A DNA stretch of 64,000 nt, taken from the NCBI GenBank assembly GCA_028276475.1, contig JAPYWH010000003.1, forward strand, positions 22,304 through 86,303, in the 5' to 3' direction. Within the stretch, counting starts at the first letter, position 1. The number at the start of each line of letters is the position of its first letter. Shown here in pieces: positions 1-64,000 of the stretch. The notes beneath the pieces are model-generated. The model was not told where the DNA came from and did not search any database. It saw only the letters and a list, made by a program, of their open reading frames with translations. Both the position numbers and the translations under genes were made by a program. Source of the stretch: Thermocrinis sp. GTDB lineage: Bacteria; Aquificota; Aquificia; Aquificales; Aquificaceae.

Positions 1-1301
1 GTTTGTTCTTCTATTAGCTGTGCTATCCTCTTTAGCTCCTCTGCGGATACGCTAAAGCCCCAGGAGGAGATAATCTGGGCAGCGGTCTCTTCTGTCTTTC
101 CTATAACGCTTGCAGGGCTGTTTATGGCAAAGTATAGCCCCGGCTCCATAGAAACCGCGGAGATCAGTGCCATTATTGCCACAAAGGATTCGCCCAGCAT
201 TGAACCATAACCTACCAGCCTAACGTGGCTCTCTTTGTCCAAAAGCTTTGGTGAGGTTCCGGAGGATATCAAGGCATGAAAGCCCGAGACCGCACCGCAG
301 GCTATGGTTATCATCAAAAAGGGAAAAAGAGAACCCTGCCAAACAGGACCTATGCCTGTGTATGCATACTGAGTTAGGGCGGGCATCTTGACCTCTGGAT
401 TGGCTATAAAAACGCCCAGCCCTATGATGATTATGGTGCCCAGTTTCATAAAGGTGCTGAGGTAATCCCTCGGTGCCAGCAAGAGCCACACGGGCAAAGC
501 GGAGGCAAAAAAACCATAGACCATCAAACCGAAGGCTATTTGAACCTCCGAGAAGGTAAATAGTTTGCTTAGAGTCGGATGGTTTGCCACAAAATTACCA
601 AGCACCAGAGAGAGCATCAAGAGGGAAACACCCATAGCAGTTGCCTGTAGGACCGCACCCGGTCTAATCTTCCACATATAAAGTCCCATGAGCATGGCTA
701 TGGGAATGGTGGCAAAGGAGGTAAAAGCAGACCATGGGCTCATGGCGGTAGCCTTGACTACCACCAAAGCAAGAACCGCCAGCAAGATGATAAGGATGGA
801 GTAAATAACCAAAAGGACCACGAACCCACCGAACCTGCCCAAATACTCCCTTGCGATGGCACCCAAGCTTTTACCGCCCATCCGCATGGATATGGTAAGG
901 ATGAGCATATCTTGGACCGCACCCGCCACCACCGCACCTATGGGGATCCAGATAACTCCCGGTAGATAGCCCATCTGCGCTGCAAGGACAGGACCCACGA
1001 GAGGACCAGCACCGGAGATGGACGCAAAGTGATGTCCAAAGAGCACCCACTTGTTGGTGGGCACATAGTCCAAGCCGTTGTAAAACCTGTGGGCAGGGGT
1101 TGGATTTTGGTCCGAGACTTCAAAAACTTTGTAGGCTATGTAGTAGCTGTAATACCTGTAGCCCAAAATGTAAAGGGAGAGGGCACAGAGTAAAATCCAG
1201 CCCGCACTTACGGGCTCCTTTCTGTAGATAGCTAAGACATAAAAGGCAAAGGCAAAGGTTATGGAGAGGGCAACAAGGATCAGCCTATCCTTTAAGTTCA
1301 T
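1..1301 (-). CDS. cstA: Carbon starvation protein CstA (3' end beyond window)
   Basis: This is an inner-membrane protein of the CstA family, peptide/pyruvate transporters induced on carbon starvation in other bacteria. The frame starts at ATG 1301 and runs off the left edge, so about 433 codons are visible and the C terminus is missing. The N-terminal part has successive hydrophobic segments and the family hallmark HHFASISGAGPLVGPVLAAQ, followed by QMGYLPG. It is not in the ORF track because no stop lies inside the window. Its ATG overlaps the TGA of the dienelactone hydrolase (ATGA), so the two are probably translationally coupled. The family call is firm; the substrate is unknown. Confidence 0.93.
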   Translation of the reverse strand, partial: MNLKDRLILVALSITFAFAFYVLAIYRKEPVSAGWILLCALSLYILGYRYYSYYIAYKVFEVSDQNPTPAHRFYNGLDYVPTNKWVLFGHHFASISGAGPLVGPVLAAQMGYLPGVIWIPIGAVVAGAVQDMLILTISMRMGGKSLGAIAREYLGRFGGFVVLLVIYSILIILLAVLALVVVKATAMSPWSAFTSFATIPIAMLMGLYMWKIRPGAVLQATAMGVSLLMLSLVLGNFVANHPTLSKLFTFSEVQIAFGLMVYGFFASALPVWLLLAPRDYLSTFMKLGTIIIIGLGVFIANPEVKMPALTQYAYTGIGPVWQGSLFPFLMITIACGAVSGFHALISSGTSPKLLDKESHVRLVGYGSMLGESFVAIMALISAVSMEPGLYFAINSPASVIGKTEETAAQIISSWGFSVSAEELKRIAQLIEEQ

Positions 1302-2005
1302 AACAGGTGGGTTCTAAAGAACTCTATGGTCTTTAGCCACACGTCCTTGGCATACTCTTCGTGATAGACCTCCGGTCTTGTGTCGTTAAAGAAGGCGTGA
1401 TCCACGCCCGCATAGATCAAAAACTGGGCATTTACCTTGTTTTCGTTGCACCTTTGAATGGCTTCCATCACCTCTGAGAGGGGTATGAGCGCGTCCATGC
1501 CCGCATGCACCGCAAGGACTGGCACCTTTATCTTTGAAAAGTCAATCTCCGCAAGCCTGTATAGACCGTAGTATGGCACAAGGGCTTTAAAGTCCTCTAT
1601 TCTTGAGCCAAAATACCAAGTGCATGTCCCACCACAGCAGTATCCGGTTGCACCAAACATAAACTCGCCCACCCTTGGCACATAGCCTATGTCTTCCTTT
1701 TTAAAGTATTCAATGGATGCCCTAACCATGTTCTCCGCTTCCTGCAGACGGTTTTGCATAAGGTCCATCATCAGCTTTCCTGCGTCCTCTGGGTTGTCCG
1801 CAGTCTTTCCTTTGTAGAGGTCTATGGCGAAGGCGTAAAAGCCCTCCCTGCCAAAGCGGTCGCATACATCCTCTATGTGTTTGACGAGCCCCCACCACTC
1901 ATGAAAGACCATAATAAGGGGTGCTTGTTCTTGCAGATTTTCAGGCTCTGCCAAATAACCAGAAACTTCTACTCCATTCACATTAAAACTTATCCTTTGA
2001 CCCAT
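1298..2005 (-). CDS. Dienelactone hydrolase family protein
   Basis: Alpha/beta hydrolase of 235 aa, the usual size for the DLH family. The nucleophile motif GYCCGG (residues 121-126) matches the GxCxGG elbow, with Cys as nucleophile. A downstream Asp (AGMDALIPL) and His (GVDHAFFN) complete the triad, and HEWWG near residue 35 is also typical. There is no signal peptide, so it is cytoplasmic. GGAGGTTATTGCC precedes the ATG, giving a good Shine-Dalgarno site. The stop overlaps the cstA start by 4 nt. The natural substrate cannot be told; in an autotroph a general carboxylic ester or lactone hydrolase is more likely than aromatic degradation. Confidence 0.9.
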   Translation of the reverse strand: MGQRISFNVNGVEVSGYLAEPENLQEQAPLIMVFHEWWGLVKHIEDVCDRFGREGFYAFAIDLYKGKTADNPEDAGKLMMDLMQNRLQEAENMVRASIEYFKKEDIGYVPRVGEFMFGATGYCCGGTCTWYFGSRIEDFKALVPYYGLYRLAEIDFSKIKVPVLAVHAGMDALIPLSEVMEAIQRCNENKVNAQFLIYAGVDHAFFNDTRPEVYHEEYAKDVWLKTIEFFRTHLL

Positions 2006-2028
2006 GGCAATAACCTCCTGCCTTTGAA

Positions 2029-3402
2029 TTATAACATCTCAAGGGCAGATTTTAGAACTTCCTTTGCTTGCTCTTGGGTGGGCATTTCCACATAGACCCT
2101 GATCAAAGGCTCAGTGCCGGAGGCCCTCAAGAGGAGCCATCCATCCCCCTCAAAGACGAGCTTTAGCCCATCCTTTGTTATGACCTCCTTGACTTTGAAT
2201 CCACCAATCTGGGAGGGAGGATTTTTTATAAGCTCCTTTAGCTTGTTCTTTTTCTCTTCTTCCGCATGAAGGTCATGCCGTAGGTAGTAGGCACTGCCAT
2301 AGGTTTCAAAGACCTCCTCCACTATTTGGGAAAGGCTCTTTCCCTTGGTGTATAGGAGCTCCAAAAGGTTGAGTCCAGAAAAGAGCCCATCCCTTTCGGG
2401 CAAAAAGTGTATTATTCCATAACCTCCGCTCTCTTCGCCACCAAAGATGACCTTTTCCCTAAAAAGGACATCGTTTATGTGCTTGAAGCCCACTGGCACC
2501 TCCAAGAGCTTAACACCCTCCGCCCTGCATATCCGATCCACCAAATAGCTGGTGGAGACAGTTTTTACCACCACGCCATCCTTTAAGCCTTTGTTCTTTA
2601 AAAGGTGTAGCAAAAGAAGGACGTATATGAGTTGGGTATTAACAAAGTTTCCATTTTCATCGCAGAGGGCTATGCGGTCTCCGTCGCCGTCGTTGGCTAT
2701 GCCCACCTTTGCCCCCAAGGCACGCACCTTATCAAAGAGCGGTCCAAGGTATTTCTCTATGGGCTCAGGTGGATGCCCACCAAAGAGAGGATCCCTCTTT
2801 GTCCTTATGCCAACCACGCTTAAGGGTGTGTTAAGGAGTGCTTCCGAGAAGAGCCCCGCCGAACTGCCATGCATGGCATCGTGCACCAAAAGGTCCTCCT
2901 CTTCAAAGAGCCATAAGTTTATGAGTTCTTGGACCTTTTTAATGTAAGGACCTTTCAGGTCTATAAGCTCGGGCTTTTTGTTGTCTACCTTTACCTCCTG
3001 CGTGCGGTTGGCGAGCTCCTCTACCCTTTTTACAAACTCCTCCCTAGCAGAGCCCCCAAAGGATTCCTTTATCTTGTAGCCGTTGTATTTGCCCGGGTTA
3101 TGAGAGGCGGTGATCATCACACCACCGTCAAAGCCCATGTACTTTACTCCAAAGGATACCATGGGCGTCGTGCATTCTTCCTCCGAAAGATAAGCTTCGA
3201 GCCCAAGGGTCAAAAAGACCTTGCATACCTCCTGTGCAAACTCTTTGCTTAAAAATCTTCTGTCGTAGCCCACCACCACCCTATTTTTACCCTCCTCTTG
3301 GAGCACCAGCCCATGGGCGTAGGCTACCTTTCTTACGTTTTCAAAGGTGAATTGTTCTCCTATCACCGCCCTCCAGCCATCGGTGCCAAATCTTATTGAC
3401 AT
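2029..3402 (-). CDS. Phosphomannomutase/phosphoglucomutase family enzyme
   Basis: Alpha-D-phosphohexomutase of about 457 aa. In order it shows FGTDGWRA at the N terminus, the phosphoserine loop TASHNPGK near residue 100, the Mg-binding loop NDGDGDR near 240, the sugar-recognition loop GGEESGGYG near 325 and the phosphate-binding RASGTEPLIRVYVE near 430. It would interconvert hexose-1- and -6-phosphates for glycogen, LPS or nucleotide-sugar synthesis; sequence alone does not separate the mannose from the glucose preference. The ORF track starts at a TTG (3408). I prefer ATG 3402, which matches the usual MxxxFGTDGWR start and lies 7 nt after a TAAAAT box. No Shine-Dalgarno is visible. Confidence 0.9.
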   Translation of the reverse strand: MSIRFGTDGWRAVIGEQFTFENVRKVAYAHGLVLQEEGKNRVVVGYDRRFLSKEFAQEVCKVFLTLGLEAYLSEEECTTPMVSFGVKYMGFDGGVMITASHNPGKYNGYKIKESFGGSAREEFVKRVEELANRTQEVKVDNKKPELIDLKGPYIKKVQELINLWLFEEEDLLVHDAMHGSSAGLFSEALLNTPLSVVGIRTKRDPLFGGHPPEPIEKYLGPLFDKVRALGAKVGIANDGDGDRIALCDENGNFVNTQLIYVLLLLHLLKNKGLKDGVVVKTVSTSYLVDRICRAEGVKLLEVPVGFKHINDVLFREKVIFGGEESGGYGIIHFLPERDGLFSGLNLLELLYTKGKSLSQIVEEVFETYGSAYYLRHDLHAEEEKKNKLKELIKNPPSQIGGFKVKEVITKDGLKLVFEGDGWLLLRASGTEPLIRVYVEMPTQEQAKEVLKSALEML

Positions 3403-3406
3403 AGGC

Positions 3407-3416
3407 AAAATTTTAA
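3407..3416 (-). promoter_or_regulatory. TTAAAATTTT box just upstream of phosphohexomutase ATG
   Basis: The minus strand reads TTAAAATTTT, then GCCT, then ATG. TAAAAT can serve as a -10 hexamer 7 nt before the start codon, which would give a leaderless mRNA. The same decamer precedes flhA and tyrS at nearly the same spacing. Inferred, not proven. Confidence 0.4.
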
Positions 3417-3434
3417 CGGAAAATTATTTTTATA

Positions 3435-3508
3435 GTGCCCGTAGCTCAGTTGGATAGAGCGTGGGTCTCCGGAACCCAAGGTCGGGGGTTCAAGTCCCCC
3501 CGGGCACG
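3435..3508 (+). tRNA. tRNA-Arg (anticodon CCG)
   Basis: A complete cloverleaf was read by hand. The acceptor GTGCCCG pairs with CGGGCAC, followed by discriminator G. The D arm is GCTC/GAGC, the anticodon stem TGGGT/ACCCA has loop CTCCGGA (anticodon CCG, decoding CGG), and the T arm is GGGGG TTCAAGT CCCCC. No CCA is encoded. It is the first of two tandem tRNA-Arg genes that look like diverged duplicates and lead into mnmE. Confidence 0.96.
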
Positions 3509-3525
3509 CTTATAATTTAAATAGA

Positions 3526-3599
3526 CGGCCCGTAGCTCAACTGGACAGAGCGTGGGACTACGGATCCCAAGGTTGCGGGTTCGACTCCCGCCGGGCTGG
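3526..3599 (+). tRNA. tRNA-Arg (anticodon ACG)
   Basis: The acceptor CGGCCCG pairs with CGGGCTG (one G-U pair), with discriminator G. The anticodon stem TGGGA/TCCCA carries loop CTACGGA, giving anticodon ACG; A34 would normally be deaminated to inosine by TadA to read CGN codons. The T arm is GCGGG TTCGACT CCCGC. No CCA is encoded. Its 3' end lies only 8 nt before the mnmE ATG, so 3' processing of the tRNA would create the mnmE 5' leader. Confidence 0.96.
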
Positions 3600-3607
3600 C
3601 TTTTACT

Positions 3608-4948
3608 ATGAAGCAAAGGGAACCTATCGTAGCCATAGCTACCCCCTATGGAGAAAGTGCCATTGGCGTCGTAAGGCTCAGTGGTCTGGGTGTTTTGGAA
3701 AAGGTCTTGCCCTTTGTGGAGCTAAAAGGTAAGCCAAAGCCCAGGTATGCCCATCTGGTAAAGGTCCTTGACACGGAGGGAAATCCCATAGACGAGGGCA
3801 TAATGATCTATTACCAATCTCCCAAAAGCTACACCGGTGAGGATATGGTAGAGTTGTTTTTGCACGGAAACCCTTTGATATTAAAAAGGGTGGTGGAGCT
3901 TTTCCTTCAGAACGGTGTAAGGATGGCGGAGCGGGGTGAATTTACCAAAAGGGCCTTTTTGAACGGAAAGATGGACCTCCTTCAGGCGGAGGCGGTGGGA
4001 GACCTAATATCCGCCAAGTCCGAGCTTGCCCTAAAAAGTGCCCTAAGGCAACTAAGAGGAGACCTCTCCCAGCTTATTGTTCCCCTCAGGGAAAAACTCC
4101 TTAACCTCTGCGCCTTTGTGGAGGCAAGCATAGAGTTTGAGGAACAGGACATACCAACCCTGGGCGAGGAGGAGATAAAAAGCCAGCTTGAGGAAATAAA
4201 AACCAAAATAGAGGAATTGCTTGCCACAGTCCGAACGGGAGAGTTTTTGAGAAAGGGCGTCAATTTGGCAATAGTGGGCAAGCCCAATGTAGGGAAATCC
4301 TCTCTCTTTAACAAATTGCTGGGCACTCAGAGGGCAATCGTCACGGACATTCCGGGCACCACCCGGGACTTTTTGCAGGAGCCTTTGAACCTGGAAGGCA
4401 TACCAATAAACCTCATAGACACCGCGGGCATCAGGCATTCCGAGGACCCAGTGGAAAAAATTGGCATAGAACGGAGCATACAAAAGCTAAACACCGCCCA
4501 TCTTATACTCTTTGTGGTTCAAGCCCACGAGCCCCTTGAAGAGGAAGACCTATACATCTACTCCCTCGTGAAAGATAAAAACCATATAGTGGTTTTAAAC
4601 AAGGCAGACCTTGGCTTTTGGGAGGCACACAAAAAATTATTCCCAAGCTTTGTGCTGGTCAGTGCCAAAGATGGAAGCGGTATAGAAGAGCTAAAGACCA
4701 CCGTCCTTTCCAACTTGGGTGCGAGCGTGGGCGAAGGGCTTTATATTTCCCTGAGGCACGCAGACCTCTTGCAAAAATCCTTGGGTGTTATAAAATTAAT
4801 ATTGGAAAAAAACCTAAAAGAGTTGTCGCCCGAGATCCTAATGCTATATCTCAGAGAGGTTCAGCTTTATTTGGAAGAGCTTTTGGGTGGTATTACGACG
4901 GAGGAGCTTTTGGGAGAGATATTTTCTAACTTTTGCATAGGCAAATGA
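3608..4948 (+). CDS. mnmE: tRNA modification GTPase MnmE
   Basis: With MnmG, this 446-aa enzyme makes the 5-carboxymethylaminomethyl modification at U34 of certain tRNAs. An N-terminal folate-binding domain (about 1-115) is followed by a helical domain interrupted by a Ras-like G domain: G1 GKPNVGKSSLFN near 222, G2 DIPGTTRD, G3 DTAGI and G4 NKAD. The protein ends in the invariant FCIGK, whose Cys is essential in characterised homologues. It lies 8 nt behind tRNA-Arg(ACG) with no Shine-Dalgarno, so it is probably expressed from the tRNA transcript. rho follows 15 nt downstream. Confidence 0.97.
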   Translation: MKQREPIVAIATPYGESAIGVVRLSGLGVLEKVLPFVELKGKPKPRYAHLVKVLDTEGNPIDEGIMIYYQSPKSYTGEDMVELFLHGNPLILKRVVELFLQNGVRMAERGEFTKRAFLNGKMDLLQAEAVGDLISAKSELALKSALRQLRGDLSQLIVPLREKLLNLCAFVEASIEFEEQDIPTLGEEEIKSQLEEIKTKIEELLATVRTGEFLRKGVNLAIVGKPNVGKSSLFNKLLGTQRAIVTDIPGTTRDFLQEPLNLEGIPINLIDTAGIRHSEDPVEKIGIERSIQKLNTAHLILFVVQAHEPLEEEDLYIYSLVKDKNHIVVLNKADLGFWEAHKKLFPSFVLVSAKDGSGIEELKTTVLSNLGASVGEGLYISLRHADLLQKSLGVIKLILEKNLKELSPEILMLYLREVQLYLEELLGGITTEELLGEIFSNFCIGK

Positions 4949-4963
4949 TAAGGAGGTCAAAGG

Positions 4964-6256
4964 ATGGAAGAAAGCCAAGTTCAGGAGAGGAAAACTTACT
5001 CCTACGAAGAGTTAAAGAGGATGTCCTTTGCAGAGCTACAAAGGATCGGCAGGGAGCTTGAGCTGAGGCGCGTCACCGGTCTCAGAAAGGAGGAGCTCAT
5101 AGAGGACATACTCCAAGCCCAAGCCCAGTTGGAGGGTTTGAACTTCGTAAAGGGTGTTTTGGAGATTTTGCCCGAAGGTTATGGCTTTATCAGAAAACAG
5201 GAGAACAATTACATGCCAAACCCTGGGGATGTTTATGTGGCACCCTCCCAGATCAAAAAGTTTGGACTGAGGACTGGAGACCAGATCGTAGGCTTTGCAA
5301 GACCACCCCAAGATAGGGAAAAGTACCAGGCATTAATAAGGATAGAGTCCGTGTGTGGGCTTAGCCCAGACCCAGAGGTGCTCCGGGCAAGACCTCAATT
5401 TGAAAAGCTAACACCCTTCCATCCCACCGAAAGGTTCAAGCTTGAGACCACACCAGAGGAGCTATCCACAAGGGTGGTTAGCCTTATAGCACCCATAGGG
5501 AAGGGTCAAAGGGGTCTAATAGTGGCACCACCAAAGGCAGGAAAAACGGTCCTTCTCCAAAAGATCGCCAAGGCTATAATACAGAACCATCCTGAGGTCT
5601 ATCTCATAATCCTGCTCATAGACGAAAGACCGGAGGAGGTTACTGAGATGAGGAGGATTGTGGGAGAGGGGGCGGAGGTTATAGCTTCTACCTTTGACGA
5701 GCCACCAGAAAGGCACATGCAGGTGGCGGAGCTTGTCATAGAGAAGGCAAAGAGAATGGTGGAGCTAAAGCAGGATGTGGTGATCCTCTTGGACTCTATG
5801 ACACGCTTTGGCAGGGCTTCCAACGCAGTAACTCCCTCCACGGGTAGGGTTCTCTCCGGTGGTATAGAGGCAACCGCTTTGCAAAGACCTAAAAAGTTCT
5901 TTGGCGCTGCAAGAAACATTGAAGAGGGAGGTTCTTTAACCATCATAGCCACTGCCCTCATAGAAACGGGTTCAAGGATGGACGATGTAATTTACGAAGA
6001 ATTCAAAGGCACTGGAAACATGGAGATCCATCTTGACAGAAAACTCATGGAAAGAAGAATATTCCCAGCCATCAACATAGAAAAGTCTGGCACCCGTAAG
6101 GAGGAGCTACTCTTGGAAGAGTGGGAATTGCAGAGGATTTGGGTGCTCAGAAAGTTCTTGGCGACCATGGACCCGGTGGAGGCGATGGAGTTCCTTTTGG
6201 ACAAGCTCAAAAAGTTCAAAACCAACAGAGATTTCCTAAAGGCGATGCACTCTTGA
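4964..6256 (+). CDS. rho: Transcription termination factor Rho
   Basis: Hexameric RNA-dependent ATPase/helicase, 430 aa, close to the usual 420 aa. It has the N-terminal Rho_N helix bundle (residues 10-50), a cold-shock-like RNA-binding fold ([14 protein letters not shown]), Walker [13 protein letters not shown] near 188 and Walker [15 protein letters not shown] near 268. The Q-loop and R-loop regions follow. A strong AAGGAGG lies 9 nt before the ATG. It follows mnmE directly and probably shares its transcript. The dnaJ promoter overlaps the rho stop codon. Few intrinsic terminators are visible in the window, which fits heavy use of Rho. Confidence 0.98.
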
Positions 6257-6280
6257 CAATACCATACTAAAGTTTATTAT
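6253..6280 (+). promoter_or_regulatory. Promoter of dnaJ-hspR (sigma-70 type)
   Basis: TTGACA (6253-6258), a 16-nt spacer and TATTAT (6275-6280) lie directly before dnaJ; the -35 overlaps the rho stop codon. The ATG at 6289 is 8 nt after the -10, so the message would be leaderless or nearly so. I looked for a HAIR operator (CTTGAGT-N7-ACTCAAG) for HspR and did not find one here. Confidence 0.6.
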
Positions 6281-6288
6281 AAAAACCT

Positions 6289-7419
6289 ATGCAATCTTCC
6301 AAAAGGGATTACTACGAGGTGCTTGGTGTTCCAAGAAACGCAACCCAGGAGGAAATAAAGAAGGCATACCGGCGTCTTGCCAGAAAGTATCATCCCGATT
6401 TTAACAAGGACCCGGACGCACAGGAGAAATTCAAGGAGATCAACGAAGCCTATCAGGTCCTTTCGGACCCAGAAAAGAGGAAGCTCTACGACCAGTATGG
6501 ACATTCTGCCTTTCAAACTGCTTCCGGTGGTGAATACAGCCAGCAGGCTTGGGGAGACCTTTTTGAAACCATAGAGGACCTCTTTAGGGGCTTTGGCTTT
6601 GAGGAGGTATTTGAGAGAAGGGGAAGAAGGCGTTCTCAGAGAAGACCCATAAAGGGCGAGGATATATACTACACGGTGGAGCTTACCTTGGAGGAAGCTT
6701 ACTCGGGCAAGGTGGTGAGCCTTTCCGTAGTTAGGGATGTTCCATGCCCTGCCTGTGAAGGCTTGGGCTACGACAAGGATAAGGGAGAAAGAACCTGTCC
6801 CACTTGCGGTGGCAGGGGCAGTATATACCAAAGGCAGTTTTTTATAAGCATCTCTCAGACCTGTCCTACCTGTGGTGGAGAGGGAGTGATCAGGGAGCCC
6901 TGTGGTAGATGCGGTGGCAAAGGCACCGTTCCAGAAAGAGAGGAGGTGAAGGTGCGGATGCCTCCGGGCGTGGATAACGGTAGCAGGGTTCTTGTGGAAG
7001 GGAAAGGTCATGCAGGGCTATACGGCGGTCCACCCGGCGACCTTTATTTGCTTGTGAAGGTCTTGCCCCACAGGCTCTTTGAAAGGAGAGGAGATAACCT
7101 TTACTTGGATATAAACCTAAAGCTAACAGAAGCGGTTATGGGAACAGAACTTGAGGTGCCTACCCTAAGCGGTGAGAAGATTAAAGTAAAGGTCCCCGCC
7201 GGCGTGAAAGAGGGAGACACAGTCCGAGTGGAAGGCAAGGGTATGCCAAGGCTCAGGGGTGGTGGCTTTGGAGACCTATTCCTTAGGGTCCATATAGACA
7301 TACCCAAGTTGGGCTTTTGGGAAAAGCACTTTGGAGATGGCAAAAAGGTAAAACAGCTTCTTGAAGAGTTAGACAAACTACTGCCTGAGCCCACCAGATT
7401 GAGGGCAAGACAGCCATGA
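6289..7419 (+). CDS. dnaJ: Chaperone DnaJ (Hsp40)
   Basis: Co-chaperone that stimulates the DnaK ATPase. The protein has 376 aa and the full type-I layout: J domain (residues 5-70) with HPD in KYHPDFN, a short Gly/Phe linker, four CxxCxGxG zinc motifs ([32 protein letters not shown], about 155-215), and the C-terminal substrate-binding domains with MPPGVDNG. The linker is shorter and more charged ([12 protein letters not shown]) than in E. coli. dnaK and grpE are not adjacent. Its last 4 nt overlap hspR (ATGA), giving a dnaJ-hspR unit. Confidence 0.97.
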
Positions 7420-7817
7420 AGAGGGAAGTTAAAAAGAAATACACCATAAGCGTAGTGGCGGAGATGTATAACATACACCCGCAGACCCTCCGCCTTTACG
7501 AAAAGGAGGGGCTCATAAAACCCTACAGAAGCAAAGGAAGAACCAGATATTACACAGAGGAAGACCTCAAAAGGTTGGAGTTTGTGCTTACCCTATCCCG
7601 AGAGCTTGGGGTGAATTTGGCGGGCATTGAAATCATCCTAAGAATGAAAGAACAGATGGAGGAGATGGAAAGACAGATCCAAAAACTCTTGGAGGTCATC
7701 CAGAGAAGCTTACAGGAAGAAGAAAGTGAAGATGTGAGGGCAATAGTGCTCTCCAGCAAGAATGTGGTGGCACGCCTTCGGGATATAATTAACAGGCATG
7801 AGAATAAGGGAGACTGA
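7416..7817 (+). CDS. hspR: MerR-family heat-shock repressor HspR
   Basis: DNA-binding protein of 133 aa. A MerR-type winged helix-turn-helix lies at residues 10-75 ([20 protein letters not shown], then [18 protein letters not shown]), followed by a dimerisation coiled coil ([20 protein letters not shown]). [15 protein letters not shown] is characteristic of HspR, which represses dnaK/dnaJ operons with DnaK as co-repressor in Actinobacteria and Helicobacter. Its position as the gene after dnaJ supports the call. No Cys metal or thiol sensor is present. It overlaps both dnaJ and the next gene, so it is translationally coupled. Confidence 0.88.
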
Positions 7818-8283
7818 CCTACCGGGTATAGGCAAAAAATATGGCGTGTTATTAAAAAGCGGTAAAGAGCTTGTGATAATCATTCACAATACGGGCAGGA
7901 GGGAGGTATATCTTATGGAGGACGAAGAGCCCAGCTGTGTTATAGAGCTAACCGATGAGGAGGCAAAGGAGCTTGGCTTTTTGGTGGCGGGTGCCACATA
8001 CCAGCCTGTTCCCACAGAAAAGATGGAAATGATCCTCCAACAGGTGGTGATGGAATGGGTGAAGGTTCAACAAAACTCAAACTTTGTTAATAAGACCATA
8101 GCAGAACTTGAGATAAGGAGAAAGACTGGCGTTTCCATAATCGCCATAGAGAGGGGAGGGAAGGTGATCCCAAGCCCAGACCCTTACAAGGAACAGATAA
8201 AGGCAGGAGACACCCTGATTGCGGTGGGCACCAGACAGCAAATGAAAGCCTTTTTAGACCTATGCGGAGGATGTAGCACTTAG
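7798..8283 (+). CDS. RCK_C/TrkA-C regulatory subunit, KhtT-like
   Basis: Cytoplasmic protein of 161 aa. Residues 1-85 form an N-terminal domain like that of KhtT. The C-terminal RCK_C (TrkA-C) domain spans about residues 95-158, with ELEIRRKTGVSIIAIERGG and AGDTLIAVGT. In Bacillus, KhtT gates the KhtU K+/H+ antiporter in response to pH and nucleotides. The next gene encodes just such an antiporter, one base after this stop, so a two-subunit KhtTU exporter is a strong inference. The gene overlaps the hspR 3' end by 20 nt, placing K+/H+ homeostasis in the heat-shock operon. Confidence 0.86.
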   Translation: MRIRETDLPGIGKKYGVLLKSGKELVIIIHNTGRREVYLMEDEEPSCVIELTDEEAKELGFLVAGATYQPVPTEKMEMILQQVVMEWVKVQQNSNFVNKTIAELEIRRKTGVSIIAIERGGKVIPSPDPYKEQIKAGDTLIAVGTRQQMKAFLDLCGGCST

Positions 8284-8284
8284 G

Positions 8285-9427
8285 ATGCACTCTTACGAAA
8301 TCCTCCTGTGGATAGGACTTCTCTTTAGCCTGCTCTTTGTTTTTGGCTTTTCTCTTAGGTTTTTAAAGGTTCCCTACATACTCTCCTTTATGCTGGCTGG
8401 GCTTGTGGGAAAAGAACTCTTCCACGAAAAAGTAATAGAGTGGGTTACCTTTTTAGAGCATTCCGCGGTGATCTTCCTCTTTTTTTTCATAGGGCTTGAG
8501 TATTCCTTTGAGCGCCTTGGGGCTATGAAGAACATTCTAAAGCCCGGCTTGGCGGACCTTTTTATAAATTTCCCTCCGGTGTTTCTTGTAGCCTATCTGG
8601 CTACCAAGGATTTTATCTTTTCCGCGGTGGTTGCCTCTGCCCTTTACCCTTCCAGCACTGCCATAACCGCCAAGTTACTGTCCGACTACAAAAGGCTCGT
8701 TTTCCCAGAAGCGGAATTGCTCATAGGCATTCTCATCTTTGAAGACCTCATTTCAATAATACTGCTTTCCCTGCTCTCCGGTGGAATTAATAGTGGGCAG
8801 GAGGAGCCTACCTTTCTTTTGCTAAGAAGCGTTCTCTCCCTTTTGGTGTTCTTTTTTGCCTTTTACCTTCTTAGAAACTTAGCCTACAGGACGGTTGGGG
8901 AGATAGATAAGATCTCAGAGGAGACCATATTTCCCTTTTTGATCGTAGGTGCTTTACTCCTGCTGTGTGGTCTTGGAGAATGGATGGGAGTATCTTCCGC
9001 CCTGATTGCCTTCATGCTGGGTGTTGTAGTTCCCGAAGACAGCCTAACTTACAAAACGGTAGAAGAAAGGTTAGCTGACCTAAAAGAGCTCTCTTTGGGT
9101 GTCTTTTTCTTTTCCTTTACCTACTCTGCAAACATAAGCTTTGACCAGAACCTTTATCTTTTGATCGCCTTGGTTTTGCTTTCCTTGATCACAAAGCTCC
9201 TATCCACCTATTGGGGTGCCAGGCTTTATGGGCTTAGCAAGAGGGTTTCCATAAGGGCTAGCCTTTCCTTCTTAGCAAGGGGTGAATTTTCTCTTATCTT
9301 TGCCAGCTTACTTCCCTCCACCCAAGCTTTGGTCTTTTTGGTGGTTTTGACCACATCCATTCTTGGAAGTATAGGTTTTGTCTATGCACCCAAGGTGGCA
9401 TCCGCCTTAGCCAAGTCCAAGGGATAG
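8285..9427 (+). CDS. CPA2-family cation:proton antiporter, KhtU-like
   Basis: Integral membrane protein of 380 aa with about 10-12 hydrophobic helices and no cytoplasmic RCK/TrkA-N domain, as expected when the regulatory domain is a separate subunit (the preceding gene). Family features include SFMLAGLVGKELFHE, the helix with SALYPSSTAITAKLL and the C-terminal region RASLSFLARGEFSLIFASL. It probably exports K+ (or Na+) in exchange for H+. It ends by overlapping the convergent ppx/gppA gene by 21 bp. The ion specificity is inferred from family and context. Confidence 0.88.
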   Translation: MHSYEILLWIGLLFSLLFVFGFSLRFLKVPYILSFMLAGLVGKELFHEKVIEWVTFLEHSAVIFLFFFIGLEYSFERLGAMKNILKPGLADLFINFPPVFLVAYLATKDFIFSAVVASALYPSSTAITAKLLSDYKRLVFPEAELLIGILIFEDLISIILLSLLSGGINSGQEEPTFLLLRSVLSLLVFFFAFYLLRNLAYRTVGEIDKISEETIFPFLIVGALLLLCGLGEWMGVSSALIAFMLGVVVPEDSLTYKTVEERLADLKELSLGVFFFSFTYSANISFDQNLYLLIALVLLSLITKLLSTYWGARLYGLSKRVSIRASLSFLARGEFSLIFASLLPSTQALVFLVVLTTSILGSIGFVYAPKVASALAKSKG

Positions 9428-10318
9428 GTATTCCCTTACCAAAACTCCCTCCTTTATGCCCCAATCACTTACCACAATTTCCCTTTTACCAAACAAAAAC
9501 ATAGCCCTGTAGAAGACCATAAGTCCCGGGATTATCACCTTTGCCCGTTTAGGCTCTATGTGTGGAAAGGTCTTTACTCTCTCTTCTGCCTTTATATTGC
9601 TGAGGGTCTCCAGCCAAAACATAACATCCTCCAAGGTTAGCTTGGAGCCGTGCACCAAAGAACCTTGATAGGGAAATACATTGTTCTTTATTGCACTTAT
9701 AGTGGTAATTGTTCCACCCAACCCCACCAAAACATCGCAGGGACGGACCACATCCTTTATTAGCTCGTCCAAAAAATTCCTCAAAGACTCCAGCTCGTAA
9801 AGCTTGGGAGGGTCGCTTTCTATAAACTCCTCCGTAAGATTAACTACGCCCACCGGAAGGGACCTTAGGTATTCAACCTCTGTGCCCTTGCCACATACAA
9901 ACTCTGTGGAGCCTCCTCCTTGGTCTATTATGCAAAATTTTCCCTCCGGCTTTAGGGAAAAGGCAACCGCTAAGAAGGCAAGGCTACCTTCCTCCTCTGG
10001 GGTTATTACCTTTAACTCCAAGCCCGTTTCTTCCTTTACTCTCTTTAAGAACTCTTGAGAGTTTTTTGCCCTACGTAGTGCTTCTGTGCCAATTAGGACT
10101 ATTCTTTCTGCCCCATACTGTTTTGCCACTTGTATGTATTTTTTGATGGTTCGCAATGTCTCTTCCATAGGCTCCTCTTGGAGGTAACCGTTCTCCTTCA
10201 ACCCTGTAGCCAAAGAGGTAATGTTGCCCTCTTCGTATATGATCCTGAAAGAGTTGGAAAAGTCTGCTATGCTCAACCTGCAGGAGTAGGAACCTACATC
10301 TATGGACGCAATTTTCAC
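9407..10318 (-). CDS. Ppx/GppA family exopolyphosphatase
   Basis: Member of the ASKHA superfamily that hydrolyses polyphosphate and/or pppGpp. The 303-aa length fits the short two-domain form of Aquifex. Motifs: the N-terminal phosphate-binding DVGSYSCRLSI, the ALRRAKN region, EEEGSLAFLAVAF and the central DQGGGSTEFV near residue 135. There is no C-terminal HD domain, unlike E. coli GppA/Ppx. It is divergent from the CDF gene and convergent with the antiporter. A TATAAT lies 14 nt before its ATG. Substrate choice between polyP and pppGpp cannot be decided. Confidence 0.92.
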   Translation of the reverse strand: MKIASIDVGSYSCRLSIADFSNSFRIIYEEGNITSLATGLKENGYLQEEPMEETLRTIKKYIQVAKQYGAERIVLIGTEALRRAKNSQEFLKRVKEETGLELKVITPEEEGSLAFLAVAFSLKPEGKFCIIDQGGGSTEFVCGKGTEVEYLRSLPVGVVNLTEEFIESDPPKLYELESLRNFLDELIKDVVRPCDVLVGLGGTITTISAIKNNVFPYQGSLVHGSKLTLEDVMFWLETLSNIKAEERVKTFPHIEPKRAKVIIPGLMVFYRAMFLFGKREIVVSDWGIKEGVLVREYLSLGLG

Positions 10319-10352
10319 TGAAGTAATTATACATCAATAGTCCCTTTACTAC

Positions 10353-10380
10353 TTGACCCATCCTCTTCTGGGCGTAATAT
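10353..10380 (+). promoter_or_regulatory. Promoter before the CDF transporter
   Basis: TTGACC (10353-10358), a 16-nt spacer and TAATAT (10375-10380) are followed 8 nt later by ATG 10389. This is the spacing seen at other putatively leaderless genes in the window. It supports ATG 10389 as the ancestral start of the CDF gene, although that frame is broken a little further on. Confidence 0.5.
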
Positions 10381-10453
10381 TTCAACCTATGGAAAGGGCT
10401 TACTGCAAACATCAGCATGTGTTCCATGTGCCCAAGAAGGAGACGGGGAGCGC

Positions 10454-11287
10454 GTGCTTTTGGTGTTTCTGCTGACACTGGCTTTTATGTTTGTTGAGAT
10501 CGCCTCCGGCTTTATTTTTGGTTCCGTTGCCCTTCTGGCGGACGGCATACATATGGGGACCCACGCCTTAGTCTTTGAAATATCCTTCACTGCCTATATG
10601 CTGGCAAGAAGGTGGTCAAGGGATGTTAGCTTTTCCTTTGGCACTTGGAAGGTGGAGGTGCTTGGAGCATACACCAGCGCGGTGCTTTTAAGTATGATGG
10701 CTTTCCTTGTTCTTATAGAAGCCCTCTCGAAGCTCATAAACAGGGTAGCGGTTAAATATGAAGAAGCCCTTTTGGTTGCCTTTGGAGGATTGTTGATAAA
10801 CTTGATCAGTGCCTTTGTTTTGTCCCACGAGGAGGATCACAAGCATGACTTTAATCTGAAGTCCGCTTACCTTCATGTGCTTACAGACGCATTGACCTCA
10901 ATATTGGCAATAGGTGCCCTTTTGGGCGGCAAATACCTTGGCATGTGGTATTTGGACCCCCTCTCGGGGATCGTGGGCTTTTTTGTGATCATCAACTGGG
11001 CGTATGGACTTCTCAAAGAAACTGCCTGGATACTCCTTGATAGGGAGATGCGCTCCCCCATAGTGCAAAGGATAATTAACAGCATAGAAAGGGATGGCAC
11101 CAGCAAAGTCCAAGATATACACCTCCTCCGGGTCCATCACGACGAGTATGCGTGCATACTTACCATAACCACCACTCAGGACCTTCCTGCGGACGACTAC
11201 GTAAAACGCCTTGAAGAGATAGAAAACCTGGTTCATACTACGGTGGAGGTGGTGTATTGCGTAGATTCTGTTGATAAAAACATATAA
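10454..11287 (+). CDS. CDF-family zinc/divalent metal exporter (probable 5' frameshift)
   Basis: Cation diffusion facilitator, 277 aa from GTG 10454, with six transmembrane helices and a C-terminal cytoplasmic domain. FMFVEIASGFIFGSVALLADGIHMGTHA carries the TM2 metal site (DxxHxxxH type), and HVLTDALTSILAI is the TM5 HxxxD site. The GTG frame has no ATG upstream. In another frame ATG 10389 encodes a Cys/His-rich leader (CKHQHVFH) typical of CDF N termini. One extra G in the GGGG at 10445-10448 would fuse both parts. AAGGAG 11 nt before GTG 10454 could also allow internal initiation. An ArsR regulator follows. Confidence 0.85.
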   Translation: MLLVFLLTLAFMFVEIASGFIFGSVALLADGIHMGTHALVFEISFTAYMLARRWSRDVSFSFGTWKVEVLGAYTSAVLLSMMAFLVLIEALSKLINRVAVKYEEALLVAFGGLLINLISAFVLSHEEDHKHDFNLKSAYLHVLTDALTSILAIGALLGGKYLGMWYLDPLSGIVGFFVIINWAYGLLKETAWILLDREMRSPIVQRIINSIERDGTSKVQDIHLLRVHHDEYACILTITTTQDLPADDYVKRLEEIENLVHTTVEVVYCVDSVDKNI

Positions 11288-11295
11288 CAATGTTA
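11285..11295 (+). promoter_or_regulatory. Candidate operator palindrome before arsR-like gene
   Basis: TAACA-A-TGTTA is a perfect 5-1-5 palindrome 14 nt before the ArsR-family start, overlapping the CDF stop codon and next to an AT-rich -10-like tract (TTAATATATATTG). It is a plausible autoregulatory operator for the ArsR protein. It is short, so it may be chance. Confidence 0.3.
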
Positions 11296-11309
11296 ATATA
11301 TATTGAAGG

Positions 11310-11621
11310 ATGGAGCATTTGAGTGAAGATATTCTTGAAGAATGGGCAGAGCTTTTGAAGGCTTTAGCCCATCCCATAAGGCTGAGGATTCTGGCAACCT
11401 TGATAGAAGGCAGGCAGTGTGTCAAAAACCTTAGCGAGCTCCTCAAAATCTCCCAACCCAACGTATCCCAGCACCTTGGAGTGCTTAGGAACAAAGGGAT
11501 CGTAGGTTGTAAAAGGGATGGTTCCGTAGTTTGCTATTATATTAAGGATGAAAGAGCTTTAAAGATCTATGAAATATTAAGCAAGGAGGTGATAAAATGG
11601 CAGGAAACGTCATCACATTAA
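11310..11621 (+). CDS. ArsR-family transcriptional regulator
   Basis: Winged helix-turn-helix repressor of 103 aa. LLKALAHPIRLRILATLIEG starts the family core, LLKISQPNVSQHLGVLRN is the recognition helix and RDGSVVCYYI is the beta-wing. Three Cys residues (GRQCVKNL, VGCKRDG, VVCYY) could bind metal or respond to thiol chemistry, but no classic ELCVCDL motif is present. It lies between a CDF exporter and trxA-trxB; the trxA start is inside its 3' end (25-nt overlap). Control of metal export or of the thioredoxin genes is plausible but unproven. Confidence 0.86.
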   Translation: MEHLSEDILEEWAELLKALAHPIRLRILATLIEGRQCVKNLSELLKISQPNVSQHLGVLRNKGIVGCKRDGSVVCYYIKDERALKIYEILSKEVIKWQETSSH

Positions 11622-11923
11622 CCGAAAGCAACTGGCATGCGGAGGTTGTTAGTTCAGACAAGCCAGTTCTTGTGGATTTCTGGGCTCCCTGGTGCGGTCC
11701 CTGTAGGATCATAGCACCCATAATAGAGGAGCTGGCGGGAGAGTTTGCAGACAAAGTGAAGGTTGGCAAGCTAAACACCGACGAAAACCCAAATATAGCT
11801 ATGCAGTATGGCATAAGGGCAATACCCACTTTGATGCTTTTCAAAAACGGCGAAGTGGTTGATACAAGAATTGGCGTTCAACCTAAGGAAGCCATAAGGC
11901 AAATGCTCCTTAGCCACATATGA
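11597..11923 (+). CDS. trxA: Thioredoxin
   Basis: Thiol-disulfide reductant of 108 aa with the canonical WCGPC active site near residue 32 (DFWAPWCGPCRII), the cis-Pro segment AIPTLMLF and a standard thioredoxin fold. AAGGAGG lies 7 nt before the ATG, which confirms the start despite the overlap with the arsR-like gene. It overlaps trxB by 4 nt. This trxA-trxB pair should form a complete thioredoxin system, assuming NAD(P)H is supplied. Confidence 0.97.
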   Translation: MAGNVITLTESNWHAEVVSSDKPVLVDFWAPWCGPCRIIAPIIEELAGEFADKVKVGKLNTDENPNIAMQYGIRAIPTLMLFKNGEVVDTRIGVQPKEAIRQMLLSHI

Positions 11924-12855
11924 TCTCCGAGGATATACTGTATGATTGTGTTATAGTGGGGGGCGGTCCAGCGGGGTTGACCGCTGGGCTTTACTGTGCA
12001 AGGGCAAAGATGAACACCCTCCTTCTGGAGAAGGGGACCATCGGGGGACAGATAGCCATTACAGACTTGGTGGAGAACTATCCGGGCTTTCCGGAAGGGA
12101 TAAGCGGTAAAGAGTTGTCCCTCAGGTTCAAAGAGCAGGCGGAAAGATTTGGTTTGAAAATCCACAGGAAGGAAGTGGTAAAGATAGAGAAAGTGAATAA
12201 AGAGATATTCTTGCATCTTAGGACCGGAGAGCTTTTGAGGAGCAAAACGGTTATTCTCTCTGTAGGAGCAAACCCAAGAAGGTTGGGTGTAAGGGGGGAG
12301 GAGGAGTTTTTGAACAGAGGGGTATCTTACTGTGCCACCTGCGATGGTGCCCTCTTTGATGGGGTGCCCATTGCGGTAATAGGTGGAGGAAATTCCGCCT
12401 GTCAGGAAAGCTTGTTTTTAACCCGTTTTGGTAGTGTGGTTTATTTAATCCACCGCCGGGATCAGTTGAGAGCCCAAAAACATCTTCAGGAGAAGGTTCT
12501 CTCCCATCCCAAGATCAGGTTCTTGCCCAACAAGGTGGTGGAAGAGATAAGGGGCACAGAAGCGGTGGAGGGTTTGCTTCTTAAAGATACCCAAACGGGG
12601 GAACTTTCCACCTTGGAAGTGGAAGGGGTGTTTATTTTTATAGGTTTGGAGCCCGCCACCGGCTTTCTTAAAGGTTTTGTCAAAATGGACGATAAAGGAT
12701 ATATCATTACCGATGAGAAAATGAGAACCAATGTGGAGGGTGTGTTTGCATGTGGAGATTGCCGAAGCGGAGCCACCGGTCAAGTGGCTGTGGCGGTGGG
12801 GGAAGGGTGCATAGCCGCCATAGAGGCGGAAAAATACCTACAGGAGGAATTCTAA
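11920..12855 (+). CDS. trxB: Thioredoxin reductase
   Basis: Low-molecular-weight flavoprotein of 311 aa that reduces thioredoxin. It has the FAD-binding GGGPAGLTAGLYCARA at the N terminus, the redox-active CATC (VSYCATCDGALF) near residue 140, the pyridine-nucleotide site VIGGGNSACQES and the C-terminal GVFACGDCRSG that closes the FAD site. HRRDQLRA after the nucleotide site agrees with NADPH preference. ATGA overlap with trxA gives translational coupling. The downstream PilZ gene begins 2 nt after its stop. Confidence 0.97.
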   Translation: MISEDILYDCVIVGGGPAGLTAGLYCARAKMNTLLLEKGTIGGQIAITDLVENYPGFPEGISGKELSLRFKEQAERFGLKIHRKEVVKIEKVNKEIFLHLRTGELLRSKTVILSVGANPRRLGVRGEEEFLNRGVSYCATCDGALFDGVPIAVIGGGNSACQESLFLTRFGSVVYLIHRRDQLRAQKHLQEKVLSHPKIRFLPNKVVEEIRGTEAVEGLLLKDTQTGELSTLEVEGVFIFIGLEPATGFLKGFVKMDDKGYIITDEKMRTNVEGVFACGDCRSGATGQVAVAVGEGCIAAIEAEKYLQEEF

Positions 12856-12856
12856 T

Positions 12857-13927
12857 GTGAAATACCAGAGAGGATTTGAGGCCCTCAAAGAAGCCAGCAG
12901 ATATGTGTTCCAGCCCGATTTGAGAGATGTATTACTTGTTCTTTTTGGCTTCGTAGCCTCCGTGTTGGTTCTTATCGTTCTTCCTTATACCATCTCAAAA
13001 TACCTTGCCAGTAGGTCTGCAAGGAGGGGGTTTGAGGTAGCTGGAAAGCAGATGGGGCTTAATGAAGAAGAGATAGCTTTGCTATATAGGTGTGCAAGCA
13101 CTTTAGAGGACCAAAATAAAGTCTTTTACAGCAAATATATATTTGAAAGGTGCGCAGGAAAGCTTGTTAAGGAAAGCTCGGATAACATACCCATCATTGT
13201 TAGTGTTAGAAAGAAGCTCAAATTTGAAAATTTACCATGGTTTCTGCCCCTTGCCACCACGAGGGACATAGAGCTCTATCAGACAGGTTTTATTTCATAC
13301 AAAGGAAAGTCATACGGTGCTGCAGTTTGGGAAAAAACAGAGGAGGATCTAAAGATAGCAATTCTTGATAGAACTCCGGAGTTCCCACAACCTGGTGATA
13401 GGGTCAAATTTTCCTTTTTAAGGGAAGACGATGGCAGGTATTACTTTGAAGTGGAAGTTTTGAACACTTACCTTGAAGGTGGAAAAGTGATTTTGGTTAT
13501 TCCTCATACCGAAAAGCTTAGTAAAGTCCAGCTAGGGGATTCCATAAGGTGGAAAGTATCCATCCCTGCACGAGTATTCTTTTTCAACAGGAAGGTGCAA
13601 GCTGAGGAACTATCTCTCATTGAGGAGTTACCTGAGGAATCCTTCTTGGAAGGAACCATAGAAAACATAAGCCCTGGAGGGGTTAGGGTTTGTTTCAAAA
13701 GGCTCGTTTCCGCAAAGGAAGGCGATAGTTTGCTTTTAGAATTTGAATGGAAAAGACAGCTTTTTAAGAACATTTTAGCGGAGATATGGCATATAACGGG
13801 TTCTACCGATAGAACGTGTTTTGGTTTAAAGTTCTTAGCTTTTAAAAAAGATTACGAGGATACTATAAGAAAGCTTATTATAGAAGAACAGAGAGAAGCA
13901 TTAAGGGCTTATAAGATGGATAGATAA
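12857..13927 (+). CDS. Membrane-anchored PilZ-domain protein
   Basis: Protein of 356 aa starting at GTG, with AGGAGG 9 nt upstream. One N-terminal transmembrane helix (LLVLFGFVASVLVLIVLPYT, residues 25-45) is followed by a long cytoplasmic part. The C-terminal 110 residues look like a PilZ domain (FLEGTIENISPGGVRV, matching the D/NxSxxG motif), preceded by a YcgR_N-like beta-rich region (GDRVKFSFLRED). An RxxxR-type c-di-GMP arm is not clearly recognisable, so binding is uncertain. It may link c-di-GMP to motility or surface behaviour, given the flagellar genes elsewhere in the window. The region is more AT-rich than trxAB. Confidence 0.72.
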   Translation: MKYQRGFEALKEASRYVFQPDLRDVLLVLFGFVASVLVLIVLPYTISKYLASRSARRGFEVAGKQMGLNEEEIALLYRCASTLEDQNKVFYSKYIFERCAGKLVKESSDNIPIIVSVRKKLKFENLPWFLPLATTRDIELYQTGFISYKGKSYGAAVWEKTEEDLKIAILDRTPEFPQPGDRVKFSFLREDDGRYYFEVEVLNTYLEGGKVILVIPHTEKLSKVQLGDSIRWKVSIPARVFFFNRKVQAEELSLIEELPEESFLEGTIENISPGGVRVCFKRLVSAKEGDSLLLEFEWKRQLFKNILAEIWHITGSTDRTCFGLKFLAFKKDYEDTIRKLIIEEQREALRAYKMDR

Positions 13928-13935
13928 AATGCTTT

Positions 13936-14136
13936 TTATAGCATACTTCTTTTCTTCATAGCCTTTACTATTCTCTTTCTTGCCTGACGTTCCCTTCTCT
14001 TTTTCTTTTCACTTGGTTTTTCGTAGAATTGACGCCTTTTGACTTCCGTAAGTATCCCTTCCTTCTCTACGAGCCTCTTAAACTTTTTAAAAGCCTTCTC
14101 AAAAGGTTCGTTCTCACCTACTACCACAAACACCAA
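13936..14136 (-). CDS. rpsU: 30S ribosomal protein S21
   Basis: Small basic protein of 66 aa with FEKAFKKFKRLVEKEGILTE and the Lys/Arg-rich C terminus (EKKKRRERQARKRIVKAMKK) of the S21 family, which helps select mRNA start sites. A good Shine-Dalgarno site (TTAGGAGGTGAAAAAGG) precedes the start codon. It is convergent with the PilZ gene and lies downstream of queD with 22 nt between. Confidence 0.96.
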   Translation of the reverse strand: MVFVVVGENEPFEKAFKKFKRLVEKEGILTEVKRRQFYEKPSEKKKRRERQARKRIVKAMKKRSML

Positions 14137-14158
14137 CCTTTTTCACCTCCTAATTAAA

Positions 14159-14659
14159 TTATAGCATATTTCCGTGATATTCAGCCTTTGAAGTGGCTGT
14201 TTCCCAAAGCACCACCTTTATAACCTTCACCTCTCCCAAAAGTCCCACCGCCTTCAATTTTTCTTCAAGGAAGTCATAAAAGAACTTGGCAAGGGCTTCT
14301 GCGGTAGGGCAAAAATCTACCGGGAAGAGCTTGAGGGCGCCGTATTTTTCCGCTACCTCTTTGAGCTCCGGGCACATAGGGTCCATTTTATCTATGATGA
14401 AGCTGTGGTCAATGGTGTCTATTAGTTCCTTCAGGGCGTTTTTTACATGGTAGAAGTCTATGACCATGTCCTGCTCGGAGAGGGTGTCAGAGCCCAGGAC
14501 CACTTCCAGCACATAGCTATGTCCGTGCAGGTTTATGCACTTGTTAACTGGGATCTCCTTCCCGACAGTGAAGTCGGCTCCCCTTCCGTAGGTTAGGTTT
14601 TGCTTCCAAACCCTGTGTCCCGCCTCAAACCTAAAGACCTTGGATATTTGCCACTTCAC
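14159..14659 (-). CDS. queD: 6-carboxytetrahydropterin synthase QueD / PTPS family
   Basis: T-fold enzyme of 166 aa. [10 protein letters not shown] supplies the first zinc His, [15 protein letters not shown] has the catalytic Cys plus HxH zinc ligands with the spacing found in Que[11 protein letters not shown] and DHSFI are conserved, and a C-terminal Glu lies in [10 protein letters not shown]. It converts dihydroneopterin triphosphate to 6-carboxytetrahydropterin for queuosine and other deazapurines. Long inserts (for example [18 protein letters not shown]) make it larger than E. coli QueD (121 aa), so a PTPS variant is possible. It overlaps panD by 4 nt. Confidence 0.86.
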
Positions 14660-15036
14660 ACGAACTCCTCCATCATCTCCCTTCTTGCCTCTCTTATTCG
14701 GTTATGCTCATCCACATAAACAAGAACAGGCTTAAAGTCCTTCAACTCTTCCTCGTCAAAAAGACTATAAGACGCTATTATGATAATATCTCCCACCGCA
14801 CCAAGCCTTGCGGCAGCACCGTTTAGTCTTACCTCACCCGAATACCTTGGGGCGGGAATCACGTAGGTAGAAAACCTACTGCCTGTATTCACATTGTAGA
14901 CTTCTATCTTCTCGTAGGGGAGTAGCTGGGCAGTTTCCATGAGGCTAACATCCAAAGATAGGCTACCCTCATAGTGCAGTTCTGTGCCTGTTATTCTTGC
15001 CCTGTGTATTTTAGACTTTAGCATAAATCTCTTCAT
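14656..15036 (-). CDS. panD: Aspartate 1-decarboxylase precursor PanD
   Basis: Makes beta-alanine for pantothenate and CoA. The 126-aa proenzyme self-cleaves at Gly-Ser (HYEGSLSLD) to generate the pyruvoyl group on Ser. The catalytic Lys lies in MLKSKIHRA, Tyr in [13 protein letters not shown], and [19 protein letters not shown] is the family signature. It is the first gene of a panD-queD-rpsU run with its own promoter. A small inverted-repeat element lies upstream of that promoter. Confidence 0.96.
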
Positions 15037-15047
15037 GGGAGTATAAA

Positions 15048-15076
15048 AGTATAAGAAAATTCTTTATTCTTTGCAA
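15048..15076 (-). promoter_or_regulatory. Promoter of panD
   Basis: On the minus strand TTGCAA (15076-15071), a 17-nt spacer and TATACT (15053-15048) lie 11 nt before the panD ATG. There is no clear Shine-Dalgarno in the short leader. The inverted-repeat element at 15085-15248 ends 9 bp upstream of this -35. Confidence 0.55.
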
Positions 15077-15084
15077 GGGTATGC

Positions 15085-15248
15085 GAGGCTGTTCTAAAAA
15101 CACAAACCCATTGACACACAAGAGTTTTAAGACTAAAATCTAAACTTGATGTTTGTTAGCCTATAGTTCAAGATTGAACTGAAAAAAATAGGTTAGTTCC
15201 CTTAGAGGTTGGGGGACGGTCCTGATGAGGAATTTTTAGAACAGCCTC
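15085..15248. mobile_element. MITE-like element, 164 bp with 16-bp terminal inverted repeats
   Basis: GAGGCTGTTCTAAAAA (15085-15100) and its exact reverse complement TTTTTAGAACAGCCTC (15233-15248) bracket a non-coding segment between panD and the NlpC/P60 gene. The ends resemble insertion-sequence termini, but no transposase frame fits inside, so a miniature non-autonomous element or deletion remnant is inferred. An internal palindrome AGTTCAA-GA-TTGAACT is flanked by CCTAT and ATAGG, giving a longer hairpin. No target-site duplication is evident. The rest of the 15037-15282 intergenic region holds the panD promoter and nothing else I recognise. Confidence 0.6.
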
Positions 15249-15282
15249 CAGATAAAGGAAAAGGTTAAAGAAAGGAGCAGAA

Positions 15283-15891
15283 CTATCTGTTAGCTTCCTT
15301 TTCTATAATTTCAGCTGTAGGGTTGGGTTTTGCCTCATCTTTAACCTCTACAACCCTTTTTGCAAACAAAAACCTCTGCCTGTAATAGGGCTCATGTATG
15401 CTACTGACCATCACCTGCCCGCCCCTTGTGGCAGCGTGGACCATCTTGCCATCCCCTATGTATATACCCACATGGGATACATCCCGCTTATAGGTCTTAA
15501 AAAAGAGCAGGTCGCCGGGTTTTAATTCCGAGAGGCTAACCTTGTATCCATACTTAGCCTGTGCCCGTGAGTCTCTTGGAAGCTCTATACCGTTTGCCCT
15601 GAAGACCTTTTGAACAAAGCCCGAGCAGTCAAGGGCGTGGGAGCTATTACCTCCAAACCTATAGGGAGTGCCGTAAAAGAGCAAGGAAGACAGCCTTATG
15701 GCGTCAGGGTCTCCCTCAAAGGTTGGTCCATCTCCATACCTTGAAGCGATCTCCCTTAGGCTAACTGGTTTGGATTTAACCTTAGACTTTTTGTGGCTTA
15801 TGCTTTGCCTTTTCTGGGCTTTGGGTTGAGTGGCAAGCACCGTCCCAGTAGCCACAAACAAACACAGGATCGCAAGGATCAGCCTTCCCAT
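15283..15891 (-). CDS. NlpC/P60 family peptidoglycan endopeptidase
   Basis: Secreted cell-wall hydrolase of 202 aa. A signal peptide (LILAILCLFVATGTVLA) is followed by a basic linker and a C-terminal NlpC/P60 domain (about residues 65-180) with catalytic Cys in ALDCSGFVQ, His in SHVGIYIGDG and the third polar residue in MVHAATRGG. It cleaves D-Glu/mDAP-type stem peptide bonds in characterised relatives. GGGAGGTGAAAGG before the ATG is a good Shine-Dalgarno site. It follows the phosphatidyltransferase by 4 nt and is probably co-transcribed with it and tRNA-Ser. Confidence 0.93.
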   Translation of the reverse strand: MGRLILAILCLFVATGTVLATQPKAQKRQSISHKKSKVKSKPVSLREIASRYGDGPTFEGDPDAIRLSSLLFYGTPYRFGGNSSHALDCSGFVQKVFRANGIELPRDSRAQAKYGYKVSLSELKPGDLLFFKTYKRDVSHVGIYIGDGKMVHAATRGGQVMVSSIHEPYYRQRFLFAKRVVEVKDEAKPNPTAEIIEKEANR

Positions 15892-15895
15892 CCTT

Positions 15896-16474
15896 TCACC
15901 TCCCTTGGGAGAGTTTCATAAAAGTATAAACCCTCTGGATTAAGGTCAAAAAGGAACCTACTGCCAAAAGGATCAGAGCCAAAAATATCTGCTGTAGAAG
16001 AACGCCTGCCAAAAGAACGACCCACCTTTCTGTCCTTTCAAAAAAGCCCACCCTTAACTCAAAGCCCAGTCCCTCCGCCCTTGCCCTTGCGTAGCTAACA
16101 CCAAAGGAAAAGACCAATACCAAAAGGGAGAGAATAGACAAAACCTTATCTTGGGAGGAGAGGGCTATGGCTATGAATGGTAAGGCGTCAGAAAATCTGT
16201 CGGTTAGAGAGTCCAAAAAGGCACCAAAGGGGCTATTCTGTTTGGTTTTTCTGGCTATGGCGCCATCCAAAGCATCACAGAGGGCCCCCAAGAGCAAGAA
16301 TATAAAGCTAAGAAGATAAGCCTTAAGGTAAAGGAAATAGGAGCCCACCGCCACGAGGAACAAACCCAAGATCGTTAAAAAATTGGGATGCACCTTAGCC
16401 TTGCTGATGGCGTCAATCAAGGGCATAAAGCCCCTCTCAAAGTAAGGTTTTAGCTCCCTCGTCAAATAACTCAT
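15896..16474 (-). CDS. CDP-alcohol phosphatidyltransferase family protein
   Basis: Membrane enzyme of phospholipid synthesis, 192 aa with several hydrophobic helices. The catalytic signature DALDGAIARKTKQ...FLDSLTD fits D-x2-DG-x2-AR-x8-9-G-x3-D-x3-D, near residues 65-90. PgsA (glycerol-phosphate), PssA (serine) or an archaeal-type inositol-phosphate transferase cannot be told apart; similarity to PgsA-like proteins is my best guess. The ORF-track start (16570) lies inside tRNA-Ser. The true start is ATG 16474 (MSYLTREL), 14 nt after the tRNA 3' end, without a clear Shine-Dalgarno. Confidence 0.85.
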   Translation of the reverse strand: MSYLTRELKPYFERGFMPLIDAISKAKVHPNFLTILGLFLVAVGSYFLYLKAYLLSFIFLLLGALCDALDGAIARKTKQNSPFGAFLDSLTDRFSDALPFIAIALSSQDKVLSILSLLVLVFSFGVSYARARAEGLGFELRVGFFERTERWVVLLAGVLLQQIFLALILLAVGSFLTLIQRVYTFMKLSQGR

Positions 16475-16488
16475 GGTTAAACCTTTTA

Positions 16489-16576
16489 CGGCGAGGGAGG
16501 GATTTGAACCCCCGGTGGGCTTTGAACCCACAGCGATTTTCGAGACCGCCCCGTTCGGCCACTCCGGCACCTCGCC
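16489..16576 (-). tRNA. tRNA-Ser (anticodon CGA)
   Basis: Class II tRNA of 88 nt read on the minus strand. The acceptor GGCGAGG pairs with CCTCGCC, with discriminator G. The anticodon stem GCGGT/ATCGC has loop CTCGAAA (CGA, decoding UCG), the long variable arm is TGGGTTCAAAGCCCA, and the T loop is TTCAAAT. No CCA is encoded. It heads the phosphatidyltransferase-nlpC unit. TATAAT (16594-16589) lies 12 nt upstream. Confidence 0.95.
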
Positions 16577-16588
16577 TACAAGGTAAGT

Positions 16589-16594
16589 ATTATA
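16589..16594 (-). promoter_or_regulatory. -10 element of the tRNA-Ser operon
   Basis: A perfect TATAAT on the minus strand lies 12 nt before the mature tRNA-Ser 5' end. A weak TTGTGT lies about 19 nt further upstream. The overlapping plus-strand sequence also reads TATAAT. Confidence 0.5.
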
Positions 16595-16704
16595 ATATCA
16601 GCAAGGAGCAAGAACACAAAAAGTCTGCAAAAGCAAGGAACAAAAGGGCATGAGGCATGTGGAGGAGGAGGATTAATGTAAGGGTAAATTCTCAACCGAA
16701 TTAG

Positions 16705-16733
16705 TTGCAAATTATTTTTATGTGCTTTATATT
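16705..16733 (+). promoter_or_regulatory. Promoter of fur/perR-like gene
   Basis: TTGCAA (16705-16710), a 17-nt spacer and TATATT (16728-16733) lie 11 nt before ATG 16745. The AT-rich TTATATTATTAA region could also hold an autoregulatory Fur/PerR box, but no clear 7-1-7 repeat was found. There is no obvious Shine-Dalgarno before the ATG. Confidence 0.5.
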
Positions 16734-16744
16734 ATTAACTTGAC

Positions 16745-17176
16745 ATGGTGGCGCACCAAAAGGAACGGCTTGAAGAGTTTGTGAAGGTTTGCAAGGAGAA
16801 GGGGTTAAAGATCACCCCCCAGAGGTTGGCGGTTTATGAGATCCTTCTGCGTAGAGAGGACCACCCCACCGTTGAGGAAATTTACGAAGAGGTTAAGGAA
16901 ATATATCCCTTTGTCTCTCTGGCTACCGTGTATAGAACGGTGGAAACTTTGGAAGGGTTGGGCTTTATAAAAAGGGTTGCCTACTGGGGAAGTTCAGTAA
17001 GGTATGACGCAAACGTCCAAGAACACGACCATTTGGTATGCGTAATGTGTGGAACCATACTGGACCTGAAGGCAGAGGCTGGATGCCGGGTGCCCGAGGA
17101 GTTAAACGGCTTTAAGGTATTGTCCCACTCCCTTTATATTTATGGGGTGTGTCCCTCATGCCAGAAGAAGGATTAA
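16745..17176 (+). CDS. Fur/PerR-family metal-dependent regulator
   Basis: Repressor of 143 aa. A winged helix (LKITPQRLAVYEILLRREDH, then VSLATVYRTVETLEGLG) is followed by the metal-binding dimerisation domain with QEHDHLVCVMCG and a second CPSC pair at the C terminus, so a structural Zn(Cys)4 site is present. The VRYD and HDH residues could form the regulatory Fe/Mn site of PerR or Fur; the sequence does not decide between peroxide and iron sensing. It overlaps the next gene, a pterin dehydratase. Confidence 0.9.
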   Translation: MVAHQKERLEEFVKVCKEKGLKITPQRLAVYEILLRREDHPTVEEIYEEVKEIYPFVSLATVYRTVETLEGLGFIKRVAYWGSSVRYDANVQEHDHLVCVMCGTILDLKAEAGCRVPEELNGFKVLSHSLYIYGVCPSCQKKD

Positions 17177-17466
17177 AGCGCTACAGCCCCGAGGAGGTCT
17201 TTCAAAAAATACAGGACGAAATTCCCCAATGGAAATACGAGGATGGATACATCTGCAGAGAGATCAACACCAAAAACTGGAAGGAAACGGTCATGCTTTT
17301 CAACGCCATAGCCTACCTGGCTGAAAGCCTGTGGCATCACCCGGATGTGGAACTGGGTTTTAAAAGGCTAAAGATCAAACTAATGACCCACGACGCAAAT
17401 GCCATTACAGACAAGGATTTTAACCTTGCCAAGTTGATTGAAAGGCTCATCAGTTTGTCTTTTTAG
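17158..17466 (+). CDS. 4a-hydroxytetrahydrobiopterin dehydratase (PCD/DCoH)
   Basis: Pterin-4a-carbinolamine dehydratase family, about 102 aa. WKYEDGYICREINTKNWKE and the active-site signature HHPDVELGF (HHP) are present, with THDANAITDKDFNLAKLI closing the domain. The family recycles pterin cofactors of aromatic amino acid hydroxylases and has moonlighting roles in other bacteria; no hydroxylase is seen nearby. ATG 17158 is my choice; GTG 17149 is possible. It overlaps the fur/perR 3' end and ends 17 bp inside the convergent methyltransferase. Confidence 0.88.
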   Translation: MPEEGLKRYSPEEVFQKIQDEIPQWKYEDGYICREINTKNWKETVMLFNAIAYLAESLWHHPDVELGFKRLKIKLMTHDANAITDKDFNLAKLIERLISLSF

Positions 17467-18094
17467 CACCTACGCAGAAGAACCCTCCCTCTCTCCAAAA
17501 GCCCTCCCTTATTTCTTGATTTTTCACAGGCTCTTGGTCTTGTGGCTCTTCAAAGAGGGTGGTGCATACTTTTTCAATCCTGAAGCTTGCTTGGGCTAAA
17601 ATGGAGGAAAGTTCTCCAAAGGAGTAAAACCTTGCGTGGGAGTAAATAGGATGTCCCTTCTTTGCCTTTTCTTTGTAAAAGTCCGCCCAAGGGCTGTCAG
17701 AAAGGACAAGCCCAAGCACTAAATATCCATCGTTCTTTAAAACCCTGTGGGCTTCCTCAAAGGCACGCAAGGGCTCTTCAAAAAAGCATACAGAGACCAC
17801 CATAAGGACCAAGTCAAAGCTTGAGCTTTTGAAGGGCAAAGCCTCCGCCCTTCCGAGAACTCCATGGATACCCCTTTGCCTTGCCAACTTTAAAAGCTCC
17901 ATTGAAGGATCCAATCCGTACGGAATCCCTAAGGCTTGAGCAAACCTACCGCTTCCCACTCCCACCTCAAGGGATAAAGAAAAGGGACTTATAACTCTCT
18001 TAAGGCAAGCTACCTCAAGCCTAAAGGCAGAACTTCCAAAGGGTCTTTCGTACCACTGATCGTAGTTTTTGGCGTATTGGTTAAAAATCTCCAT
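17450..18094 (-). CDS. Class I SAM-dependent methyltransferase
   Basis: Methyltransferase of 214 aa with a Rossmann core. Motif I is LEVGVGSGRFAQALG near residue 40, followed by a post-I acidic region (GLDPSMELLKLARQRG), motif II FDLVLMVVSVCFFEE and HRVLKNDGYLVLGLV. This is the Methyltransf_11 (UbiE-like) pattern. The substrate cannot be inferred. It is convergent with the pterin dehydratase and divergent from tRNA-Asp. Confidence 0.83.
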   Translation of the reverse strand: MEIFNQYAKNYDQWYERPFGSSAFRLEVACLKRVISPFSLSLEVGVGSGRFAQALGIPYGLDPSMELLKLARQRGIHGVLGRAEALPFKSSSFDLVLMVVSVCFFEEPLRAFEEAHRVLKNDGYLVLGLVLSDSPWADFYKEKAKKGHPIYSHARFYSFGELSSILAQASFRIEKVCTTLFEEPQDQEPVKNQEIREGFWREGGFFCVGAKKTN

Positions 18095-18106
18095 GTGTGT
18101 TATAAT
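18077..18106 (+). promoter_or_regulatory. Promoter of tRNA-Asp
   Basis: TTGGTT (18077-18082), an 18-nt spacer and a perfect TATAAT (18101-18106) lie 10 nt before the mature tRNA-Asp 5' end. The promoter overlaps the 5' end of the divergent methyltransferase. Confidence 0.55.
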
Positions 18107-18116
18107 ATAACCTTGA

Positions 18117-18194
18117 GGAGCCGTAGTTCAGCCAGGTCAGAACGCCGGCCTGTCAAGCCGGAGGTCGCGGGTTCAAGTCCCGTCGGCTCCGCCA
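18117..18194 (+). tRNA. tRNA-Asp (anticodon GTC), CCA encoded
   Basis: The acceptor GGAGCCG pairs with CGGCTCC, with discriminator G followed by CCA at 18192-18194. It is the only tRNA in the window with a templated CCA. The anticodon stem CCGGC/GCCGG has loop CTGTCAA (GTC), and the T arm is GCGGG TTCAAGT CCCGT. It is transcribed alone, toward the convergent DUF2905 gene. Confidence 0.96.
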
Positions 18195-18195
18195 C

Positions 18196-18423
18196 TCACT
18201 TTCTCAAAAACCAAAATATAAGGTTAAGGATAAGGGTCAGCAAAAGGCTTATCAGCAGAGAAGTGGCTAAGGGAAAGTAAAAGGTAAAATTGTCCCTCTT
18301 TATGAAGATATCCCCAGGCAGTTTGCCAAAACCAAAGGGAAGTTTTTCAACAAACAGAAGGACCAAACCAAAGACTATAAAAAACGCACCCACAAAGATC
18401 AGCCACTTTCCAAGGTCTGTCAT
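18196..18423 (-). CDS. DUF2905 family small membrane protein
   Basis: Protein of 75 aa with two transmembrane helices (WLIFVGAFFIVFGLVLLFVE and FPLATSLLISLLLTLILNLI) separated by the conserved GKLPGDIFIKRDNFTFYFP, the signature of the DUF2905 family. The function is unknown. It begins within the 3' end of flhB (4-nt overlap), so it is the last gene of the flagellar export operon and is probably co-expressed. It ends just after the convergent tRNA-Asp. Confidence 0.88.
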   Translation of the reverse strand: MTDLGKWLIFVGAFFIVFGLVLLFVEKLPFGFGKLPGDIFIKRDNFTFYFPLATSLLISLLLTLILNLIFWFLRK

Positions 18424-19466
18424 ACCGCAATCCTCCTCCTGCGAGAGAGAACGAAGGCTATAACCTCTGCCACCGCCCTGTAGAATTTAGGTGGGATCTC
18501 CTCCCCAACCTCCACCACTGGATAGAGGGCTCTTGCCAACTCTTCCCTTCTGACTATGGGAACGCCATGAACGATGGCAACCTCTACGATCCTCTCCGCT
18601 GTCTCACCTTTGCCCTTTGCCAAGAGGATGGGTGCTTTATCTCCCTTGCTGGGGTCATAACGGAGGGCTATGGCTATGTGAGTGGGGTTTGTGATAACAA
18701 CGCTCGCCTTGGGAACCTCCTGAAGCATCCTACCCTTTGCCAACTGCCTCATCCTCCGCCTGATGGCACCTTTAACAAGGGGATTACCCTCTTGCTGTTT
18801 GTATTCCTCCTTTACCTCCTCCTTACTCATCCTGATCCTTCTTTCGTAATCCCACCGTTTGTATGCATAGTCCAAAAGGGCTATAAACAGGGCAATCACC
18901 GAGATAAAGACCACCAACTTAAAGGTGAAGCCCAAAAAACTCCTTATTGCGGTTGAGTTTTCACTGGCAAAAAGGTTAAAGAGTTCCCAAAGCCCAGATT
19001 TAACAAAGAAATAGGCAACGATCATAAGGAGGAAGACCTTCAGCAGGTTCTTTGTAAGCTCAAAGAGGGTGGTCAGTGAGAAAATTCTCTTTAGACCCTC
19101 AAAGGGGTTTAGCCTTTCAAGCTTGGGCTCAAGGGGTTTTATGGTGAAAATAAAACCAAACTGGGCTATGTGGGTAAGAACAACTACCAGAAGGCTTAGC
19201 ACAAAGAAGGGCAGTATAAGGGGAAATATGCTTTCCTTTATTTGAATGAAGATCCTATGGAAATCAACGTGTGGGTTTAAGGAAACACTCCAAAATAGCT
19301 CCAAAACCTTACTAAAAAGCGTATATCCTGTGAAAAAGATCGCTATACTCCCTAAGAGGACTGTGCTTGCGGTGGCGATCTCTACGCTTTTGGCTACATT
19401 ACCCTCCTCCCTGAGCTTTCTTCTCCTATAAGGCGTCGCCCTTTCTGTCTTGTTTTCCTGCGCCAT
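18420..19466 (-). CDS. flhB: Flagellar export apparatus protein FlhB
   Basis: Export-gate switch protein of 348 aa. The N-terminal half has four transmembrane helices after a charged leader (ENKTERATPYRRRKLREEGN, the family signature). The cytoplasmic C-terminal domain contains the autocleavage motif NPTH (VITNPTHIAIALRYD) near residue 270, which cleaves between Asn and Pro to switch from rod/hook to filament substrates. It is preceded by fliR with 1 nt between and followed by the DUF2905 gene. Confidence 0.97.
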   Translation of the reverse strand: MAQENKTERATPYRRRKLREEGNVAKSVEIATASTVLLGSIAIFFTGYTLFSKVLELFWSVSLNPHVDFHRIFIQIKESIFPLILPFFVLSLLVVVLTHIAQFGFIFTIKPLEPKLERLNPFEGLKRIFSLTTLFELTKNLLKVFLLMIVAYFFVKSGLWELFNLFASENSTAIRSFLGFTFKLVVFISVIALFIALLDYAYKRWDYERRIRMSKEEVKEEYKQQEGNPLVKGAIRRRMRQLAKGRMLQEVPKASVVITNPTHIAIALRYDPSKGDKAPILLAKGKGETAERIVEVAIVHGVPIVRREELARALYPVVEVGEEIPPKFYRAVAEVIAFVLSRRRRIAV

Positions 19467-19467
19467 A

Positions 19468-20229
19468 TTAGCCTCCCACAGCCCTGCTGAATTTGATTAT
19501 ATACTCCTTTAGGTGGCTTGATAGCAGATAGGATATTAGTGGAAAGAGAAGCACCAAAAGGGCAAAGCCTAAAAACACTTGCATAGGCAGACCAACTATA
19601 AAGACGTTTATTTGAGGGATAAACCTATTCAGTAGGGCAAGGGTTAGGTTTAAAAGGAGCATGCTCAGAACTATGGGCAGGGAAATTCTAACCGCAAGGC
19701 TAAAGCCCTCATAAAAAAGCTTTAGGAACACATCTGGGTTTATGGAATAGAGGTCAAAGGTTCCCAAGGGCACCTTGCTCAGGCTATTGGCAAGGGAGAG
19801 AAAAACTATTTCTGGACCTCCCACCGAAAGGAAAAAGGATGTAAAAAGTAGCATAAAAAACACAGAAAAAACAGAAGCTTGGGGCTGTTGGGGAAGGAAA
19901 AGGGTGGCAATGGATAAACCCATGTTTATGCCTATGATCTCCCCCGCCATCATAACCGCATCAAAGATAAACCTAAGAAAAAGACCACTGAAAAAACCAA
20001 AGAGAAACTCCTTTAAAACTGCAAGAAAAAAGTGTCCTGTGGTAGCAAATTCTATAGGTTTTTGGTTTGTGTATAAAAAGAGCATAAAAGAAAGGGCGGT
20101 AGCAAAGAAGACCTTAAAAGTGTTTGGCAACAGTTCTCTGCCAAAGAAGGGCACCATAAAGAGAAAGGAAATAACCCTAACATGAAGCAAAAAGAGGGTT
20201 AAAAGGCTGTTTAGGTCAAGGGAGATCAT
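19468..20229 (-). CDS. fliR: Flagellar export apparatus protein FliR
   Basis: Inner-membrane component of the FliPQR gate, 253 aa with about six hydrophobic segments. Family features include FLFMVPFFGRELLPNTFKVF near the N terminus, EFLFGFFSGLFLRFIFDAVMMAGEIIG in the centre and LLNLTLALLNRFIPQINVFI toward the C terminus. It overlaps fliQ by 4 nt and sits in the usual order P-Q-R-FlhB. Confidence 0.96.
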   Translation of the reverse strand: MISLDLNSLLTLFLLHVRVISFLFMVPFFGRELLPNTFKVFFATALSFMLFLYTNQKPIEFATTGHFFLAVLKEFLFGFFSGLFLRFIFDAVMMAGEIIGINMGLSIATLFLPQQPQASVFSVFFMLLFTSFFLSVGGPEIVFLSLANSLSKVPLGTFDLYSINPDVFLKLFYEGFSLAVRISLPIVLSMLLLNLTLALLNRFIPQINVFIVGLPMQVFLGFALLVLLFPLISYLLSSHLKEYIIKFSRAVGG

Positions 20230-20495
20230 CGGAGCCAGACGGGAATATTAACTATGAGCTCCTTTGTAAAGTCCAGCAGTTTGTTTAGCATCCACGCACC
20301 CAAAAGAAGAACGACCACATAGGCCGCTATGAGCTTTGGGATATAGCCGAGGGTCATTTCCTGTATTTGGGTGGCAGATTGAAGAATGCTAACGATAAGT
20401 CCCACAAGGAAGGTAGCCAAAAGGACGGGCGCCGCCAAAATAAAAGCCATCTCAAGCATCTTCTGTCCCATAGAAAGGATCAGGTCTGGGCTCAT
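20226..20495 (-). CDS. fliQ: Flagellar export apparatus protein FliQ
   Basis: Protein of 89 aa with two transmembrane helices, the standard size of FliQ. It shows LAAPVLLATFLVGLIVSILQ, the conserved QSATQIQEMTLGYIPK loop and a second helix (LIAAYVVVLLLGAWML). It forms the helical export gate with FliP and FliR. Both ends overlap their neighbours by 4 nt. Confidence 0.96.
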   Translation of the reverse strand: MSPDLILSMGQKMLEMAFILAAPVLLATFLVGLIVSILQSATQIQEMTLGYIPKLIAAYVVVLLLGAWMLNKLLDFTKELIVNIPVWLR

Positions 20496-21241
20496 TGGTA
20501 GCTCCTTACAAGGGAAAGTATAACAAGTTCCCAGCCGTTAGCCAACACAAAGAGCATGAGTTTAAAGGGCAAGGAGATGATCTGGGGCGGAATCATGAGG
20601 ATGCCCATGGCTATAAGTATGGACGCAACCACCAAATCTATGATCAAAAAGGGTAGGTATAGCAGAAAGACTATCTGGAAAGCTACGCTTATTTCGCTTA
20701 CCATAAAGGCGGGGATCAGCACGCTAAGGGGAATATCTTTTGGTGATCTGATCTTTTCCCTTTCCTCCTTGCTCATACCAGACACATCCAAAAAGACCTT
20801 TATGCTCTCCTTTCTTGTATGCTTAGCCATGAACTCCTTTAATATGTCCGAGGTTCTTTCAAAAAACACCTGATCGGTTATTTCCCCCTTGAGCAGAGGC
20901 TGAAGTGCGGTTTGGTTTATGTTTTCAAAAACAGGCTTCATGATAAAAAAGGTCAAAAAGAGGGCAAGGGATACGATCACTTGATTGGGTGGAACGGTGG
21001 GAACACCCAAAGCCTGCCTTATCAAGGATAACACTATAACGATCCTAACAAAGGATGTTGTCATAATCAGAATGGATGGGGCGAGAGATAGAATGGTCAG
21101 GAGGATCAAGAGCCTTATGGAGGTGTCCAGCTGTCCTGTGCCAACCTTTAGCTCTATGTTTGGCAGTATTTGCTCTTGGGCGTAGCCAAAGCCAACTAAT
21201 AAAAGACTAAGGGCTAAGGTCTTTATAAACAACATCCGCAC
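20492..21241 (-). CDS. fliP: Flagellar export apparatus protein FliP
   Basis: Gate protein of 249 aa with a cleavable signal peptide (IKTLALSLLLVGFGYAQ) followed by four membrane segments. Conserved stretches are LTILSLAPSILIMTTSFVRI, IRQALGVPTVPPNQV, the loop before LIPAFMVSEISVAFQIVFLL and MGILMIPPQIISLPFKLMLF. It forms the core pentamer of the FliPQR gate. Its start lies 35 nt inside the upstream fliO-like gene. Confidence 0.97.
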   Translation of the reverse strand: MRMLFIKTLALSLLLVGFGYAQEQILPNIELKVGTGQLDTSIRLLILLTILSLAPSILIMTTSFVRIVIVLSLIRQALGVPTVPPNQVIVSLALFLTFFIMKPVFENINQTALQPLLKGEITDQVFFERTSDILKEFMAKHTRKESIKVFLDVSGMSKEEREKIRSPKDIPLSVLIPAFMVSEISVAFQIVFLLYLPFLIIDLVVASILIAMGILMIPPQIISLPFKLMLFVLANGWELVILSLVRSYQ

Positions 21242-21470
21242 CCCTTTCGCTTACAAGGATTAACATATACACCCCCTTTACCTCAAGCTCCACCAAAAAG
21301 GCACCCCTCATGAGGGGAACAATGCTTAAAACCTTCACATTACCGGACCTTCCTTTAAGGCTCAGCCTTGTTAGAAGAGGATGCAGGTATGGAACCACCA
21401 AGAGTATGAGCACCACCACTATGGCTAAAGATAGCAGAACCTTTAAAAGGCTATAAAAGAGATCCATCAC
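21207..21470 (-). CDS. fliO: FliO-like flagellar biosynthesis protein
   Basis: Small protein of 87 aa with one N-terminal transmembrane helix (VLLSLAIVVVLILLVVPYLH) and a short cytoplasmic domain (KVLSIVPLMRGAFLVELEVKGVYMLILV) typical of FliO, which assists FliP assembly. Sequence similarity in this family is low; position between fliL and fliP carries much of the call. The start is GTG 21470 or the adjacent ATG 21467. The 35-nt overlap with fliP is unusually long for this operon. Confidence 0.78.
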   Translation of the reverse strand: MMDLFYSLLKVLLSLAIVVVLILLVVPYLHPLLTRLSLKGRSGNVKVLSIVPLMRGAFLVELEVKGVYMLILVSERGADVVYKDLSP

Positions 21471-21940
21471 GACGTCTGAACTACAAACTCAGTAAAGTAT
21501 ATGTTTCGGACGCCACCTTCCACCAGAATAATATTGAGCCTTTTTATGAGCTCTAACCTTAAGGCTTCCCTTCCCTCGGGCGTCCTCACAAAATCCGAGG
21601 TCTTGCTACTTATCACATCTATGATGGCATCCTTGATTATGGGCATTCTTTTATCTACCTCCTGTTTTACCTTTTCGTTGGAAAGCTCCAAGGTTATGGC
21701 TACCCTTGCGTAGGCGTCCGTTCCCTTGTCCGCCAAATTGACGGTGAATACTCCCAAATCTACCATGACTCCCACGTGGGAGGGCGCAACCTTTTCCTCA
21801 CCCTCCTTCTTAGGTTTGTTGAGTAGGAAAAAATAGGCACCTCCGCCCGCAACTGCCAAAAGTAATAAAAGGATAGGTATTAGAAACAGGATCTTTCTTC
21901 CTCCCTTTTTCTCTTCTAACTTTTCTTTTTCCTCCGCCAT
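21467..21940 (-). CDS. fliL: Flagellar basal body-associated protein FliL
   Basis: Stator-associated single-pass protein. A charged cytoplasmic start (EEKEKLEEKKGGRK) precedes a transmembrane helix (ILFLIPILLLLLAVAGGGAYFFL), then a periplasmic SPFH-like domain with VDLGVFTVNLAD, YARVAITLELSN and RLNIILVEGGVRNIYFTEFVVQ. The ORF track starts at TTG 21946; I prefer ATG 21940 (MAEEKEKLEEKK). It is the first gene of fliL-fliO-fliP-fliQ-fliR-flhB, with a TATAAT 11 nt upstream that overlaps the promoter of the divergent tldE-like gene. Confidence 0.92.
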   Translation of the reverse strand: MAEEKEKLEEKKGGRKILFLIPILLLLLAVAGGGAYFFLLNKPKKEGEEKVAPSHVGVMVDLGVFTVNLADKGTDAYARVAITLELSNEKVKQEVDKRMPIIKDAIIDVISSKTSDFVRTPEGREALRLELIKRLNIILVEGGVRNIYFTEFVVQTS

Positions 21941-21950
21941 AGCCAAAAAC

Positions 21951-21961
21951 TATTATAAAAT
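21951..21961. promoter_or_regulatory. Shared divergent -10 region, fliL operon and tldE-like gene
   Basis: The 29 bp between the divergent starts contain TATTATAAAAT. Read on the minus strand it gives TATAAT (21957-21952) 11 nt before fliL. Read on the plus strand TAAAAT (21956-21961) lies 8 nt before the tldE-like ATG, with TATTAT and TATAAA overlapping. The two -10 elements overlap physically. Confidence 0.5.
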
Positions 21962-21969
21962 CTTTCACG

Positions 21970-23292
21970 ATGGGACAATTAAAGAAGTGGATAGAAGACT
22001 CTTTAAAAGGAGAGTATGAATACGAAGCATACATAGAGAGCACGGAAAAACTTTTGGTGGAAACCTCAAGAGAGAGCTTGGAAAACATTTCCAAGTCAAA
22101 GGAGGTTGGCTTGGGTATAAGGGTCCTAAAGGATTTTAAACAGGGATTTGCATACACTACAGACCTATCCTGGACGGCGGTCTCAAGCTGTGTAAAGAGG
22201 GCAGTGGAATCCTTGGAGCTTACGCCAGAGGATGACGGCTTTGTTCTTAACAAAGGCGAGTTTAAAGGGCAGTTGCAAGCGGATTACGATCACGAGGGAC
22301 TTTCTCTGAGTGTGGAGGACAAAGCGGAGTTGCTTATAAACCTTGAAAGACTTGCAAAGGACTTTGACAGAAGGGTAGTGGGTACAAGAAAGACAAGCCT
22401 GAAGGAGTTTAAAGTGGAGGTTCATTGCTTTAACTCTCAGGGTCTTGAATACAGCTACACAACCACCTACTTTTCCTGCCTTACCTCAGCCCTTGCAGTA
22501 GAAAACGGGGAAGAGGCTATATCCTATGAATACAGGAGCGGTAGATATTTAAAGGACATAGACTTTGAAGAGATGGCTAAGGATGTAGTCTTTAAGGCTA
22601 CTGCCCAGTTGGGGGCGGTCTCTTACGAAACAAAGGTCATTCCCGTTGTCTTCTTCAGAGACAGTGCGGTATCCCTTTTGGAGGCTTTCAGCCCGATGTT
22701 CTTGGGGGATGCCCTCGTAAAAAACAAAACCCTGCTAAAGGGCAAAGAAGGACAAGCAATAGGAAGCCCTCTGCTAACAGTGATAGATGACGGGACCCTA
22801 AAAGGGGGTGTGGGTTCTCTGGACTTGGACGCGGAGGGCATTCCATCTAAGAAAAACATAGTAATTGAAAAGGGAATTTTTAGAGGGTTCTTGCACAGTG
22901 TATATACTGCAGTCAAATGCAATGCCAAACCAACGGGTAATTCGGTAAGATACGGCTATAAAAGCTTGCCCACCTCCGGCATAAGGAACCTTTACATAGA
23001 GAGGGGAACCCACACTCTGGAAGACCTGTTGAGGGCTTACGAGGAGGTCTTTTTGATTTTAGACCTTATGGGTTTGCATACCGCAGACCCCATCTCCGGA
23101 GACTTTTCCCTGGGCGCTTCTGGTATAATTTATAAAAGTGGCAAGAAGGAGAGAGCAGTGAAGGGACTAGTCATAGGAGGGAACATTCAGGAACTTCTGA
23201 AAAATTTAGTGGGAATAGGAGAAGACCTTAGGATGTATGGGCATGTGGGTTCTACATCCTTGCTTATAGAAGCTATAACGGTTGGAGGATAA
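21970..23292 (+). CDS. TldD/PmbA (TldE-like) metalloprotease-family protein
   Basis: Protein of 440 aa of the TldD/PmbA (U62) family. TldD carries a zinc HExxxH motif; TldE/PmbA lacks it, and I see none here, so this is the TldE-type partner. Typical segments are GLGIRVLKDFKQGFAYTTDL, LLTVIDDGTLKGGVGSLDLD, EGIPSKKNIVIEKGIFRGFL and GASGIIYKSGKKERAVKGLVI. In E. coli TldD/TldE mature microcin B17 and degrade CcdA. No tldD is visible nearby. ATG 21970 has no Shine-Dalgarno and lies 8 nt after a -10-like box. Confidence 0.88.
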   Translation: MGQLKKWIEDSLKGEYEYEAYIESTEKLLVETSRESLENISKSKEVGLGIRVLKDFKQGFAYTTDLSWTAVSSCVKRAVESLELTPEDDGFVLNKGEFKGQLQADYDHEGLSLSVEDKAELLINLERLAKDFDRRVVGTRKTSLKEFKVEVHCFNSQGLEYSYTTTYFSCLTSALAVENGEEAISYEYRSGRYLKDIDFEEMAKDVVFKATAQLGAVSYETKVIPVVFFRDSAVSLLEAFSPMFLGDALVKNKTLLKGKEGQAIGSPLLTVIDDGTLKGGVGSLDLDAEGIPSKKNIVIEKGIFRGFLHSVYTAVKCNAKPTGNSVRYGYKSLPTSGIRNLYIERGTHTLEDLLRAYEEVFLILDLMGLHTADPISGDFSLGASGIIYKSGKKERAVKGLVIGGNIQELLKNLVGIGEDLRMYGHVGSTSLLIEAITVGG

Positions 23293-23294
23293 AG

Positions 23295-23912
23295 ATGAAA
23301 ATATTTCTGTCTCTTACTTTCATGATATTGGGCTTCTTATTGTTTGGATTGGGAATCTACACATCCTTTGAAATATACGCCATAAAGAAGCAAGAAAAAA
23401 TAAACGCAAATTTTGCCAGTTTTATGCTATCAGTGTATGAAGGTAAAGAGCTAAAGAATATAGACTATCCAGACCAAGGATTTTTTATATTTAAACCTGC
23501 CGAAGGAAAGATATACACATATGGTCAGGTATTTCAGAACCCTACGTATGTCAATATGTATTCGTCCTACCACAAAATATTGCCGTCTAAGGCAGAGGTA
23601 TATATATACACCAGAAAATACAATTTTGGAGAATATATAGAAGAAATGCTCAAAAACCCAACATCCCTTGGTATATCCTTGGCTGGATTAATACTATTTG
23701 CAATAGGCATTGTTTATATGCTAATCCCACAAGCCCAGCAGAAAAACACTGAAGTAAAAATAGTTGAAAAAACCTACCCACCGGATTTAGAAAGGAAGCT
23801 AAAGGCTGTTCGGCTGGCTATTGCTACCCACAGGATAATACCAAGGGAAAGTATTGAAGAGGCAAAAAGAATACTTGATAATATATTTAAAGAAATGGAG
23901 GTAAGAAAATGA
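23295..23912 (+). CDS. Uncharacterised two-helix membrane protein
   Basis: I do not recognise this 205-aa protein. It has an N-terminal transmembrane helix (FLSLTFMILGFLLFGLGIYT), an extracytoplasmic segment of about 85 residues rich in Tyr, Lys and Asn, a second helix (SLGISLAGLILFAIGIVYML, near 125-145) and a charged cytoplasmic tail of about 60 residues with helix-forming repeats (LERKLKAVRLAIATHRI). GGAGGATAAAG precedes the ATG. It lies 2 nt after the tldE-like gene and overlaps the next gene by 4 nt. The DNA is more AT-rich than its neighbours. A membrane partner for the downstream receiver-like protein is an inference from coupling. Confidence 0.75.
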   Translation: MKIFLSLTFMILGFLLFGLGIYTSFEIYAIKKQEKINANFASFMLSVYEGKELKNIDYPDQGFFIFKPAEGKIYTYGQVFQNPTYVNMYSSYHKILPSKAEVYIYTRKYNFGEYIEEMLKNPTSLGISLAGLILFAIGIVYMLIPQAQQKNTEVKIVEKTYPPDLERKLKAVRLAIATHRIIPRESIEEAKRILDNIFKEMEVRK

Positions 23913-25303
23913 AAGTATTGATGGTTTCCTTTGACAGAAGTTTAGTAGAACAGCTAAAGAATGCCCTCAGTGAATATGAAGTTATGGATGTTAAAAATGG
24001 GGAGGAGGCCCTTAGTTTGGCAACTCCATATTTTGACGTGATAATTTATGACGCAATATCGGGAGCCCTCTCCGAAGAAGATATAAACAATCTATATCTA
24101 CAGAAATTCAAGGATGCGAAGTTTGTGGTGCTTGTGGATGACCTGTTCCCTATAAATGCTCAAAATCTAAAACCACAAAAAAAGATGCTTATACCAAGGG
24201 AGAGCACCCTTGATCAAATTCTATCTGCTGTTATGGCGCCTGTTCAAGAAACAGAGGAATACCAATTGCCCACCTTAGAGCTTGAAATAGAAACCCACAA
24301 ACAGACTGTGGGAGAAGTAGATGGGGTGATAGAGATAACTCCCTCGCAACAGGAAAGCATACAAAAGCTATTCTTTGAAGAAGAGCTTAAACTTGCAGAA
24401 GCACACCCAGAATCAAAGGAGGAGGTTTCCCAATACATCCCCGAAAGTGCTCATCCACAGAAGAAGGTTGCAGTAGTGTCCTTTGATAGCACCCTGGCAG
24501 ATAGTATTACTCCCTTACTATCTGAAAATTTTGAGCCAGTTGTGGTAAGGTCCCTTAGAGACTTGGAAATTCCTTTAAAAGATGTAGATGGAGTTATATT
24601 TGATGCGATCTCAGGGCTTGCAGCAAAGAGGAGATTAATGGAATTAGCTAAAGACCATGATATAGCTCAAAAGCCCTTTTTAGTGTTGATAGACGAACTG
24701 TTTAACATAAACATAGATGATGTTCCGCTCATAAATAAGCACGCAATTTCAAGGGAAGAGAGCCCCAAGAAAATAGTAGAAAAATTTAAAGAAATCTTCG
24801 TTCCTTTGAAGAAAGAAGAAACAACACTTATTCAAATGCTCGGAGAACTACTTGAGAAGCAAGAAGCTGTGCAGGAAAAAGAAAAGGGTGTTGAACCTGA
24901 GGAATTCCTTCAAATCATTAAAAAACTTGAAATGCCTAGGTTAGAGGAAAGCCCATTGCCTATGGAAGAGTTCGCCTTTAAGGAACAAAAGGAAGAACCT
25001 ACCCCAGTCCCACAAATACCTATAGAGGAGGCTATGCCCACGGTAAGCGCTTCGCAACAGAAGACAGAAAGATTGGAAGATGTATTGAAAGGCGTGTCCT
25101 TGGAGGATATTAAGAAGGTGATAGAGGAAACCATTAAAGAGGAAATCAAAAGAGCCTTTGAAGGTTTTAATCCGAGCGACCTTGTTAGGGAACTCCTCAG
25201 GGAGGAACTCAAAAAGGGTATTGAATCAATACCGTTGGAAGGCATAATCAAAGAGATAACCTACGAGGTTCTTCGGGAAAGGCTCAGAGAGCTTATCACT
25301 TGA
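23909..25303 (+). CDS. Tandem degenerate receiver-domain protein with helical C terminus
   Basis: Protein of 464 aa with no family name I can give. Two repeats of about 115 residues (1-115 and 188-298) look like response-regulator receiver folds: each starts KVLMVSFD or KVAVVSFD, has VIIYDAISGA or VIFDAISGL where the phospho-Asp would sit, and LVDDLFPIN or LIDELFNIN further on. The usual acidic pair of beta-1 is reduced and the beta-5 Lys is Arg (PRES, SREES), so normal phosphorelay is doubtful. A Glu/Pro-rich linker leads to amphipathic helices (VIEETIKEEIKRAFEGF). No DNA-binding or enzymatic output domain is seen. It overlaps the upstream membrane protein. Confidence 0.75.
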   Translation: MKVLMVSFDRSLVEQLKNALSEYEVMDVKNGEEALSLATPYFDVIIYDAISGALSEEDINNLYLQKFKDAKFVVLVDDLFPINAQNLKPQKKMLIPRESTLDQILSAVMAPVQETEEYQLPTLELEIETHKQTVGEVDGVIEITPSQQESIQKLFFEEELKLAEAHPESKEEVSQYIPESAHPQKKVAVVSFDSTLADSITPLLSENFEPVVVRSLRDLEIPLKDVDGVIFDAISGLAAKRRLMELAKDHDIAQKPFLVLIDELFNINIDDVPLINKHAISREESPKKIVEKFKEIFVPLKKEETTLIQMLGELLEKQEAVQEKEKGVEPEEFLQIIKKLEMPRLEESPLPMEEFAFKEQKEEPTPVPQIPIEEAMPTVSASQQKTERLEDVLKGVSLEDIKKVIEETIKEEIKRAFEGFNPSDLVRELLREELKKGIESIPLEGIIKEITYEVLRERLRELIT

Positions 25304-27035
25304 AAAACATATACTCCTCTTCGTATTGTCCCCAAACGGTGGGAAAGTAATTTTCAAACTTATCTCTGGCTCCCACCATGCTCTTTGGAGTAGCCAAGAA
25401 TATGAGAGGTTGCTCTTTGGCTATTATTCTGTATGCTTGCCTGTATAGCTCAATTCTTTCTTCTCTGTTTAGCACGGAAGAAGCCATGTCAAAGAGTTCA
25501 TCCACCTCTTTCTCCCAAACTGTAGCTGGTGTTCTTTGCCTTGGGTTCCACATATGCAGGGTGCCCGAAGAGTGCCACACGTTCCTGCCAAAGTGTGGGT
25601 CCAAGGAACCAGTGAGACCTATTATTACAGCCTCCCACTGGTAGGGAGGGGTGGTGAGCCTGCGCACCAGAGCGTTAAAATCTACAGGGTTAAAAATTAC
25701 CTTTATACCCAACTTCTCCAGATCTTCCTTTATCATGTTTCCTATGGCTTGTCTTTCTTTGTTTTCTGCATTGGTGAGGAGGATGATCTCCACGGTGTTT
25801 CCCTCTGGGTCCTCAAGCCAGCCATCCTTATTTCTGTCTGAAAAGCCAAGTTCCTCTAAAAGCTTTCTGGCGGTTTTTAGGTCATAAGGGATTTCTGGGA
25901 ACAGTCCCTCGTAATAGTAAGGTCTGTTGGCGGGTGTGATGGGTCCATAAAGGGGCTGTGCCAAACCATTATAGACGAGCAGACTAATTCCAGAGCGGTC
26001 TATTGCCATAGAGATTGCCCTTCTGAATTGGGAGTTTTGGAACCAACGTAGCTTATACTTGGGAATGTCCGCCTGCGGGTTTTGGTTAAAAACAAGGAAG
26101 GTAGTGGATGGAGTAGGTCCCAAGTCAAAAAGGCTGATACCCTTCAAGCGAACTACAGTCATAAGGTCTGTGGGCCTGATGCCATGATAGTCTGCCTTGC
26201 CGGTGGAGAACATGAGCAGGGCTGTGTCTGGGTCTTGGACTATGTATGCTATTTTTCTTTTTATGTATGGTAGCCCTTTGCCCTCTTCGTCCTTTCTATA
26301 ATAGTAGGGGTTTGCCTCATACTCCACCAGCTGTCCTTTTATGTATCTCTTTAGCTTGTAGGGTCCCGTGCCCACGATCTCCTCTGGGTTTGTGCTCACA
26401 TTCCAAGCCTGCATAAAGGTCCCTTCTTTGACAAACTTTTCCAGCTTATGCTTGGGTAAGATGGGACTTGCCAGGATGCCAAGAAAGGGTGCAAAGGGCT
26501 TTGGAAGCCTAAACTCAAGGGTGTATGAGTCTATTGCCCTTACAAAGTTCTCCACATCCCTTTCTTCTCTGAGAACTCCCCTGAGCATGTCTGCAGTAGA
26601 GTTAGGAATGTTTTTGTTGAGATAGACATCCCTGTATGTGAAAACCACATCCTCTGCGGTAAAGGGCTTCCCATCGCTCCACTTAACATCTTTCCTTAGC
26701 TTTACCACATACCTTTTTCCGTCCTCAGAGGCTAAAATGCTTTCTGCCAAGTCAGGCTCATACTCCATAGTTTTTAGGTTCAGCCTTGTTAGCCCACTGA
26801 AAAGGTCCGAGAGCACTGCGGTGGAGCTTGTCTCTTGGGCAAGGGCGGGGTTCAAGGTCTTTGGATCTCCCAAAAGTATGTAATAGAGAGTTCCCCCTTC
26901 TTTGCCTACCTTTACCTCAAACTTGGATGGGTCCACGTTTTTCATGCTCACCGAGTAAGCCTTCGGAGAAGATAAAAGATGAAAGGGCAAAAAGGCAAAG
27001 AACACAAAGAGAATGGCGTAAAAGACCTCCCTCAT
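25296..27035 (-). CDS. ABC transporter substrate-binding protein, family 5 (peptide type)
   Basis: Extracytoplasmic solute-binding protein of 579 aa. A signal peptide (FYAILFVFFAFLPFHLLSS) is followed by the SBP_bac_5 fold with LYYILLGDPKTLNPALAQE, SDLFSGLTRLN, the signature KWSDGKPFTAEDVVFTYRD (about 150) and GTGPYKLKRY. Family members bind oligopeptides, dipeptides, nickel or sugars; the ligand cannot be told. No permease or ATPase genes lie nearby, so it is an orphan binding protein. The lipobox Cys is absent, suggesting a soluble periplasmic form. Its start overlaps the dxr stop by 4 nt. Confidence 0.92.
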   Translation of the reverse strand: MREVFYAILFVFFAFLPFHLLSSPKAYSVSMKNVDPSKFEVKVGKEGGTLYYILLGDPKTLNPALAQETSSTAVLSDLFSGLTRLNLKTMEYEPDLAESILASEDGKRYVVKLRKDVKWSDGKPFTAEDVVFTYRDVYLNKNIPNSTADMLRGVLREERDVENFVRAIDSYTLEFRLPKPFAPFLGILASPILPKHKLEKFVKEGTFMQAWNVSTNPEEIVGTGPYKLKRYIKGQLVEYEANPYYYRKDEEGKGLPYIKRKIAYIVQDPDTALLMFSTGKADYHGIRPTDLMTVVRLKGISLFDLGPTPSTTFLVFNQNPQADIPKYKLRWFQNSQFRRAISMAIDRSGISLLVYNGLAQPLYGPITPANRPYYYEGLFPEIPYDLKTARKLLEELGFSDRNKDGWLEDPEGNTVEIILLTNAENKERQAIGNMIKEDLEKLGIKVIFNPVDFNALVRRLTTPPYQWEAVIIGLTGSLDPHFGRNVWHSSGTLHMWNPRQRTPATVWEKEVDELFDMASSVLNREERIELYRQAYRIIAKEQPLIFLATPKSMVGARDKFENYFPTVWGQYEEEYMFFK

Positions 27036-28165
27036 AGCACTCTGCCCAACACTTCATCCACCTTTTTGTAGCCCCACTCTACCGCTTGGATGATCTCCTC
27101 TACGGTTTCTGGGTCTCTTATGCTAACAGAAGAGAGCACCTCCTCCACCAATGGGACTATTTTATCAAAGCTTATGCGTTCCTCCAAAAAGAGCTCCACC
27201 GCCCTCTCGTCCGCACCCAAAAGCACGGGCACATAAACACCTCCCATCCTTGCGACCCATTCACACAGGGACAAAGCCCTGAACTTTTGCCTGTCCACCC
27301 TTTCAAAAACTATGGGAGAAAGCTCAAAAAGGCTAACCTCTCTGAAGGGATTGTCTCGCCTTTCGGGATAAAAAATGGCGTTCATTATAGGAATTTTCAT
27401 GTCGGGCGGAGAAACCTGAAAGAGAAAACTGCCATCTCTTAACTTTATGGCTCCATGCACCAGGCTCTTGGGATGGATCACCACCTCTATAAGGTCTGGG
27501 TCCAAACCAAAAAGTGCCTTAGCCTCCAAAAGTTCTATGCCCTTGTTCATCAAAGTGGCAGAATCTACTGTGATCTTCTGTCCCATCTGCCAGGTGGGAT
27601 GATTTAGGGCTTGGGCGGGTTTTACCTTTGAAAGCTCCTCAATGGGCGTGTCCTTGAAGGGACCACCGGAGGCGGTAAGATAGACCTTTTTTATCTCTTT
27701 CCTGTCTGTCATTGAAAGCAGTTGAAAAAGGGCGTTGTGTTCGCTATCCACGGGCACCACATTTTCTGACTTTTCTCTGATTAACCCATCCAAACAGACC
27801 ACAGATTCCTTGTTGCTGGCAAGTAGCATCTTGTTCTTTGAGAGCACAAGAAAGGTAGGCAAAAGCCCATCTATGCCCGAAATGGCGTTCAAAACCCTTT
27901 CAGATTCCTCCACAACAGCCAGCAAACCCTCTTCACCTTTCAAATACACACACTCCCTCGGGAGACTTTCAAGCCAATCCTTTTCGGGCTCCTGATAGGA
28001 CACCACATACTTAGGCTTAAACTCCCTTGCCTGATTTAGCAGTTTATCCGATGCCCTCCTTGCCACCAAACCCACCAGTTCAATATCCTGCCTGTATGCC
28101 CTAACCACATCTAGGGCTTGCGTGCCCACCGAGCCAGTAGAACCTAATATGCTCAGTTTCATCAT
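27032..28165 (-). CDS. dxr: 1-deoxy-D-xylulose 5-phosphate reductoisomerase
   Basis: Second enzyme of the MEP isoprenoid pathway (DXP to MEP, NADPH and divalent metal). It shows the NADPH loop ILGSTGSVGTQALDVV at the N terminus, LLASNKESVV, PVDSEHNALFQ with the metal ligands, and HPTWQMGQKITVDSATLMNK around the active site. I start at ATG 28165 (MMKLSILGSTG), the family-typical position. An upstream ATG at 28210 with AAGG 6 nt before it would add 15 residues and lies 9 nt from the pabB stop. ispA elsewhere in the window serves the same pathway. Confidence 0.95.
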   Translation of the reverse strand: MMKLSILGSTGSVGTQALDVVRAYRQDIELVGLVARRASDKLLNQAREFKPKYVVSYQEPEKDWLESLPRECVYLKGEEGLLAVVEESERVLNAISGIDGLLPTFLVLSKNKMLLASNKESVVCLDGLIREKSENVVPVDSEHNALFQLLSMTDRKEIKKVYLTASGGPFKDTPIEELSKVKPAQALNHPTWQMGQKITVDSATLMNKGIELLEAKALFGLDPDLIEVVIHPKSLVHGAIKLRDGSFLFQVSPPDMKIPIMNAIFYPERRDNPFREVSLFELSPIVFERVDRQKFRALSLCEWVARMGGVYVPVLLGADERAVELFLEERISFDKIVPLVEEVLSSVSIRDPETVEEIIQAVEWGYKKVDEVLGRVL

Positions 28166-28219
28166 TGGGATATTAATTATACGAGCTTCCTTTAACTCCA
28201 CAAGGTTCATCAGGAACCT

Positions 28220-29236
28220 TTACGTAGACCAAAAGGCTTTTGCTTTGCTTAGGGTTTCCTCCCACTCCCTCTTTTCATCCGAATCATACACAATACCCGA
28301 GCCCGCGTAATAAGAAAGCTCTTGCCCAATGCCAAAGGCTGTTCTGATGAGAACGCATAGGGTAAAGTCTTCATTCCAAACAAAGCCTGCGCACCCGCAG
28401 TAATAGTCCCTCGGATGGGGCTCCAAAGCGTCTATTAGTTCCACCGCCTTTTTCTTTGGTGCGCCCGTCACCGAGGCAGGGGGAAATGTGTTGAGTAGAA
28501 TCTCCTCAAGGTCTTTGTCCGTCTGTGCCACCACAGTGGAGTGCATTTGGCACAGGGTTGTGTATTTTTCCACCTTAAAGATCTCCTCTACCTTTACACT
28601 GCCCACCTTTGCCACCCTTGAAAGGTCATTTCTCATCATATCAAGGATCATCAAATTCTCTGCCTTATCCTTTTGGCTATTTTGTAAAGCGTCTTCACTC
28701 TCGGCGGTTCCCTTTATGGGCTTGCTCTTTATTAGCCCTCCCTTTTTCTCCAAAAAGAGCTCCATTGAACCGCTTAGGATGTAAAAGTCTTTCAGGTCAA
28801 GAAAAAAGGCGTAGGGGGTAGGTTGCCTTTCAAAGAATTTCAAGAAGAGGTCCAAGGGATAACCTTCCAGTTTAAAGTCCATCCTCGTCGAAAGGTTAAG
28901 CTGATAGACTGTGCCCTTTTCAATCTCCTCTTTTAACCTTCTGACTTTCTCTATGTACTCCTTCTCGTTCAAGGAAAAGCCCTTCAGGCTCAGTTTAAAA
29001 GGCTTGGGTCTTAGTTCAAACTCAACAGGTTCTCCCGCCTCCACGAAAACAATGGAAGGGAAAGAGGATGCCTTTACCTTTACACCAAGGGTCTCTTCTG
29101 AGAGCTTATAAGAGATGACTACAAAACCCTTTCTTTCCTTTAACTCCAAAAGGGAGTTGAAAAACTTCACTTCCTTGATGGGAAATTTATAAAGTTTGTT
29201 AGACTTTCCTAAAAATCCGCCCGATGCTAAGAGCAT
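28220..29236 (-). CDS. pabB: Aminodeoxychorismate synthase component I
   Basis: Chorismate-utilising enzyme of folate synthesis, 338 aa. It lacks most of the N-terminal domain of longer PabB/TrpE proteins but keeps the catalytic core: EEIEKGTVYQLNLSTRMDF, SGSMELFLEKKGG, the PIKGTAE motif whose Lys distinguishes aminodeoxychorismate synthase from anthranilate synthase, MILDMMRNDLSRVAKVGSV and FPPASVTGAPKKKAVELI. A glutamine amidotransferase subunit (PabA) is not adjacent. It lies between the macro-domain gene (no gap) and dxr and appears to be in one operon with them. Confidence 0.92.
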   Translation of the reverse strand: MLLASGGFLGKSNKLYKFPIKEVKFFNSLLELKERKGFVVISYKLSEETLGVKVKASSFPSIVFVEAGEPVEFELRPKPFKLSLKGFSLNEKEYIEKVRRLKEEIEKGTVYQLNLSTRMDFKLEGYPLDLFLKFFERQPTPYAFFLDLKDFYILSGSMELFLEKKGGLIKSKPIKGTAESEDALQNSQKDKAENLMILDMMRNDLSRVAKVGSVKVEEIFKVEKYTTLCQMHSTVVAQTDKDLEEILLNTFPPASVTGAPKKKAVELIDALEPHPRDYYCGCAGFVWNEDFTLCVLIRTAFGIGQELSYYAGSGIVYDSDEKREWEETLSKAKAFWST

Positions 29237-29725
29237 TCAAAGGTTCTTCTGCCAAGCTTGAACCATCTCTGGGTCTATATCCACCAGAATGACCTTCTTT
29301 AGGCTCTTGGGTTTGAAGTTTTTTATTTCCTCAAGCATTGCCTTTGCGGAGAGTTCCTTGGGAAGTCCGCCCACACCCGTGCCCATTCCGGGCATCGCCA
29401 AGGTCTCAAAGCCCAAGCGGTCCGCCAACTCTAAGCTTGCCCTCACCGCCTTCCTCACCTTTTCCTCCGAGCTGTCCATGGCGGGCTTTTCCATGGTGGG
29501 CGCGTGGATCACTCCTTTGAATTTTAGCTTGCCTGGGGTGGTAAGCACTGCAGAGCCAACCGGAATGGGTGCCTTTTGCACCGCCTCCTTTTCTATCTCC
29601 TCTCCTCCAAACCGCTTTATCACACCCGCCACACCACCACCCATAAGTCCCAAGGAGTTGGCGGGATTAACGATCACATCCGCATCCACTTCAAGGATGC
29701 TACCTTTGATTACTTCTATTTGCAT
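29237..29725 (-). CDS. Macro-domain (ADP-ribose binding) protein
   Basis: Stand-alone macro domain of 162 aa. VDVIVNPANSLGLMGGGVAG contains the NxxN and GGG loops that bind ADP-ribose, and TLAMPGMGTGVGGLP forms the second phosphate loop. Family members hydrolyse O-acetyl-ADP-ribose, ADP-ribose-1-phosphate or protein ADP-ribose. It is the first gene of a macro-pabB-dxr-SBP run and is divergent from flhA with only 18 bp between the starts. Confidence 0.93.
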   Translation of the reverse strand: MQIEVIKGSILEVDADVIVNPANSLGLMGGGVAGVIKRFGGEEIEKEAVQKAPIPVGSAVLTTPGKLKFKGVIHAPTMEKPAMDSSEEKVRKAVRASLELADRLGFETLAMPGMGTGVGGLPKELSAKAMLEEIKNFKPKSLKKVILVDIDPEMVQAWQKNL

Positions 29726-29730
29726 GAGAT

Positions 29731-29741
29731 TTAAAATTTTA
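29731..29741. promoter_or_regulatory. TTAAAATTTTA in the 18-bp divergent gap, flhA and macro gene
   Basis: The near-palindrome TTAAAATTTTA offers TAAAAT on the plus strand 6 nt before flhA and TAAAAT on the minus strand 10 nt before the macro gene. The gap is too small for separate leaders, so both -35 regions must lie in the opposite gene and at least flhA should be leaderless. Confidence 0.42.
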
Positions 29742-29743
29742 GC

Positions 29744-31780
29744 ATGAACATTACCCAGGGATGGGTGCTTTTGGCTTTTGTGGTGATACTGGGTGCCATA
29801 ATTTTGCCCATTCCTGCCCTGCTTCTTGATGTGCTTTTGGCATTAAGTATAACTTTTTCTTTGACGGTTTTAACGCTTACCGCCTTTATAAAAGAGCCTT
29901 TGGAACTTTCAGCCTTTCCCTCTATACTGCTTTTGGGAACACTCCTTAGGCTATCTTTAAACATTGCCGCAGCAAGAAGGATTCTACTTTACGGTCATGA
30001 GGGCACCTCTGCTGCGGGGCACATAATAGAGGGTTTTGGTAAGTTTGTTGTGGGTGGGGATGTAGTGGTGGGCTTGGTGGTATTTTTGATCTTCATAGTC
30101 ATAAACTTTGTGGTTATTACAAGGGGTGCGGAGAGGATCTCAGAGGTGGCAGCGAGATTTACCTTGGACGCCATGCCCGGAAAGCAGATGAGCATAGACG
30201 CGGACCTCAACGCCGGGCTGATCTCTGAGGAAGAAGCCCGTAGGAGAAGGGCACAGTTAGAGCAGGAGGCATCCTTTTACGGTGCCATGGACGGTGCCAG
30301 CAAGTTCATAAGGGGAGACGCCATTGCCGCATTGATAATACTCTTTTTGAGCTTGGTGGGCGGTCTTATAGTAGGCATAGTCCTTAAAGGCATGCCTTTT
30401 TCCGATGCGGTTTCTACCTATACCTTGCTAACGGTGGGCGAAGGTCTCGCAAGCCAAATACCCGCTTTGATGCTTTCCACTTCTGCAGGTATAGTGGTAA
30501 CAAAGTCCTCCTCCAAAGATCAGCTGGGAAATGTTCTGCTTCAGGAGTTTTCCAAAGAACCCAGGGTGTTCCTCTTTTCCTCTGCCCTCCTGACGTTTAT
30601 AGGGCTCATTCCGGGATTTCCTAAGGTTCCCTTTTTCTTCATGGCTGGGCTTTTAGGAGGACTTTACTATCTGCTGAAAAAGAGCCTTCAGGAAAGGGAG
30701 CTAAAAGAACTGGAAAAGCTTTTGGTGGAACAGAAAAAACCACCCGAAAAGACGGAAGAGGAGGTCATCACACAACCGGAGACCCTTGCCTTTGAGATAG
30801 GCTATGGGCTTGTGCCCTTGGTGGATGAGTCTCAGGGTGGAGACCTTCCAGAGAGGATAAAATCCATGAGAAAGCAAATAGCCCGAGAATTTGGTGTGGT
30901 AGTTCCTTTGGTGCATATAAGGGACAACCTAACCCTCAGACCCTATCAATACAGAATACTCATAAGGGGGCTTGAGATCAGTAGCTACGAGGTAATGCCA
31001 AACAGATACCTGGCAATAGACTTGGGAAATGTGAGAGGGAGCATTGAGGGTGTGGAAACCTACGAGCCTGCCTTCAACTTAAAAGCCTACTGGATCACAG
31101 AGGACATGAGAGAAAAGGCTCAAAGGCTGGGCTATATGGTGGTGGATGTAAGCACCGCCATAATTACACATCTTTCTGAAGTAATAAAGAGAAACCTTCA
31201 CGAGATCCTTGGTAGGGGTGAGGTTATAGAACTGGTGGAGAACCTCACCAGGAAGTATCCAAAGGCTATGCAGGGGCTCGTGCCGGATGTGATACCCATC
31301 TCTATTCTACACAGAACACTGCAGAACCTTTTAAGCGAGGGCATCCCAATAAACGACCTTCTAACCATAGTGGAGACCTTGGCAGACTATGTGGAACAAA
31401 CAAAGGACCCAGACCTGCTTACTGAATACGTCAGGCAGAGGCTTGCAAAGAGGATCACAAGGCTATATCTAACGGACAATGTCCTTTACGCACTGATAAT
31501 CTCTCCCAGGTTGGAGGCAAAGCTCAGTGCATTCTTGCAAGAGGGAAAGGAGGAGGAGTTCCTTGACCTGCTTATAAACAAAATATATCCCAAGCTAAAC
31601 CCAGAAATTTCAAAGTTTGTCCAATACCAAGCCAAACCAGTGTTGATAACCGCCACAAACCTGAGAAGGCACATCAAAAAAGTCCTGTCCGCATACCTCC
31701 CCCAACTTGCGGTTTTATCTTATAATGAAATTGACAGGCAGGTAAACCTAAAAGTTCTGGGTGTCGTAGATGAAGATTAA
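29744..31780 (+). CDS. flhA: Flagellar export apparatus protein FlhA
   Basis: Export-gate protein of 678 aa. The N-terminal third has about eight membrane helices with the FHIPEP region ([40 protein letters not shown]), followed by a large cytoplasmic domain (about 330-678) that docks substrate-chaperone complexes. It uses the proton-motive force together with FliPQR-FlhB, which is encoded 8 kb away. The ATG has no Shine-Dalgarno but lies 6 nt after TAAAAT. It overlaps flhF by 11 nt. Confidence 0.97.
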
Positions 31781-32882
31781 AAAATTGGTGGTGGACTCCC
31801 TTCAGGAGGCAGTGGAGGAGGTGAGAAATCTCTACGGACCAGACGCCACCATACTATCCACAAGGATCATAAAGAAAAGGTTGATACCCTTTTTGCCCTT
31901 TATCTCCCGTTCCCAATTGGAGGTTACCATAGGCATCCCAGATACAGAAGATTTTTCTAACCATCTTAAAAGCCAAGATAGCGTTTATGAAGAGATCAAC
32001 AAACTAAAAGAAAGCCTAAGGGAGGTGGTTGAATTAGTCAAAAAGCAAAAGGGAGAGACTCCAGAGGAAACAAAACCTATAGAAAGCGAATACTCTCTGA
32101 GGGCGCTAAATCTTATGAACAAACTTATAAACAGAGGTGTTGCAAGGGATGTGGCAAAGGCGATCATTGACGCAGGGAGTGGTTATGACTACGAGTTAAG
32201 GCGTTTGGACTTGAAGGGAGAAACATACGAATCCTTAAAGATGGGTTTTGAAAGCACCTTGAATTTGGTTAGGGATTTTGAAAGTTCCCTACAGGATTTT
32301 AAGATCATAGCCTTGGTGGGCCCAACGGGTGTGGGGAAAACTACAACGGTGGCAAAGCTTGCCTATTACATAAAGGAGCTTGGAAAAAAGGTGGGTGTTA
32401 TAACCATAGACAGCTACAGGGTGGGTGCAGTTCAACAGTTAAAAACATTTATTAGCATTATGGAATTGCCCTTCAGAACCGCAGACACTCCCCAAAGATT
32501 GAGAGAATGCATAGGAGAGCTTTCTTCCATGGATGTTGTACTTGTGGATACTGGTGGAAGAAGCCATTATGATGACATAAAGGTAAAGGAATTGGTGCCC
32601 TTTTTTAACAAACTGCTCACCTTGGAAATATACTTTACGGTAAGCGCCAACATGGACGAAAGGGTCATGGCGGAAGCGTTGGAAAGGTTTAGTGTATTGC
32701 CCATAAAAGGGCTAATATTCACAAAGATGGACGAAACCCTCTACCACGGCTATGTTTTGAACCTTGCTTACCGCACCAAACTGCCCATACTCTGCTGGAC
32801 AACTGGACAGCGGGTTCCGAAGGACCTGGTAATGGCAAACTATGAATACCTTACCAAACTCTTTCTGAAGGTGGAAGAGTAA
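31770..32882 (+). CDS. flhF: Flagellar biosynthesis GTPase FlhF
   Basis: SRP-family GTPase of 370 aa that sets flagellar position. After an N-terminal B domain starting [20 protein letters not shown] come an N domain of helices and the G domain with [20 protein letters not shown] near 190, [17 protein letters not shown] and VLVDTGGRS. The sequence ends in the expected FTKMDET region and C-terminal helix. It is followed immediately by FlhG, its usual activating partner. Overlaps join flhA, flhF and flhG in one transcript. Confidence 0.96.
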
Positions 32883-33715
32883 TGGAACTACAGACCATGC
32901 CCCTGAAGGTTTTAGAGGGTAAGGAAAAACCTACGGGCTACATATCAGTTGCCAGCGGAAAGGGTGGTGTAGGAAAGACAATAATTACCATAAACATAGG
33001 AAGGATCCTTCACTCTAACGGCAAAAAGGTCCTGCTTATAGATGGAGACCTTGGACTGAGCAACATACATCTGATGCTTGGTATAACCCCACCTAAAAAT
33101 CTCTATCACTTCTTTACAGGAAGTGCGTCCCTTGAAGAAGTGGTTGTTCCCGTGGAGGAAGGTTTTGACTTTATCTCAAGCGGCAGTGGTATAAGGGAGT
33201 TAGTAAATATACCCTTTGGCAGGCTAAAGACTTTAATTCAAAGGCTTCAGGACTTTGCAGAAGGGCGCTACGATTGGGTCATCTTTGATACGCCACCTGG
33301 CATACACTCAGACACCGTAGCCATAGTTTCCTCCTCCCAAATACCCATACTGATCACAACTCCAGAGCCCACCGCTATAGCTGATGCCTACGGTTTTATA
33401 AAGGTGATGAACTCAGAAGAGGGTATGAAGGAGTTTTTCTTGATCGTCAACAAAGTATCCTCAGAGGAAGAGGGTAAAAAGGTATATGAAAACATAAGAC
33501 TTGTGTGTCAAAAATTCACAACTGCAGAACCAAAATACGCGGGTAGTGTAAAATACCATCCAAAGCTGATAAAGAACATAATAGGACAGAACCCTTTCAA
33601 CGACGAACTGATAGGAGAACTAACCAGAATATTAAACAGGCTTTCCTTGGTGCAAGCAAAGCCAAAGGAGGGCTTTTGGGAAAGACTTTTAGCAAAGCTA
33701 AAAAGAGGCGGTTAA
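32882..33715 (+). CDS. flhG: MinD-like ATPase FlhG (FleN)
   Basis: Deviant Walker A ATPase of 277 aa that limits flagellar number and stimulates FlhF. SVASGKGGVGKTIITINIGR contains the KGGVGKT box near residue 25, LIDGDLGLSNIHLML is A', and DWVIFDTPPGIHSDT is Walker B. An N-terminal segment ([17 protein letters not shown]) may be the FlhF-activating extension. The C terminus ends in an amphipathic basic helix (FWERLLAKLKRGG), probably the membrane-targeting sequence. It shares one base with the flhF stop. Confidence 0.94.
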   Translation: MELQTMPLKVLEGKEKPTGYISVASGKGGVGKTIITINIGRILHSNGKKVLLIDGDLGLSNIHLMLGITPPKNLYHFFTGSASLEEVVVPVEEGFDFISSGSGIRELVNIPFGRLKTLIQRLQDFAEGRYDWVIFDTPPGIHSDTVAIVSSSQIPILITTPEPTAIADAYGFIKVMNSEEGMKEFFLIVNKVSSEEEGKKVYENIRLVCQKFTTAEPKYAGSVKYHPKLIKNIIGQNPFNDELIGELTRILNRLSLVQAKPKEGFWERLLAKLKRGG

Positions 33716-33718
33716 AAT
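33713..33718 (+). promoter_or_regulatory. TAAAAT box before SPOUT methyltransferase gene
   Basis: TAAAAT overlaps the flhG stop codon and lies 7 nt before ATG 33726. There is no Shine-Dalgarno. It is the same arrangement as at several other genes here, suggesting an internal promoter with a leaderless start. Confidence 0.3.
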
Positions 33719-33725
33719 AAATTAA

Positions 33726-34298
33726 ATGCTCAATCACAATGTTTTCATTGCACTTCTACATTTTCCTGCCATGGATAGAGATGGAAAAACCATAATAACC
33801 TCCTTTACCACCATGGACCTGCACGATATAGCAAGACCAGCCAGAGCCTATGAAATAAACACCTTTTACATAGTCCAGCCGGTAGATGCCCAAAGGGCTG
33901 TGATAAAAAAACAGATAGAGTATTGGTCCTCTGAAGAGGGTATAAATACCAACCCAACGAGGGCAGAAACGGTTAGCCTTGTTCAGCTCGCTTACAACTT
34001 GGAGGAGGTTATAGAGGATATCCAAAACAGAAGGGGAAGAAAGCCAAAGCTTGTGGGCACAGACGCAAGAACCTATCCAAACACCGTAAGCTATGAGTTT
34101 TTAAAAAGGGAGATAGAAAAAAGACAGGAGGACTTTTTAATCCTTTTCGGCACAGGTTATGGCATTCCTCCAGACCTTATGAGGACCTTTGACTACATAC
34201 TGGAGCCCATCCACGGTGCAGGAGATTGGAACCACCTTTCGGTGAGAAACGCCTGCGCCATAATACTGGATAGACTTTTTAGTAAAAACAGGTGCTGA
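33726..34298 (+). CDS. SPOUT-family RNA methyltransferase (Methyltrn_RNA_4 type)
   Basis: Protein of 190 aa that I assign to the SPOUT class related to TrmD, known from Aquifex and other thermophiles (Pfam Methyltrn_RNA_4). It starts [20 protein letters not shown] and ends with a knot-like region, [20 protein letters not shown] and [20 protein letters not shown], matching the SAM-binding deep trefoil knot. The RNA target is unknown. It lies between flhG and mraY in the same direction. Confidence 0.8.
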
Positions 34299-34299
34299 C

Positions 34300-35379
34300 A
34301 TGCTATACCATCTATCCTTCTATCTAAAGGACTTCTTCTTTGGTTTTAATGTTTTCAAATACATAACTTTTCGGTCCTTTTTGGCTATAATGCTTGCCTT
34401 CTTTCTAACCCTACTGCTAACGCCCATTTTCCTAAAGAAGCTAAAAGCCCTTCAAAGACTCTTTAAGGGTTATGTGCGGGAATACACACCGGAGGGACAC
34501 ATAATCAAAAAACTGGTGCCCAACATGGGCGGATTGGTGATACTTATATCCGTCCTTCTGTCCTCCCTCCTTCTCATGCGGCTGGACCTTGCCTACTTTT
34601 GGGTGATCTCCCTTTGCATTCTTGGCTTTGGGCTCATAGGTCTTTGGGACGACTATACCAAGCTAAAGAACAAAAAGGGTATATCCGCAAGGGCTAAGTT
34701 CTCCGCCCAGGTGCTTGTGGCATCCTTAACAGCCTTTGCCCTCTATAAATTTACAGAGGTAGGCACAAAGCTTTACTTTCCTCTTTTTAAAAACCTTCAG
34801 ATAGATTTGGGGCTTTTTTATATACCCTTTGCGGTTTTGGTGATTGTAGCCACATCTAACGCGGTAAATCTTACCGATGGACTTGACGGGCTTGCGGTTG
34901 GACCTGTTATGACCACCGCCGCATCCTTGGGCATAATAGCCTACGCAGTAGGGCACGCAAACATTGCCAAGTATTTAAACATTCCCTATGTGCCCTATGC
35001 GGGAGACCTTGCAGTTATTTGCTTTGCCATAGTAGGTGCTGGACTTGGCTTTTTGTGGTTCAACGCTTATCCAGCCCAGCTATTTATGGGGGATGTGGGT
35101 GCCTTAGCCCTTGGCGCGGGACTTGGGGTAATAGCCCTCGTAGCAAAGGCGGAACTCATTCTGCCTATAGCGGGAGGGATCTTTGTTTTTGAAACCCTGA
35201 GCGTGATCCTTCAGGTGGCATACTTCAAACTTACAAAGGGAAAAAGACTCTTCAAAATGGCACCCTTCCACCACCATTTGGAGCTTTCGGGCATTCCAGA
35301 ACCCAAAATCGTAGTCAGACTCTGGATCGTCTCCATTCTGCTCAGCGTCTTGGCGGTGGCAACCCTAAAGCTGAGATAA
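34300..35379 (+). CDS. mraY: Phospho-N-acetylmuramoyl-pentapeptide transferase
   Basis: Makes lipid I for peptidoglycan at the membrane. The protein has 359 aa and about ten helices. Conserved loops are [20 protein letters not shown] (DDxxK), the catalytic [29 protein letters not shown] and [13 protein letters not shown], the family's HHH motif. Unlike most bacteria it lies outside a dcw cluster. The ATG follows the previous stop by a single base. It overlaps convergent aroK by 15 bp. Confidence 0.97.
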
Positions 35380-35859
35380 AAGCCCTTCTACCAAAGCATC
35401 GGGCGGTTTGTCTGCTTTTAGTCTGATATGTGCCAGCCTATAAACCTTTTCCCTCTCCTCCATTAAGACCCTTAGGTAATCCAACCCTCTCTTCAAAAGA
35501 GGTCTACCCTCTTGGTGGGCACACCTTTGCAAAAAGGTTTCAAAGTCTAAATCCAGCCATACCACCAAGCCCGCAGACTTCATTTTTTCCATAGCGGTAG
35601 GGTTCGCGCCAAGTCCTCCTCCCGTGCTGACCACAATCCTTTCTTTTTCCAAAAACTCCTCCAACACACTCCTCTCAATGCTTCTGAAGTACTCTTCTCC
35701 TTTGCTTTTAAATATCTCTTCTATGCTTTTGCCCTCCCTCTCCTCTATAACTTGGTCTATGTCCCAAAAGGTGTAGCCAAGCTTGTCCGCCAATAGCTTT
35801 CCCACTGTGCTTTTTCCACTGCACATAAAACCTACTAAAAAAATACGGACAAGTCTCAT
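35365..35859 (-). CDS. aroK: Shikimate kinase
   Basis: Fifth enzyme of the common aromatic pathway, 164 aa. The P-loop [14 protein letters not shown], the Asp in [16 protein letters not shown] that contacts shikimate, the Arg in [22 protein letters not shown] and the LID region (RPLLKRG) are all in order. Chorismate made by this route feeds PabB encoded 7 kb upstream. It overlaps the ispA stop by 4 nt. Confidence 0.95.
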
Positions 35860-36653
35860 AGAAAGCTGTCTAAAATGGCTTGCATCTGTGTAGTGAGCAA
35901 GCCCAAAGTTTGAAGTTGAAATGCCACCTCTTGCCCTTTTGCTTCTATCAGGTCCTTTAATCCTTCACCAAACTTTTGATAAAAGCCGTCTTTGTCCTTG
36001 TAGTCATCGCACATCTGAAAGAGAAGCCCAAAGTTCATACCTACTCTTTCCAAATCATTGACAAGCTCATCCCTCTTTGCGACCAGACCTCCCAACATAA
36101 AACAGGCGGAAAAAAGCTCTGCGGTCTTTTTAAGGCTTATATGTTCAAGTTCTCCCAATTTTCTAACATCCATCACCTGCCCACCCACCATACCCTCGGC
36201 ACCCGCCTTTTTGCTAAGAAGCTTTATCATCAAAAGGAGCCTGTCTGCCTCTAAGGTTCTAAAGTTATCTTTATCAGAGAGCACCTCAAAGGCTAAGGTT
36301 AGCAGGGCATCCCCCGCAAGAAGCGCCAAATCCTCTCCAAAGACCACATGGCATGTGGGCTTTCCTCTTCTGTATTGGTCGTTGTCCAAAGGGGGCAGGT
36401 CGTCGTGTATCAGGGAGTAGTTATGAATAAATTCAACAGAACAGCCAACGGTTATAGCATCCTCAAGGTCTCCGCCAAGGGCTACAGCCACCGCACACAC
36501 GATCAATGGTCTTAGTCTTTTACCTCCCTGAAGGGGATAATATGCCATAGCGGACTGTAAAATTGGCGGTTCAATGCCCTCAAGAAACTCCTGTAGCCTT
36601 CTCTCTAACCTCTGCTTCCAGTTTATCAGCAGATTTTCACCGATCAAGTTCAA
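35856..36653 (-). CDS. ispA: Short-chain polyprenyl diphosphate synthase (IspA type)
   Basis: Trans-prenyltransferase of 265 aa making FPP or GGPP. It has GGKRLRPLIVCAVAVALGG, the first Asp-rich motif DDLPPLDND (LIHDDLPPLDND, a DDxxxxD FARM as in IspA) and the second motif LLFQMCDDYKDKD. The frame has no ATG upstream of the catalytic core; the track uses TTG 36653, and a second TTG lies two codons on. The start overlaps the end of the tnpB relic, so insertion of that element may have replaced the original start or promoter. Confidence 0.92.
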   Translation of the reverse strand: MNLIGENLLINWKQRLERRLQEFLEGIEPPILQSAMAYYPLQGGKRLRPLIVCAVAVALGGDLEDAITVGCSVEFIHNYSLIHDDLPPLDNDQYRRGKPTCHVVFGEDLALLAGDALLTLAFEVLSDKDNFRTLEADRLLLMIKLLSKKAGAEGMVGGQVMDVRKLGELEHISLKKTAELFSACFMLGGLVAKRDELVNDLERVGMNFGLLFQMCDDYKDKDGFYQKFGEGLKDLIEAKGQEVAFQLQTLGLLTTQMQAILDSFL

Positions 36654-37087
36654 TTATTTAGCTCCCTGCCCCTGCAAGACCTACAGGAGCTAACATGTTC
36701 CTGTCTCCTATCCAACACCCCTTCCACCAGCATGGGCTTCGGAAGAGATAGACCCCTTGATGGAGTTCTGCAAAGGATAGGGAAGGGGACGTCTGCCCTT
36801 CCCCTCTCAGGATTCTCTCCATCGGTTCCTTTATCTGTGGGATATTGCCTGTTCTTTCTGGTGGCAGAGTTTATATTCCAAGCGGGTAAGGAGTTAAATT
36901 TTTCTTGGGTCAGCTTGTATATTTCGTTATCGGTTTTTCCCTCTTTCAGCCTGTTGTGTATGAAGTGTATGATTGAGGACCGAGGACGCATTAGCTTTAT
37001 AACTTTTTCCCTCTCTTCCTTTCTTTCAAAGATTAGCTTAAAGCTTAGGGTGATGGGTAATGGCATGATATGATTATACAATAACAA
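36650..37087 (-). pseudogene. IS605-type OrfB/TnpB relic, internally deleted
   Basis: The first 65 residues or so from ATG 37069 (LPITLSFKLIFERKEEREKV, then SSIIHFIHNRLKEG and LTQEKF) look like the N terminus of IS200/IS605-family OrfB/TnpB proteins. The reading frame then continues for about 80 residues without any recognisable domain. The RuvC-like catalytic core and zinc finger (normally several hundred residues) are missing, so an internal deletion is inferred. The last 45 bp form a hairpin like an IS605 right end. No TnpA gene is present. The 36654-37172 interval holds this relic and the dnaN promoter only. The call rests on my recollection of the family pattern. Confidence 0.55.
36658..36693 (-). 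repeat. Hairpin at the end of the tnpB relic (right-end-like)
   Basis: TTAGCTCC (36658-36665) and GGAGCTAA (36686-36693) are perfect complements, with an inner CCTG/CAGG pair (36670-36673 and 36684-36687). Subterminal hairpins at the 3' end of tnpB are typical of IS200/IS605 elements, where they serve TnpA recognition and the 3' part of the guide RNA. The ispA start lies just beyond. Confidence 0.5.
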
Positions 37088-37158
37088 TCTCTTACGGGTT
37101 ATAAGTGCAAAGCGTTAGGCTTGTGGAGGGATAGAAGGCTACTTATTGGAAACAATGT

Positions 37159-37164
37159 TATAAT
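37159..37164 (+). promoter_or_regulatory. -10 element of dnaN
   Basis: A perfect TATAAT lies 8 nt before the dnaN ATG. No consensus -35 is evident 16-18 nt upstream, and no Shine-Dalgarno fits between, so a leaderless transcript is likely. Confidence 0.5.
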
Positions 37165-37172
37165 CTATTGCC

Positions 37173-38267
37173 ATGCGTCTGTTTGTGGATAGGGTGGAGC
37201 TGGAGGATGTGCTTACAAAGGCAAAATCTGCTACAGAAAAGAAGTCAGCCCTTCCTGTTCTAAACAACTTTAAGCTGTTAGCAACAGAAGATCGGCTGAT
37301 CATTTACGCCACAGACCTGGAAAACTTCTTGGTTTTGAACCTGCCCGCAAGGGTGGAGGTGCCCGGAGAGACCTCCGTCAACGCAGACAAGCTAACATCC
37401 ATAGTTAAGAGCTTGTCCTCCGCCGAGATATATATGGAGCTGGAAGAGGATAAACTGATTATCAAAGGAGGAAAGAGCCAGTTTAAGCTGGTTTGTGGGG
37501 ACCCTTCCGAATTTCCCGAATTTCCTGAGGTGGTTTGCAAGGATGCTATTCCAAGCGGGTTGCTTTCAAAGGGTATATCCAAGGTAGAGTATGCAATCTC
37601 CAAAGAGGACACAAGGTATGCCCTTCAGGGCATGTATGTGGGAAGCAAAGAGGGAAGGCTTCACTTTGTGGGTTCTGATGGACACAGGCTTGCCCTCTAT
37701 ATGCCCGAGGGTGTTTCCTTTGAGGAGGAGCTTTTGCTCTCTCGTAAGAGCCTAAAGGTCTTAGAAAGGCTTTTAAAGGACACTATAGGTTCTGTGGAAG
37801 TGGGGAAGGACGAGAACTTTGCCCATGTGAAGGGAGAAAATTGGTCCCTCTCTGTTAGGCTTTTGGAGGGAGAGTATCCTGACTACATGGCAGTTATTCC
37901 TACCGACTACAGGTTAAACGTGCTACTTGATAGGGCTGAGTTTGAGAGTGCTCTAAAAAGACTCTCTGCAATAGCATCTGCCAGCGCCTTTCCCGTGAAG
38001 CTCTCATTCTCCTCTGAGGTCATCTTGATGGAAATCTCAGAGCCCGAGTTTGGTGAGGGCAGTGATGAGGTTCAAATTGAGAGCCTTTCCGCTGTTGAGC
38101 CTATGGACATAGGTTTTAACGGAAAGTATCTTTTAGAAGCCCTTGGAGGGTTTGATTCAGACAGGGTGTATCTAAAGGCAATAGACGCAGACAGCCCTGT
38201 GATCCTTGAGAGCGCAAACTTGGAAAAGGATCCCTATCTTTGTGTAATCATGCCAATGAGGCTTTAA
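37173..38267 (+). CDS. dnaN: DNA polymerase III sliding clamp, beta subunit
   Basis: Processivity clamp of 364 aa, the normal length. It starts MRLFVDRVELEDVLTKAKSA, contains LPVLNNFKLLATEDRLIIYA, the second-domain FVGSDGHRLALY and the C-terminal hydrophobic-pocket sequence with VIMPMRL. Three similar domains of about 120 residues form the ring. It is a single-gene unit with no dnaA or recF neighbour, so no origin is suggested here. The 3' end overlaps convergent gcvPB by 20 bp. Confidence 0.97.
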   Translation: MRLFVDRVELEDVLTKAKSATEKKSALPVLNNFKLLATEDRLIIYATDLENFLVLNLPARVEVPGETSVNADKLTSIVKSLSSAEIYMELEEDKLIIKGGKSQFKLVCGDPSEFPEFPEVVCKDAIPSGLLSKGISKVEYAISKEDTRYALQGMYVGSKEGRLHFVGSDGHRLALYMPEGVSFEEELLLSRKSLKVLERLLKDTIGSVEVGKDENFAHVKGENWSLSVRLLEGEYPDYMAVIPTDYRLNVLLDRAEFESALKRLSAIASASAFPVKLSFSSEVILMEISEPEFGEGSDEVQIESLSAVEPMDIGFNGKYLLEALGGFDSDRVYLKAIDADSPVILESANLEKDPYLCVIMPMRL

Positions 38268-39669
38268 GGATCGGCTTTCTGTTGGCTTCTGCTTCCTTTA
38301 TTCTTCTGACCGGTGTCCTTTTTGGGCTGGTTTTTACCTCCTCCGGGTCCTGCTGGAGTATTTCCTTTATAGCGCTGGCAAAAGCCCTTAAGGTTCTTGG
38401 GCTCTCTGTTTCTGTGGGTTCAATCAGGAGTGCATCCTTGACCACGAGGGGGAAGTAGACGGTAGGTGCGTAAAAGCCTTTGTCCAAAAGGGCTTTAGCT
38501 AAGTCTGTGGGGCTTATGCCTGTTTTTTGCATAGAGAAGACAACTTCGTGCATTTTGGGTGAGCTTGGGTATGGGTCCCACAAAACATCCTTAAGAAGGC
38601 TGTATAAATACCTTGCGTTCAAAACTGCATGCTTTGATACTTTGTCTATATCCTTGCCGTAGGACAGGATGTATGCCAGAGCCCTAAGCATCACACCCAC
38701 ATGTCCGTAAAAGGTAAGCATCTTACCCACGCTTTTGGGAATGTCCCAATTGAGGTAATATCTTTGACCGTCAAACTCCACCTGTGGCACAGGTAGGTAG
38801 GGCTTTAACCTTTCTGAAACTCCCACGGGACCAGCACCCGGACCACCCCCTCCGTGGGGTGTGGAGAAGGTTTTATGGAGGTTAAAGTGCATAACATCCA
38901 CCCCCCAAGTAGCTGGCTTTGCCATACCGACTAAGGCGTTGAAGTTGGCACCGTCCATGTAAAGGAGCGCATCCCTTTGATGTAGGGCATCCGCAAGCCT
39001 TTTGACCTTTCTCTCAAATATGCCCAGGGTGTTTGGATTTGTTAGCATAAGCCCTGCGGTTCTGTGGTCAAGCTTTTTTATAAAGTCCTCCCAGTCTAAC
39101 TCTCCGTTTGAGTCGCTTTTTACACTTGCCACCTCCAAACCGCATATGCTGGCAGAAGCTGGGTTTGTGCCATGGGCAGAGTCTGGCACCAATATTCTGT
39201 TTTTGTGGGTATTTCCTCTGTCTCGGTGATAGGCGGTTATGAGCAGTAAGCCAAGGAGCTCCCCCTGTGCACCGGCGGCGGGCTGAAGGCAAACCTCCGC
39301 AAAACCGCTAAGTTCTTTTAAAAGCTCCTTGAGTTCATACATAAGCTTGAGGGTGCCTTGGACACAATCCTCTGGAGCAAAGGGATGCACCTGTGTGAAG
39401 GCTTCTATCCTAGCCAGTTCTTCGTTGATCTTGGGGTTGTATTTCATGGTGCAGGAGCCAAGGGGCACCATGGTGGTATCTATGGCGTAATTTCTCTGGG
39501 AGAGCTTTGTGTAGTGTCGTATCAGGTCAAGCTCCGAGACCTCTGGAAAGTTAAGATTTTCCCTATAGTATTCACCGAGGTATTTGGCTGAATCTACCGT
39601 CGGCACATCCAACTTGGGTAGCCTGTACCCTTTCCTTCCTTTCTCAGAAAGTTCAAATATCAACCCCAC
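38248..39669 (-). CDS. gcvPB: Glycine dehydrogenase (decarboxylating) subunit 2
   Basis: P-protein beta subunit of the glycine cleavage system, 473 aa. TTMVPLGSCTMKYNP opens the conserved part, QPAAGAQGELLGLL follows, DSAHGTNPASA binds the cofactor phosphate and NLHKTFSTPHGGGGPGAG contains the PLP-binding Lys near residue 270. A separate subunit 1 (gcvPA) and the H and T proteins must be elsewhere. In Aquificales glycine cleavage may also run in the reductive direction, but that is not shown here. A Cys-rich lipoprotein gene lies upstream with 4 nt between. Confidence 0.96.
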   Translation of the reverse strand: MGLIFELSEKGRKGYRLPKLDVPTVDSAKYLGEYYRENLNFPEVSELDLIRHYTKLSQRNYAIDTTMVPLGSCTMKYNPKINEELARIEAFTQVHPFAPEDCVQGTLKLMYELKELLKELSGFAEVCLQPAAGAQGELLGLLLITAYHRDRGNTHKNRILVPDSAHGTNPASASICGLEVASVKSDSNGELDWEDFIKKLDHRTAGLMLTNPNTLGIFERKVKRLADALHQRDALLYMDGANFNALVGMAKPATWGVDVMHFNLHKTFSTPHGGGGPGAGPVGVSERLKPYLPVPQVEFDGQRYYLNWDIPKSVGKMLTFYGHVGVMLRALAYILSYGKDIDKVSKHAVLNARYLYSLLKDVLWDPYPSSPKMHEVVFSMQKTGISPTDLAKALLDKGFYAPTVYFPLVVKDALLIEPTETESPRTLRAFASAIKEILQQDPEEVKTSPKRTPVRRIKEAEANRKPILKASLA

Positions 39670-39673
39670 CTTT

Positions 39674-40027
39674 CTACCTCTTTTGCGGTTCTTCCAGAGT
39701 TCGTGGCGATCTCTCCGTTAAAGGCTTACAGCTCACTGTGTTTATTATGAAGGTCTCTCCAGATGTCGTGTAGCATCCGTAGGCGTTGTATGGCACACAT
39801 TCATCAGTTTCCGCCACCACAAGCCTATTCCTCTGGGGTTCAAAGGTTATCCTGCACCTTCCACACACCTGAGGTCTAAGGCTCTCCTTCTTTAGCAAGC
39901 TCTCGCAGTTTTCTACGTTTTCTATAATCGTAGTGCGCAGGCTGTATTTATAAAGCCCTTCTTCGCCCGTTCTCACCGTTCCACAGGAGGCAGAAAGTAT
40001 TAACAAAGCTAAGGGTAGCTTCTTCAT
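39674..40027 (-). CDS. Putative Cys-rich lipoprotein, uncharacterised
   Basis: Protein of 117 aa that I do not recognise. The signal peptide ends in a lipobox (LLILSASC), so it should be lipid-anchored. The mature part has seven further Cys (NCESLL, VCGRCRI, ECVPYNAYGC, VSCKPL), enough for several disulfides or a metal site; VCGRC is a CxxC pair. It lies directly upstream of gcvPB and divergent from tyrS. No function is proposed. Confidence 0.72.
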   Translation of the reverse strand: MKKLPLALLILSASCGTVRTGEEGLYKYSLRTTIIENVENCESLLKKESLRPQVCGRCRITFEPQRNRLVVAETDECVPYNAYGCYTTSGETFIINTVSCKPLTERSPRTLEEPQKR

Positions 40028-40054
40028 GGCTATAAAAGTTTAACAGAAAAGCGT

Positions 40055-40064
40055 TTAAAATTTT
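40055..40064 (+). promoter_or_regulatory. TTAAAATTTT box before tyrS
   Basis: TTAAAATTTT, then ACGC, then ATG. TAAAAT ends 7 nt before the start codon. It is the same decamer as before flhA and the phosphohexomutase. No Shine-Dalgarno is seen. Confidence 0.42.
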
Positions 40065-40068
40065 ACGC

Positions 40069-41253
40069 ATGCTCTCTCCCGAAGAACAGTTGGGCATTAT
40101 AAAAAGAGGTGTTGTTGAGATCATTGAAGAAGAAGAGCTTTTGAGAAAGCTGAAGGAGGGAAGACCCCTGAGGGTAAAGGCGGGCTTTGACCCAACCGCA
40201 CCGGACCTGCATCTTGGTCATACGGTTCTGCTTCAAAAACTAAGGCAGTTCCAACAGCTTGGACACGAGGTCTATTTTGTGATCGGAGACTTTACCGCCA
40301 TGATAGGGGACCCAACGGGCAGGAGCGAAACCAGACCTCCCCTCTCAAGGGAGGAGGTGTTGGAAAACGCCAAAACTTACGAGCATCAGGTTTTCAAAAT
40401 CCTTGACCCAGAAAAAACTAACATAGTTTTCAACAGCACCTGGCTTTCTGGGCTTGGAACCGAGGGGATAATAAAGCTGGCAGGAAAATACACAGTGGCA
40501 AGGATGTTAGAAAGGGATGACTTTTCAAAGCGTTTTAAAGAAGGCGTCCCTATATACATCCATGAGTTTATATATCCCCTACTGCAGGGCTATGACTCAG
40601 TTTTTTTAAAGGCTGACGTGGAGCTCGGCGGCACAGACCAAAAGTTTAACCTTCTGGTGGGAAGGGACCTGCAGAGGGCTTTCGGACAGGAACCGCAAGT
40701 TTGCATAACCCTGCCACTGCTTGTAGGCTTAGACGGCGTAAGAAAAATGTCCAAATCTTATCAAAACTACGTAGCCATACAGGAAGAGCCAGAAAGTATG
40801 TTTGGCAAGATCATGTCCATCTCAGACGACCTTATGTGGGACTACTACACCCTTTTAACCGACTACACAGAGGAGGAGATAGAGAACTTTAAGAAAAACT
40901 TGCACCCAATGGATGCCAAAAAGAAGCTTGCCCACTTTATAGTAGAGCGTTTCCATGGCAAAGAGCAGGCGGACAAGGCTTTAGAGTTCTTTGTTAAAAC
41001 CTTCTCCGAGAGAGAATTCCCTGAGGATGCCCCCATCATAGAGGTTCCTCATGGTCTTAAAAGGAGGGCTTACGAGCTTTTGTTTGAGCTTGGTATAGAG
41101 AGCTCCAAAAACTCCGCCCGAAGGGTGGTGGAAGGAGGAGGCTTAAGGATAAATGGCACAAAGGTGGAGGATCCAAACCAAGAGATAGAGATAAAAGGTG
41201 AGCTTCGCCTTCAGCTGGGTAAAAAGAGATTTTACAGGGTGGTGCCCAAATGA
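40069..41253 (+). CDS. tyrS: Tyrosyl-tRNA synthetase
   Basis: Class I aminoacyl-tRNA synthetase of 394 aa. The HIGH motif is [11 protein letters not shown] ([14 protein letters not shown]), the KMSKS loop is [13 protein letters not shown] near 225, and [18 protein letters not shown] is the TyrZ-type active-site loop. The C terminus carries an S4 RNA-binding domain ([20 protein letters not shown]). It overlaps lpxD by 4 nt and starts a tyrS-lpxD-MBL-GT2 operon. Confidence 0.97.
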
Positions 41254-42221
41254 GGTTTAACTCTAAGGATATTGCAGACTTGGTGGATGGTTTGCTTTTT
41301 GGTGAAAACTTAGAACTTGTAGGCGTGTCTTCTCTGGAGGACCCAAAGGAGAGAACTTTGATCTTTTGTCCTTCTGATAAGGATGCAGAGAGGGTAAAGG
41401 ATGTAAAAGACGCCACCTTGGTGGTTCCAAAGCCAGTGGAACATCCAAGCTACATACTGGTAAAAGACACAAAGCTCGCCTTGGCTACTGTTCTGGAAAA
41501 GCTATATCCGGAGGAGCATCCCACGGGCATCTCCGAAAAAGCCCACGTGGAAAGCTCGGCGGTGTTGGGAGAGGATGTTTATGTGGGACCCTTTGCCTAC
41601 ATTGGAAAAAATGTGGTCCTTGAGAGAGGTGTAAAGGTTTATCCTTTCAGCTACATTGGAGACCACTCCTTTGTGGGAGAAAATACGGTTATCTTCAGCG
41701 GAGTTCATATTTACCCAAGGACCGTCATAGGAAAGAATGTGCGCATCCACAGCGGGGCGGTCATAGGGGCAGATGGCTTTGGCTATCACATAACCAAGGA
41801 GGGCATAATCAAGCTAAACCATATTGGCAATGTGGTCATTGAGGACAATGTGGAAATAGGTGCAAACACTACCATAGATAGGGCTATGCTTGACAGCACC
41901 ATTGTGGGAAAGGAAACCAAGATAGATAACCTTGTGATGGTTGCCCACAACTGTAGATTGGGAGAGAGAAACCTAATAGTAAGTCAGGTTGGGCTCTCGG
42001 GAAGTGTAAAAACTGGCAGAAATGTCATTCTTGCGGGGCAGGTGGGTGTGGCAGACCATGTAAACATAGGCGACAATGTGCAGGTTGCCGCAAAGTCCGG
42101 GGTATCAAAGGATTTGGAACCCAACAAGATTTACGGAGCAGGCCTGCCTGCTATGGAGTGGAGCAAGTGGAAAAGGATCTACGTTTATCTTTTAAAGCTT
42201 CCGGAGCTCTTTAAGAAATGA
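41250..42221 (+). CDS. lpxD: UDP-3-O-acyl-glucosamine N-acyltransferase
   Basis: Third enzyme of lipid A synthesis, 323 aa. An N-terminal uridine-binding domain is followed by a left-handed beta helix of hexapeptide repeats ([20 protein letters not shown] and following). The catalytic [11 protein letters not shown] and the conserved [21 protein letters not shown] are present, and a short C-terminal helix ends in [10 protein letters not shown]. Its presence, with waaA, kdsD and waaF in this window, shows the organism makes LPS. It overlaps both neighbours by 4 nt. Confidence 0.95.
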
Positions 42222-42853
42222 TCCTAAAGGTGATTCCCGTGGGACCTTTAAGTATGAACTGCTCTGTGATAGTGGATGAGAACACAGGGCAGTCGGTGGT
42301 AATAGACCCGGGGGCAGATTTGGGGGCGATTTTAAAGGCATTGGAGGGAACCGCGCCCAAGTATATCCTTGCTACCCACGGACACATAGACCATGTGGGA
42401 CAGGTAAAGGGTTTAAGGGAAAGGTTGGGTGTTCCCTTTTTGGTGCATAAGGAAGACCTTTTCTTGCTCAACGACCCAATATGGAAGGGCTTTGACCTTT
42501 ATGTAGGTGCAGACCTGCCCTGTCCTGAGCCGGATGACTTTTTGGAGGAAGGTATGGAACTTAGCTTTGGAAAGATAAGGTTGAAGGTGCTTCACACACC
42601 CGGGCATACACCCGGACACTGCTGTTTTTACTCAGAGGAAAACCTGCTCATTGCGGGCGACTTGCTCTTTAGGGGTTCCGTGGGGCGCTGGGACCTACCG
42701 GGTGGTAGCTTGGAGGATTTGAAAAAATCCTTGCGTAGGGTAGTTTTGGAGCTTCCGGAGGATGTGCGCGTGATCACCGGACACGGAGAGGAGACCACCA
42801 TAGGAAGGGAGAAAAAGTTCAACCCACTGCTGAGGGAGCTCTTGAACCATTGA
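42218..42853 (+). CDS. Metallo-beta-lactamase fold hydrolase (glyoxalase II-like)
   Basis: MBL-fold hydrolase of 211 aa. ATHGHIDHVG gives the HxHxDH zinc motif, HTPGHTPGHCCFY the next His, IAGDLLFRGSVGRWDLPGG the bridging Asp, and ITGHGEET the last His. This is the short YcbL/GloB-like type lacking the C-terminal glyoxalase II domain. The substrate is probably a thioester such as S-lactoylglutathione or a related compound, but glutathione use in this organism is unknown. Coupled by overlap to lpxD and to the GT2 gene. Confidence 0.9.
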   Translation: MILKVIPVGPLSMNCSVIVDENTGQSVVIDPGADLGAILKALEGTAPKYILATHGHIDHVGQVKGLRERLGVPFLVHKEDLFLLNDPIWKGFDLYVGADLPCPEPDDFLEEGMELSFGKIRLKVLHTPGHTPGHCCFYSEENLLIAGDLLFRGSVGRWDLPGGSLEDLKKSLRRVVLELPEDVRVITGHGEETTIGREKKFNPLLRELLNH

Positions 42854-43620
42854 TGGGGCTGTCTGTTTTGATCCTAACAAAAAACGAGGAGAAGAACATA
42901 AAAAGGGCGATCGAAAGCGTGAAAGACATTGCCGACGAAATTGTAGTTCTTGATTCTGGCTCCACCGACAGAACGGTAGAAATTGCCAAAAGTCTTGGAG
43001 CAAAGGTATTTTTCCACCAGTGGGATGGATATGCACAGCAACGCAATAGAGGTATAGAGCTATGTTCAGAGGATTGGGTTTTGGTCTTGGATGCAGACGA
43101 GGAAGTCTCGGAGGAGCTGAGGAATTCCATATCAAAAGCCATATCTTCCCGCACTGCGGAGGTTTATATGGTTTGCAGAAAAACCTATTACCTTGGTAAA
43201 TTTCTTGAGCACACTTGGTATCCCGAATGGAGGGTTCGGCTTTTTAAAAAGGGTCTGGTAAGGTTTGAGGGGGATCTCCACGAGCAAGCCATCTTCAAAG
43301 GAGAGGCACACAAACTAAAGGGAGACCTTTATCATTACTCTTATGAGAGCCTTTACCATCAGTATGAAAAGACCTTAAAGTATGCAAAGATAATGGCGGA
43401 ATCCTACCATAAGAAGGGTAAAAAACTTAGACTTTATAACCTTCTGTTTAACCCACCTTGGAGCTTTTTTAAGGTTTATTTTCTTCAAAAGGGCTTTTTG
43501 GATGGTGTTAGAGGCTTTTTGGTAGCCTTTTCCTCATTTTTTTATACCTTTTTGAAATACATGTTTCTCCTTGAGCTTGAGCTAAAAGAGAAACACAAAG
43601 AGAACCTTTGGAAGAGATGA
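42853..43620 (+). CDS. Family 2 glycosyltransferase (KdtX/WaaE-like)
   Basis: GT-A fold glycosyltransferase of 255 aa. It opens LSVLILTKNEEKNIKRAIES, has DEIVVLDSGSTDRT and the DxD motif WVLVLDADEEVSEE, then WYPEWRVRLFKKG and a C-terminal region with one or two hydrophobic helices. These match the WaaE/KdtX family that adds a glucose to the LPS inner core. Context (lpxD upstream) supports a role in LPS. ATG 42853 shares a base with the MBL stop; the track's TTG 42850 is one codon longer. Confidence 0.88.
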   Translation: MGLSVLILTKNEEKNIKRAIESVKDIADEIVVLDSGSTDRTVEIAKSLGAKVFFHQWDGYAQQRNRGIELCSEDWVLVLDADEEVSEELRNSISKAISSRTAEVYMVCRKTYYLGKFLEHTWYPEWRVRLFKKGLVRFEGDLHEQAIFKGEAHKLKGDLYHYSYESLYHQYEKTLKYAKIMAESYHKKGKKLRLYNLLFNPPWSFFKVYFLQKGFLDGVRGFLVAFSSFFYTFLKYMFLLELELKEKHKENLWKR

Positions 43621-43719
43621 TTACCTGCTCAGCACACTTCTCAGCCATCTAAAGGCAAAGCCGGAGAGAAAAAGAACAGTTATCAGACCTATGAAAGCTA
43701 AGATCAAAAACCACTTCAA
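43621..43719 (-). CDS. Candidate 32-aa single-pass membrane peptide
   Basis: Too short for the ORF track. Beginning at TTG 43719, which overlaps the fumarase TGA (TTGA), the frame encodes 32 residues: a membrane helix (FLILAFIGLITVLFLSGFAF) and a basic tail (RWLRSVLSR), ending in TAA. The composition (Trp at both membrane edges, positive tail) looks like a real small membrane protein rather than chance. The function is unknown. It fills the whole gap between the fumarase and the convergent glycosyltransferase. Confidence 0.45.
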   Translation of the reverse strand: MKWFLILAFIGLITVLFLSGFAFRWLRSVLSR

Positions 43720-44564
43720 AGCTCCACCTCCGCATGCCTTGACGCATGGCATTGAATATTCACCGCTACAGGCAAAGACGCTATATGGCATGGATAAAGC
43801 TCCACTTTTACATCAATGGCGGTGGTGGTGCCACCAAAGCCCATGGGTCCCCATCCGATCTTGTTGATCTCCTCAATGAGCTCCTCTTCTATCCTTCTTG
43901 CCACAGAGTCTTGGCTTCTCTCTCCCACCGGTCTGAGCAAGGCTTTCTTCGCGAGCAACGCACAATACTCAAAGTTTCCACCTATGCCCACACCCACCGT
44001 AAAGGGAGGGCACGCATTGGGACCTGCCAGCTTTACCGTCTCCAAAACGAACCTTTTTACTCCCTCCCATCCATCGGCGGGCTTTAGCATTGCCAAGCGT
44101 GAAGTGTTTTCTGAACCCGCACCCTTTGGGGCAAAGATGAGCTTTAACCTATCACCGGGGACAACTTCGTAGTGTATTATGGGTGGTGTGTTGTCCTTTG
44201 TGTTTTTTCTTTCAAAAACCGGGTCATAGACCATAGAAGCCCTGAGGTAGCCCTCCGTGTATGCCTGCCTTACGCCCTCCTCTATGGCATCCCTCAGAGA
44301 ACCTCCCACCACGCAGACATCTTGCCCTATCTCCACAAAAACCACCGCCACACCCGTGTCCTGACAGTAAGCCATCTCCTCCTTTTCTGCGGATTCTGCG
44401 TTTAGCAAAATTTGCCTGAGCACTTCCCTTCCCACTTCAGACTCTTCCCTTTCCAAGGCCTGCTGGAAAGCATGGACCACATCTCTGGGTAATTTATAGT
44501 TTGCCCTAAGGGCAATTTCTTTCACCGCCTCCACTATCCTTTCATATTCAATTTCCCTCGGCAT
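43716..44564 (-). CDS. Class I fumarate hydratase, alpha (N-terminal) subunit
   Basis: Protein of 282 aa matching the N-terminal half of FeS-dependent fumarases (FumA/TtdA). It shows EMAYCQDTGVAVVFVEIGQ, NTKDNTPPIIHYEVVPGD, APKGAGSENTSRLAML, CPPFTVGVGIGG and GWGPMGFGGTTTAIDVKVE. Three Cys (YCQDTG, ACPPF, HIASL-QCHA region) could ligate the 4Fe-4S cluster with the beta subunit, which is not in this window. In Aquificales it would serve the reductive TCA cycle. L-tartrate dehydratase is the alternative but less likely. Confidence 0.92.
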   Translation of the reverse strand: MPREIEYERIVEAVKEIALRANYKLPRDVVHAFQQALEREESEVGREVLRQILLNAESAEKEEMAYCQDTGVAVVFVEIGQDVCVVGGSLRDAIEEGVRQAYTEGYLRASMVYDPVFERKNTKDNTPPIIHYEVVPGDRLKLIFAPKGAGSENTSRLAMLKPADGWEGVKRFVLETVKLAGPNACPPFTVGVGIGGNFEYCALLAKKALLRPVGERSQDSVARRIEEELIEEINKIGWGPMGFGGTTTAIDVKVELYPCHIASLPVAVNIQCHASRHAEVEL

Positions 44565-44647
44565 AGCTTATATATTAACGCATCATAAGAAATTCGCAAG
44601 AATGCACCATTTAGTTAAGTCCCACCGACTTTAAAAACTCTTCCCAA

Positions 44648-45583
44648 CTACTGCGTGTGTATTTTTAGCTCATCTATCCTAACCAAGTGCCTTTCTTCTC
44701 TTACTACTCCCAAATATTCAAGTATTTCTCCCTCTTTTCTCAGGTTTTCATCCGAAACTTCAAAATACCCACAAACATAACATACAAAGTTTGTCTTTAT
44801 CTGACCGCATTGCGCACTGCTAAATATTCTATTTCTAATGCTATCCACATAGAAGGCTTCTGAACCTAACCTTTCTTTGGCGAAGTCTAAGAGATTTCTA
44901 AAACCACACACCTCAATAAAGAACTGCAGAAGAGGATGTAGTGGAACGGAACATTTAACCATTATTCCGTAATCGTATCCTTTATCCGCCTCAGCCCATA
45001 TACCTGCCAAACTTGGAGAAGTTTTTATGCTTATAAGTTTATTTGCGTTCTTTATATCGTTTACGTGCCTTTCCCTTTGTGGAGAAATATCCCAGTCCAG
45101 CTCCACATTTACATTGAACTGAGCTTCCAAAAATCTTTTGACCGCAACCTCTCCGAGCTTTCCTACAAATTGATCCACCACTATAGCTTCAAAGCTTCTT
45201 CTTCTTTCCCTAAATCCTTTTTGCATTAGAGTAGCCCTACTCTCTCCTAAAAACATGCTATAAGTGATCTCAATGGAAAAGAATAGTAGCTTAAGAATAT
45301 CAGGATCGTCCATCCGTAATACTACTGTGTTGGGTATGAGATTTTCCTCTAACCACGCTTTTACTTTTAATTCATCTATATATCTTCTTTTCCCTTTTTT
45401 CTTCAGTATGCCATAACTACCGCTAATATCATCGCATCTAAGAACGGACAGTAAAAGCATTGATAAATCTTCTTCGTCAAAGGGAAGTTTATAGTCCATC
45501 TTAAGCTTGGACAAAAAGTTCCTTAAATCTTCTAACTCCTTAAACTTGTTGGGAGAAGCTAAATGTCCCTTCGTTAAGAACAT
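44648..45583 (-). CDS. Putative type II restriction endonuclease
   Basis: Protein of 311 aa of no family I can name. Its position one gene after a DNA methyltransferase (5 nt apart) makes a restriction enzyme the likely call. A plausible PD-(D/E)xK-like core lies at about residues 140-195: GKLGEVAVKRFLE (Glu), WDISPQRERHVNDIKNANKL (Asp) and ISIKTS (Lys). A C-terminal CYVCG pair with two more Cys could bind zinc. The coding DNA is more AT-rich than its neighbours, suggesting acquisition by transfer. Specificity is unknown. Confidence 0.6.
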   Translation of the reverse strand: MFLTKGHLASPNKFKELEDLRNFLSKLKMDYKLPFDEEDLSMLLLSVLRCDDISGSYGILKKKGKRRYIDELKVKAWLEENLIPNTVVLRMDDPDILKLLFFSIEITYSMFLGESRATLMQKGFRERRRSFEAIVVDQFVGKLGEVAVKRFLEAQFNVNVELDWDISPQRERHVNDIKNANKLISIKTSPSLAGIWAEADKGYDYGIMVKCSVPLHPLLQFFIEVCGFRNLLDFAKERLGSEAFYVDSIRNRIFSSAQCGQIKTNFVCYVCGYFEVSDENLRKEGEILEYLGVVREERHLVRIDELKIHTQ

Positions 45584-45588
45584 CCAGC

Positions 45589-46827
45589 TTATCTCCTTTT
45601 CAAAACTACTAAATACTCTCTATCCATCCTCTGGTCTTCTATTCCTGTGGCAGGGTTTTTTTCGGTGGAAAACATAACCCTTGATACGATCTTGTCTATG
45701 TAAGTTTTTTCATGCACCCAATCCCCCTTGCTTTCCATGTGTTCTATGACGATCCGATGTATTGGAATCCTCTGTCCTCTTATTTTTGCTGGTCCCACAA
45801 AGATAAACATATAATCCAACACCTTTTTGGACAGTCTTTCAAATATAGAAAGAATTGCAAAAAAGTAATTGTCATAAAGTTCAAGCAAATGTTTTTCCTC
45901 AATAAGTGTTCTGTAGGTATGGTATGTATCAGAAAAAATTTCAACTTTTGGAACATCTCTGTATGGAATTTCTTTCTTTGCTAAGCTACGAATATAGTCC
46001 TCCTTAAAGCCCAGCCAAAAAAGTTCTAACTTTGTAGTCCTTATGTACTCCTGAGCTTGCAGGTAGGGTGGAGAAGTTATTAGGATATTCACAGGTTCTT
46101 CTAAGTCTTCCTCCAGAACATCAACACCTGCCTTTACCTTGCAATGGACCTTTTTGGGATTCAGGCTTTGATACTCCTTTAGCCTTTGCTCCAGATTTCC
46201 GAGTTCCTTTTCAAGTAGGCTATAAAATAGTGCTTTGTAATCTTCCTTTAACAGCCTTTCAACCTTCTCTTTGGCATACTTTGATTTATACAGTTTATGA
46301 ACCTTCTCATCTGCATAAGAGAAATATTTTGTAAGCTTTAGAAGTGGAACTAGCAAAAGCTTTTTAGTGTATTCATCCGCAGCCTGATGGTAAAAGCCCC
46401 AAGCCTTAGAGAGAAGTGAAATAAACTCCACCGGATGCCAGTATTCAAGGTTAGACCAGTCTGGAATAAACTCTTGAGAGTGGGCTTTAATTTTATCAAC
46501 CAAGCTTTTGTCTAAAGGTTTAGGTTCTATCTCACAAAGGGAGTGAAAATATTCAAGCAGTGGGTTTAAGTCCCAAAGTTCATACTCAAGTCCGTACACC
46601 TTTGCGGTATAGCCTACTGTGCCAAACCCTGCAAACGGGTCAAAAACCTTCATGCCCTTTTTAGCATAGTTTTCCATCACAAAGGCGGGCACCTGTGGGA
46701 TGAACTTTGCGGGATACTTGTAAAGTGAAAACACCCCAAAGTTAGAACTTGGGATTTTTAAAACCGCTTTTCGGAGAAGGATTTCGTGTTCCAAAGTCTT
46801 TGACCCAGCCAACAGTTTGCCCAGCAT
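45589..46827 (-). CDS. DNA methyltransferase with SPPY motif (N4-cytosine/N6-adenine type)
   Basis: DNA amino-methyltransferase of 412 aa. FxGxG-type motif I is VFDPFAGFGTVGYTAKVYG near residue 62 and catalytic motif IV is LITSPPYLQAQEY near 262. The SPPY form is typical of N4-cytosine enzymes. The order I then IV, with about 200 residues between (probably the target-recognition region), suggests an alpha-like arrangement. SLYKYPAKFIPQVPAF is a known motif of such MTases. It forms a restriction-modification pair with the next gene. TAAAAT lies 9 nt before its ATG. Confidence 0.85.
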   Translation of the reverse strand: MLGKLLAGSKTLEHEILLRKAVLKIPSSNFGVFSLYKYPAKFIPQVPAFVMENYAKKGMKVFDPFAGFGTVGYTAKVYGLEYELWDLNPLLEYFHSLCEIEPKPLDKSLVDKIKAHSQEFIPDWSNLEYWHPVEFISLLSKAWGFYHQAADEYTKKLLLVPLLKLTKYFSYADEKVHKLYKSKYAKEKVERLLKEDYKALFYSLLEKELGNLEQRLKEYQSLNPKKVHCKVKAGVDVLEEDLEEPVNILITSPPYLQAQEYIRTTKLELFWLGFKEDYIRSLAKKEIPYRDVPKVEIFSDTYHTYRTLIEEKHLLELYDNYFFAILSIFERLSKKVLDYMFIFVGPAKIRGQRIPIHRIVIEHMESKGDWVHEKTYIDKIVSRVMFSTEKNPATGIEDQRMDREYLVVLKRR

Positions 46828-46836
46828 TTAGTAGAA

Positions 46837-46842
46837 ATTTTA
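46837..46842 (-). promoter_or_regulatory. TAAAAT box before the DNA methyltransferase
   Basis: The minus strand reads TTTAAAATTTCTACTAA and then ATG, overlapping the stop of the vWA gene. It could be a -10 element giving the R-M pair its own near-leaderless transcript. No Shine-Dalgarno is seen. Confidence 0.32.
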
Positions 46843-48681
46843 AACCTCAGACCAAGCCCGTTTCAAATAGTTTTCTACCACCCTTAAAAAGACTTGCCCA
46901 AGCTGAGAGACTTCTGAGACCCTTATGCCAGTGCCCTCAAAGTACTCTTCTATGTAGTTTTTCTCTTTTCCCACACCCACGCCCACTACGGGAAACTTCC
47001 CCTTAACTTCCCTCACAAGAGACCTCAAGGCATCCCCCTTTAGTCCCCTCGTAGGCTCTCCGTCCGAGAAGGCTATGAGTACACCCCTAAAATGGTTCTT
47101 TTTGCAAAAGAGCTCCAGCTCCTCCGAGCCTTGAAGGATAGCCTTTTCTAAGTTGGTACCACCGCCCAAAAGGTTTGGAAGGTTCAAGAGCTTGGATTTG
47201 ATCTGCTTGTAGTCCTCGTCAAAGGACTTTAGGCTAAAAACATCCTCGCTAAAGGCGGATATGGAGAAGGGCATGTTTAAGGCGTTCAGTGTTTCACAAA
47301 AGAGCAAGAGTGCCTTTAGGGCGTTTATGGCTTTGTTTTCCCTCTTCATAGAGGAAGAAAGGTCTATTAGAAGCTTAAAGGCGAGCTTTTTTTCTTGTGG
47401 CACCTCCCTTCTCATAAAAAACTTCCCCCTCTTTATGGGTACCTCCCTTTGAATTCTTTTGTAATCTATCCGCTTGCCGATGGCATAAGAGGATTGCCAA
47501 CCCTCTTCCTCCTTTGGCAAGAACTTTTCAAACTTCCTTTTAAAGGCATCCACATAGATCCTCACATCCTTCAAAAGCCTACTGTAAGTTTTGAATTCCT
47601 CCTCGCTTAAGCCATGCTCTTTTATGTATCTTTTATCTCTATCGGATAGCTCTCCGTAGTTTTTGCTCTTGAACTTTCCCTCCAAAGCGCTGCTTAGATC
47701 CCAAGGCTTTATCAAAAACAGCAAAAAGCCCTTGTGCTCTAAATCTGTCTCTAGGGTTTTGGGCAAAAAGTTTGTTATGAACCTTAGGTCCCTCTCCACC
47801 ATATCTAAGTAAGACATCTGTTTTATGTAATCTCTCATCCACTCAGGGAGGTTTTTAAGATGGGCAAGCACCTTTTCCCTTATATCTTCAGGGATCTCCT
47901 CAGCCCTGAGTTCTTTGCTATTTTGAACCACCGTCTGCAAACTTTCAGGGAGCTTTCTCAAAATATCGGTCATAATCCTACCCTTGTGGGCATCCTTTCT
48001 TACCCTTCCCCTTGCCTCTTCCAAAAGTAGGTCTATGTAGTTCAATGTTTGGGCTTGCTCAATGTATGCCCTGTATCTGCCAAAGATTTCACCCATAAGC
48101 ACTTCGTAGGCGTCCTTGCTTTTGCTCTGCAAATACTGTTGAAGGCTCCTGTAAAGTTCCCTTGAAAGCCCAGAGGAGCCAAGCCAAGCTCTCGCGAACT
48201 CCACCGCAAAGCCCTGATGTGGATATAGATCCCTCAGGTTCTTTAGGATCTCCTCCCACCTTTGCTTTAAGGCTCCCTCTGAAGAAGGATGGCTCCTTAA
48301 AACCTCCTCATCCACCCTCAAAGACTCCAAAAGGGAATATAGCACCAAAAAGACAGTGGGTGGATAGCCAAACTTGAACACCTCCCTTTGTCCCAACCTC
48401 CACAGAAAGAGGTCCGTGTGCAAAAGATAGTATATTTCGTGCCTCACTGAGTTTATGGCATAGTCTTCACTCCTCTTTGAAAGCTCCAACGCATTAAAGA
48501 CTATACCCTTTGGCACCTTTGCAACGGGAGGGATCTCCTCAAGCTCTCCCCTTGCCCACATCTCCAAGAGCGGAACATAAACAGGGTCATATCCAGCCCC
48601 CCAGCCCTCATAAGAGGGTTCCACCATTATGCCAGTTTCTTTCTCCAAAAGATTGGCGATAGCTTTCCACTTGTCCTTCAT
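46840..48681 (-). CDS. von Willebrand factor A domain protein (CoxE/NorD/CobT-like)
   Basis: Protein of 613 aa. A long N-terminal helical region of about 400 residues, with no recognised domain, precedes a C-terminal vWA domain (about 425-605). The MIDAS motif is LLIDLSSSMKREN (DxSxS), with the conserved Thr in GGGTNLEKAI and Asp in AFSDGEPTRG. Such proteins usually work with MoxR-type AAA+ ATPases in cofactor insertion or enzyme activation, but no MoxR gene is nearby. It may act with a distant partner. It lies between the glycosyltransferase and the R-M pair. Confidence 0.85.
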   Translation of the reverse strand: MKDKWKAIANLLEKETGIMVEPSYEGWGAGYDPVYVPLLEMWARGELEEIPPVAKVPKGIVFNALELSKRSEDYAINSVRHEIYYLLHTDLFLWRLGQREVFKFGYPPTVFLVLYSLLESLRVDEEVLRSHPSSEGALKQRWEEILKNLRDLYPHQGFAVEFARAWLGSSGLSRELYRSLQQYLQSKSKDAYEVLMGEIFGRYRAYIEQAQTLNYIDLLLEEARGRVRKDAHKGRIMTDILRKLPESLQTVVQNSKELRAEEIPEDIREKVLAHLKNLPEWMRDYIKQMSYLDMVERDLRFITNFLPKTLETDLEHKGFLLFLIKPWDLSSALEGKFKSKNYGELSDRDKRYIKEHGLSEEEFKTYSRLLKDVRIYVDAFKRKFEKFLPKEEEGWQSSYAIGKRIDYKRIQREVPIKRGKFFMRREVPQEKKLAFKLLIDLSSSMKRENKAINALKALLLFCETLNALNMPFSISAFSEDVFSLKSFDEDYKQIKSKLLNLPNLLGGGTNLEKAILQGSEELELFCKKNHFRGVLIAFSDGEPTRGLKGDALRSLVREVKGKFPVVGVGVGKEKNYIEEYFEGTGIRVSEVSQLGQVFLRVVENYLKRAWSEV

Positions 48682-48687
48682 TCAACC

Positions 48688-50181
48688 CTAAAAATATAAG
48701 CAAACCCCAAACTGAGAAAAGTTTTTCTTTCTTTTGGCGTCCAACATAAACTTAAAGAGCCTTGATTCGGAGCCTTTATAAAGTTCAAAGGTTTTCAAAG
48801 GTGTGCAACGGTCAAAAGAACCAAGCTCAAAGATCACTATTGAACCCTTCTCGGGCGCTTGGTCCCTTATGATCTTCCTCTTTGCATAAAAAGGTAGATT
48901 ATGGTTAAAGTGTCCCACCTGATAGGTTTTTAGCTCACCTTTTGGGTCCAGCCCTATTATAAAACTTCCCAGTTCTCTGTAGTGCCTGTGTTCTTCTAAG
49001 TAAGGAAGGATGGCTCCCAAAAGGAAAAGGTAAAAAACTACCGCACCAAACAAAGGTGCTAGCTTTCTTTCGAAAAGCAGTGCCAAAAGTGGCACCAAGG
49101 AGAGCAAAGCCCAACCCTTGGCAAGGTCAAAGTAAAATACACCCAAAAGGATCACCAACGAAAAGAGAGAACACACAAAGACCGCCCAGAAGCTTTTGAG
49201 TCTTTCCCATGGACCTTCCATCAAAAAGTGGGCGGTAATTATTGCCATGGCAGGATAGGCGGGCATCACATAAACGGGAATTTTTTGCTTTATCAGGCTA
49301 AAAACCAAGAAAAAAGAAAGGGTCCAAACAACCACAAACCTCAGCTCCCTTCTTAGAAAAGCCCAAAGCATGGCAGGGAAGAACAGCACAGAGTAAGGCA
49401 AAAAGCTAATTAGTGTATCCAAAAGATAGAAATAGATCGGGTCTTCTCCTGCATACACCCTTTTAATGTTCTCTGAAAGAAAAACATTAAAAAATTGGCT
49501 TCCATTAACCAAAGCTTGGTATATATGCCACCAAAGACCAAAAAGTAAGGCAAAGGGCGTCAAAAGATAATACTTTTTGTTTAGAATTTCCCTCCGGTCC
49601 TCTATAAGAAGGAAAACAAAAATAATCAACGCTGGCATTACAAAGGCTACTGGACCCTTTACCAGCATGCCAAGGGAAGAAGAGAGAAAGGCAAAGACCA
49701 AAAGGGCTGTGTTTTTTGTTCTGTAATAGCCATACCAGAGGGTCAGAGTAAGGGCAACAAAAAAGGCTAAAGGTATCTCCGGAGATGCATAATGGGCATT
49801 GGCAAAAAATTGCAAAGAGAGAACCATAACAAGAAAGGAAAGCAGGGCAGTTTTAAGGTTTTTTGTCAAAAGCCACGCCAAAATCCCAGACAAAAGCCCA
49901 GTGCCAAGCCCCAAAAGGGCATGAAAGAACCTCAGGGCAAACTCGTTGATGCCAAAGATATAAAAGCCCAAGCTAACCAACCAATAGTTTAAGGGAGGCT
50001 TTTCTAACCTCATCTCCCCGTTGTATATGGGCGTTATAAAGTCCTTTGTTTCTAAAATACGCCTGCTTGCGTCCGCATAAAAGGCTTCGTTGGGTTGCCA
50101 AACCTGAAAGGCACCAAGGTTGAAAAAGTAAATCAAAAGAGAGAGAATGATCAAAAGATAAACAGCCATCCTATATATCAT
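48688..50181 (-). CDS. Membrane glycosyltransferase, GT39/ArnT-like
   Basis: Integral membrane protein of 497 aa with about 11-12 helices. The first periplasmic loop carries WQPNEAFYADASRRILETKD, equivalent to the conserved DE(x)YYA acidic loop of PMT/ArnT enzymes (here Asn-Glu), and MRLEKPPLNYWLVS (EKPP is a family hallmark). It uses polyprenyl-phosphate sugars to modify LPS, lipid A or proteins on the periplasmic side. The acceptor is unknown. ATG 50166 (MAVYLL) is an alternative start. It diverges from accD with a short gap. Confidence 0.87.
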   Translation of the reverse strand: MIYRMAVYLLIILSLLIYFFNLGAFQVWQPNEAFYADASRRILETKDFITPIYNGEMRLEKPPLNYWLVSLGFYIFGINEFALRFFHALLGLGTGLLSGILAWLLTKNLKTALLSFLVMVLSLQFFANAHYASPEIPLAFFVALTLTLWYGYYRTKNTALLVFAFLSSSLGMLVKGPVAFVMPALIIFVFLLIEDRREILNKKYYLLTPFALLFGLWWHIYQALVNGSQFFNVFLSENIKRVYAGEDPIYFYLLDTLISFLPYSVLFFPAMLWAFLRRELRFVVVWTLSFFLVFSLIKQKIPVYVMPAYPAMAIITAHFLMEGPWERLKSFWAVFVCSLFSLVILLGVFYFDLAKGWALLSLVPLLALLFERKLAPLFGAVVFYLFLLGAILPYLEEHRHYRELGSFIIGLDPKGELKTYQVGHFNHNLPFYAKRKIIRDQAPEKGSIVIFELGSFDRCTPLKTFELYKGSESRLFKFMLDAKRKKNFSQFGVCLYF

Positions 50182-50215
50182 AAACCTAAACTTCCCTTAA
50201 AATTTACTCTTGCAG

Positions 50216-51052
50216 ATGGGCTTTTTAGATAGGTTTAAGAAAAAGGATCAAGAGAAAGAGACACTATGGACCAAATGTCCCTCTTGCAAGTCCATACTCT
50301 ACGTGCCAGAGCTAAAGGAGAACCTAAACGTTTGTCCTAAGTGCAACTATCACTTTCCCATAGGTTCAATGGAAAGGGTCAAGTCCTTACTTTCTGACTA
50401 TTCCGTGCTCTTTGAAAACATTCTTCCTACTGACCCTCTGAACTTTAAAGACAGCAAACCATACAAAGAAAGGCTCAGCCAAGCCCAAAAGGAAACAAAC
50501 CTTACAGAGGCGATTGTAGTTGCTCGCGGAAAGCTAAAGGATATAGAACTAATCCTCTGTGTGATGGATTTTAACTTTATAGGTGGCAGTATGGGTTCGG
50601 TAGTGGGTGAAAGGTTCTACAGGGCATGTATGCTAAGCGCAGAGCAAAATATTCCCCTCTTCGCTGTCATAACCTCTGGCGGTGCAAGGATGCAGGAAGG
50701 CATACTTTCCCTTATGCAGATGGCAAAGACCTCCATCGGAGTGGGCTTTTTGAAGGAAAGGAGAGTACCCTACATAACCCTGCTAACAAATCCCACCATG
50801 GGTGGAGTATCTGCCAGCTTTGCCTTCCTTGGAGATATAATCATGGCAGAGCCGGGTGCTTTAATAGGCTTTGCGGGACCCCGGGTAATAGAGCAGACCA
50901 TAAAACAACAGCTTCCAGAGGGTTTTCAGACCGCGGAGTTTTTGCTTGAAAAGGGTATGATAGACATGATCGTGCATAGAAAGGATATAAAAGATACAGT
51001 CTATAAACTCCTTAAGATAGCCACCTACAGGAAAGGATGCCATGCTGTATGA
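50216..51052 (+). CDS. accD: Acetyl-CoA carboxylase carboxyltransferase subunit beta
   Basis: Carboxyltransferase subunit of 278 aa for malonyl-CoA and fatty acid synthesis. The N-terminal Cys4 zinc finger is WTKCPSCKSILY...NVCPKCNYHF, and the crotonase-like core shows VMDFNFIGGSMGSVVGERF, ITSGGARMQEGILSLMQMAK and NPTMGGVSASFAFLGDI. ATG 50216 is chosen over TTG 50210. It overlaps scpA by 11 nt. The partner subunits AccA/B/C are elsewhere. Confidence 0.96.
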   Translation: MGFLDRFKKKDQEKETLWTKCPSCKSILYVPELKENLNVCPKCNYHFPIGSMERVKSLLSDYSVLFENILPTDPLNFKDSKPYKERLSQAQKETNLTEAIVVARGKLKDIELILCVMDFNFIGGSMGSVVGERFYRACMLSAEQNIPLFAVITSGGARMQEGILSLMQMAKTSIGVGFLKERRVPYITLLTNPTMGGVSASFAFLGDIIMAEPGALIGFAGPRVIEQTIKQQLPEGFQTAEFLLEKGMIDMIVHRKDIKDTVYKLLKIATYRKGCHAV

Positions 51053-51656
51053 AGAAGAGCATCCCTTTGCCATAGCCTACCGGTTGGTGGAGGAGGGAAA
51101 GTTGGACCCTTGGAATGTAGATATAGCCCAGCTTGCAAACCTATACATGCAAGAGATAAGAAAAATGGAGCTTCTTGACCTAAGGGTTCCCGCAAGGGCA
51201 CTTTCTGCGGCAGTCTTTTTGCTAAAAAAACAGGTGGAAGTTCTCTTTCCAGAGCCCAAAAAGAAGAGGGAGAGAAAATACACCCTGGAAGAAATCGTCC
51301 AAATGTTTGAAGAGGAATCTGGAGAGTTAGCACAGCAGGAAAACCAAATCAACACCAATGGAATTGTGGAGGAGCAGATAAAAACCATAAAAAGAAAGCT
51401 ACAGGCTTACAAAAGGGAAGTAAAGAAAAAGGGAAGAACAATACCCATACATGTATCTAAGTTTGAAAACGCCCTGAGAGAGATTGAAGAACTAATAATG
51501 AAAGGTATCAGGAGTTTTTCCTTTTTGGGCTTTGTGGCAAGCAGAAATCCGGTTCCCTATCTTATGGGTCTGATGACCTTATACCAAGAGGGTAGAGTGG
51601 ATGCTTACCAAAGGGAACCATACTCAGACATTAAGGTGGAGGTCTATGAAGCATAA
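51042..51656 (+). CDS. scpA: Segregation and condensation protein ScpA
   Basis: Kleisin subunit of the SMC-ScpAB complex, 204 aa (somewhat short of the 230-260 usual). The N-terminal EHPFAIAYRLVEEGKLDPWN, then VDIAQLANLYMQEIRKMELL and FLLKKQVEVLF are typical, and the C-terminal winged-helix (FSFLGFVASRNPVPYLMGLM, LYQEGRVDAYQ) binds the SMC cap. A central charged region (EEQIKTIKRKLQAYKREVKK) links them. It overlaps accD and the UbiE-like gene. Confidence 0.9.
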   Translation: MLYEEEHPFAIAYRLVEEGKLDPWNVDIAQLANLYMQEIRKMELLDLRVPARALSAAVFLLKKQVEVLFPEPKKKRERKYTLEEIVQMFEEESGELAQQENQINTNGIVEEQIKTIKRKLQAYKREVKKKGRTIPIHVSKFENALREIEELIMKGIRSFSFLGFVASRNPVPYLMGLMTLYQEGRVDAYQREPYSDIKVEVYEA

Positions 51657-52299
51657 ACAAATTACTGCGGATGTTTTTTCTTCTGTTAGCAAGCATTACG
51701 ACACTTTTTTGAACCTTATAACCTTTAGCAGGATCAAAGATTGGCAGAGGGTAATGTTAAAGGAAATTGAAGGAGCAAAGACCCTTTTGGATGTGGGCAC
51801 GGGAACGGGAGAGGTGCTTTTGCAAGCAGACCCTCAGGTCCTGAGGGTAGGTATTGACCTTTCCTTAGGTATGTTAAAGGTTGCACACAAAAAGTGTCCC
51901 AATTGCGGTTTTGTTCTTGCAGATGCGGAAAACATGCCCTTTAAAACTTCATCCTTTGACGCCATTACCCTGTCTCTGGTATATAGGCATCTTTACAGCA
52001 GGGATCAGTTATTGAAAGAAGCCAAAAGGGTTCTAAAGCCCGGAGGAAGATTGGCAATTCTTGATATAAACAAGTTTTGGCTTACTCCTTTCTTGGTCTT
52101 TTTCATGAAGTTTCCCATAAAACCTTTGGGTCTCATACTCTTTGGTAGGGAAAAGTGGGAATTTTTTATACACTCATTGGAAAATAGCTTGAGTGAAGAA
52201 GAGCTAACAAGGGAACTTGAACCCAACGGATTTAAAGTGATAAAAACACAAAAAAGGCTGTTTGGTATAGTCTATATCGTCTCCGCCCAAAAAATTTAG
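51646..52299 (+). CDS. UbiE/MenG-like quinone methyltransferase
   Basis: SAM-dependent C-methyltransferase of 217 aa. [20 protein letters not shown] matches the start of the UbiE/MenG family, motif I is [14 protein letters not shown], followed by [20 protein letters not shown] and [20 protein letters not shown]. It may methylate demethylmenaquinone-type quinones, which in Aquificales include sulfur-substituted forms. ATG 51646 is preferred because GGTGGAGG lies just upstream; the track's 51601 start is inside scpA. It ends 4 nt inside convergent rpmA. Confidence 0.85.
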
Positions 52300-52550
52300 A
52301 CTATTGGAATAACACTGACCAACTTTTTATTCTTTCTTGTTTCAAACTTTACCACACCATCCACCAAAGCAAACAGGGTAAAGTCAGAACCCATGCCCAC
52401 ATTCTTGCCCGGATAGACCTTAGTGCCCCTTTGCCTCACCAGTATGTTTCCTGCACGAACTATCTGCCCATCAAACCTCTTCACACCTAACCTTTTCGAA
52501 TGACTATCTCTACCGTTTTTTGTTGAGCCACCGCTTGCCTTGGATGCCAT
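52296..52550 (-). CDS. rpmA: 50S ribosomal protein L27
   Basis: L27 of 84 aa. [20 protein letters not shown] and [20 protein letters not shown] are diagnostic. The N terminus is MASKASGG, the short form without a Firmicutes-type cleaved leader, so the N-terminal tail can reach the peptidyl-transferase centre directly. It follows rplU by 3 nt in the conserved L21-L27 pair, but the usual gene obg is not next. Confidence 0.97.
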
Positions 52551-52553
52551 CTT

Positions 52554-52853
52554 TCACACCTCCTGTATTTCTTTTATTATAATCTCCGTGTAGGGCTGTC
52601 TGTGTCCTCTCCACCTCTTATAATTTTTCTTAGCCCTAAATTTAAAGACAATAACCTTTCTGTGCTTTCCTTGGCGCAGAACTTCCGCTACAACCTTTCC
52701 CTTTTGAAGGACAACCTCTCCGTTTTCCTTTCCTATTAAAATAGGCTTAAGTTCTACGAGTTCTCCTTGACTTAGGTTTAGCTTTTCAACCTTTAACCTG
52801 TCGCCAGGACTTACCCTATACTGCTTTCCTCCTGCCTCTATAATAGCATACAT
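52554..52853 (-). CDS. rplU: 50S ribosomal protein L21
   Basis: L21 of 99 aa from ATG 52853: MYAIIEAGGKQYRVSPGDRL is the family start, and KVIVFKFRAKKNYKRWRGHR is the rRNA-binding loop. The track uses the in-frame upstream start at 52859 (MDMYAII); CGGAGGA sits 1 nt before that codon and 7 nt before my choice. The gene follows an intrinsic-terminator-like hairpin and a TTTTAAAAT tract. Confidence 0.96.
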   Translation of the reverse strand: MYAIIEAGGKQYRVSPGDRLKVEKLNLSQGELVELKPILIGKENGEVVLQKGKVVAEVLRQGKHRKVIVFKFRAKKNYKRWRGHRQPYTEIIIKEIQEV

Positions 52854-52870
52854 GTCCATTCCTCCGATTT

Positions 52871-52890
52871 TAAAAGGGGGCTATGCCCCC
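52871..52890 (-). terminator. Intrinsic terminator / possible attenuator before rplU
   Basis: On the minus strand GGGGGC-ATA-GCCCCC (52890-52876) is a perfect 6-bp GC stem with a 3-nt loop followed by TTTTA. It ends the poly-Gln lipoprotein transcript, or attenuates read-through into rplU-rpmA, whose start lies about 18 nt downstream. CCTCC and GGAGG also flank it and are complementary, the latter touching the rplU ribosome-binding region. Confidence 0.65.
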
Positions 52891-52904
52891 GGAGGTGCTA
52901 ATAC

Positions 52905-53174
52905 TTACTTCTTTTCGCCAGCGGGTTGCTGCTGCTGTTGAGCAGGTTGTTGCTGTTGTTGTTGCTCGCCAGCAGGTTGTTGTTGCTGTTGCTGCTGTTG
53001 TTGTTCACCAGCAGGTTGTTGCTGTTGCTGTTGAGCAGGTTGCTGTTGTTGTTGAGCAGGTTGTTGCTGTTCAGCAGGCTTTTGCTCTCCTGCAGGCTTT
53101 TCCGCAGGCTTTTGCTGGCAAGAAACTGCCAATAGAGCTATGCTTGCCACTCCAAGTAGCAATAACTTTCTCAT
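52905..53174 (-). CDS. Poly-glutamine repeat lipoprotein
   Basis: Protein of 89 aa with a signal peptide and lipobox (LLGVASIALLAVSC). The mature part is almost only Gln, Pro, Ala, Gly and Glu: runs of 3-9 Gln split by PA, PAGE or PAEK units. It should be lipid-anchored and disordered. I know no named family. AGGAGG lies 9 nt before the ATG, and a near-consensus promoter and an intrinsic terminator flank it, so it is probably well expressed. The mixed CAG/CAA repeat leaves other frames open, producing the shadow ORFs on the plus strand. Confidence 0.82.
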   Translation of the reverse strand: MRKLLLLGVASIALLAVSCQQKPAEKPAGEQKPAEQQQPAQQQQQPAQQQQQQPAGEQQQQQQQQQPAGEQQQQQQPAQQQQQPAGEKK

Positions 53175-53205
53175 TCCATTTACCTCCTAATGAGTTTTGT
53201 TCTTA

Positions 53206-53235
53206 ATTATATAGCAATATTCAAAGGGCTGTCAA
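53206..53235 (-). promoter_or_regulatory. Strong promoter of the poly-Gln lipoprotein
   Basis: TTGACA (53235-53230), an 18-nt spacer and TATAAT (53211-53206) on the minus strand; TATATA at 16 nt spacing overlaps. This is the best sigma-70 consensus in the window, with a leader of about 25 nt and an AGGAGG site. Confidence 0.7.
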
Positions 53236-53297
53236 GTTTTTTATAAACTACATTGCACATGATAGAATACTTGTAACAAAAGCACGGGGATGAAAAC

Positions 53298-54302
53298 ATG
53301 CTAGTTTATGTTTTTGAAACCAAGGAGTGGGAAAGAAGGTATCTTACGGAAGTAGTAAAGGATATTGAACTGAAATTTTCAGAAGACAGGCTTAACAAGG
53401 ATACAGTGCATAAATATAAGGATGCTGAAGTGATAATCGTGTTTGTAGATTCACGAGTGGACAGGGAGGTTATAGACCAGCTTCCAAAGCTCAGGCTTAT
53501 TATTACAAGGAGCACAGGCTATGACCATATAGATGTAAAGTATGCAATGGAGAGGGGCATTGTAGTTTGTAATGTGCCAGATTATGCATCCATCACAGTG
53601 GCAGAATACACAATAACCCTTATGCTTGCCCTTTCAAGAAGACTGAAAGAGACGGTGCAGAGAACTTCAAGGGGAACTTTTTCTCGGGAGGGGTTATCTG
53701 GCTTTGACCTTTCTGGTAAAACCTTAGGGGTTATTGGGACCGGTAGGATAGGGAAGTATGTTATAAAGCTTGCCCATGCCTTTGGTATGAGAATCTTTGC
53801 CTACGACTTTGTGGAGGATGAAAGCTTGGCGAAAAACTATCATGTGGAGTATGTGGAGCTTGAGAGGCTTTTGAGGGAATCAGACATAATAACAATCCAT
53901 GTGCCGTACACTCCTCAAACCCACCACCTTATAAATGCGAGTAATATAAACCTTCTTAAACCCACCGCTATGCTAATAAACACCGCTAGGGGTCCTGTGG
54001 TGGAAACAAAAGCTTTGGTGAAGGCTCTGAAGGAGGGGAAATTGCTTGGGGGCGTTGCCTTGGATGTTTTTGAAGGGGAAGAAGCCCTCATAGAGGATGC
54101 TTATCTGGATGGAAGTTTTTCTTCAGAAACTTTGCAAAATTCTCTCTTGGTTTCCTATCTTGCCAAGCAAGAAAGAGTCATAATCACACCCCATAACGCA
54201 TACAACACTAGGGATGCCCTCTTTAGAATGCTCAGCACCGTGGTAGAAAACCTAAGGGCTTTTTTGGAAGGAAAACCGAAGAATGTGGTCCATGATCATT
54301 GA
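53298..54302 (+). CDS. D-2-hydroxyacid dehydrogenase (D-lactate dehydrogenase-like)
   Basis: NAD-dependent dehydrogenase of 334 aa. ITRSTGYDHIDVKYAMERGI, LGVIGTGRIGKYVIKLAHAF (Rossmann GxGxxG near residue 150), INTARGPVVETKALVKALKE with the catalytic Arg, and ITPHNAYNTRDAL with the catalytic His. Similarity to the LdhA group suggests D-lactate, but 2-ketoisocaproate or phosphoglycerate relatives cannot be excluded. GGGGATG lies before the ATG. It is divergent from the poly-Gln lipoprotein and is probably monocistronic. Confidence 0.88.
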   Translation: MLVYVFETKEWERRYLTEVVKDIELKFSEDRLNKDTVHKYKDAEVIIVFVDSRVDREVIDQLPKLRLIITRSTGYDHIDVKYAMERGIVVCNVPDYASITVAEYTITLMLALSRRLKETVQRTSRGTFSREGLSGFDLSGKTLGVIGTGRIGKYVIKLAHAFGMRIFAYDFVEDESLAKNYHVEYVELERLLRESDIITIHVPYTPQTHHLINASNINLLKPTAMLINTARGPVVETKALVKALKEGKLLGGVALDVFEGEEALIEDAYLDGSFSSETLQNSLLVSYLAKQERVIITPHNAYNTRDALFRMLSTVVENLRAFLEGKPKNVVHDH

Positions 54303-54348
54303 AGGATTTTTCCAGCTTTTCTGAATTTCTCACCTAAGTTTTTTAGGC

Positions 54349-54354
54349 TATAAT
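54349..54354 (+). promoter_or_regulatory. -10 element before gltD-like gene
   Basis: A perfect TATAAT (with TATATT overlapping just downstream) lies 9 nt before ATG 54364. There is no Shine-Dalgarno and no clear -35. Confidence 0.48.
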
Positions 54355-54363
54355 TATATTACA

Positions 54364-55785
54364 ATGCCCGCAAGAATTCGCTATGAGGATAGAAACCCTG
54401 AGCCTCTGCTGGCGCCCCAGGAGAGGGTAAAGACCTTCAGGGAGTACGCCCTTGGGTATTCGGTCTCCCTTGCCTTGGACGAGGCAAACAGATGTCTGCT
54501 ATGCAAGGATGCAGACCAAAGGTGCATAAAGGCTTGTCCCGCTGGTATTGATATACCGGGATTTATAAAAAAGCTCTCGGAAGGGGACCTCTTTGGTGCC
54601 TACAGGGTTATCGTGCAGTCTAATCCCTTTCCCTCTGTGTGTGGTAGGGTGTGCCCCCAAGAGAGGCAGTGTGAGGGCTCTTGCATACTGCATTACGACA
54701 CGGTAAGAAACAGAAAAAACAAAGGCTTGTCTGTTAGCATAGGAGCCCTGGAGAAGTTTGTGGGGGACTTTGTGCGTATATCGGGCGTTCAGTTGGAGCA
54801 AAGGGCAGAGTCCACCGGAAAGCGGGTTGCCATAGTAGGTGCAGGTCCCAGTGGTTTAGCCTGTGCATACGAACTTTCTATACTTGGGCACAGCGTGGAT
54901 GTTTATGAAGCCCTTCCAAAGGCTGGGGGTGTGATGACCTATGGCATACCTACCGCCAGGTTGGACAGGAGTATATTAGATTGGGAAGTGGAAAGGCTTA
55001 AAAGACTTGGGGTGCGTTTCTTTTTTGGATGGGTTGTGGGCAGGACAGTTAAGTTGGAGGAGCTTTTGGAAACATACGATGCGGTGTTCTTGGGAGTTGG
55101 TGCGGGAAGGGGAAGCCTTGGCATAAAGGGAGACCACCTAAAGGGCGTCTATTCTGCCATTGAGGTCTTAACCCGGGTGGGTCTGTTAAAGGCAAACGAG
55201 TTTCCTCACTCTGCCACGCCGGTGGAACTTGGTAAACGCACTGCCATAATAGGTGGAGGCTTTACTGCTGTGGATTGTGCCATAACCGCCCTAAGGCTTG
55301 GGGTAGAGACTCACGTGCTATACAGAAGAACGCGAGAAACATCCTCCGCAAGGGATGAAGAGTGGGACCACATAGCCCAAGAAGGTGCCATTTTACATTG
55401 GCTTACTCAACCGGTGGAAATTTTAGGTGATGAAGAAGGAAAGGTAGTAGGTGTCAAGTGTATAAAGATGCGACTTGGAGAACCAGACGAGAGCGGAAGA
55501 CCCAAACCAGAACCCATTCCCGGTTCCGAACACATAATAGAATGCGATTCAGTGATCTTTGCCATAGGACAAAAGGCGAACCCAGTAGCCTACGGAGAGA
55601 TCAAGGGCTTGGAGCTAACTCCTTGGGGCACCGTCAAGGTAGATGAAGAGTTTAGAACCAGCATAGAAGGTCTTTTTGCAGGTGGGGATGTGGTGAATGG
55701 GGGAGATACAGTGGTAAGGGCGATAGCCCACGGCAGAAAAGCTGCAAAATCTATACACAGGTATCTTATGGAGGTGAAGAGATGA
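54364..55785 (+). CDS. gltD: GltD-like FAD/FeS oxidoreductase (glutamate synthase small subunit family)
   Basis: Flavoprotein of 473 aa. The N-terminal FeS region has CLLCKDADQRCIKACPAGID and CGRVCPQERQCEGSC. It is followed by the FAD site VAIVGAGPSGLACAYEL near 155, the NADPH site TAIIGGGFTAVDCAITA near 295, and C-terminal EGLFAGGDVVNGGDTVVRAI. It transfers electrons from NADPH to a partner; glutamate synthase (GltB) is usual, but NfnB, sulfide dehydrogenase or PreT-type roles share this fold. GltB is not in the window. The next gene overlaps it by 4 nt. Confidence 0.87.
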   Translation: MPARIRYEDRNPEPLLAPQERVKTFREYALGYSVSLALDEANRCLLCKDADQRCIKACPAGIDIPGFIKKLSEGDLFGAYRVIVQSNPFPSVCGRVCPQERQCEGSCILHYDTVRNRKNKGLSVSIGALEKFVGDFVRISGVQLEQRAESTGKRVAIVGAGPSGLACAYELSILGHSVDVYEALPKAGGVMTYGIPTARLDRSILDWEVERLKRLGVRFFFGWVVGRTVKLEELLETYDAVFLGVGAGRGSLGIKGDHLKGVYSAIEVLTRVGLLKANEFPHSATPVELGKRTAIIGGGFTAVDCAITALRLGVETHVLYRRTRETSSARDEEWDHIAQEGAILHWLTQPVEILGDEEGKVVGVKCIKMRLGEPDESGRPKPEPIPGSEHIIECDSVIFAIGQKANPVAYGEIKGLELTPWGTVKVDEEFRTSIEGLFAGGDVVNGGDTVVRAIAHGRKAAKSIHRYLMEVKR

Positions 55786-56210
55786 AAAAGGTAGCCATAA
55801 TTCTTGCGGTGGTTTTGGCAGGCTTTTTTGTGTTCAGGGCTTGCGGAACAAGCCCAGAGGAAGCCTCAGAGGGCACAGTAAAGGAGTTCATCTCTGCAAT
55901 AAAGGACGGTGATGGCAAAGAAGCGGTAAAGCTACTCTATCCACCCTTCAGAGATGCCCTCATGCAGGATGTAAAAGTGCCTCTGCAACTTACAGAAATG
56001 AAACCCTCCGAGATGCTTGCCTGTGTTTTAAGTTCCATGGGAGAAAACATTAAGAAGATTAAAGTCTTGGATGTCAAAGCCATAGACGATAAGCACGGAG
56101 AGGTTATAGTCAAGGTAATAGACAAAAACGGAACGGAAAAGATATTGGCTTTTATCACCATAAAGGACGAGAAAAAGTGGAAGATCGCCAGTATATCCAA
56201 TGTTAAATGA
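55782..56210 (+). CDS. Putative lipoprotein, DUF4878/NTF2-like
   Basis: Protein of 142 aa. An N-terminal hydrophobic signal ends in FRACGTSPEE, a plausible lipobox (VFRAC is atypical). The mature domain is a small alpha+beta fold resembling DUF4878 (GTVKEFISAIKDGDGKEAVK and WKIASISNVK at the end). It is probably anchored to a membrane, with unknown function. It is coupled by 4-nt overlaps to gltD upstream and waaF downstream, though no functional link is obvious. Confidence 0.75.
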   Translation: MKKVAIILAVVLAGFFVFRACGTSPEEASEGTVKEFISAIKDGDGKEAVKLLYPPFRDALMQDVKVPLQLTEMKPSEMLACVLSSMGENIKKIKVLDVKAIDDKHGEVIVKVIDKNGTEKILAFITIKDEKKWKIASISNVK

Positions 56211-57151
56211 AAGTCCTTCTGTGGCAAACTGCCTACTTGGGGGATGTGGTCCTTGCCACATCCCTTCTTAGAATTCTAACAAAAAGGTTTCAAAAGGTCG
56301 GCTTTGTGGGCAGACCCTTCATAAAGGAGCTGTTAAAGGGATACGATGTGGAGCTTATCCCATTCAACAAAGGATTTTTAGAGTCCTTCAGGATAAAAAA
56401 GACTATAAGATCATACGATGCAGTCCTTTCTGCCCACAGGTCTATGCGAACAGCCCTCATTCTTTACTTCTCTGGCATACCCTTAAGGGTAGGTTTTGAT
56501 AAATCTGAGCTTGCCTTTTTGTACACTCACACAGTTCCCCACCGGTGGGGCATGCATGAGGTAGAAAGAAACGCACAGCTTTTGAAACCTTTGGGTATTG
56601 TTCCAGAACCGGAAGAACTCTATCCGAAACTTTTTGTGGAAGAGGAAGAGGTTAAAAGCGTAATAGAAAAATTCCAACTTCCTGAGGAGTACGTAGTATT
56701 ATCGCCCTTTTCTAATTTTTCACTAAAGGAGTGGCATATAGACAATTGGTTAGAATTAGCTAAGGCTATAGGAAAAAAAGTAGTAGTGGTAGGCACGGGA
56801 AAGGATATGGAAAGGGCAAGGGTTTTTGATGCATACGCCATAAACTTGGTGGGTAAAACTTCTTTGAGGGAGCTTATGGCGGTTATTTCAAGGGCAAAGC
56901 TTGTGATCTCCTGCGATTCCTCCCCGGTGCATATAGCCAATGCTTTAGATGTGCCAGCTATAACCATTTATACCTCCACTTCCCCCATCTACGGCTTTTA
57001 TCCCCTAAAGGGTACGTACCTTACTCCAGAGCTTGCCTGTTCTCCTTGTTCGCCCAACCCAAAAAAGTGCAAGACAGGAACCTATGACTGCGTAAGGGCA
57101 GTAAGCGTGAAAAAGGTCCTTTCCCTCTGCCAAACCTTTATTACCGACTGA
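56207..57151 (+). CDS. waaF: ADP-heptose:LPS heptosyltransferase
   Basis: GT9-family enzyme of 314 aa adding heptose to the LPS inner core. LLWQTAYLGDVVLATSLLRI is the N-terminal hallmark, GLVVLSPF-type VVLSPFSNFSLKEWHIDNW precedes the nucleotide-binding half, and ISCDSSPVHIANALDVPAIT with its Asp-Ser-H segment, then CSPCSPNPKKCKTGTYDC, end the fold. I call it WaaF-type; WaaC or WaaQ are possible. Its last 70 bp overlap the 3' end of convergent rodA. Confidence 0.88.
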   Translation: MKVLLWQTAYLGDVVLATSLLRILTKRFQKVGFVGRPFIKELLKGYDVELIPFNKGFLESFRIKKTIRSYDAVLSAHRSMRTALILYFSGIPLRVGFDKSELAFLYTHTVPHRWGMHEVERNAQLLKPLGIVPEPEELYPKLFVEEEEVKSVIEKFQLPEEYVVLSPFSNFSLKEWHIDNWLELAKAIGKKVVVVGTGKDMERARVFDAYAINLVGKTSLRELMAVISRAKLVISCDSSPVHIANALDVPAITIYTSTSPIYGFYPLKGTYLTPELACSPCSPNPKKCKTGTYDCVRAVSVKKVLSLCQTFITD

Positions 57152-58191
57152 ACTAAACCTATCATTATCAAAGATGCAAAAAGGTTTGAAGTTCCGTAGC
57201 TAACAAAGGGCAGGGCTATACCCTTAGGTGGCAAAAGGTTGGATGCCATAGCCAAATTCCACAGAAAGGCAAGGGAAAAGTTCATGGCTGTCCCAAAGAG
57301 CAGGAGCTTTCCAAAGGGTTCATTCACCTTAACAGAATAGTAAAACAGCCTGCCCACCAGCAAGGCATAGAGCAAAACCACCATCATCACACCCAAAAAG
57401 CCCATCTCTTCTCCGATGATGGAAATAACATAGTCTGTGTCTGCCTCAGGAAGTGCACCCATTTTTTGAATGCCTTTACCTATGCCCACCCCAAAGGGAC
57501 CACCCTTAGCAAGGGCGTAAAGGGACTGTATGATTTGATAGCCAGTATCCTCCGCGTCCGCAAAAGGGTCAATCCACGCAGATAACCTTTCGGATACATA
57601 ACCCTTCTTTAGCAAAAAGAAGCTAAAAAAGCCTACGAGGGCAATGGCAGGTAAATAAAGCTTGTAGGGTATCCCACCCACATACATAAGGCTGAAAGAA
57701 AGAAGGAGTATAAACAAAGCACCACCTTTGTCCGGCTGTGAAACTAAAAGAATGGCGTGTAAAAGGACTATAAAAAAAGCCCAAGAAAAGGTCTTTATGC
57801 TTCTCAAAGAGCCCTTGCTAACTATGTAATAGGACAGAAAAATAATTATTGCTATCTTTGCAAACTCCAAAGGTTGCACACTGCCACCAAAAAGCCACCG
57901 ATCCACTGCCTTGCCGGAGATCAGTTTTTTTACAAGAACAGTGAATAGGGAAACCAAAGAAACGCCCACCAAAAGATATACATACTCTCCTTTAAACAAC
58001 CTTTTGTAATCAATTTTAGCAATGTAAAAGGAAAACAAAAGTCCCGCAAAAAAGACCATAAACTGTAAGACCGGTCTTTTTAGTGTTTGAACATCAAACT
58101 CCGAAGCGGAAAGCACGTTGGCGCTTATTATGGCGGTCTCCCCCATCAAAAAAAGCAAAACAACCGAGTAAAAGATCCATCTATCGGGCAT
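57082..58191 (-). CDS. rodA: SEDS-family peptidoglycan polymerase, RodA/FtsW
   Basis: Integral membrane glycosyltransferase of 369 aa with about ten helices. LFGGSVQPLEFAKIAIIIFL is the conserved Q-P-x-E-F-x-K segment, QPDKGGALFILLLSFSLMYV contains the catalytic Asp, and MGALPEADTDYVISIIGEEMG and PFVSYGTSNLFASLIMIGLV are signature loops. FtsW and RodA are hard to tell apart; the absence of division genes nearby leaves RodA or FtsW open. It begins 11 bp inside waaA, and the 3' end overlaps waaF on the other strand by 70 bp. Confidence 0.9.
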   Translation of the reverse strand: MPDRWIFYSVVLLFLMGETAIISANVLSASEFDVQTLKRPVLQFMVFFAGLLFSFYIAKIDYKRLFKGEYVYLLVGVSLVSLFTVLVKKLISGKAVDRWLFGGSVQPLEFAKIAIIIFLSYYIVSKGSLRSIKTFSWAFFIVLLHAILLVSQPDKGGALFILLLSFSLMYVGGIPYKLYLPAIALVGFFSFFLLKKGYVSERLSAWIDPFADAEDTGYQIIQSLYALAKGGPFGVGIGKGIQKMGALPEADTDYVISIIGEEMGFLGVMMVVLLYALLVGRLFYYSVKVNEPFGKLLLFGTAMNFSLAFLWNLAMASNLLPPKGIALPFVSYGTSNLFASLIMIGLVQSVIKVWQRERTFFTLTALTQS

Positions 58192-59254
58192 CGCTTAGTA
58201 TTTTATATAGGTTTGAAAGGTAGCATTCTTTGACCTGCTTTGCAAAATCTTGCAGGTTAAAGTCTGGATAAGCAAGCCTTCCCTCTAAAATCTTCTTTGC
58301 TACCACCACCGCTTCCTGAGGACTTGCCACATTAAAACCTAAATTCTTTGAAAGGATAAACTCTTCCAGATCCTTCACCTTGTGGGTGTAAGGACCAAAC
58401 AGGACAAACTTTCTGTAATAGGCAGGTTCCAAAAGATTGTGCCCTCCCACACCATTGGCAAAGGTGCCACCCACCAAGGCTAAGTCTCCAAGGGCATAAA
58501 GATAAAAAAGCTCACCCAAGCTATCTACCACAATAACCTGACAGTCTTCCCTGTTTTCGCTCTTTAAACAAGGTTTGAACTCCTTAAGCCCTTTCATAAA
58601 TACATCCACCTTTGATAAATGCCTTGGCACCACCACCAGATTGACTTGACCCATCTCCTCTAAAAGCCTTCTGTAAAACTCCTTCAAAAAGGGAAGCTCC
58701 TGCGGATGGAAGCTACCCGCCACTACTGTCTTTCCCTCCCGCAGTGTTAGGGAGACCCTTGTCTCTTCCCTTTCTAAGACCACCTTTAAATTACCGCAGG
58801 CTATTGCATTAACCCCATAGCCCTCAAAGATTTTTCTGTCTTTTTCCGTCCTGCATAGGATCAGGTCAAACTGCCTTGCAAGTGTCCTTTCCCAAAAACT
58901 ACCCTTTGCGTAGGCGTTGAGCAAAACCTTCTTTGCCTTTACCCCTTTTAACAAGAAATACCAAAGCTCCCTTTCCATGATCAAAAGGGCGTATGGATTT
59001 GCCTGTTTTTCAAAGAGTTTCACAGAAAGGGGATTGTCCAAAGGTAGCGGGTGCAGGGCGTCGTAAAAACCTTCTTGAGTTTTCAGAAATTTCCTTGCCC
59101 TGGGAGAAAAGTAGGTGAGAACTATAAAAAAGTCCCTTTTTAGCGGTCTCAAGATGGGTTTGGCGGTGTTGAACTCACCCACGCTGGCACAGTGAAACCA
59201 AAGGACGGGTTTTGTGGTGTTGAACTTTAGCCTTGGAAATATTCTTTTAAGCAT
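58181..59254 (-). CDS. waaA: 3-deoxy-D-manno-octulosonic acid transferase
   Basis: GT30 enzyme of 357 aa that adds Kdo to lipid A. LWFHCASVGEFNTAKPIL is the family signature with the catalytic Glu, LTYFSPRARKF follows, VAGSFHPQELPFLKEFYRRL begins the second domain, and GGTFANGVGGHNLLEPAYYR binds CMP-Kdo. The ORF-track start lies inside tRNA-Pro. The true start ATG 59254 (MLKRIFPRLKF) begins on the tRNA discriminator base, so no leader exists if the tRNA is processed. The C terminus overlaps rodA. Confidence 0.93.
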   Translation of the reverse strand: MLKRIFPRLKFNTTKPVLWFHCASVGEFNTAKPILRPLKRDFFIVLTYFSPRARKFLKTQEGFYDALHPLPLDNPLSVKLFEKQANPYALLIMERELWYFLLKGVKAKKVLLNAYAKGSFWERTLARQFDLILCRTEKDRKIFEGYGVNAIACGNLKVVLEREETRVSLTLREGKTVVAGSFHPQELPFLKEFYRRLLEEMGQVNLVVVPRHLSKVDVFMKGLKEFKPCLKSENREDCQVIVVDSLGELFYLYALGDLALVGGTFANGVGGHNLLEPAYYRKFVLFGPYTHKVKDLEEFILSKNLGFNVASPQEAVVVAKKILEGRLAYPDFNLQDFAKQVKECYLSNLYKILSDAR

Positions 59255-60599
59255 CGGGGCGAGGGGACTTGAACCCCCGACCTTCGGCTCCCGAAGCCGA
59301 CGCGCCACCACCTGCGCCACGCCCCGTCATGAAACCCAAAATCTTTTCACGCCATTCTTGTGCCAAAAATTTTACCTTTTCTTGGTCTATGGTCTTTAGC
59401 TCTCTTTTTTCCATAAGAATTTTTCCCTTGCATACCACCGTGTCAATATCCTCCGCATTGGCACTGTACACCCACTGGGAGATGGGCTCATAAAGAGGTT
59501 GCCAGTGTGGTGCATCCGCATTAACCAGTATAAAGTCTGCGTCGTAGCCTTCTTTTAGCCTTCCCCCTTTTATGCCAACCGCACGAAAGCCGTTTTCAGT
59601 GGCGATCATCAGAGCGGTCTGTGCATTCATCGCCTTTGCATTAAGGCTTGCACCCTTTTGCAGTTTAGCCATCAAGGACATTTCCTCGTGCATGTTGAGG
59701 TTATCGTTGGAAGCGGCACCGTCGGTGCCAAGGCACACATGAATGCCCCTCTTAACATAATCCCAAATAGGTGCTATACCCGACGCAAGTTTTAGGTTGC
59801 TCTCTGGACAGTGTAGCACTTTAACTTCCCTTTCTTTGAGTATTTCCCTCTCCTCTTCTGTGGTCCATACCACATGGGCACAGAGCCATCTTTGGTCCAA
59901 AATGCCCAACTTTTCCAAGTGCATAACGGGTGTGTTTCCGTAAGCCTCTTTTATCCTCTCCACCTCCTCTTGAGTTTCCGCCAAGTGGGTGTGAATATAA
60001 ACATCCTCCTCCCTTGCGGTTTCATAAACTTTCCTCAGTGTGGAAGTTCCGCAGGTGTAGGGTGCGTGAGGGCAAAGAACGGGGAAGACAAGTTCTTCTC
60101 CCTTGAAAGCCTTCACAAACTCCTTTGCCCTTTTTATGTATTCCTCTGGCGTTTTTGCCACTTTGGTGGGAAAGTCAAGGATGCCAAAGCCAAGACCAAC
60201 TCTCACTCCCACCTCTTTTGCCACCTCCCCCACCACCTCTTCAAAAAAATACATGTCCATAAATAGGGTTGTTCCGCTTCTTATGCCCTCCGCCAGGGCT
60301 ATAAGGGTGCCGTCTTTAACAAACTCCGGAGAGACAAACTCCCCCTCCAACTTCCATATAACCTTCTGTAGCCAATCCATGAGGGGCAGGTCCGCACCGA
60401 GCCCCCTCAAAAGGGTCATGGGTAGATGGGTGTGCATGTTTGCAAAGGATGGGAAAAGTAGCTTTCCCCCTGCCCTTAGGACCTCTTTAGCGGGCTTTTC
60501 CTCCTCCCCAAGGTAGGCGATCTTACCATCCTTTATGCCCACGTTCAACTTTTTTCCAAGGGAGACTACAAAGGCGTCCTCTACAAGAAGGTCAAACAT
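59247..60599 (-). CDS. mtaD: 5-methylthioadenosine/S-adenosylhomocysteine deaminase family
   Basis: Amidohydrolase of 450 aa. It has metal ligands in ANMHTHLPMTLLRG near 56, YIHTHLAETQEE near 200, CAHVVW near 240 and CLGTDGAASNDNLNMHEE near 293, all in the order of MtaD/SsnA/TrzA enzymes. Family proteins end near EWREKILG; here the frame continues for about 26 more residues (TGRGAGGGASASGAEGRGF and on) that are the translation of tRNA-Pro. Whether this tail is made is unclear, since there is no earlier stop. It would recycle methylthioadenosine or adenosylhomocysteine. kdsD lies 5 nt upstream. Confidence 0.9.
   Translation of the reverse strand: MFDLLVEDAFVVSLGKKLNVGIKDGKIAYLGEEEKPAKEVLRAGGKLLFPSFANMHTHLPMTLLRGLGADLPLMDWLQKVIWKLEGEFVSPEFVKDGTLIALAEGIRSGTTLFMDMYFFEEVVGEVAKEVGVRVGLGFGILDFPTKVAKTPEEYIKRAKEFVKAFKGEELVFPVLCPHAPYTCGTSTLRKVYETAREEDVYIHTHLAETQEEVERIKEAYGNTPVMHLEKLGILDQRWLCAHVVWTTEEEREILKEREVKVLHCPESNLKLASGIAPIWDYVKRGIHVCLGTDGAASNDNLNMHEEMSLMAKLQKGASLNAKAMNAQTALMIATENGFRAVGIKGGRLKEGYDADFILVNADAPHWQPLYEPISQWVYSANAEDIDTVVCKGKILMEKRELKTIDQEKVKFLAQEWREKILGFMTGRGAGGGASASGAEGRGFKSPRPDA
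59254..59326 (-). tRNA. tRNA-Pro (anticodon CGG)
   Basis: The acceptor CGGGGCG pairs with CGCCCCG, with discriminator A. The anticodon stem TCGGC/GCCGA carries loop TTCGGGA (CGG), and the T arm is GGGGG TTCAAGT CCCCT. No CCA is encoded. The discriminator A (59254) is the first base of the waaA ATG, and the upstream mtaD frame stays open through the entire gene. Covariation of all stems supports a functional tRNA. Confidence 0.95.
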
Positions 60600-60604
60600 A
60601 ACTC

Positions 60605-61576
60605 TTAGTATATCACCCCCGCACGGAGTATATCGTGCATGTGGACTATGCCAATGGGTCTTTTCTCCTCATCCACCACAATGAGGACGGTTATCTTGCG
60701 GTCCTCCATTCTCCTTAGGGCTTCCGCTGCCAACTCTTCCATCCTGGCAGTTTTGGGATTTGTGGTCATGGCATCCTTAGCCAAGCTGTTGTTTAGGTCC
60801 CCACCCCGGTTTATGAACCTTCTAAGGTCCCCGTCGGTGATTATACCCACAAGCCTTCCCTCCTCATTTACCACTGCTACAGCCCCAAAGCCCTTGCTGG
60901 TGATCTCTACAACCACCTCTTTCATTGAACCTGTTTCTTTAACAATGGGCACCTCTTCCCCCGTATGGCAGAGTTCTTTAACTAGCTTTAGCTTTCTACC
61001 CAATGCACCCGCAGGATGTCTGAGGGCAAAGTCCTTCTCTGTAAAACCCCTGAGTTCTAAAAGCACCATAGCCAAAGCGTCCCCCAAAACCAGGGCGGAC
61101 GTGGTTGAAGTGGTTGGCGCTAAGTTCAGGGGGCAGGCTTCCTTGGAAACCCCCAAAAATATATGCACATCCGAGTGCTTTGCTAAGGTGGAGTTTGGGT
61201 TGTTGGTAACGGATATGAGCTTGGTGCCCAAGAGCTTTATGTATGGAAGAAGTGCCAAAACCTCCGCAGATTCTCCACTGTTGGAGAAGGCTAAAACCAC
61301 ATCTTTACTTTCCACCACTCCCAAATCTCCATGAAGGGCTTCTGAGGGATGAAGATAGTGGGAGGGAGTGCCCGTGGAAGATAGGGTTGATGCGACCTTT
61401 TGGGCTATGTGTCCCGACTTTCCAACGCCCGTGGTTATAACCTTTCCCTCACAGTTCAGGATAAGCTCAACCGCCCTGACAAAGGAATGGTCTAACCGTT
61501 CCGAAAGTTTTGAGAGCTCTTGCGCCTCCTCCTCTATTACCCTTTTAGCCTTACGGATGATCTCCTCAGAGTTCAT
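60605..61576 (-). CDS. kdsD: D-arabinose 5-phosphate isomerase, KpsF/GutQ family
   Basis: First enzyme of Kdo synthesis (ribulose-5-P to arabinose-5-P), 323 aa. An N-terminal SIS domain (about 35-180) shows [19 protein letters not shown] and [13 protein letters not shown]. Two C-terminal CBS domains follow ([20 protein letters not shown] and [20 protein letters not shown]). The linkage to waaA two genes downstream suggests co-regulation of Kdo supply and transfer. It overlaps ppa by 4 nt. Confidence 0.95.
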
Positions 61577-62103
61577 TCACCCTTTTTGTAGTTCTCTATA
61601 CCCTCTTTGATCTCCTCTATGGCGAACTGCACACCTTTGAACCCTTCCACCTTTACCCACTTGCCCGGTTCCAGCTCCTTGTAGTGTTCAAAAAAGTGCT
61701 TGATCCGGTCCAGCAGTGCCTTGGGTAAATCATCCACGCTCTTTATCTCGTCAAAGGTTGGGTCTATCTTTGAGTGGGGCACCGCTATAAGCTTTGTATC
61801 CACACCCTCTTCATCCCTCATCTCCAAGCCACCTATAGGTCTGCACCTTATCACACTGCCGGGTGCCACGGGATACCTTGATACCACCAAAACATCCACC
61901 GGGTCCCCATCGTCCGCCAGGGTCTGAGGAATAAAGCCGTAGTTGAAAGGATAATGCATGGCTGTAAATAAAAACCTATCCACAAAGACCGCACCCGTCT
62001 CCTTGTCCAGTTCATACTTTATGGGGCTGTCTTGGGGGATCTCCACAACCACATAAATGTCCTCTGGTGGGTTTTTACCGGCGGGTATTTTCTTTATTTC
62101 CAT
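61573..62103 (-). CDS. ppa: Inorganic pyrophosphatase
   Basis: Soluble family I pyrophosphatase of 176 aa. [20 protein letters not shown] and [11 protein letters not shown] contain the metal-binding Asp triad (DxxxxD), and [35 protein letters not shown] and [20 protein letters not shown] are also typical. A strong GGAGGAGGAAAG lies before the ATG. It is the first gene of ppa-kdsD-mtaD-tRNA-Pro-waaA-rodA and has a TATAAT upstream, divergent from the tRNA-tuf cluster. Confidence 0.97.
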
Positions 62104-62124
62104 CTTTCCTCCTCCGAGAGCAAT

Positions 62125-62130
62125 ATTATA
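62125..62130 (-). promoter_or_regulatory. -10 element of the ppa operon
   Basis: A perfect TATAAT on the minus strand lies 21 nt before the ppa ATG, leaving room for a leader with a GGAGGAGG site. No good -35 is seen. Confidence 0.45.
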
Positions 62131-62149
62131 CCCTAACGCAGAATTGTGA

Positions 62150-62155
62150 TATAAT
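62150..62155 (+). promoter_or_regulatory. -10 element of the tRNA-tuf cluster
   Basis: A perfect TATAAT lies 11 nt before the mature 5' end of tRNA-Thr(TGT), the first gene of the cluster. The corresponding -35 is not canonical. It is divergent from the ppa promoter about 20 bp away. Confidence 0.5.
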
Positions 62156-62166
62156 TTTTAATCTGA

Positions 62167-62239
62167 GCTGGCGTAGCTCAGCAGGCAGAGCGCGGGATTT
62201 GTAATCCCGCGGGCGTGGGTTCAAGTCCCACCGCCAGCT
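62167..62239 (+). tRNA. tRNA-Thr (anticodon TGT)
   Basis: The acceptor GCTGGCG pairs with CGCCAGC, with discriminator T. The anticodon stem CGGGA/TCCCG has loop TTTGTAA (TGT), and the T arm is GTGGG TTCAAGT CCCAC. No CCA is encoded. It is the first of four tRNAs in the conserved Thr-Tyr-Gly-Thr-tuf order. Confidence 0.96.
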
Positions 62240-62248
62240 TCAGGCTCA

Positions 62249-62332
62249 GGAGGGGTGGCCGAGCGGCCAAAGGCAGGGGACTGTAAATCCCCCGGGCTCC
62301 GCCCTGCGCAGGTTCGAATCCTGCCCCCTCCA
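62249..62332 (+). tRNA. tRNA-Tyr (anticodon GTA)
   Basis: Class II tRNA of 84 nt. The acceptor GGAGGGG pairs with CCCCTCC, with discriminator A. The anticodon stem GGGGA/TCCCC has loop CTGTAAA (GTA), the variable arm is long (GGGCTCCGCCC), and the T arm is GCAGG TTCGAAT CCTGC. No CCA is encoded; the next base is C. Confidence 0.96.
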
Positions 62333-62337
62333 CTTTA

Positions 62338-62409
62338 GCGGGCGTAGCTCAGTGGTAGAGCAGCTGCCTTCCAAGCAGCAGGCCGCGGGTTCGAGTCCCG
62401 TCGCCCGCT
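62338..62409 (+). tRNA. tRNA-Gly (anticodon TCC)
   Basis: The acceptor GCGGGCG pairs with CGCCCGC, with discriminator T. The anticodon stem GCTGC/GCAGC has loop CTTCCAA (TCC), and the T arm is GCGGG TTCGAGT CCCGT. No CCA is encoded. Confidence 0.96.
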
Positions 62410-62423
62410 TTTGCAAACAAAGA

Positions 62424-62496
62424 GCCCAGGTAGCTCAGCAGGCAGAGCACACCCTTGGTAAGGGTGAGGTCGCCGGTTCAAGTCCGGTCCTGGGCT
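62424..62496 (+). tRNA. tRNA-Thr (anticodon GGT)
   Basis: The acceptor GCCCAGG pairs with CCTGGGC, with discriminator T. The anticodon stem CACCC/GGGTG has loop TTGGTAA (GGT), and the T arm is GCCGG TTCAAGT CCGGT. It is the last tRNA before tuf, whose ATG follows 20 nt later. Confidence 0.96.
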
Positions 62497-62516
62497 TAAA
62501 ATCAGGAGGTTATAGC

Positions 62517-63734
62517 ATGGCAAAGGAGAAGTTTGTAAGAGAGAAGGAGCATGTGAACGTGGGAACCATAGGGCACGTAGACCATGGCAAATCTACCTTA
62601 ACTTCTGCCATAACCTGTGCCCTTGGTGCAGGCGTTCTGCCGGGCGGTAAGGCAAAATGCATGAAATACGAAGAGATAGACAAGGCACCCGAAGAAAAAG
62701 AAAGAGGCATCACCATCAACATAACCCACGTGGAGTATGAAAGTGCCAAAAGACACTATGCCCACGTGGATTGCCCAGGGCACGCAGACTACATAAAGAA
62801 CATGATCACGGGCGCTGCCCAGATGGACGGTGCCATCCTTGTAGTATCCGCCGCCGATGGACCCATGCCCCAAACAAGGGAACACGTCCTGCTTGCAAGA
62901 CAGGTTAACGTTCCATACATTGTAGTCTTTATGAACAAGTGCGACATGGTGGATGACCCAGAACTATTGGACTTGGTGGAGCTTGAAGTGAGGGAACTAT
63001 TGAGTAAATACGAATTCCCTGGGGACGATGTGCCAGTGATAAGGGGTTCCGCCTTAGGAACTCTGCAGGAGTTGGAAGCAGGAAAGCCAGACAAGTGGTG
63101 CAATGCCATAGTGGAACTTTTGAACGCTATGGATGAATACATACCCACACCCGTGAGGGAATCAGACAAACCCTTCTTGATGCCCATAGAGGACGTATTT
63201 ACCATTTCAGGTCGTGGAACGGTGGTGACAGGAAGGGTAGAAAGAGGAACCCTAAAGCCCGGTGAGGAAGTGGAGATAGTAGGACTTAGGGAGGAGCCAC
63301 TAAAGACAGTGGCAACATCCATAGAGATGTTTAGGAAGATCCTTGATGAGGCACTTCCTGGGGACAACATAGGAGTGCTGTTGAGGGGAGTGGGTAAGGA
63401 TGATGTAGAAAGAGGTCAGGTTTTGGCAAAGCCGGGTAGCGTGAAGCCTCACAAGAAGTTCAGGGCACAGGTGTATATTCTCACCAAGGAAGAGGGAGGA
63501 AGGCACAGTCCGTTCTTTGTCAATTACAGACCGCAGTTTTACTTTAGGACTGCGGACGTGACGGGAGTGGTGGTGAAGTTGCCCGAAGGACAGGAGATGG
63601 TAATGCCCGGGGACAATGTGGAGCTTGAGGTGGAGTTGATAAAGCCCATAGCTATGGAGGAGGGATTGAGGTTTGCCATAAGGGAAGGTGGTAAGACCGT
63701 TGGTGCGGGCGTTGTTATAAAAATACTTGATTGA
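62517..63734 (+). CDS. tuf: Translation elongation factor Tu
   Basis: GTPase of 405 aa that delivers aminoacyl-tRNA. Motifs: G1 [10 protein letters not shown]2 RGITI, G3 DCPGHADY, G4 NKCDMVDD and G5 SALGTLQ, with domains 2 and 3 following ([37 protein letters not shown]). The ORF-track entry begins at 62352 inside tRNA-Gly; the true start is ATG 62517, preceded by CAGGAGG. It is probably co-transcribed with the four upstream tRNAs. A second tuf copy may exist elsewhere, as in other Aquificales. Confidence 0.98.
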
Positions 63735-63744
63735 GGTGTGAAGG

Positions 63745-63903
63745 ATGGCAGCGGTAAGAGAAGTTGTGGTTTTAGCATGCACTGAGTGTAAGAGGAGAAA
63801 CTATTCCACCACAAAGAATAAGCAAAAGAAACCCCAAAGGTTGGAGCTTAGAAAGTATTGCAAGTGGTGTAAAAAGCATACATTACACAGAGAGGTGAAA
63901 TAG
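63745..63903 (+). CDS. rpmG: 50S ribosomal protein L33
   Basis: Protein of 52 aa, too short for the ORF track. It contains [17 protein letters not shown] and [18 protein letters not shown], with two CxxC pairs, so it is the zinc-binding (C+) form of L33. A GAGGTG/AAGGATG region precedes the ATG, 10 nt after tuf. Its TAG stop shares its G with the first base of tRNA-Trp. Confidence 0.96.
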
Positions 63904-63975
63904 GGGCACTAGCTCAACTGGCAGAGCGCGGGACTCCAAATCCCGCGGTTGGGGGTTCGAGTCCTCCGTGCCCCG
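63903..63975 (+). tRNA. tRNA-Trp (anticodon CCA)
   Basis: The acceptor GGGGCAC pairs with GTGCCCC, with discriminator G. The anticodon stem CGGGA/TCCCG has loop CTCCAAA (CCA), and the T arm is GGGGG TTCGAGT CCTCC. No CCA tail is encoded. It begins on the last base of the rpmG stop codon. rpmG-trnW-secE is a widely conserved order. Confidence 0.96.
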
Positions 63976-63987
63976 TATGGAGAAAAA

Positions 63988-64000
63988 ATGGAAAGGATAA
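63988..64000 (+). CDS. secE: Protein translocase subunit SecE (only first codons in window)
   Basis: Only ATG and three further codons (MERI) are visible before the window ends. TATGGAG 5-9 nt upstream provides a Shine-Dalgarno site. The call rests on the conserved order tuf-rpmG-tRNA-Trp-secE-nusG and is therefore an inference. The other ATG, at 63977, hits a stop after seven codons. Confidence 0.5.

Follow-up and report, generated by a model that had tools for sequence, protein, structure and literature searches.

Analysis of a 64-kb stretch of Thermocrinis DNA (hereafter, the window) revealed that the Gln-rich open reading frame at 52905..53174 on the minus strand is, judging from its sequence and its orthologs, a real lipoprotein gene. 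Its 89-residue product appears to correspond to the membrane tether of a c552-type cytochrome encoded in the same genome, minus the haem domain, and will be referred to as the headless tether. As this product is probably abundant, being preceded by a promoter of top rank, the role that we consider most likely, although with somewhat less than even confidence, is that of a disordered periplasmic brush or spacer. The cytochrome carrying the same tether had been missed by an earlier sequence-only reading of this DNA, and no description of the protein or of its pairing with a cytochrome was found in the literature searched.

Residues 1 to 19 display the features by which bacterial lipoproteins are recognized in sequence, namely a signal peptide, a lipobox and an invariant Cys. 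The signal peptide (residues 1-18, MRKLLLLGVASIALLAVS; 53121..53174, minus strand) is kept in the orthologs, and the next codon (53118..53120, minus strand) specifies the putative lipid anchor Cys19, which is invariant in the orthologs read. The lipobox had initially been described as clear; the motif AVSC is indeed present with its Cys, but an Ala at position -3 is acceptable rather than the strongest, canonical form, and the Hydrogenobacter orthologs read LASC. Since both LspA and LolA are encoded in the genome, anchoring in the periplasm to either membrane would be the default. From Cys19 onwards, the mature protein contains 71 residues, close to the 70 or so first estimated, of which 37 (52%) are Gln distributed in successive runs of 2, 1, 3, 5, 6, 9, 6 and 5. 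Taking the window rather than the proteome as reference, its 57 ORFs with a length of 150 aa or more have an average Gln share of 2.6% and a maximum of 5.4%. The Gln/Pro/Ala/Glu-rich tether itself (70 codons; 52908..53117, minus strand) is built from Qn-PA, PAGE and AQP units and ends with PAGEKK. Ala and Pro are the sole hydrophobic residues of the mature protein, Asp is absent, and neither Asn nor Gln-Gly pairs, which are the faster deamidation sites, occur in the protein. In the AlphaFold model, the only helix spans residues 3-17 and the chain beyond it is not folded, with a pLDDT of 51-57 that rests on 11 low-complexity sequences and is weak evidence for disorder. No Pfam family match was found for the protein, which has a single Cys and no His and lacks the CXXCH haem motif of class I cytochromes c. 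Elsewhere in the window (55782-56210, plus strand), another small protein with a hydrophobic N-terminus matches DUF4878 (PF12870).

The lipoprotein gene is followed by rplU, which we placed in 101 genomes of the order and whose upstream DNA was read for 45 of them. In 24 of these 45, the gene lies directly upstream of rplU, with a gap of 38-62 nt; orthologs thus occupy the same site in 23 further Aquificaceae genomes. Five genus-level groups carry it there (Thermocrinis, Hydrogenobacter, g6, g7 and g9), and it was not found upstream of rplU in the other genera examined among the 45 genomes. The relatives' genomes include those that we take to be T. ruber, T. albus, H. thermophilus, Hydrogenobaculum and Aquifex. 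A tree of L21 and L27 left the grouping of the gene-bearing genera in a single clade without resolution. Additional weak matches in G037, G039, G046, G051 and G016 were discarded as apparent shadow frames or unrelated proteins.

One ortholog (G035) is interrupted by a contig start; the 23 complete ones all retain an intact frame ending at TAA, despite many in-frame length changes, and the loss of frame in relatives that the sequence-only reading had named as an argument against the gene is not seen. The same reading expected a length-variable CAG/CAA tract. The mature length does vary between species (47-71 aa), but a simple triplet-slippage tract does not fit the DNA, as CAA and CAG are interspersed in the window gene with a longest pure run of three codons. 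Over the signal peptide and the first tether residues, pN/pS amounts to 0.07, 0.10 and 0.22 in three genera, and at the sequence level this end of the gene is under purifying selection. Together with the 23 further orthologs, these ratios rule out a chance ORF or a shadow frame. Within the tether, only CQQKPAE and the C-terminal PAGE(Q)KK are conserved motifs, the latter being retained in most orthologs, while the Gln/Pro/Ala/Glu middle drifts freely. The C-terminal Lys is found in 22 of 24 orthologs, the exceptions being G036 and G038.

Abundance finds good, if indirect, support in the promoter. As first noticed from the sequence, the gene is preceded by the best promoter of the window and by a ribosome-binding site, AGGAGGT (53182..53188, minus strand). 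The promoter, TTGACA-18-TATAAT (53206..53235, minus strand), had been called near-consensus; it matches the consensus exactly and is the sole 12/12 match in the 64 kb. Only nine such exact sites were found in the 1.30-Mb genome, with none for reversed-pattern controls. Near-consensus promoters precede 22 of 23 orthologs, scoring at least 10.8/12 in 21 of them and 9.8 in one Hydrogenobacter; the remaining one, G057 (g9), is without a good -35 box. AGGAGGT or GGAGGT stands before all 23. According to our own reading of the translations downstream, the other exact sites precede two EF-Tu genes, groES-groEL, and genes for rubrerythrin, an Fe-S HdrC/GlpC-like protein, a cytochrome c peroxidase-like protein and an sfsA-like protein, one site lying near a contig end. 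Exact consensus in the company of EF-Tu, GroES-GroEL and rubrerythrin makes high expression of the lipoprotein likely, in line with the abundance first proposed from the promoter and ribosome site.

The second match to the lipoprotein in its own genome is G000:C48 (L061:2456-3031, minus strand), which encodes a signal peptide and a tether of the same kind and, after them, a cytochrome c domain (PF00034, E 1.2e-11), whose closest structure is cytochrome c-552 (PDB 1ayg, E 1.4e-38). This gene, unlinked to the headless one, adjoins a murJ-like gene and a sulfide:quinone-reductase-like gene, the sub-family name of the latter being our inference. In four Thermocrinis genomes, 16 to 17 of the first 18 tether residues are the same in the headless and cytochrome proteins, a level equalled by none of 2000 shuffles. 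Across 22 genomes, the Gln content and QQQ density of the two tethers covary (rho 0.65 and 0.71, kinship ignored), and comparisons of own versus other tethers within genera are only weakly significant (p 0.02, 0.12 and 0.02). In T. albus (G051; L010/L160), the headless gene and the cytochrome tether share 53 nt of exact identity, a length reached by none of 1000 synonymous shuffles, and no cross-genome DNA match better than 25 nt is seen for either gene. This identity indicates a recent exchange of tether DNA between the two unlinked loci in that species. Genome-wide concerted evolution of the two tethers at the DNA level was tested and rejected, since only T. albus is clear and the own-genome match is no better than chance in most genomes, that of the window included. 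The tethered cytochrome is also found in genera where the headless gene was not, with tethers there rich in Lys and Glu; on this distribution, the headless gene is most simply seen as a later duplicate of the cytochrome tether. Separately, all five Hydrogenobaculum genomes (L208-L212, about 1411-1842) encode a small Ser/Asn/Pro-rich lipoprotein at a locus other than rplU, flanked in four of the five by NYN-like and PIN-like genes, and also an anchored cytochrome with a Ser-rich tether, which makes an analogous pair.

We propose that the lipoprotein would be exported, cleaved before Cys19 and lipid-anchored, leaving a hydrophilic, presumably disordered chain of 70 residues. Abundant chains of this type may then form a polymer brush or spacer in the periplasm, whose bulk and hydration would determine distances close to the membrane and delimit the zone available for movement of the tethered cytochrome. 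Next in rank, although unlikely, comes a role in organising the cytochromes themselves: the headless copy might compete as a regulatory partner or decoy for a membrane zone or a partner, tuning the number of tethered cytochromes that gain access to the respiratory complexes. The common tether, its covarying composition and the single DNA exchange would fit such a function, as would the stronger promoter of the headless gene (those of the cytochrome gene are weaker) and the sulfide:quinone-reductase-like neighbor of the cytochrome gene in the window genome. Against it, the tether conserves no motif besides the two at its ends and otherwise drifts freely in sequence, and the two genes are not linked.

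The genomic context calls for another explanation to be weighed. Between the lipoprotein gene and rplU (L21; 52554..52859, minus strand; PF00829, E 6.9e-32), which starts 45 nt downstream and is followed by rpmA (L27; 52296..52550, minus strand; PF01016, E 8.7e-39), a GC-rich hairpin is found (GGGGGCATAGCCCCC; 52876..52890, minus strand). It had been taken for a terminator; the hairpin holds, but it is followed by only four T's and received no call in a terminator scan; it may be a partial terminator, an attenuator or an mRNA stabiliser. A hairpin exists in 24 of 24 orthologous gaps, with a T tract that is weak in many of them and a stem that in G035, G052 and G057 differs in sequence along both arms. 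The folding z of these gaps averages -1.26 versus 0.09 for comparable upstream stretches without the gene, which are mostly unstructured. A known L21 leader RNA was discarded, the sole Rfam match (E 0.79) being far under the cut-off and due to chance. As no promoter was found between the hairpin and rplU and no other rplU promoter was seen, expression of rplU-rpmA probably depends on read-through from the lipoprotein promoter. The gene is thus probably not the self-contained unit initially described but the first cistron before rplU-rpmA.

From this arrangement, it is conceivable, yet rather improbable, that the gene is a copy of the tether that was taken into the rplU-rpmA unit and has been retained chiefly for the control that its promoter, translation and hairpin exert on the output of L21 and L27. 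The fixed spot upstream of rplU, the conserved hairpin and the fact that no other rplU promoter was seen all agree with such a leader cistron, and the strength of the promoter might chiefly benefit the ribosomal genes. Against this, rplU promoters are weaker in relatives without the lipoprotein gene, an indication that the lipoprotein gene, and not rplU, brought in the strong promoter. Moreover, a pure leader need not maintain a lipobox signal peptide under selection or a conserved C-terminus, no credible leader match exists in Rfam, and in Hydrogenobaculum the analogous small lipoprotein is maintained elsewhere in the genome.

Two further roles can be envisaged for an abundant lipoprotein outside the brush or spacer that we favor. 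Thermocrinis grows as filaments, and a lipoprotein with hydrophilic repeats and a strong promoter might be a surface-exposed adhesin or a protein of the streamer matrix, as is implied where the sequence-only reading speaks of a surface protein. We regard this as quite improbable: no surface-export signal was identified, the chain is only 70 residues long, and several genera carry the gene without evidence of a common attached lifestyle. The least probable role is that of a Braun-type lipoprotein, its C-terminal Lys joined to peptidoglycan so as to tie the outer membrane to the wall; despite the small size, the apparent abundance, the widespread terminal Lys and a LolA that probably allows lipoprotein transport to the outer membrane, it is disfavoured because YkuD (PF03734) was not detected in seven Thermocrinis (window genome included), five Hydrogenobacter and the g9 genome (13/13) by a search that does find it in E. 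coli and in 42 of 64 genomes from the family, although a non-YkuD enzyme might attach the protein, and because the two orthologs devoid of the terminal Lys do have YkuD. Most other Aquificaceae have a YkuD domain.

Three known systems offer points of comparison for the proposed brush or spacer. With Braun lipoprotein Lpp, the protein shares a small size, a promoter of the strongest class and a C-terminal Lys, but it lacks hydrophobic coiled-coil heptads, a predicted fold, a Pfam match and a YkuD partner in the genus. The membrane-anchored c-type cytochromes of Aquificales (tethered c552/c555 type), represented in the window genome by G000:C48, have the same lipoprotein signal and tether; in contrast, the headless protein has neither haem domain nor CXXCH, and the anchored-cytochrome tether of Aquifex (L200) is Lys/Glu-rich, unlike that of the window.

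The closest analogue in design is found in Neisseria, where Lip (H.8), best known as an antigen, and Laz (lipid-modified azurin) also associate a repeat-only lipoprotein with an electron-carrier lipoprotein bearing the same N-terminal low-complexity tether. To our knowledge, this layout is known only from Neisseria. Here too, the tether recurs on a redox lipoprotein encoded by the same genome, the cytochrome c paralog, but homology is not supported; the repeats are Qn with PA/PAGE instead of AAEAP pentapeptides, and the carrier is a c552-type cytochrome instead of a cupredoxin. Lip and Laz are themselves reported to have little in common beyond their AAEAP-repeat N-terminal domains (PMC9239064), and Lip is described as abundantly expressed (PMC12829745). 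As the surface exposure of Laz varies between Neisseria species (PMC6277709), a surface location should not be assumed for the Thermocrinis protein. Speculatively, and with low confidence, Thermocrinis and Hydrogenobacter, being without Lpp-type cross-linking, might use the headless chain, among their most abundant proteins, to build a non-covalent brush in the envelope and at the same time to organise the pool of tethered cytochrome c, headless and headed genes exchanging tether DNA, in a design evolved independently of Lip/Laz. If so, a polyglutamine-rich chain would be a major envelope component in near-boiling-spring bacteria whose proteins otherwise have rare Gln, the function of a layout studied mostly as an antigen would become testable in a harmless autotroph, and the Lip/Laz layout would stand as a recurrent design of respiratory envelopes.
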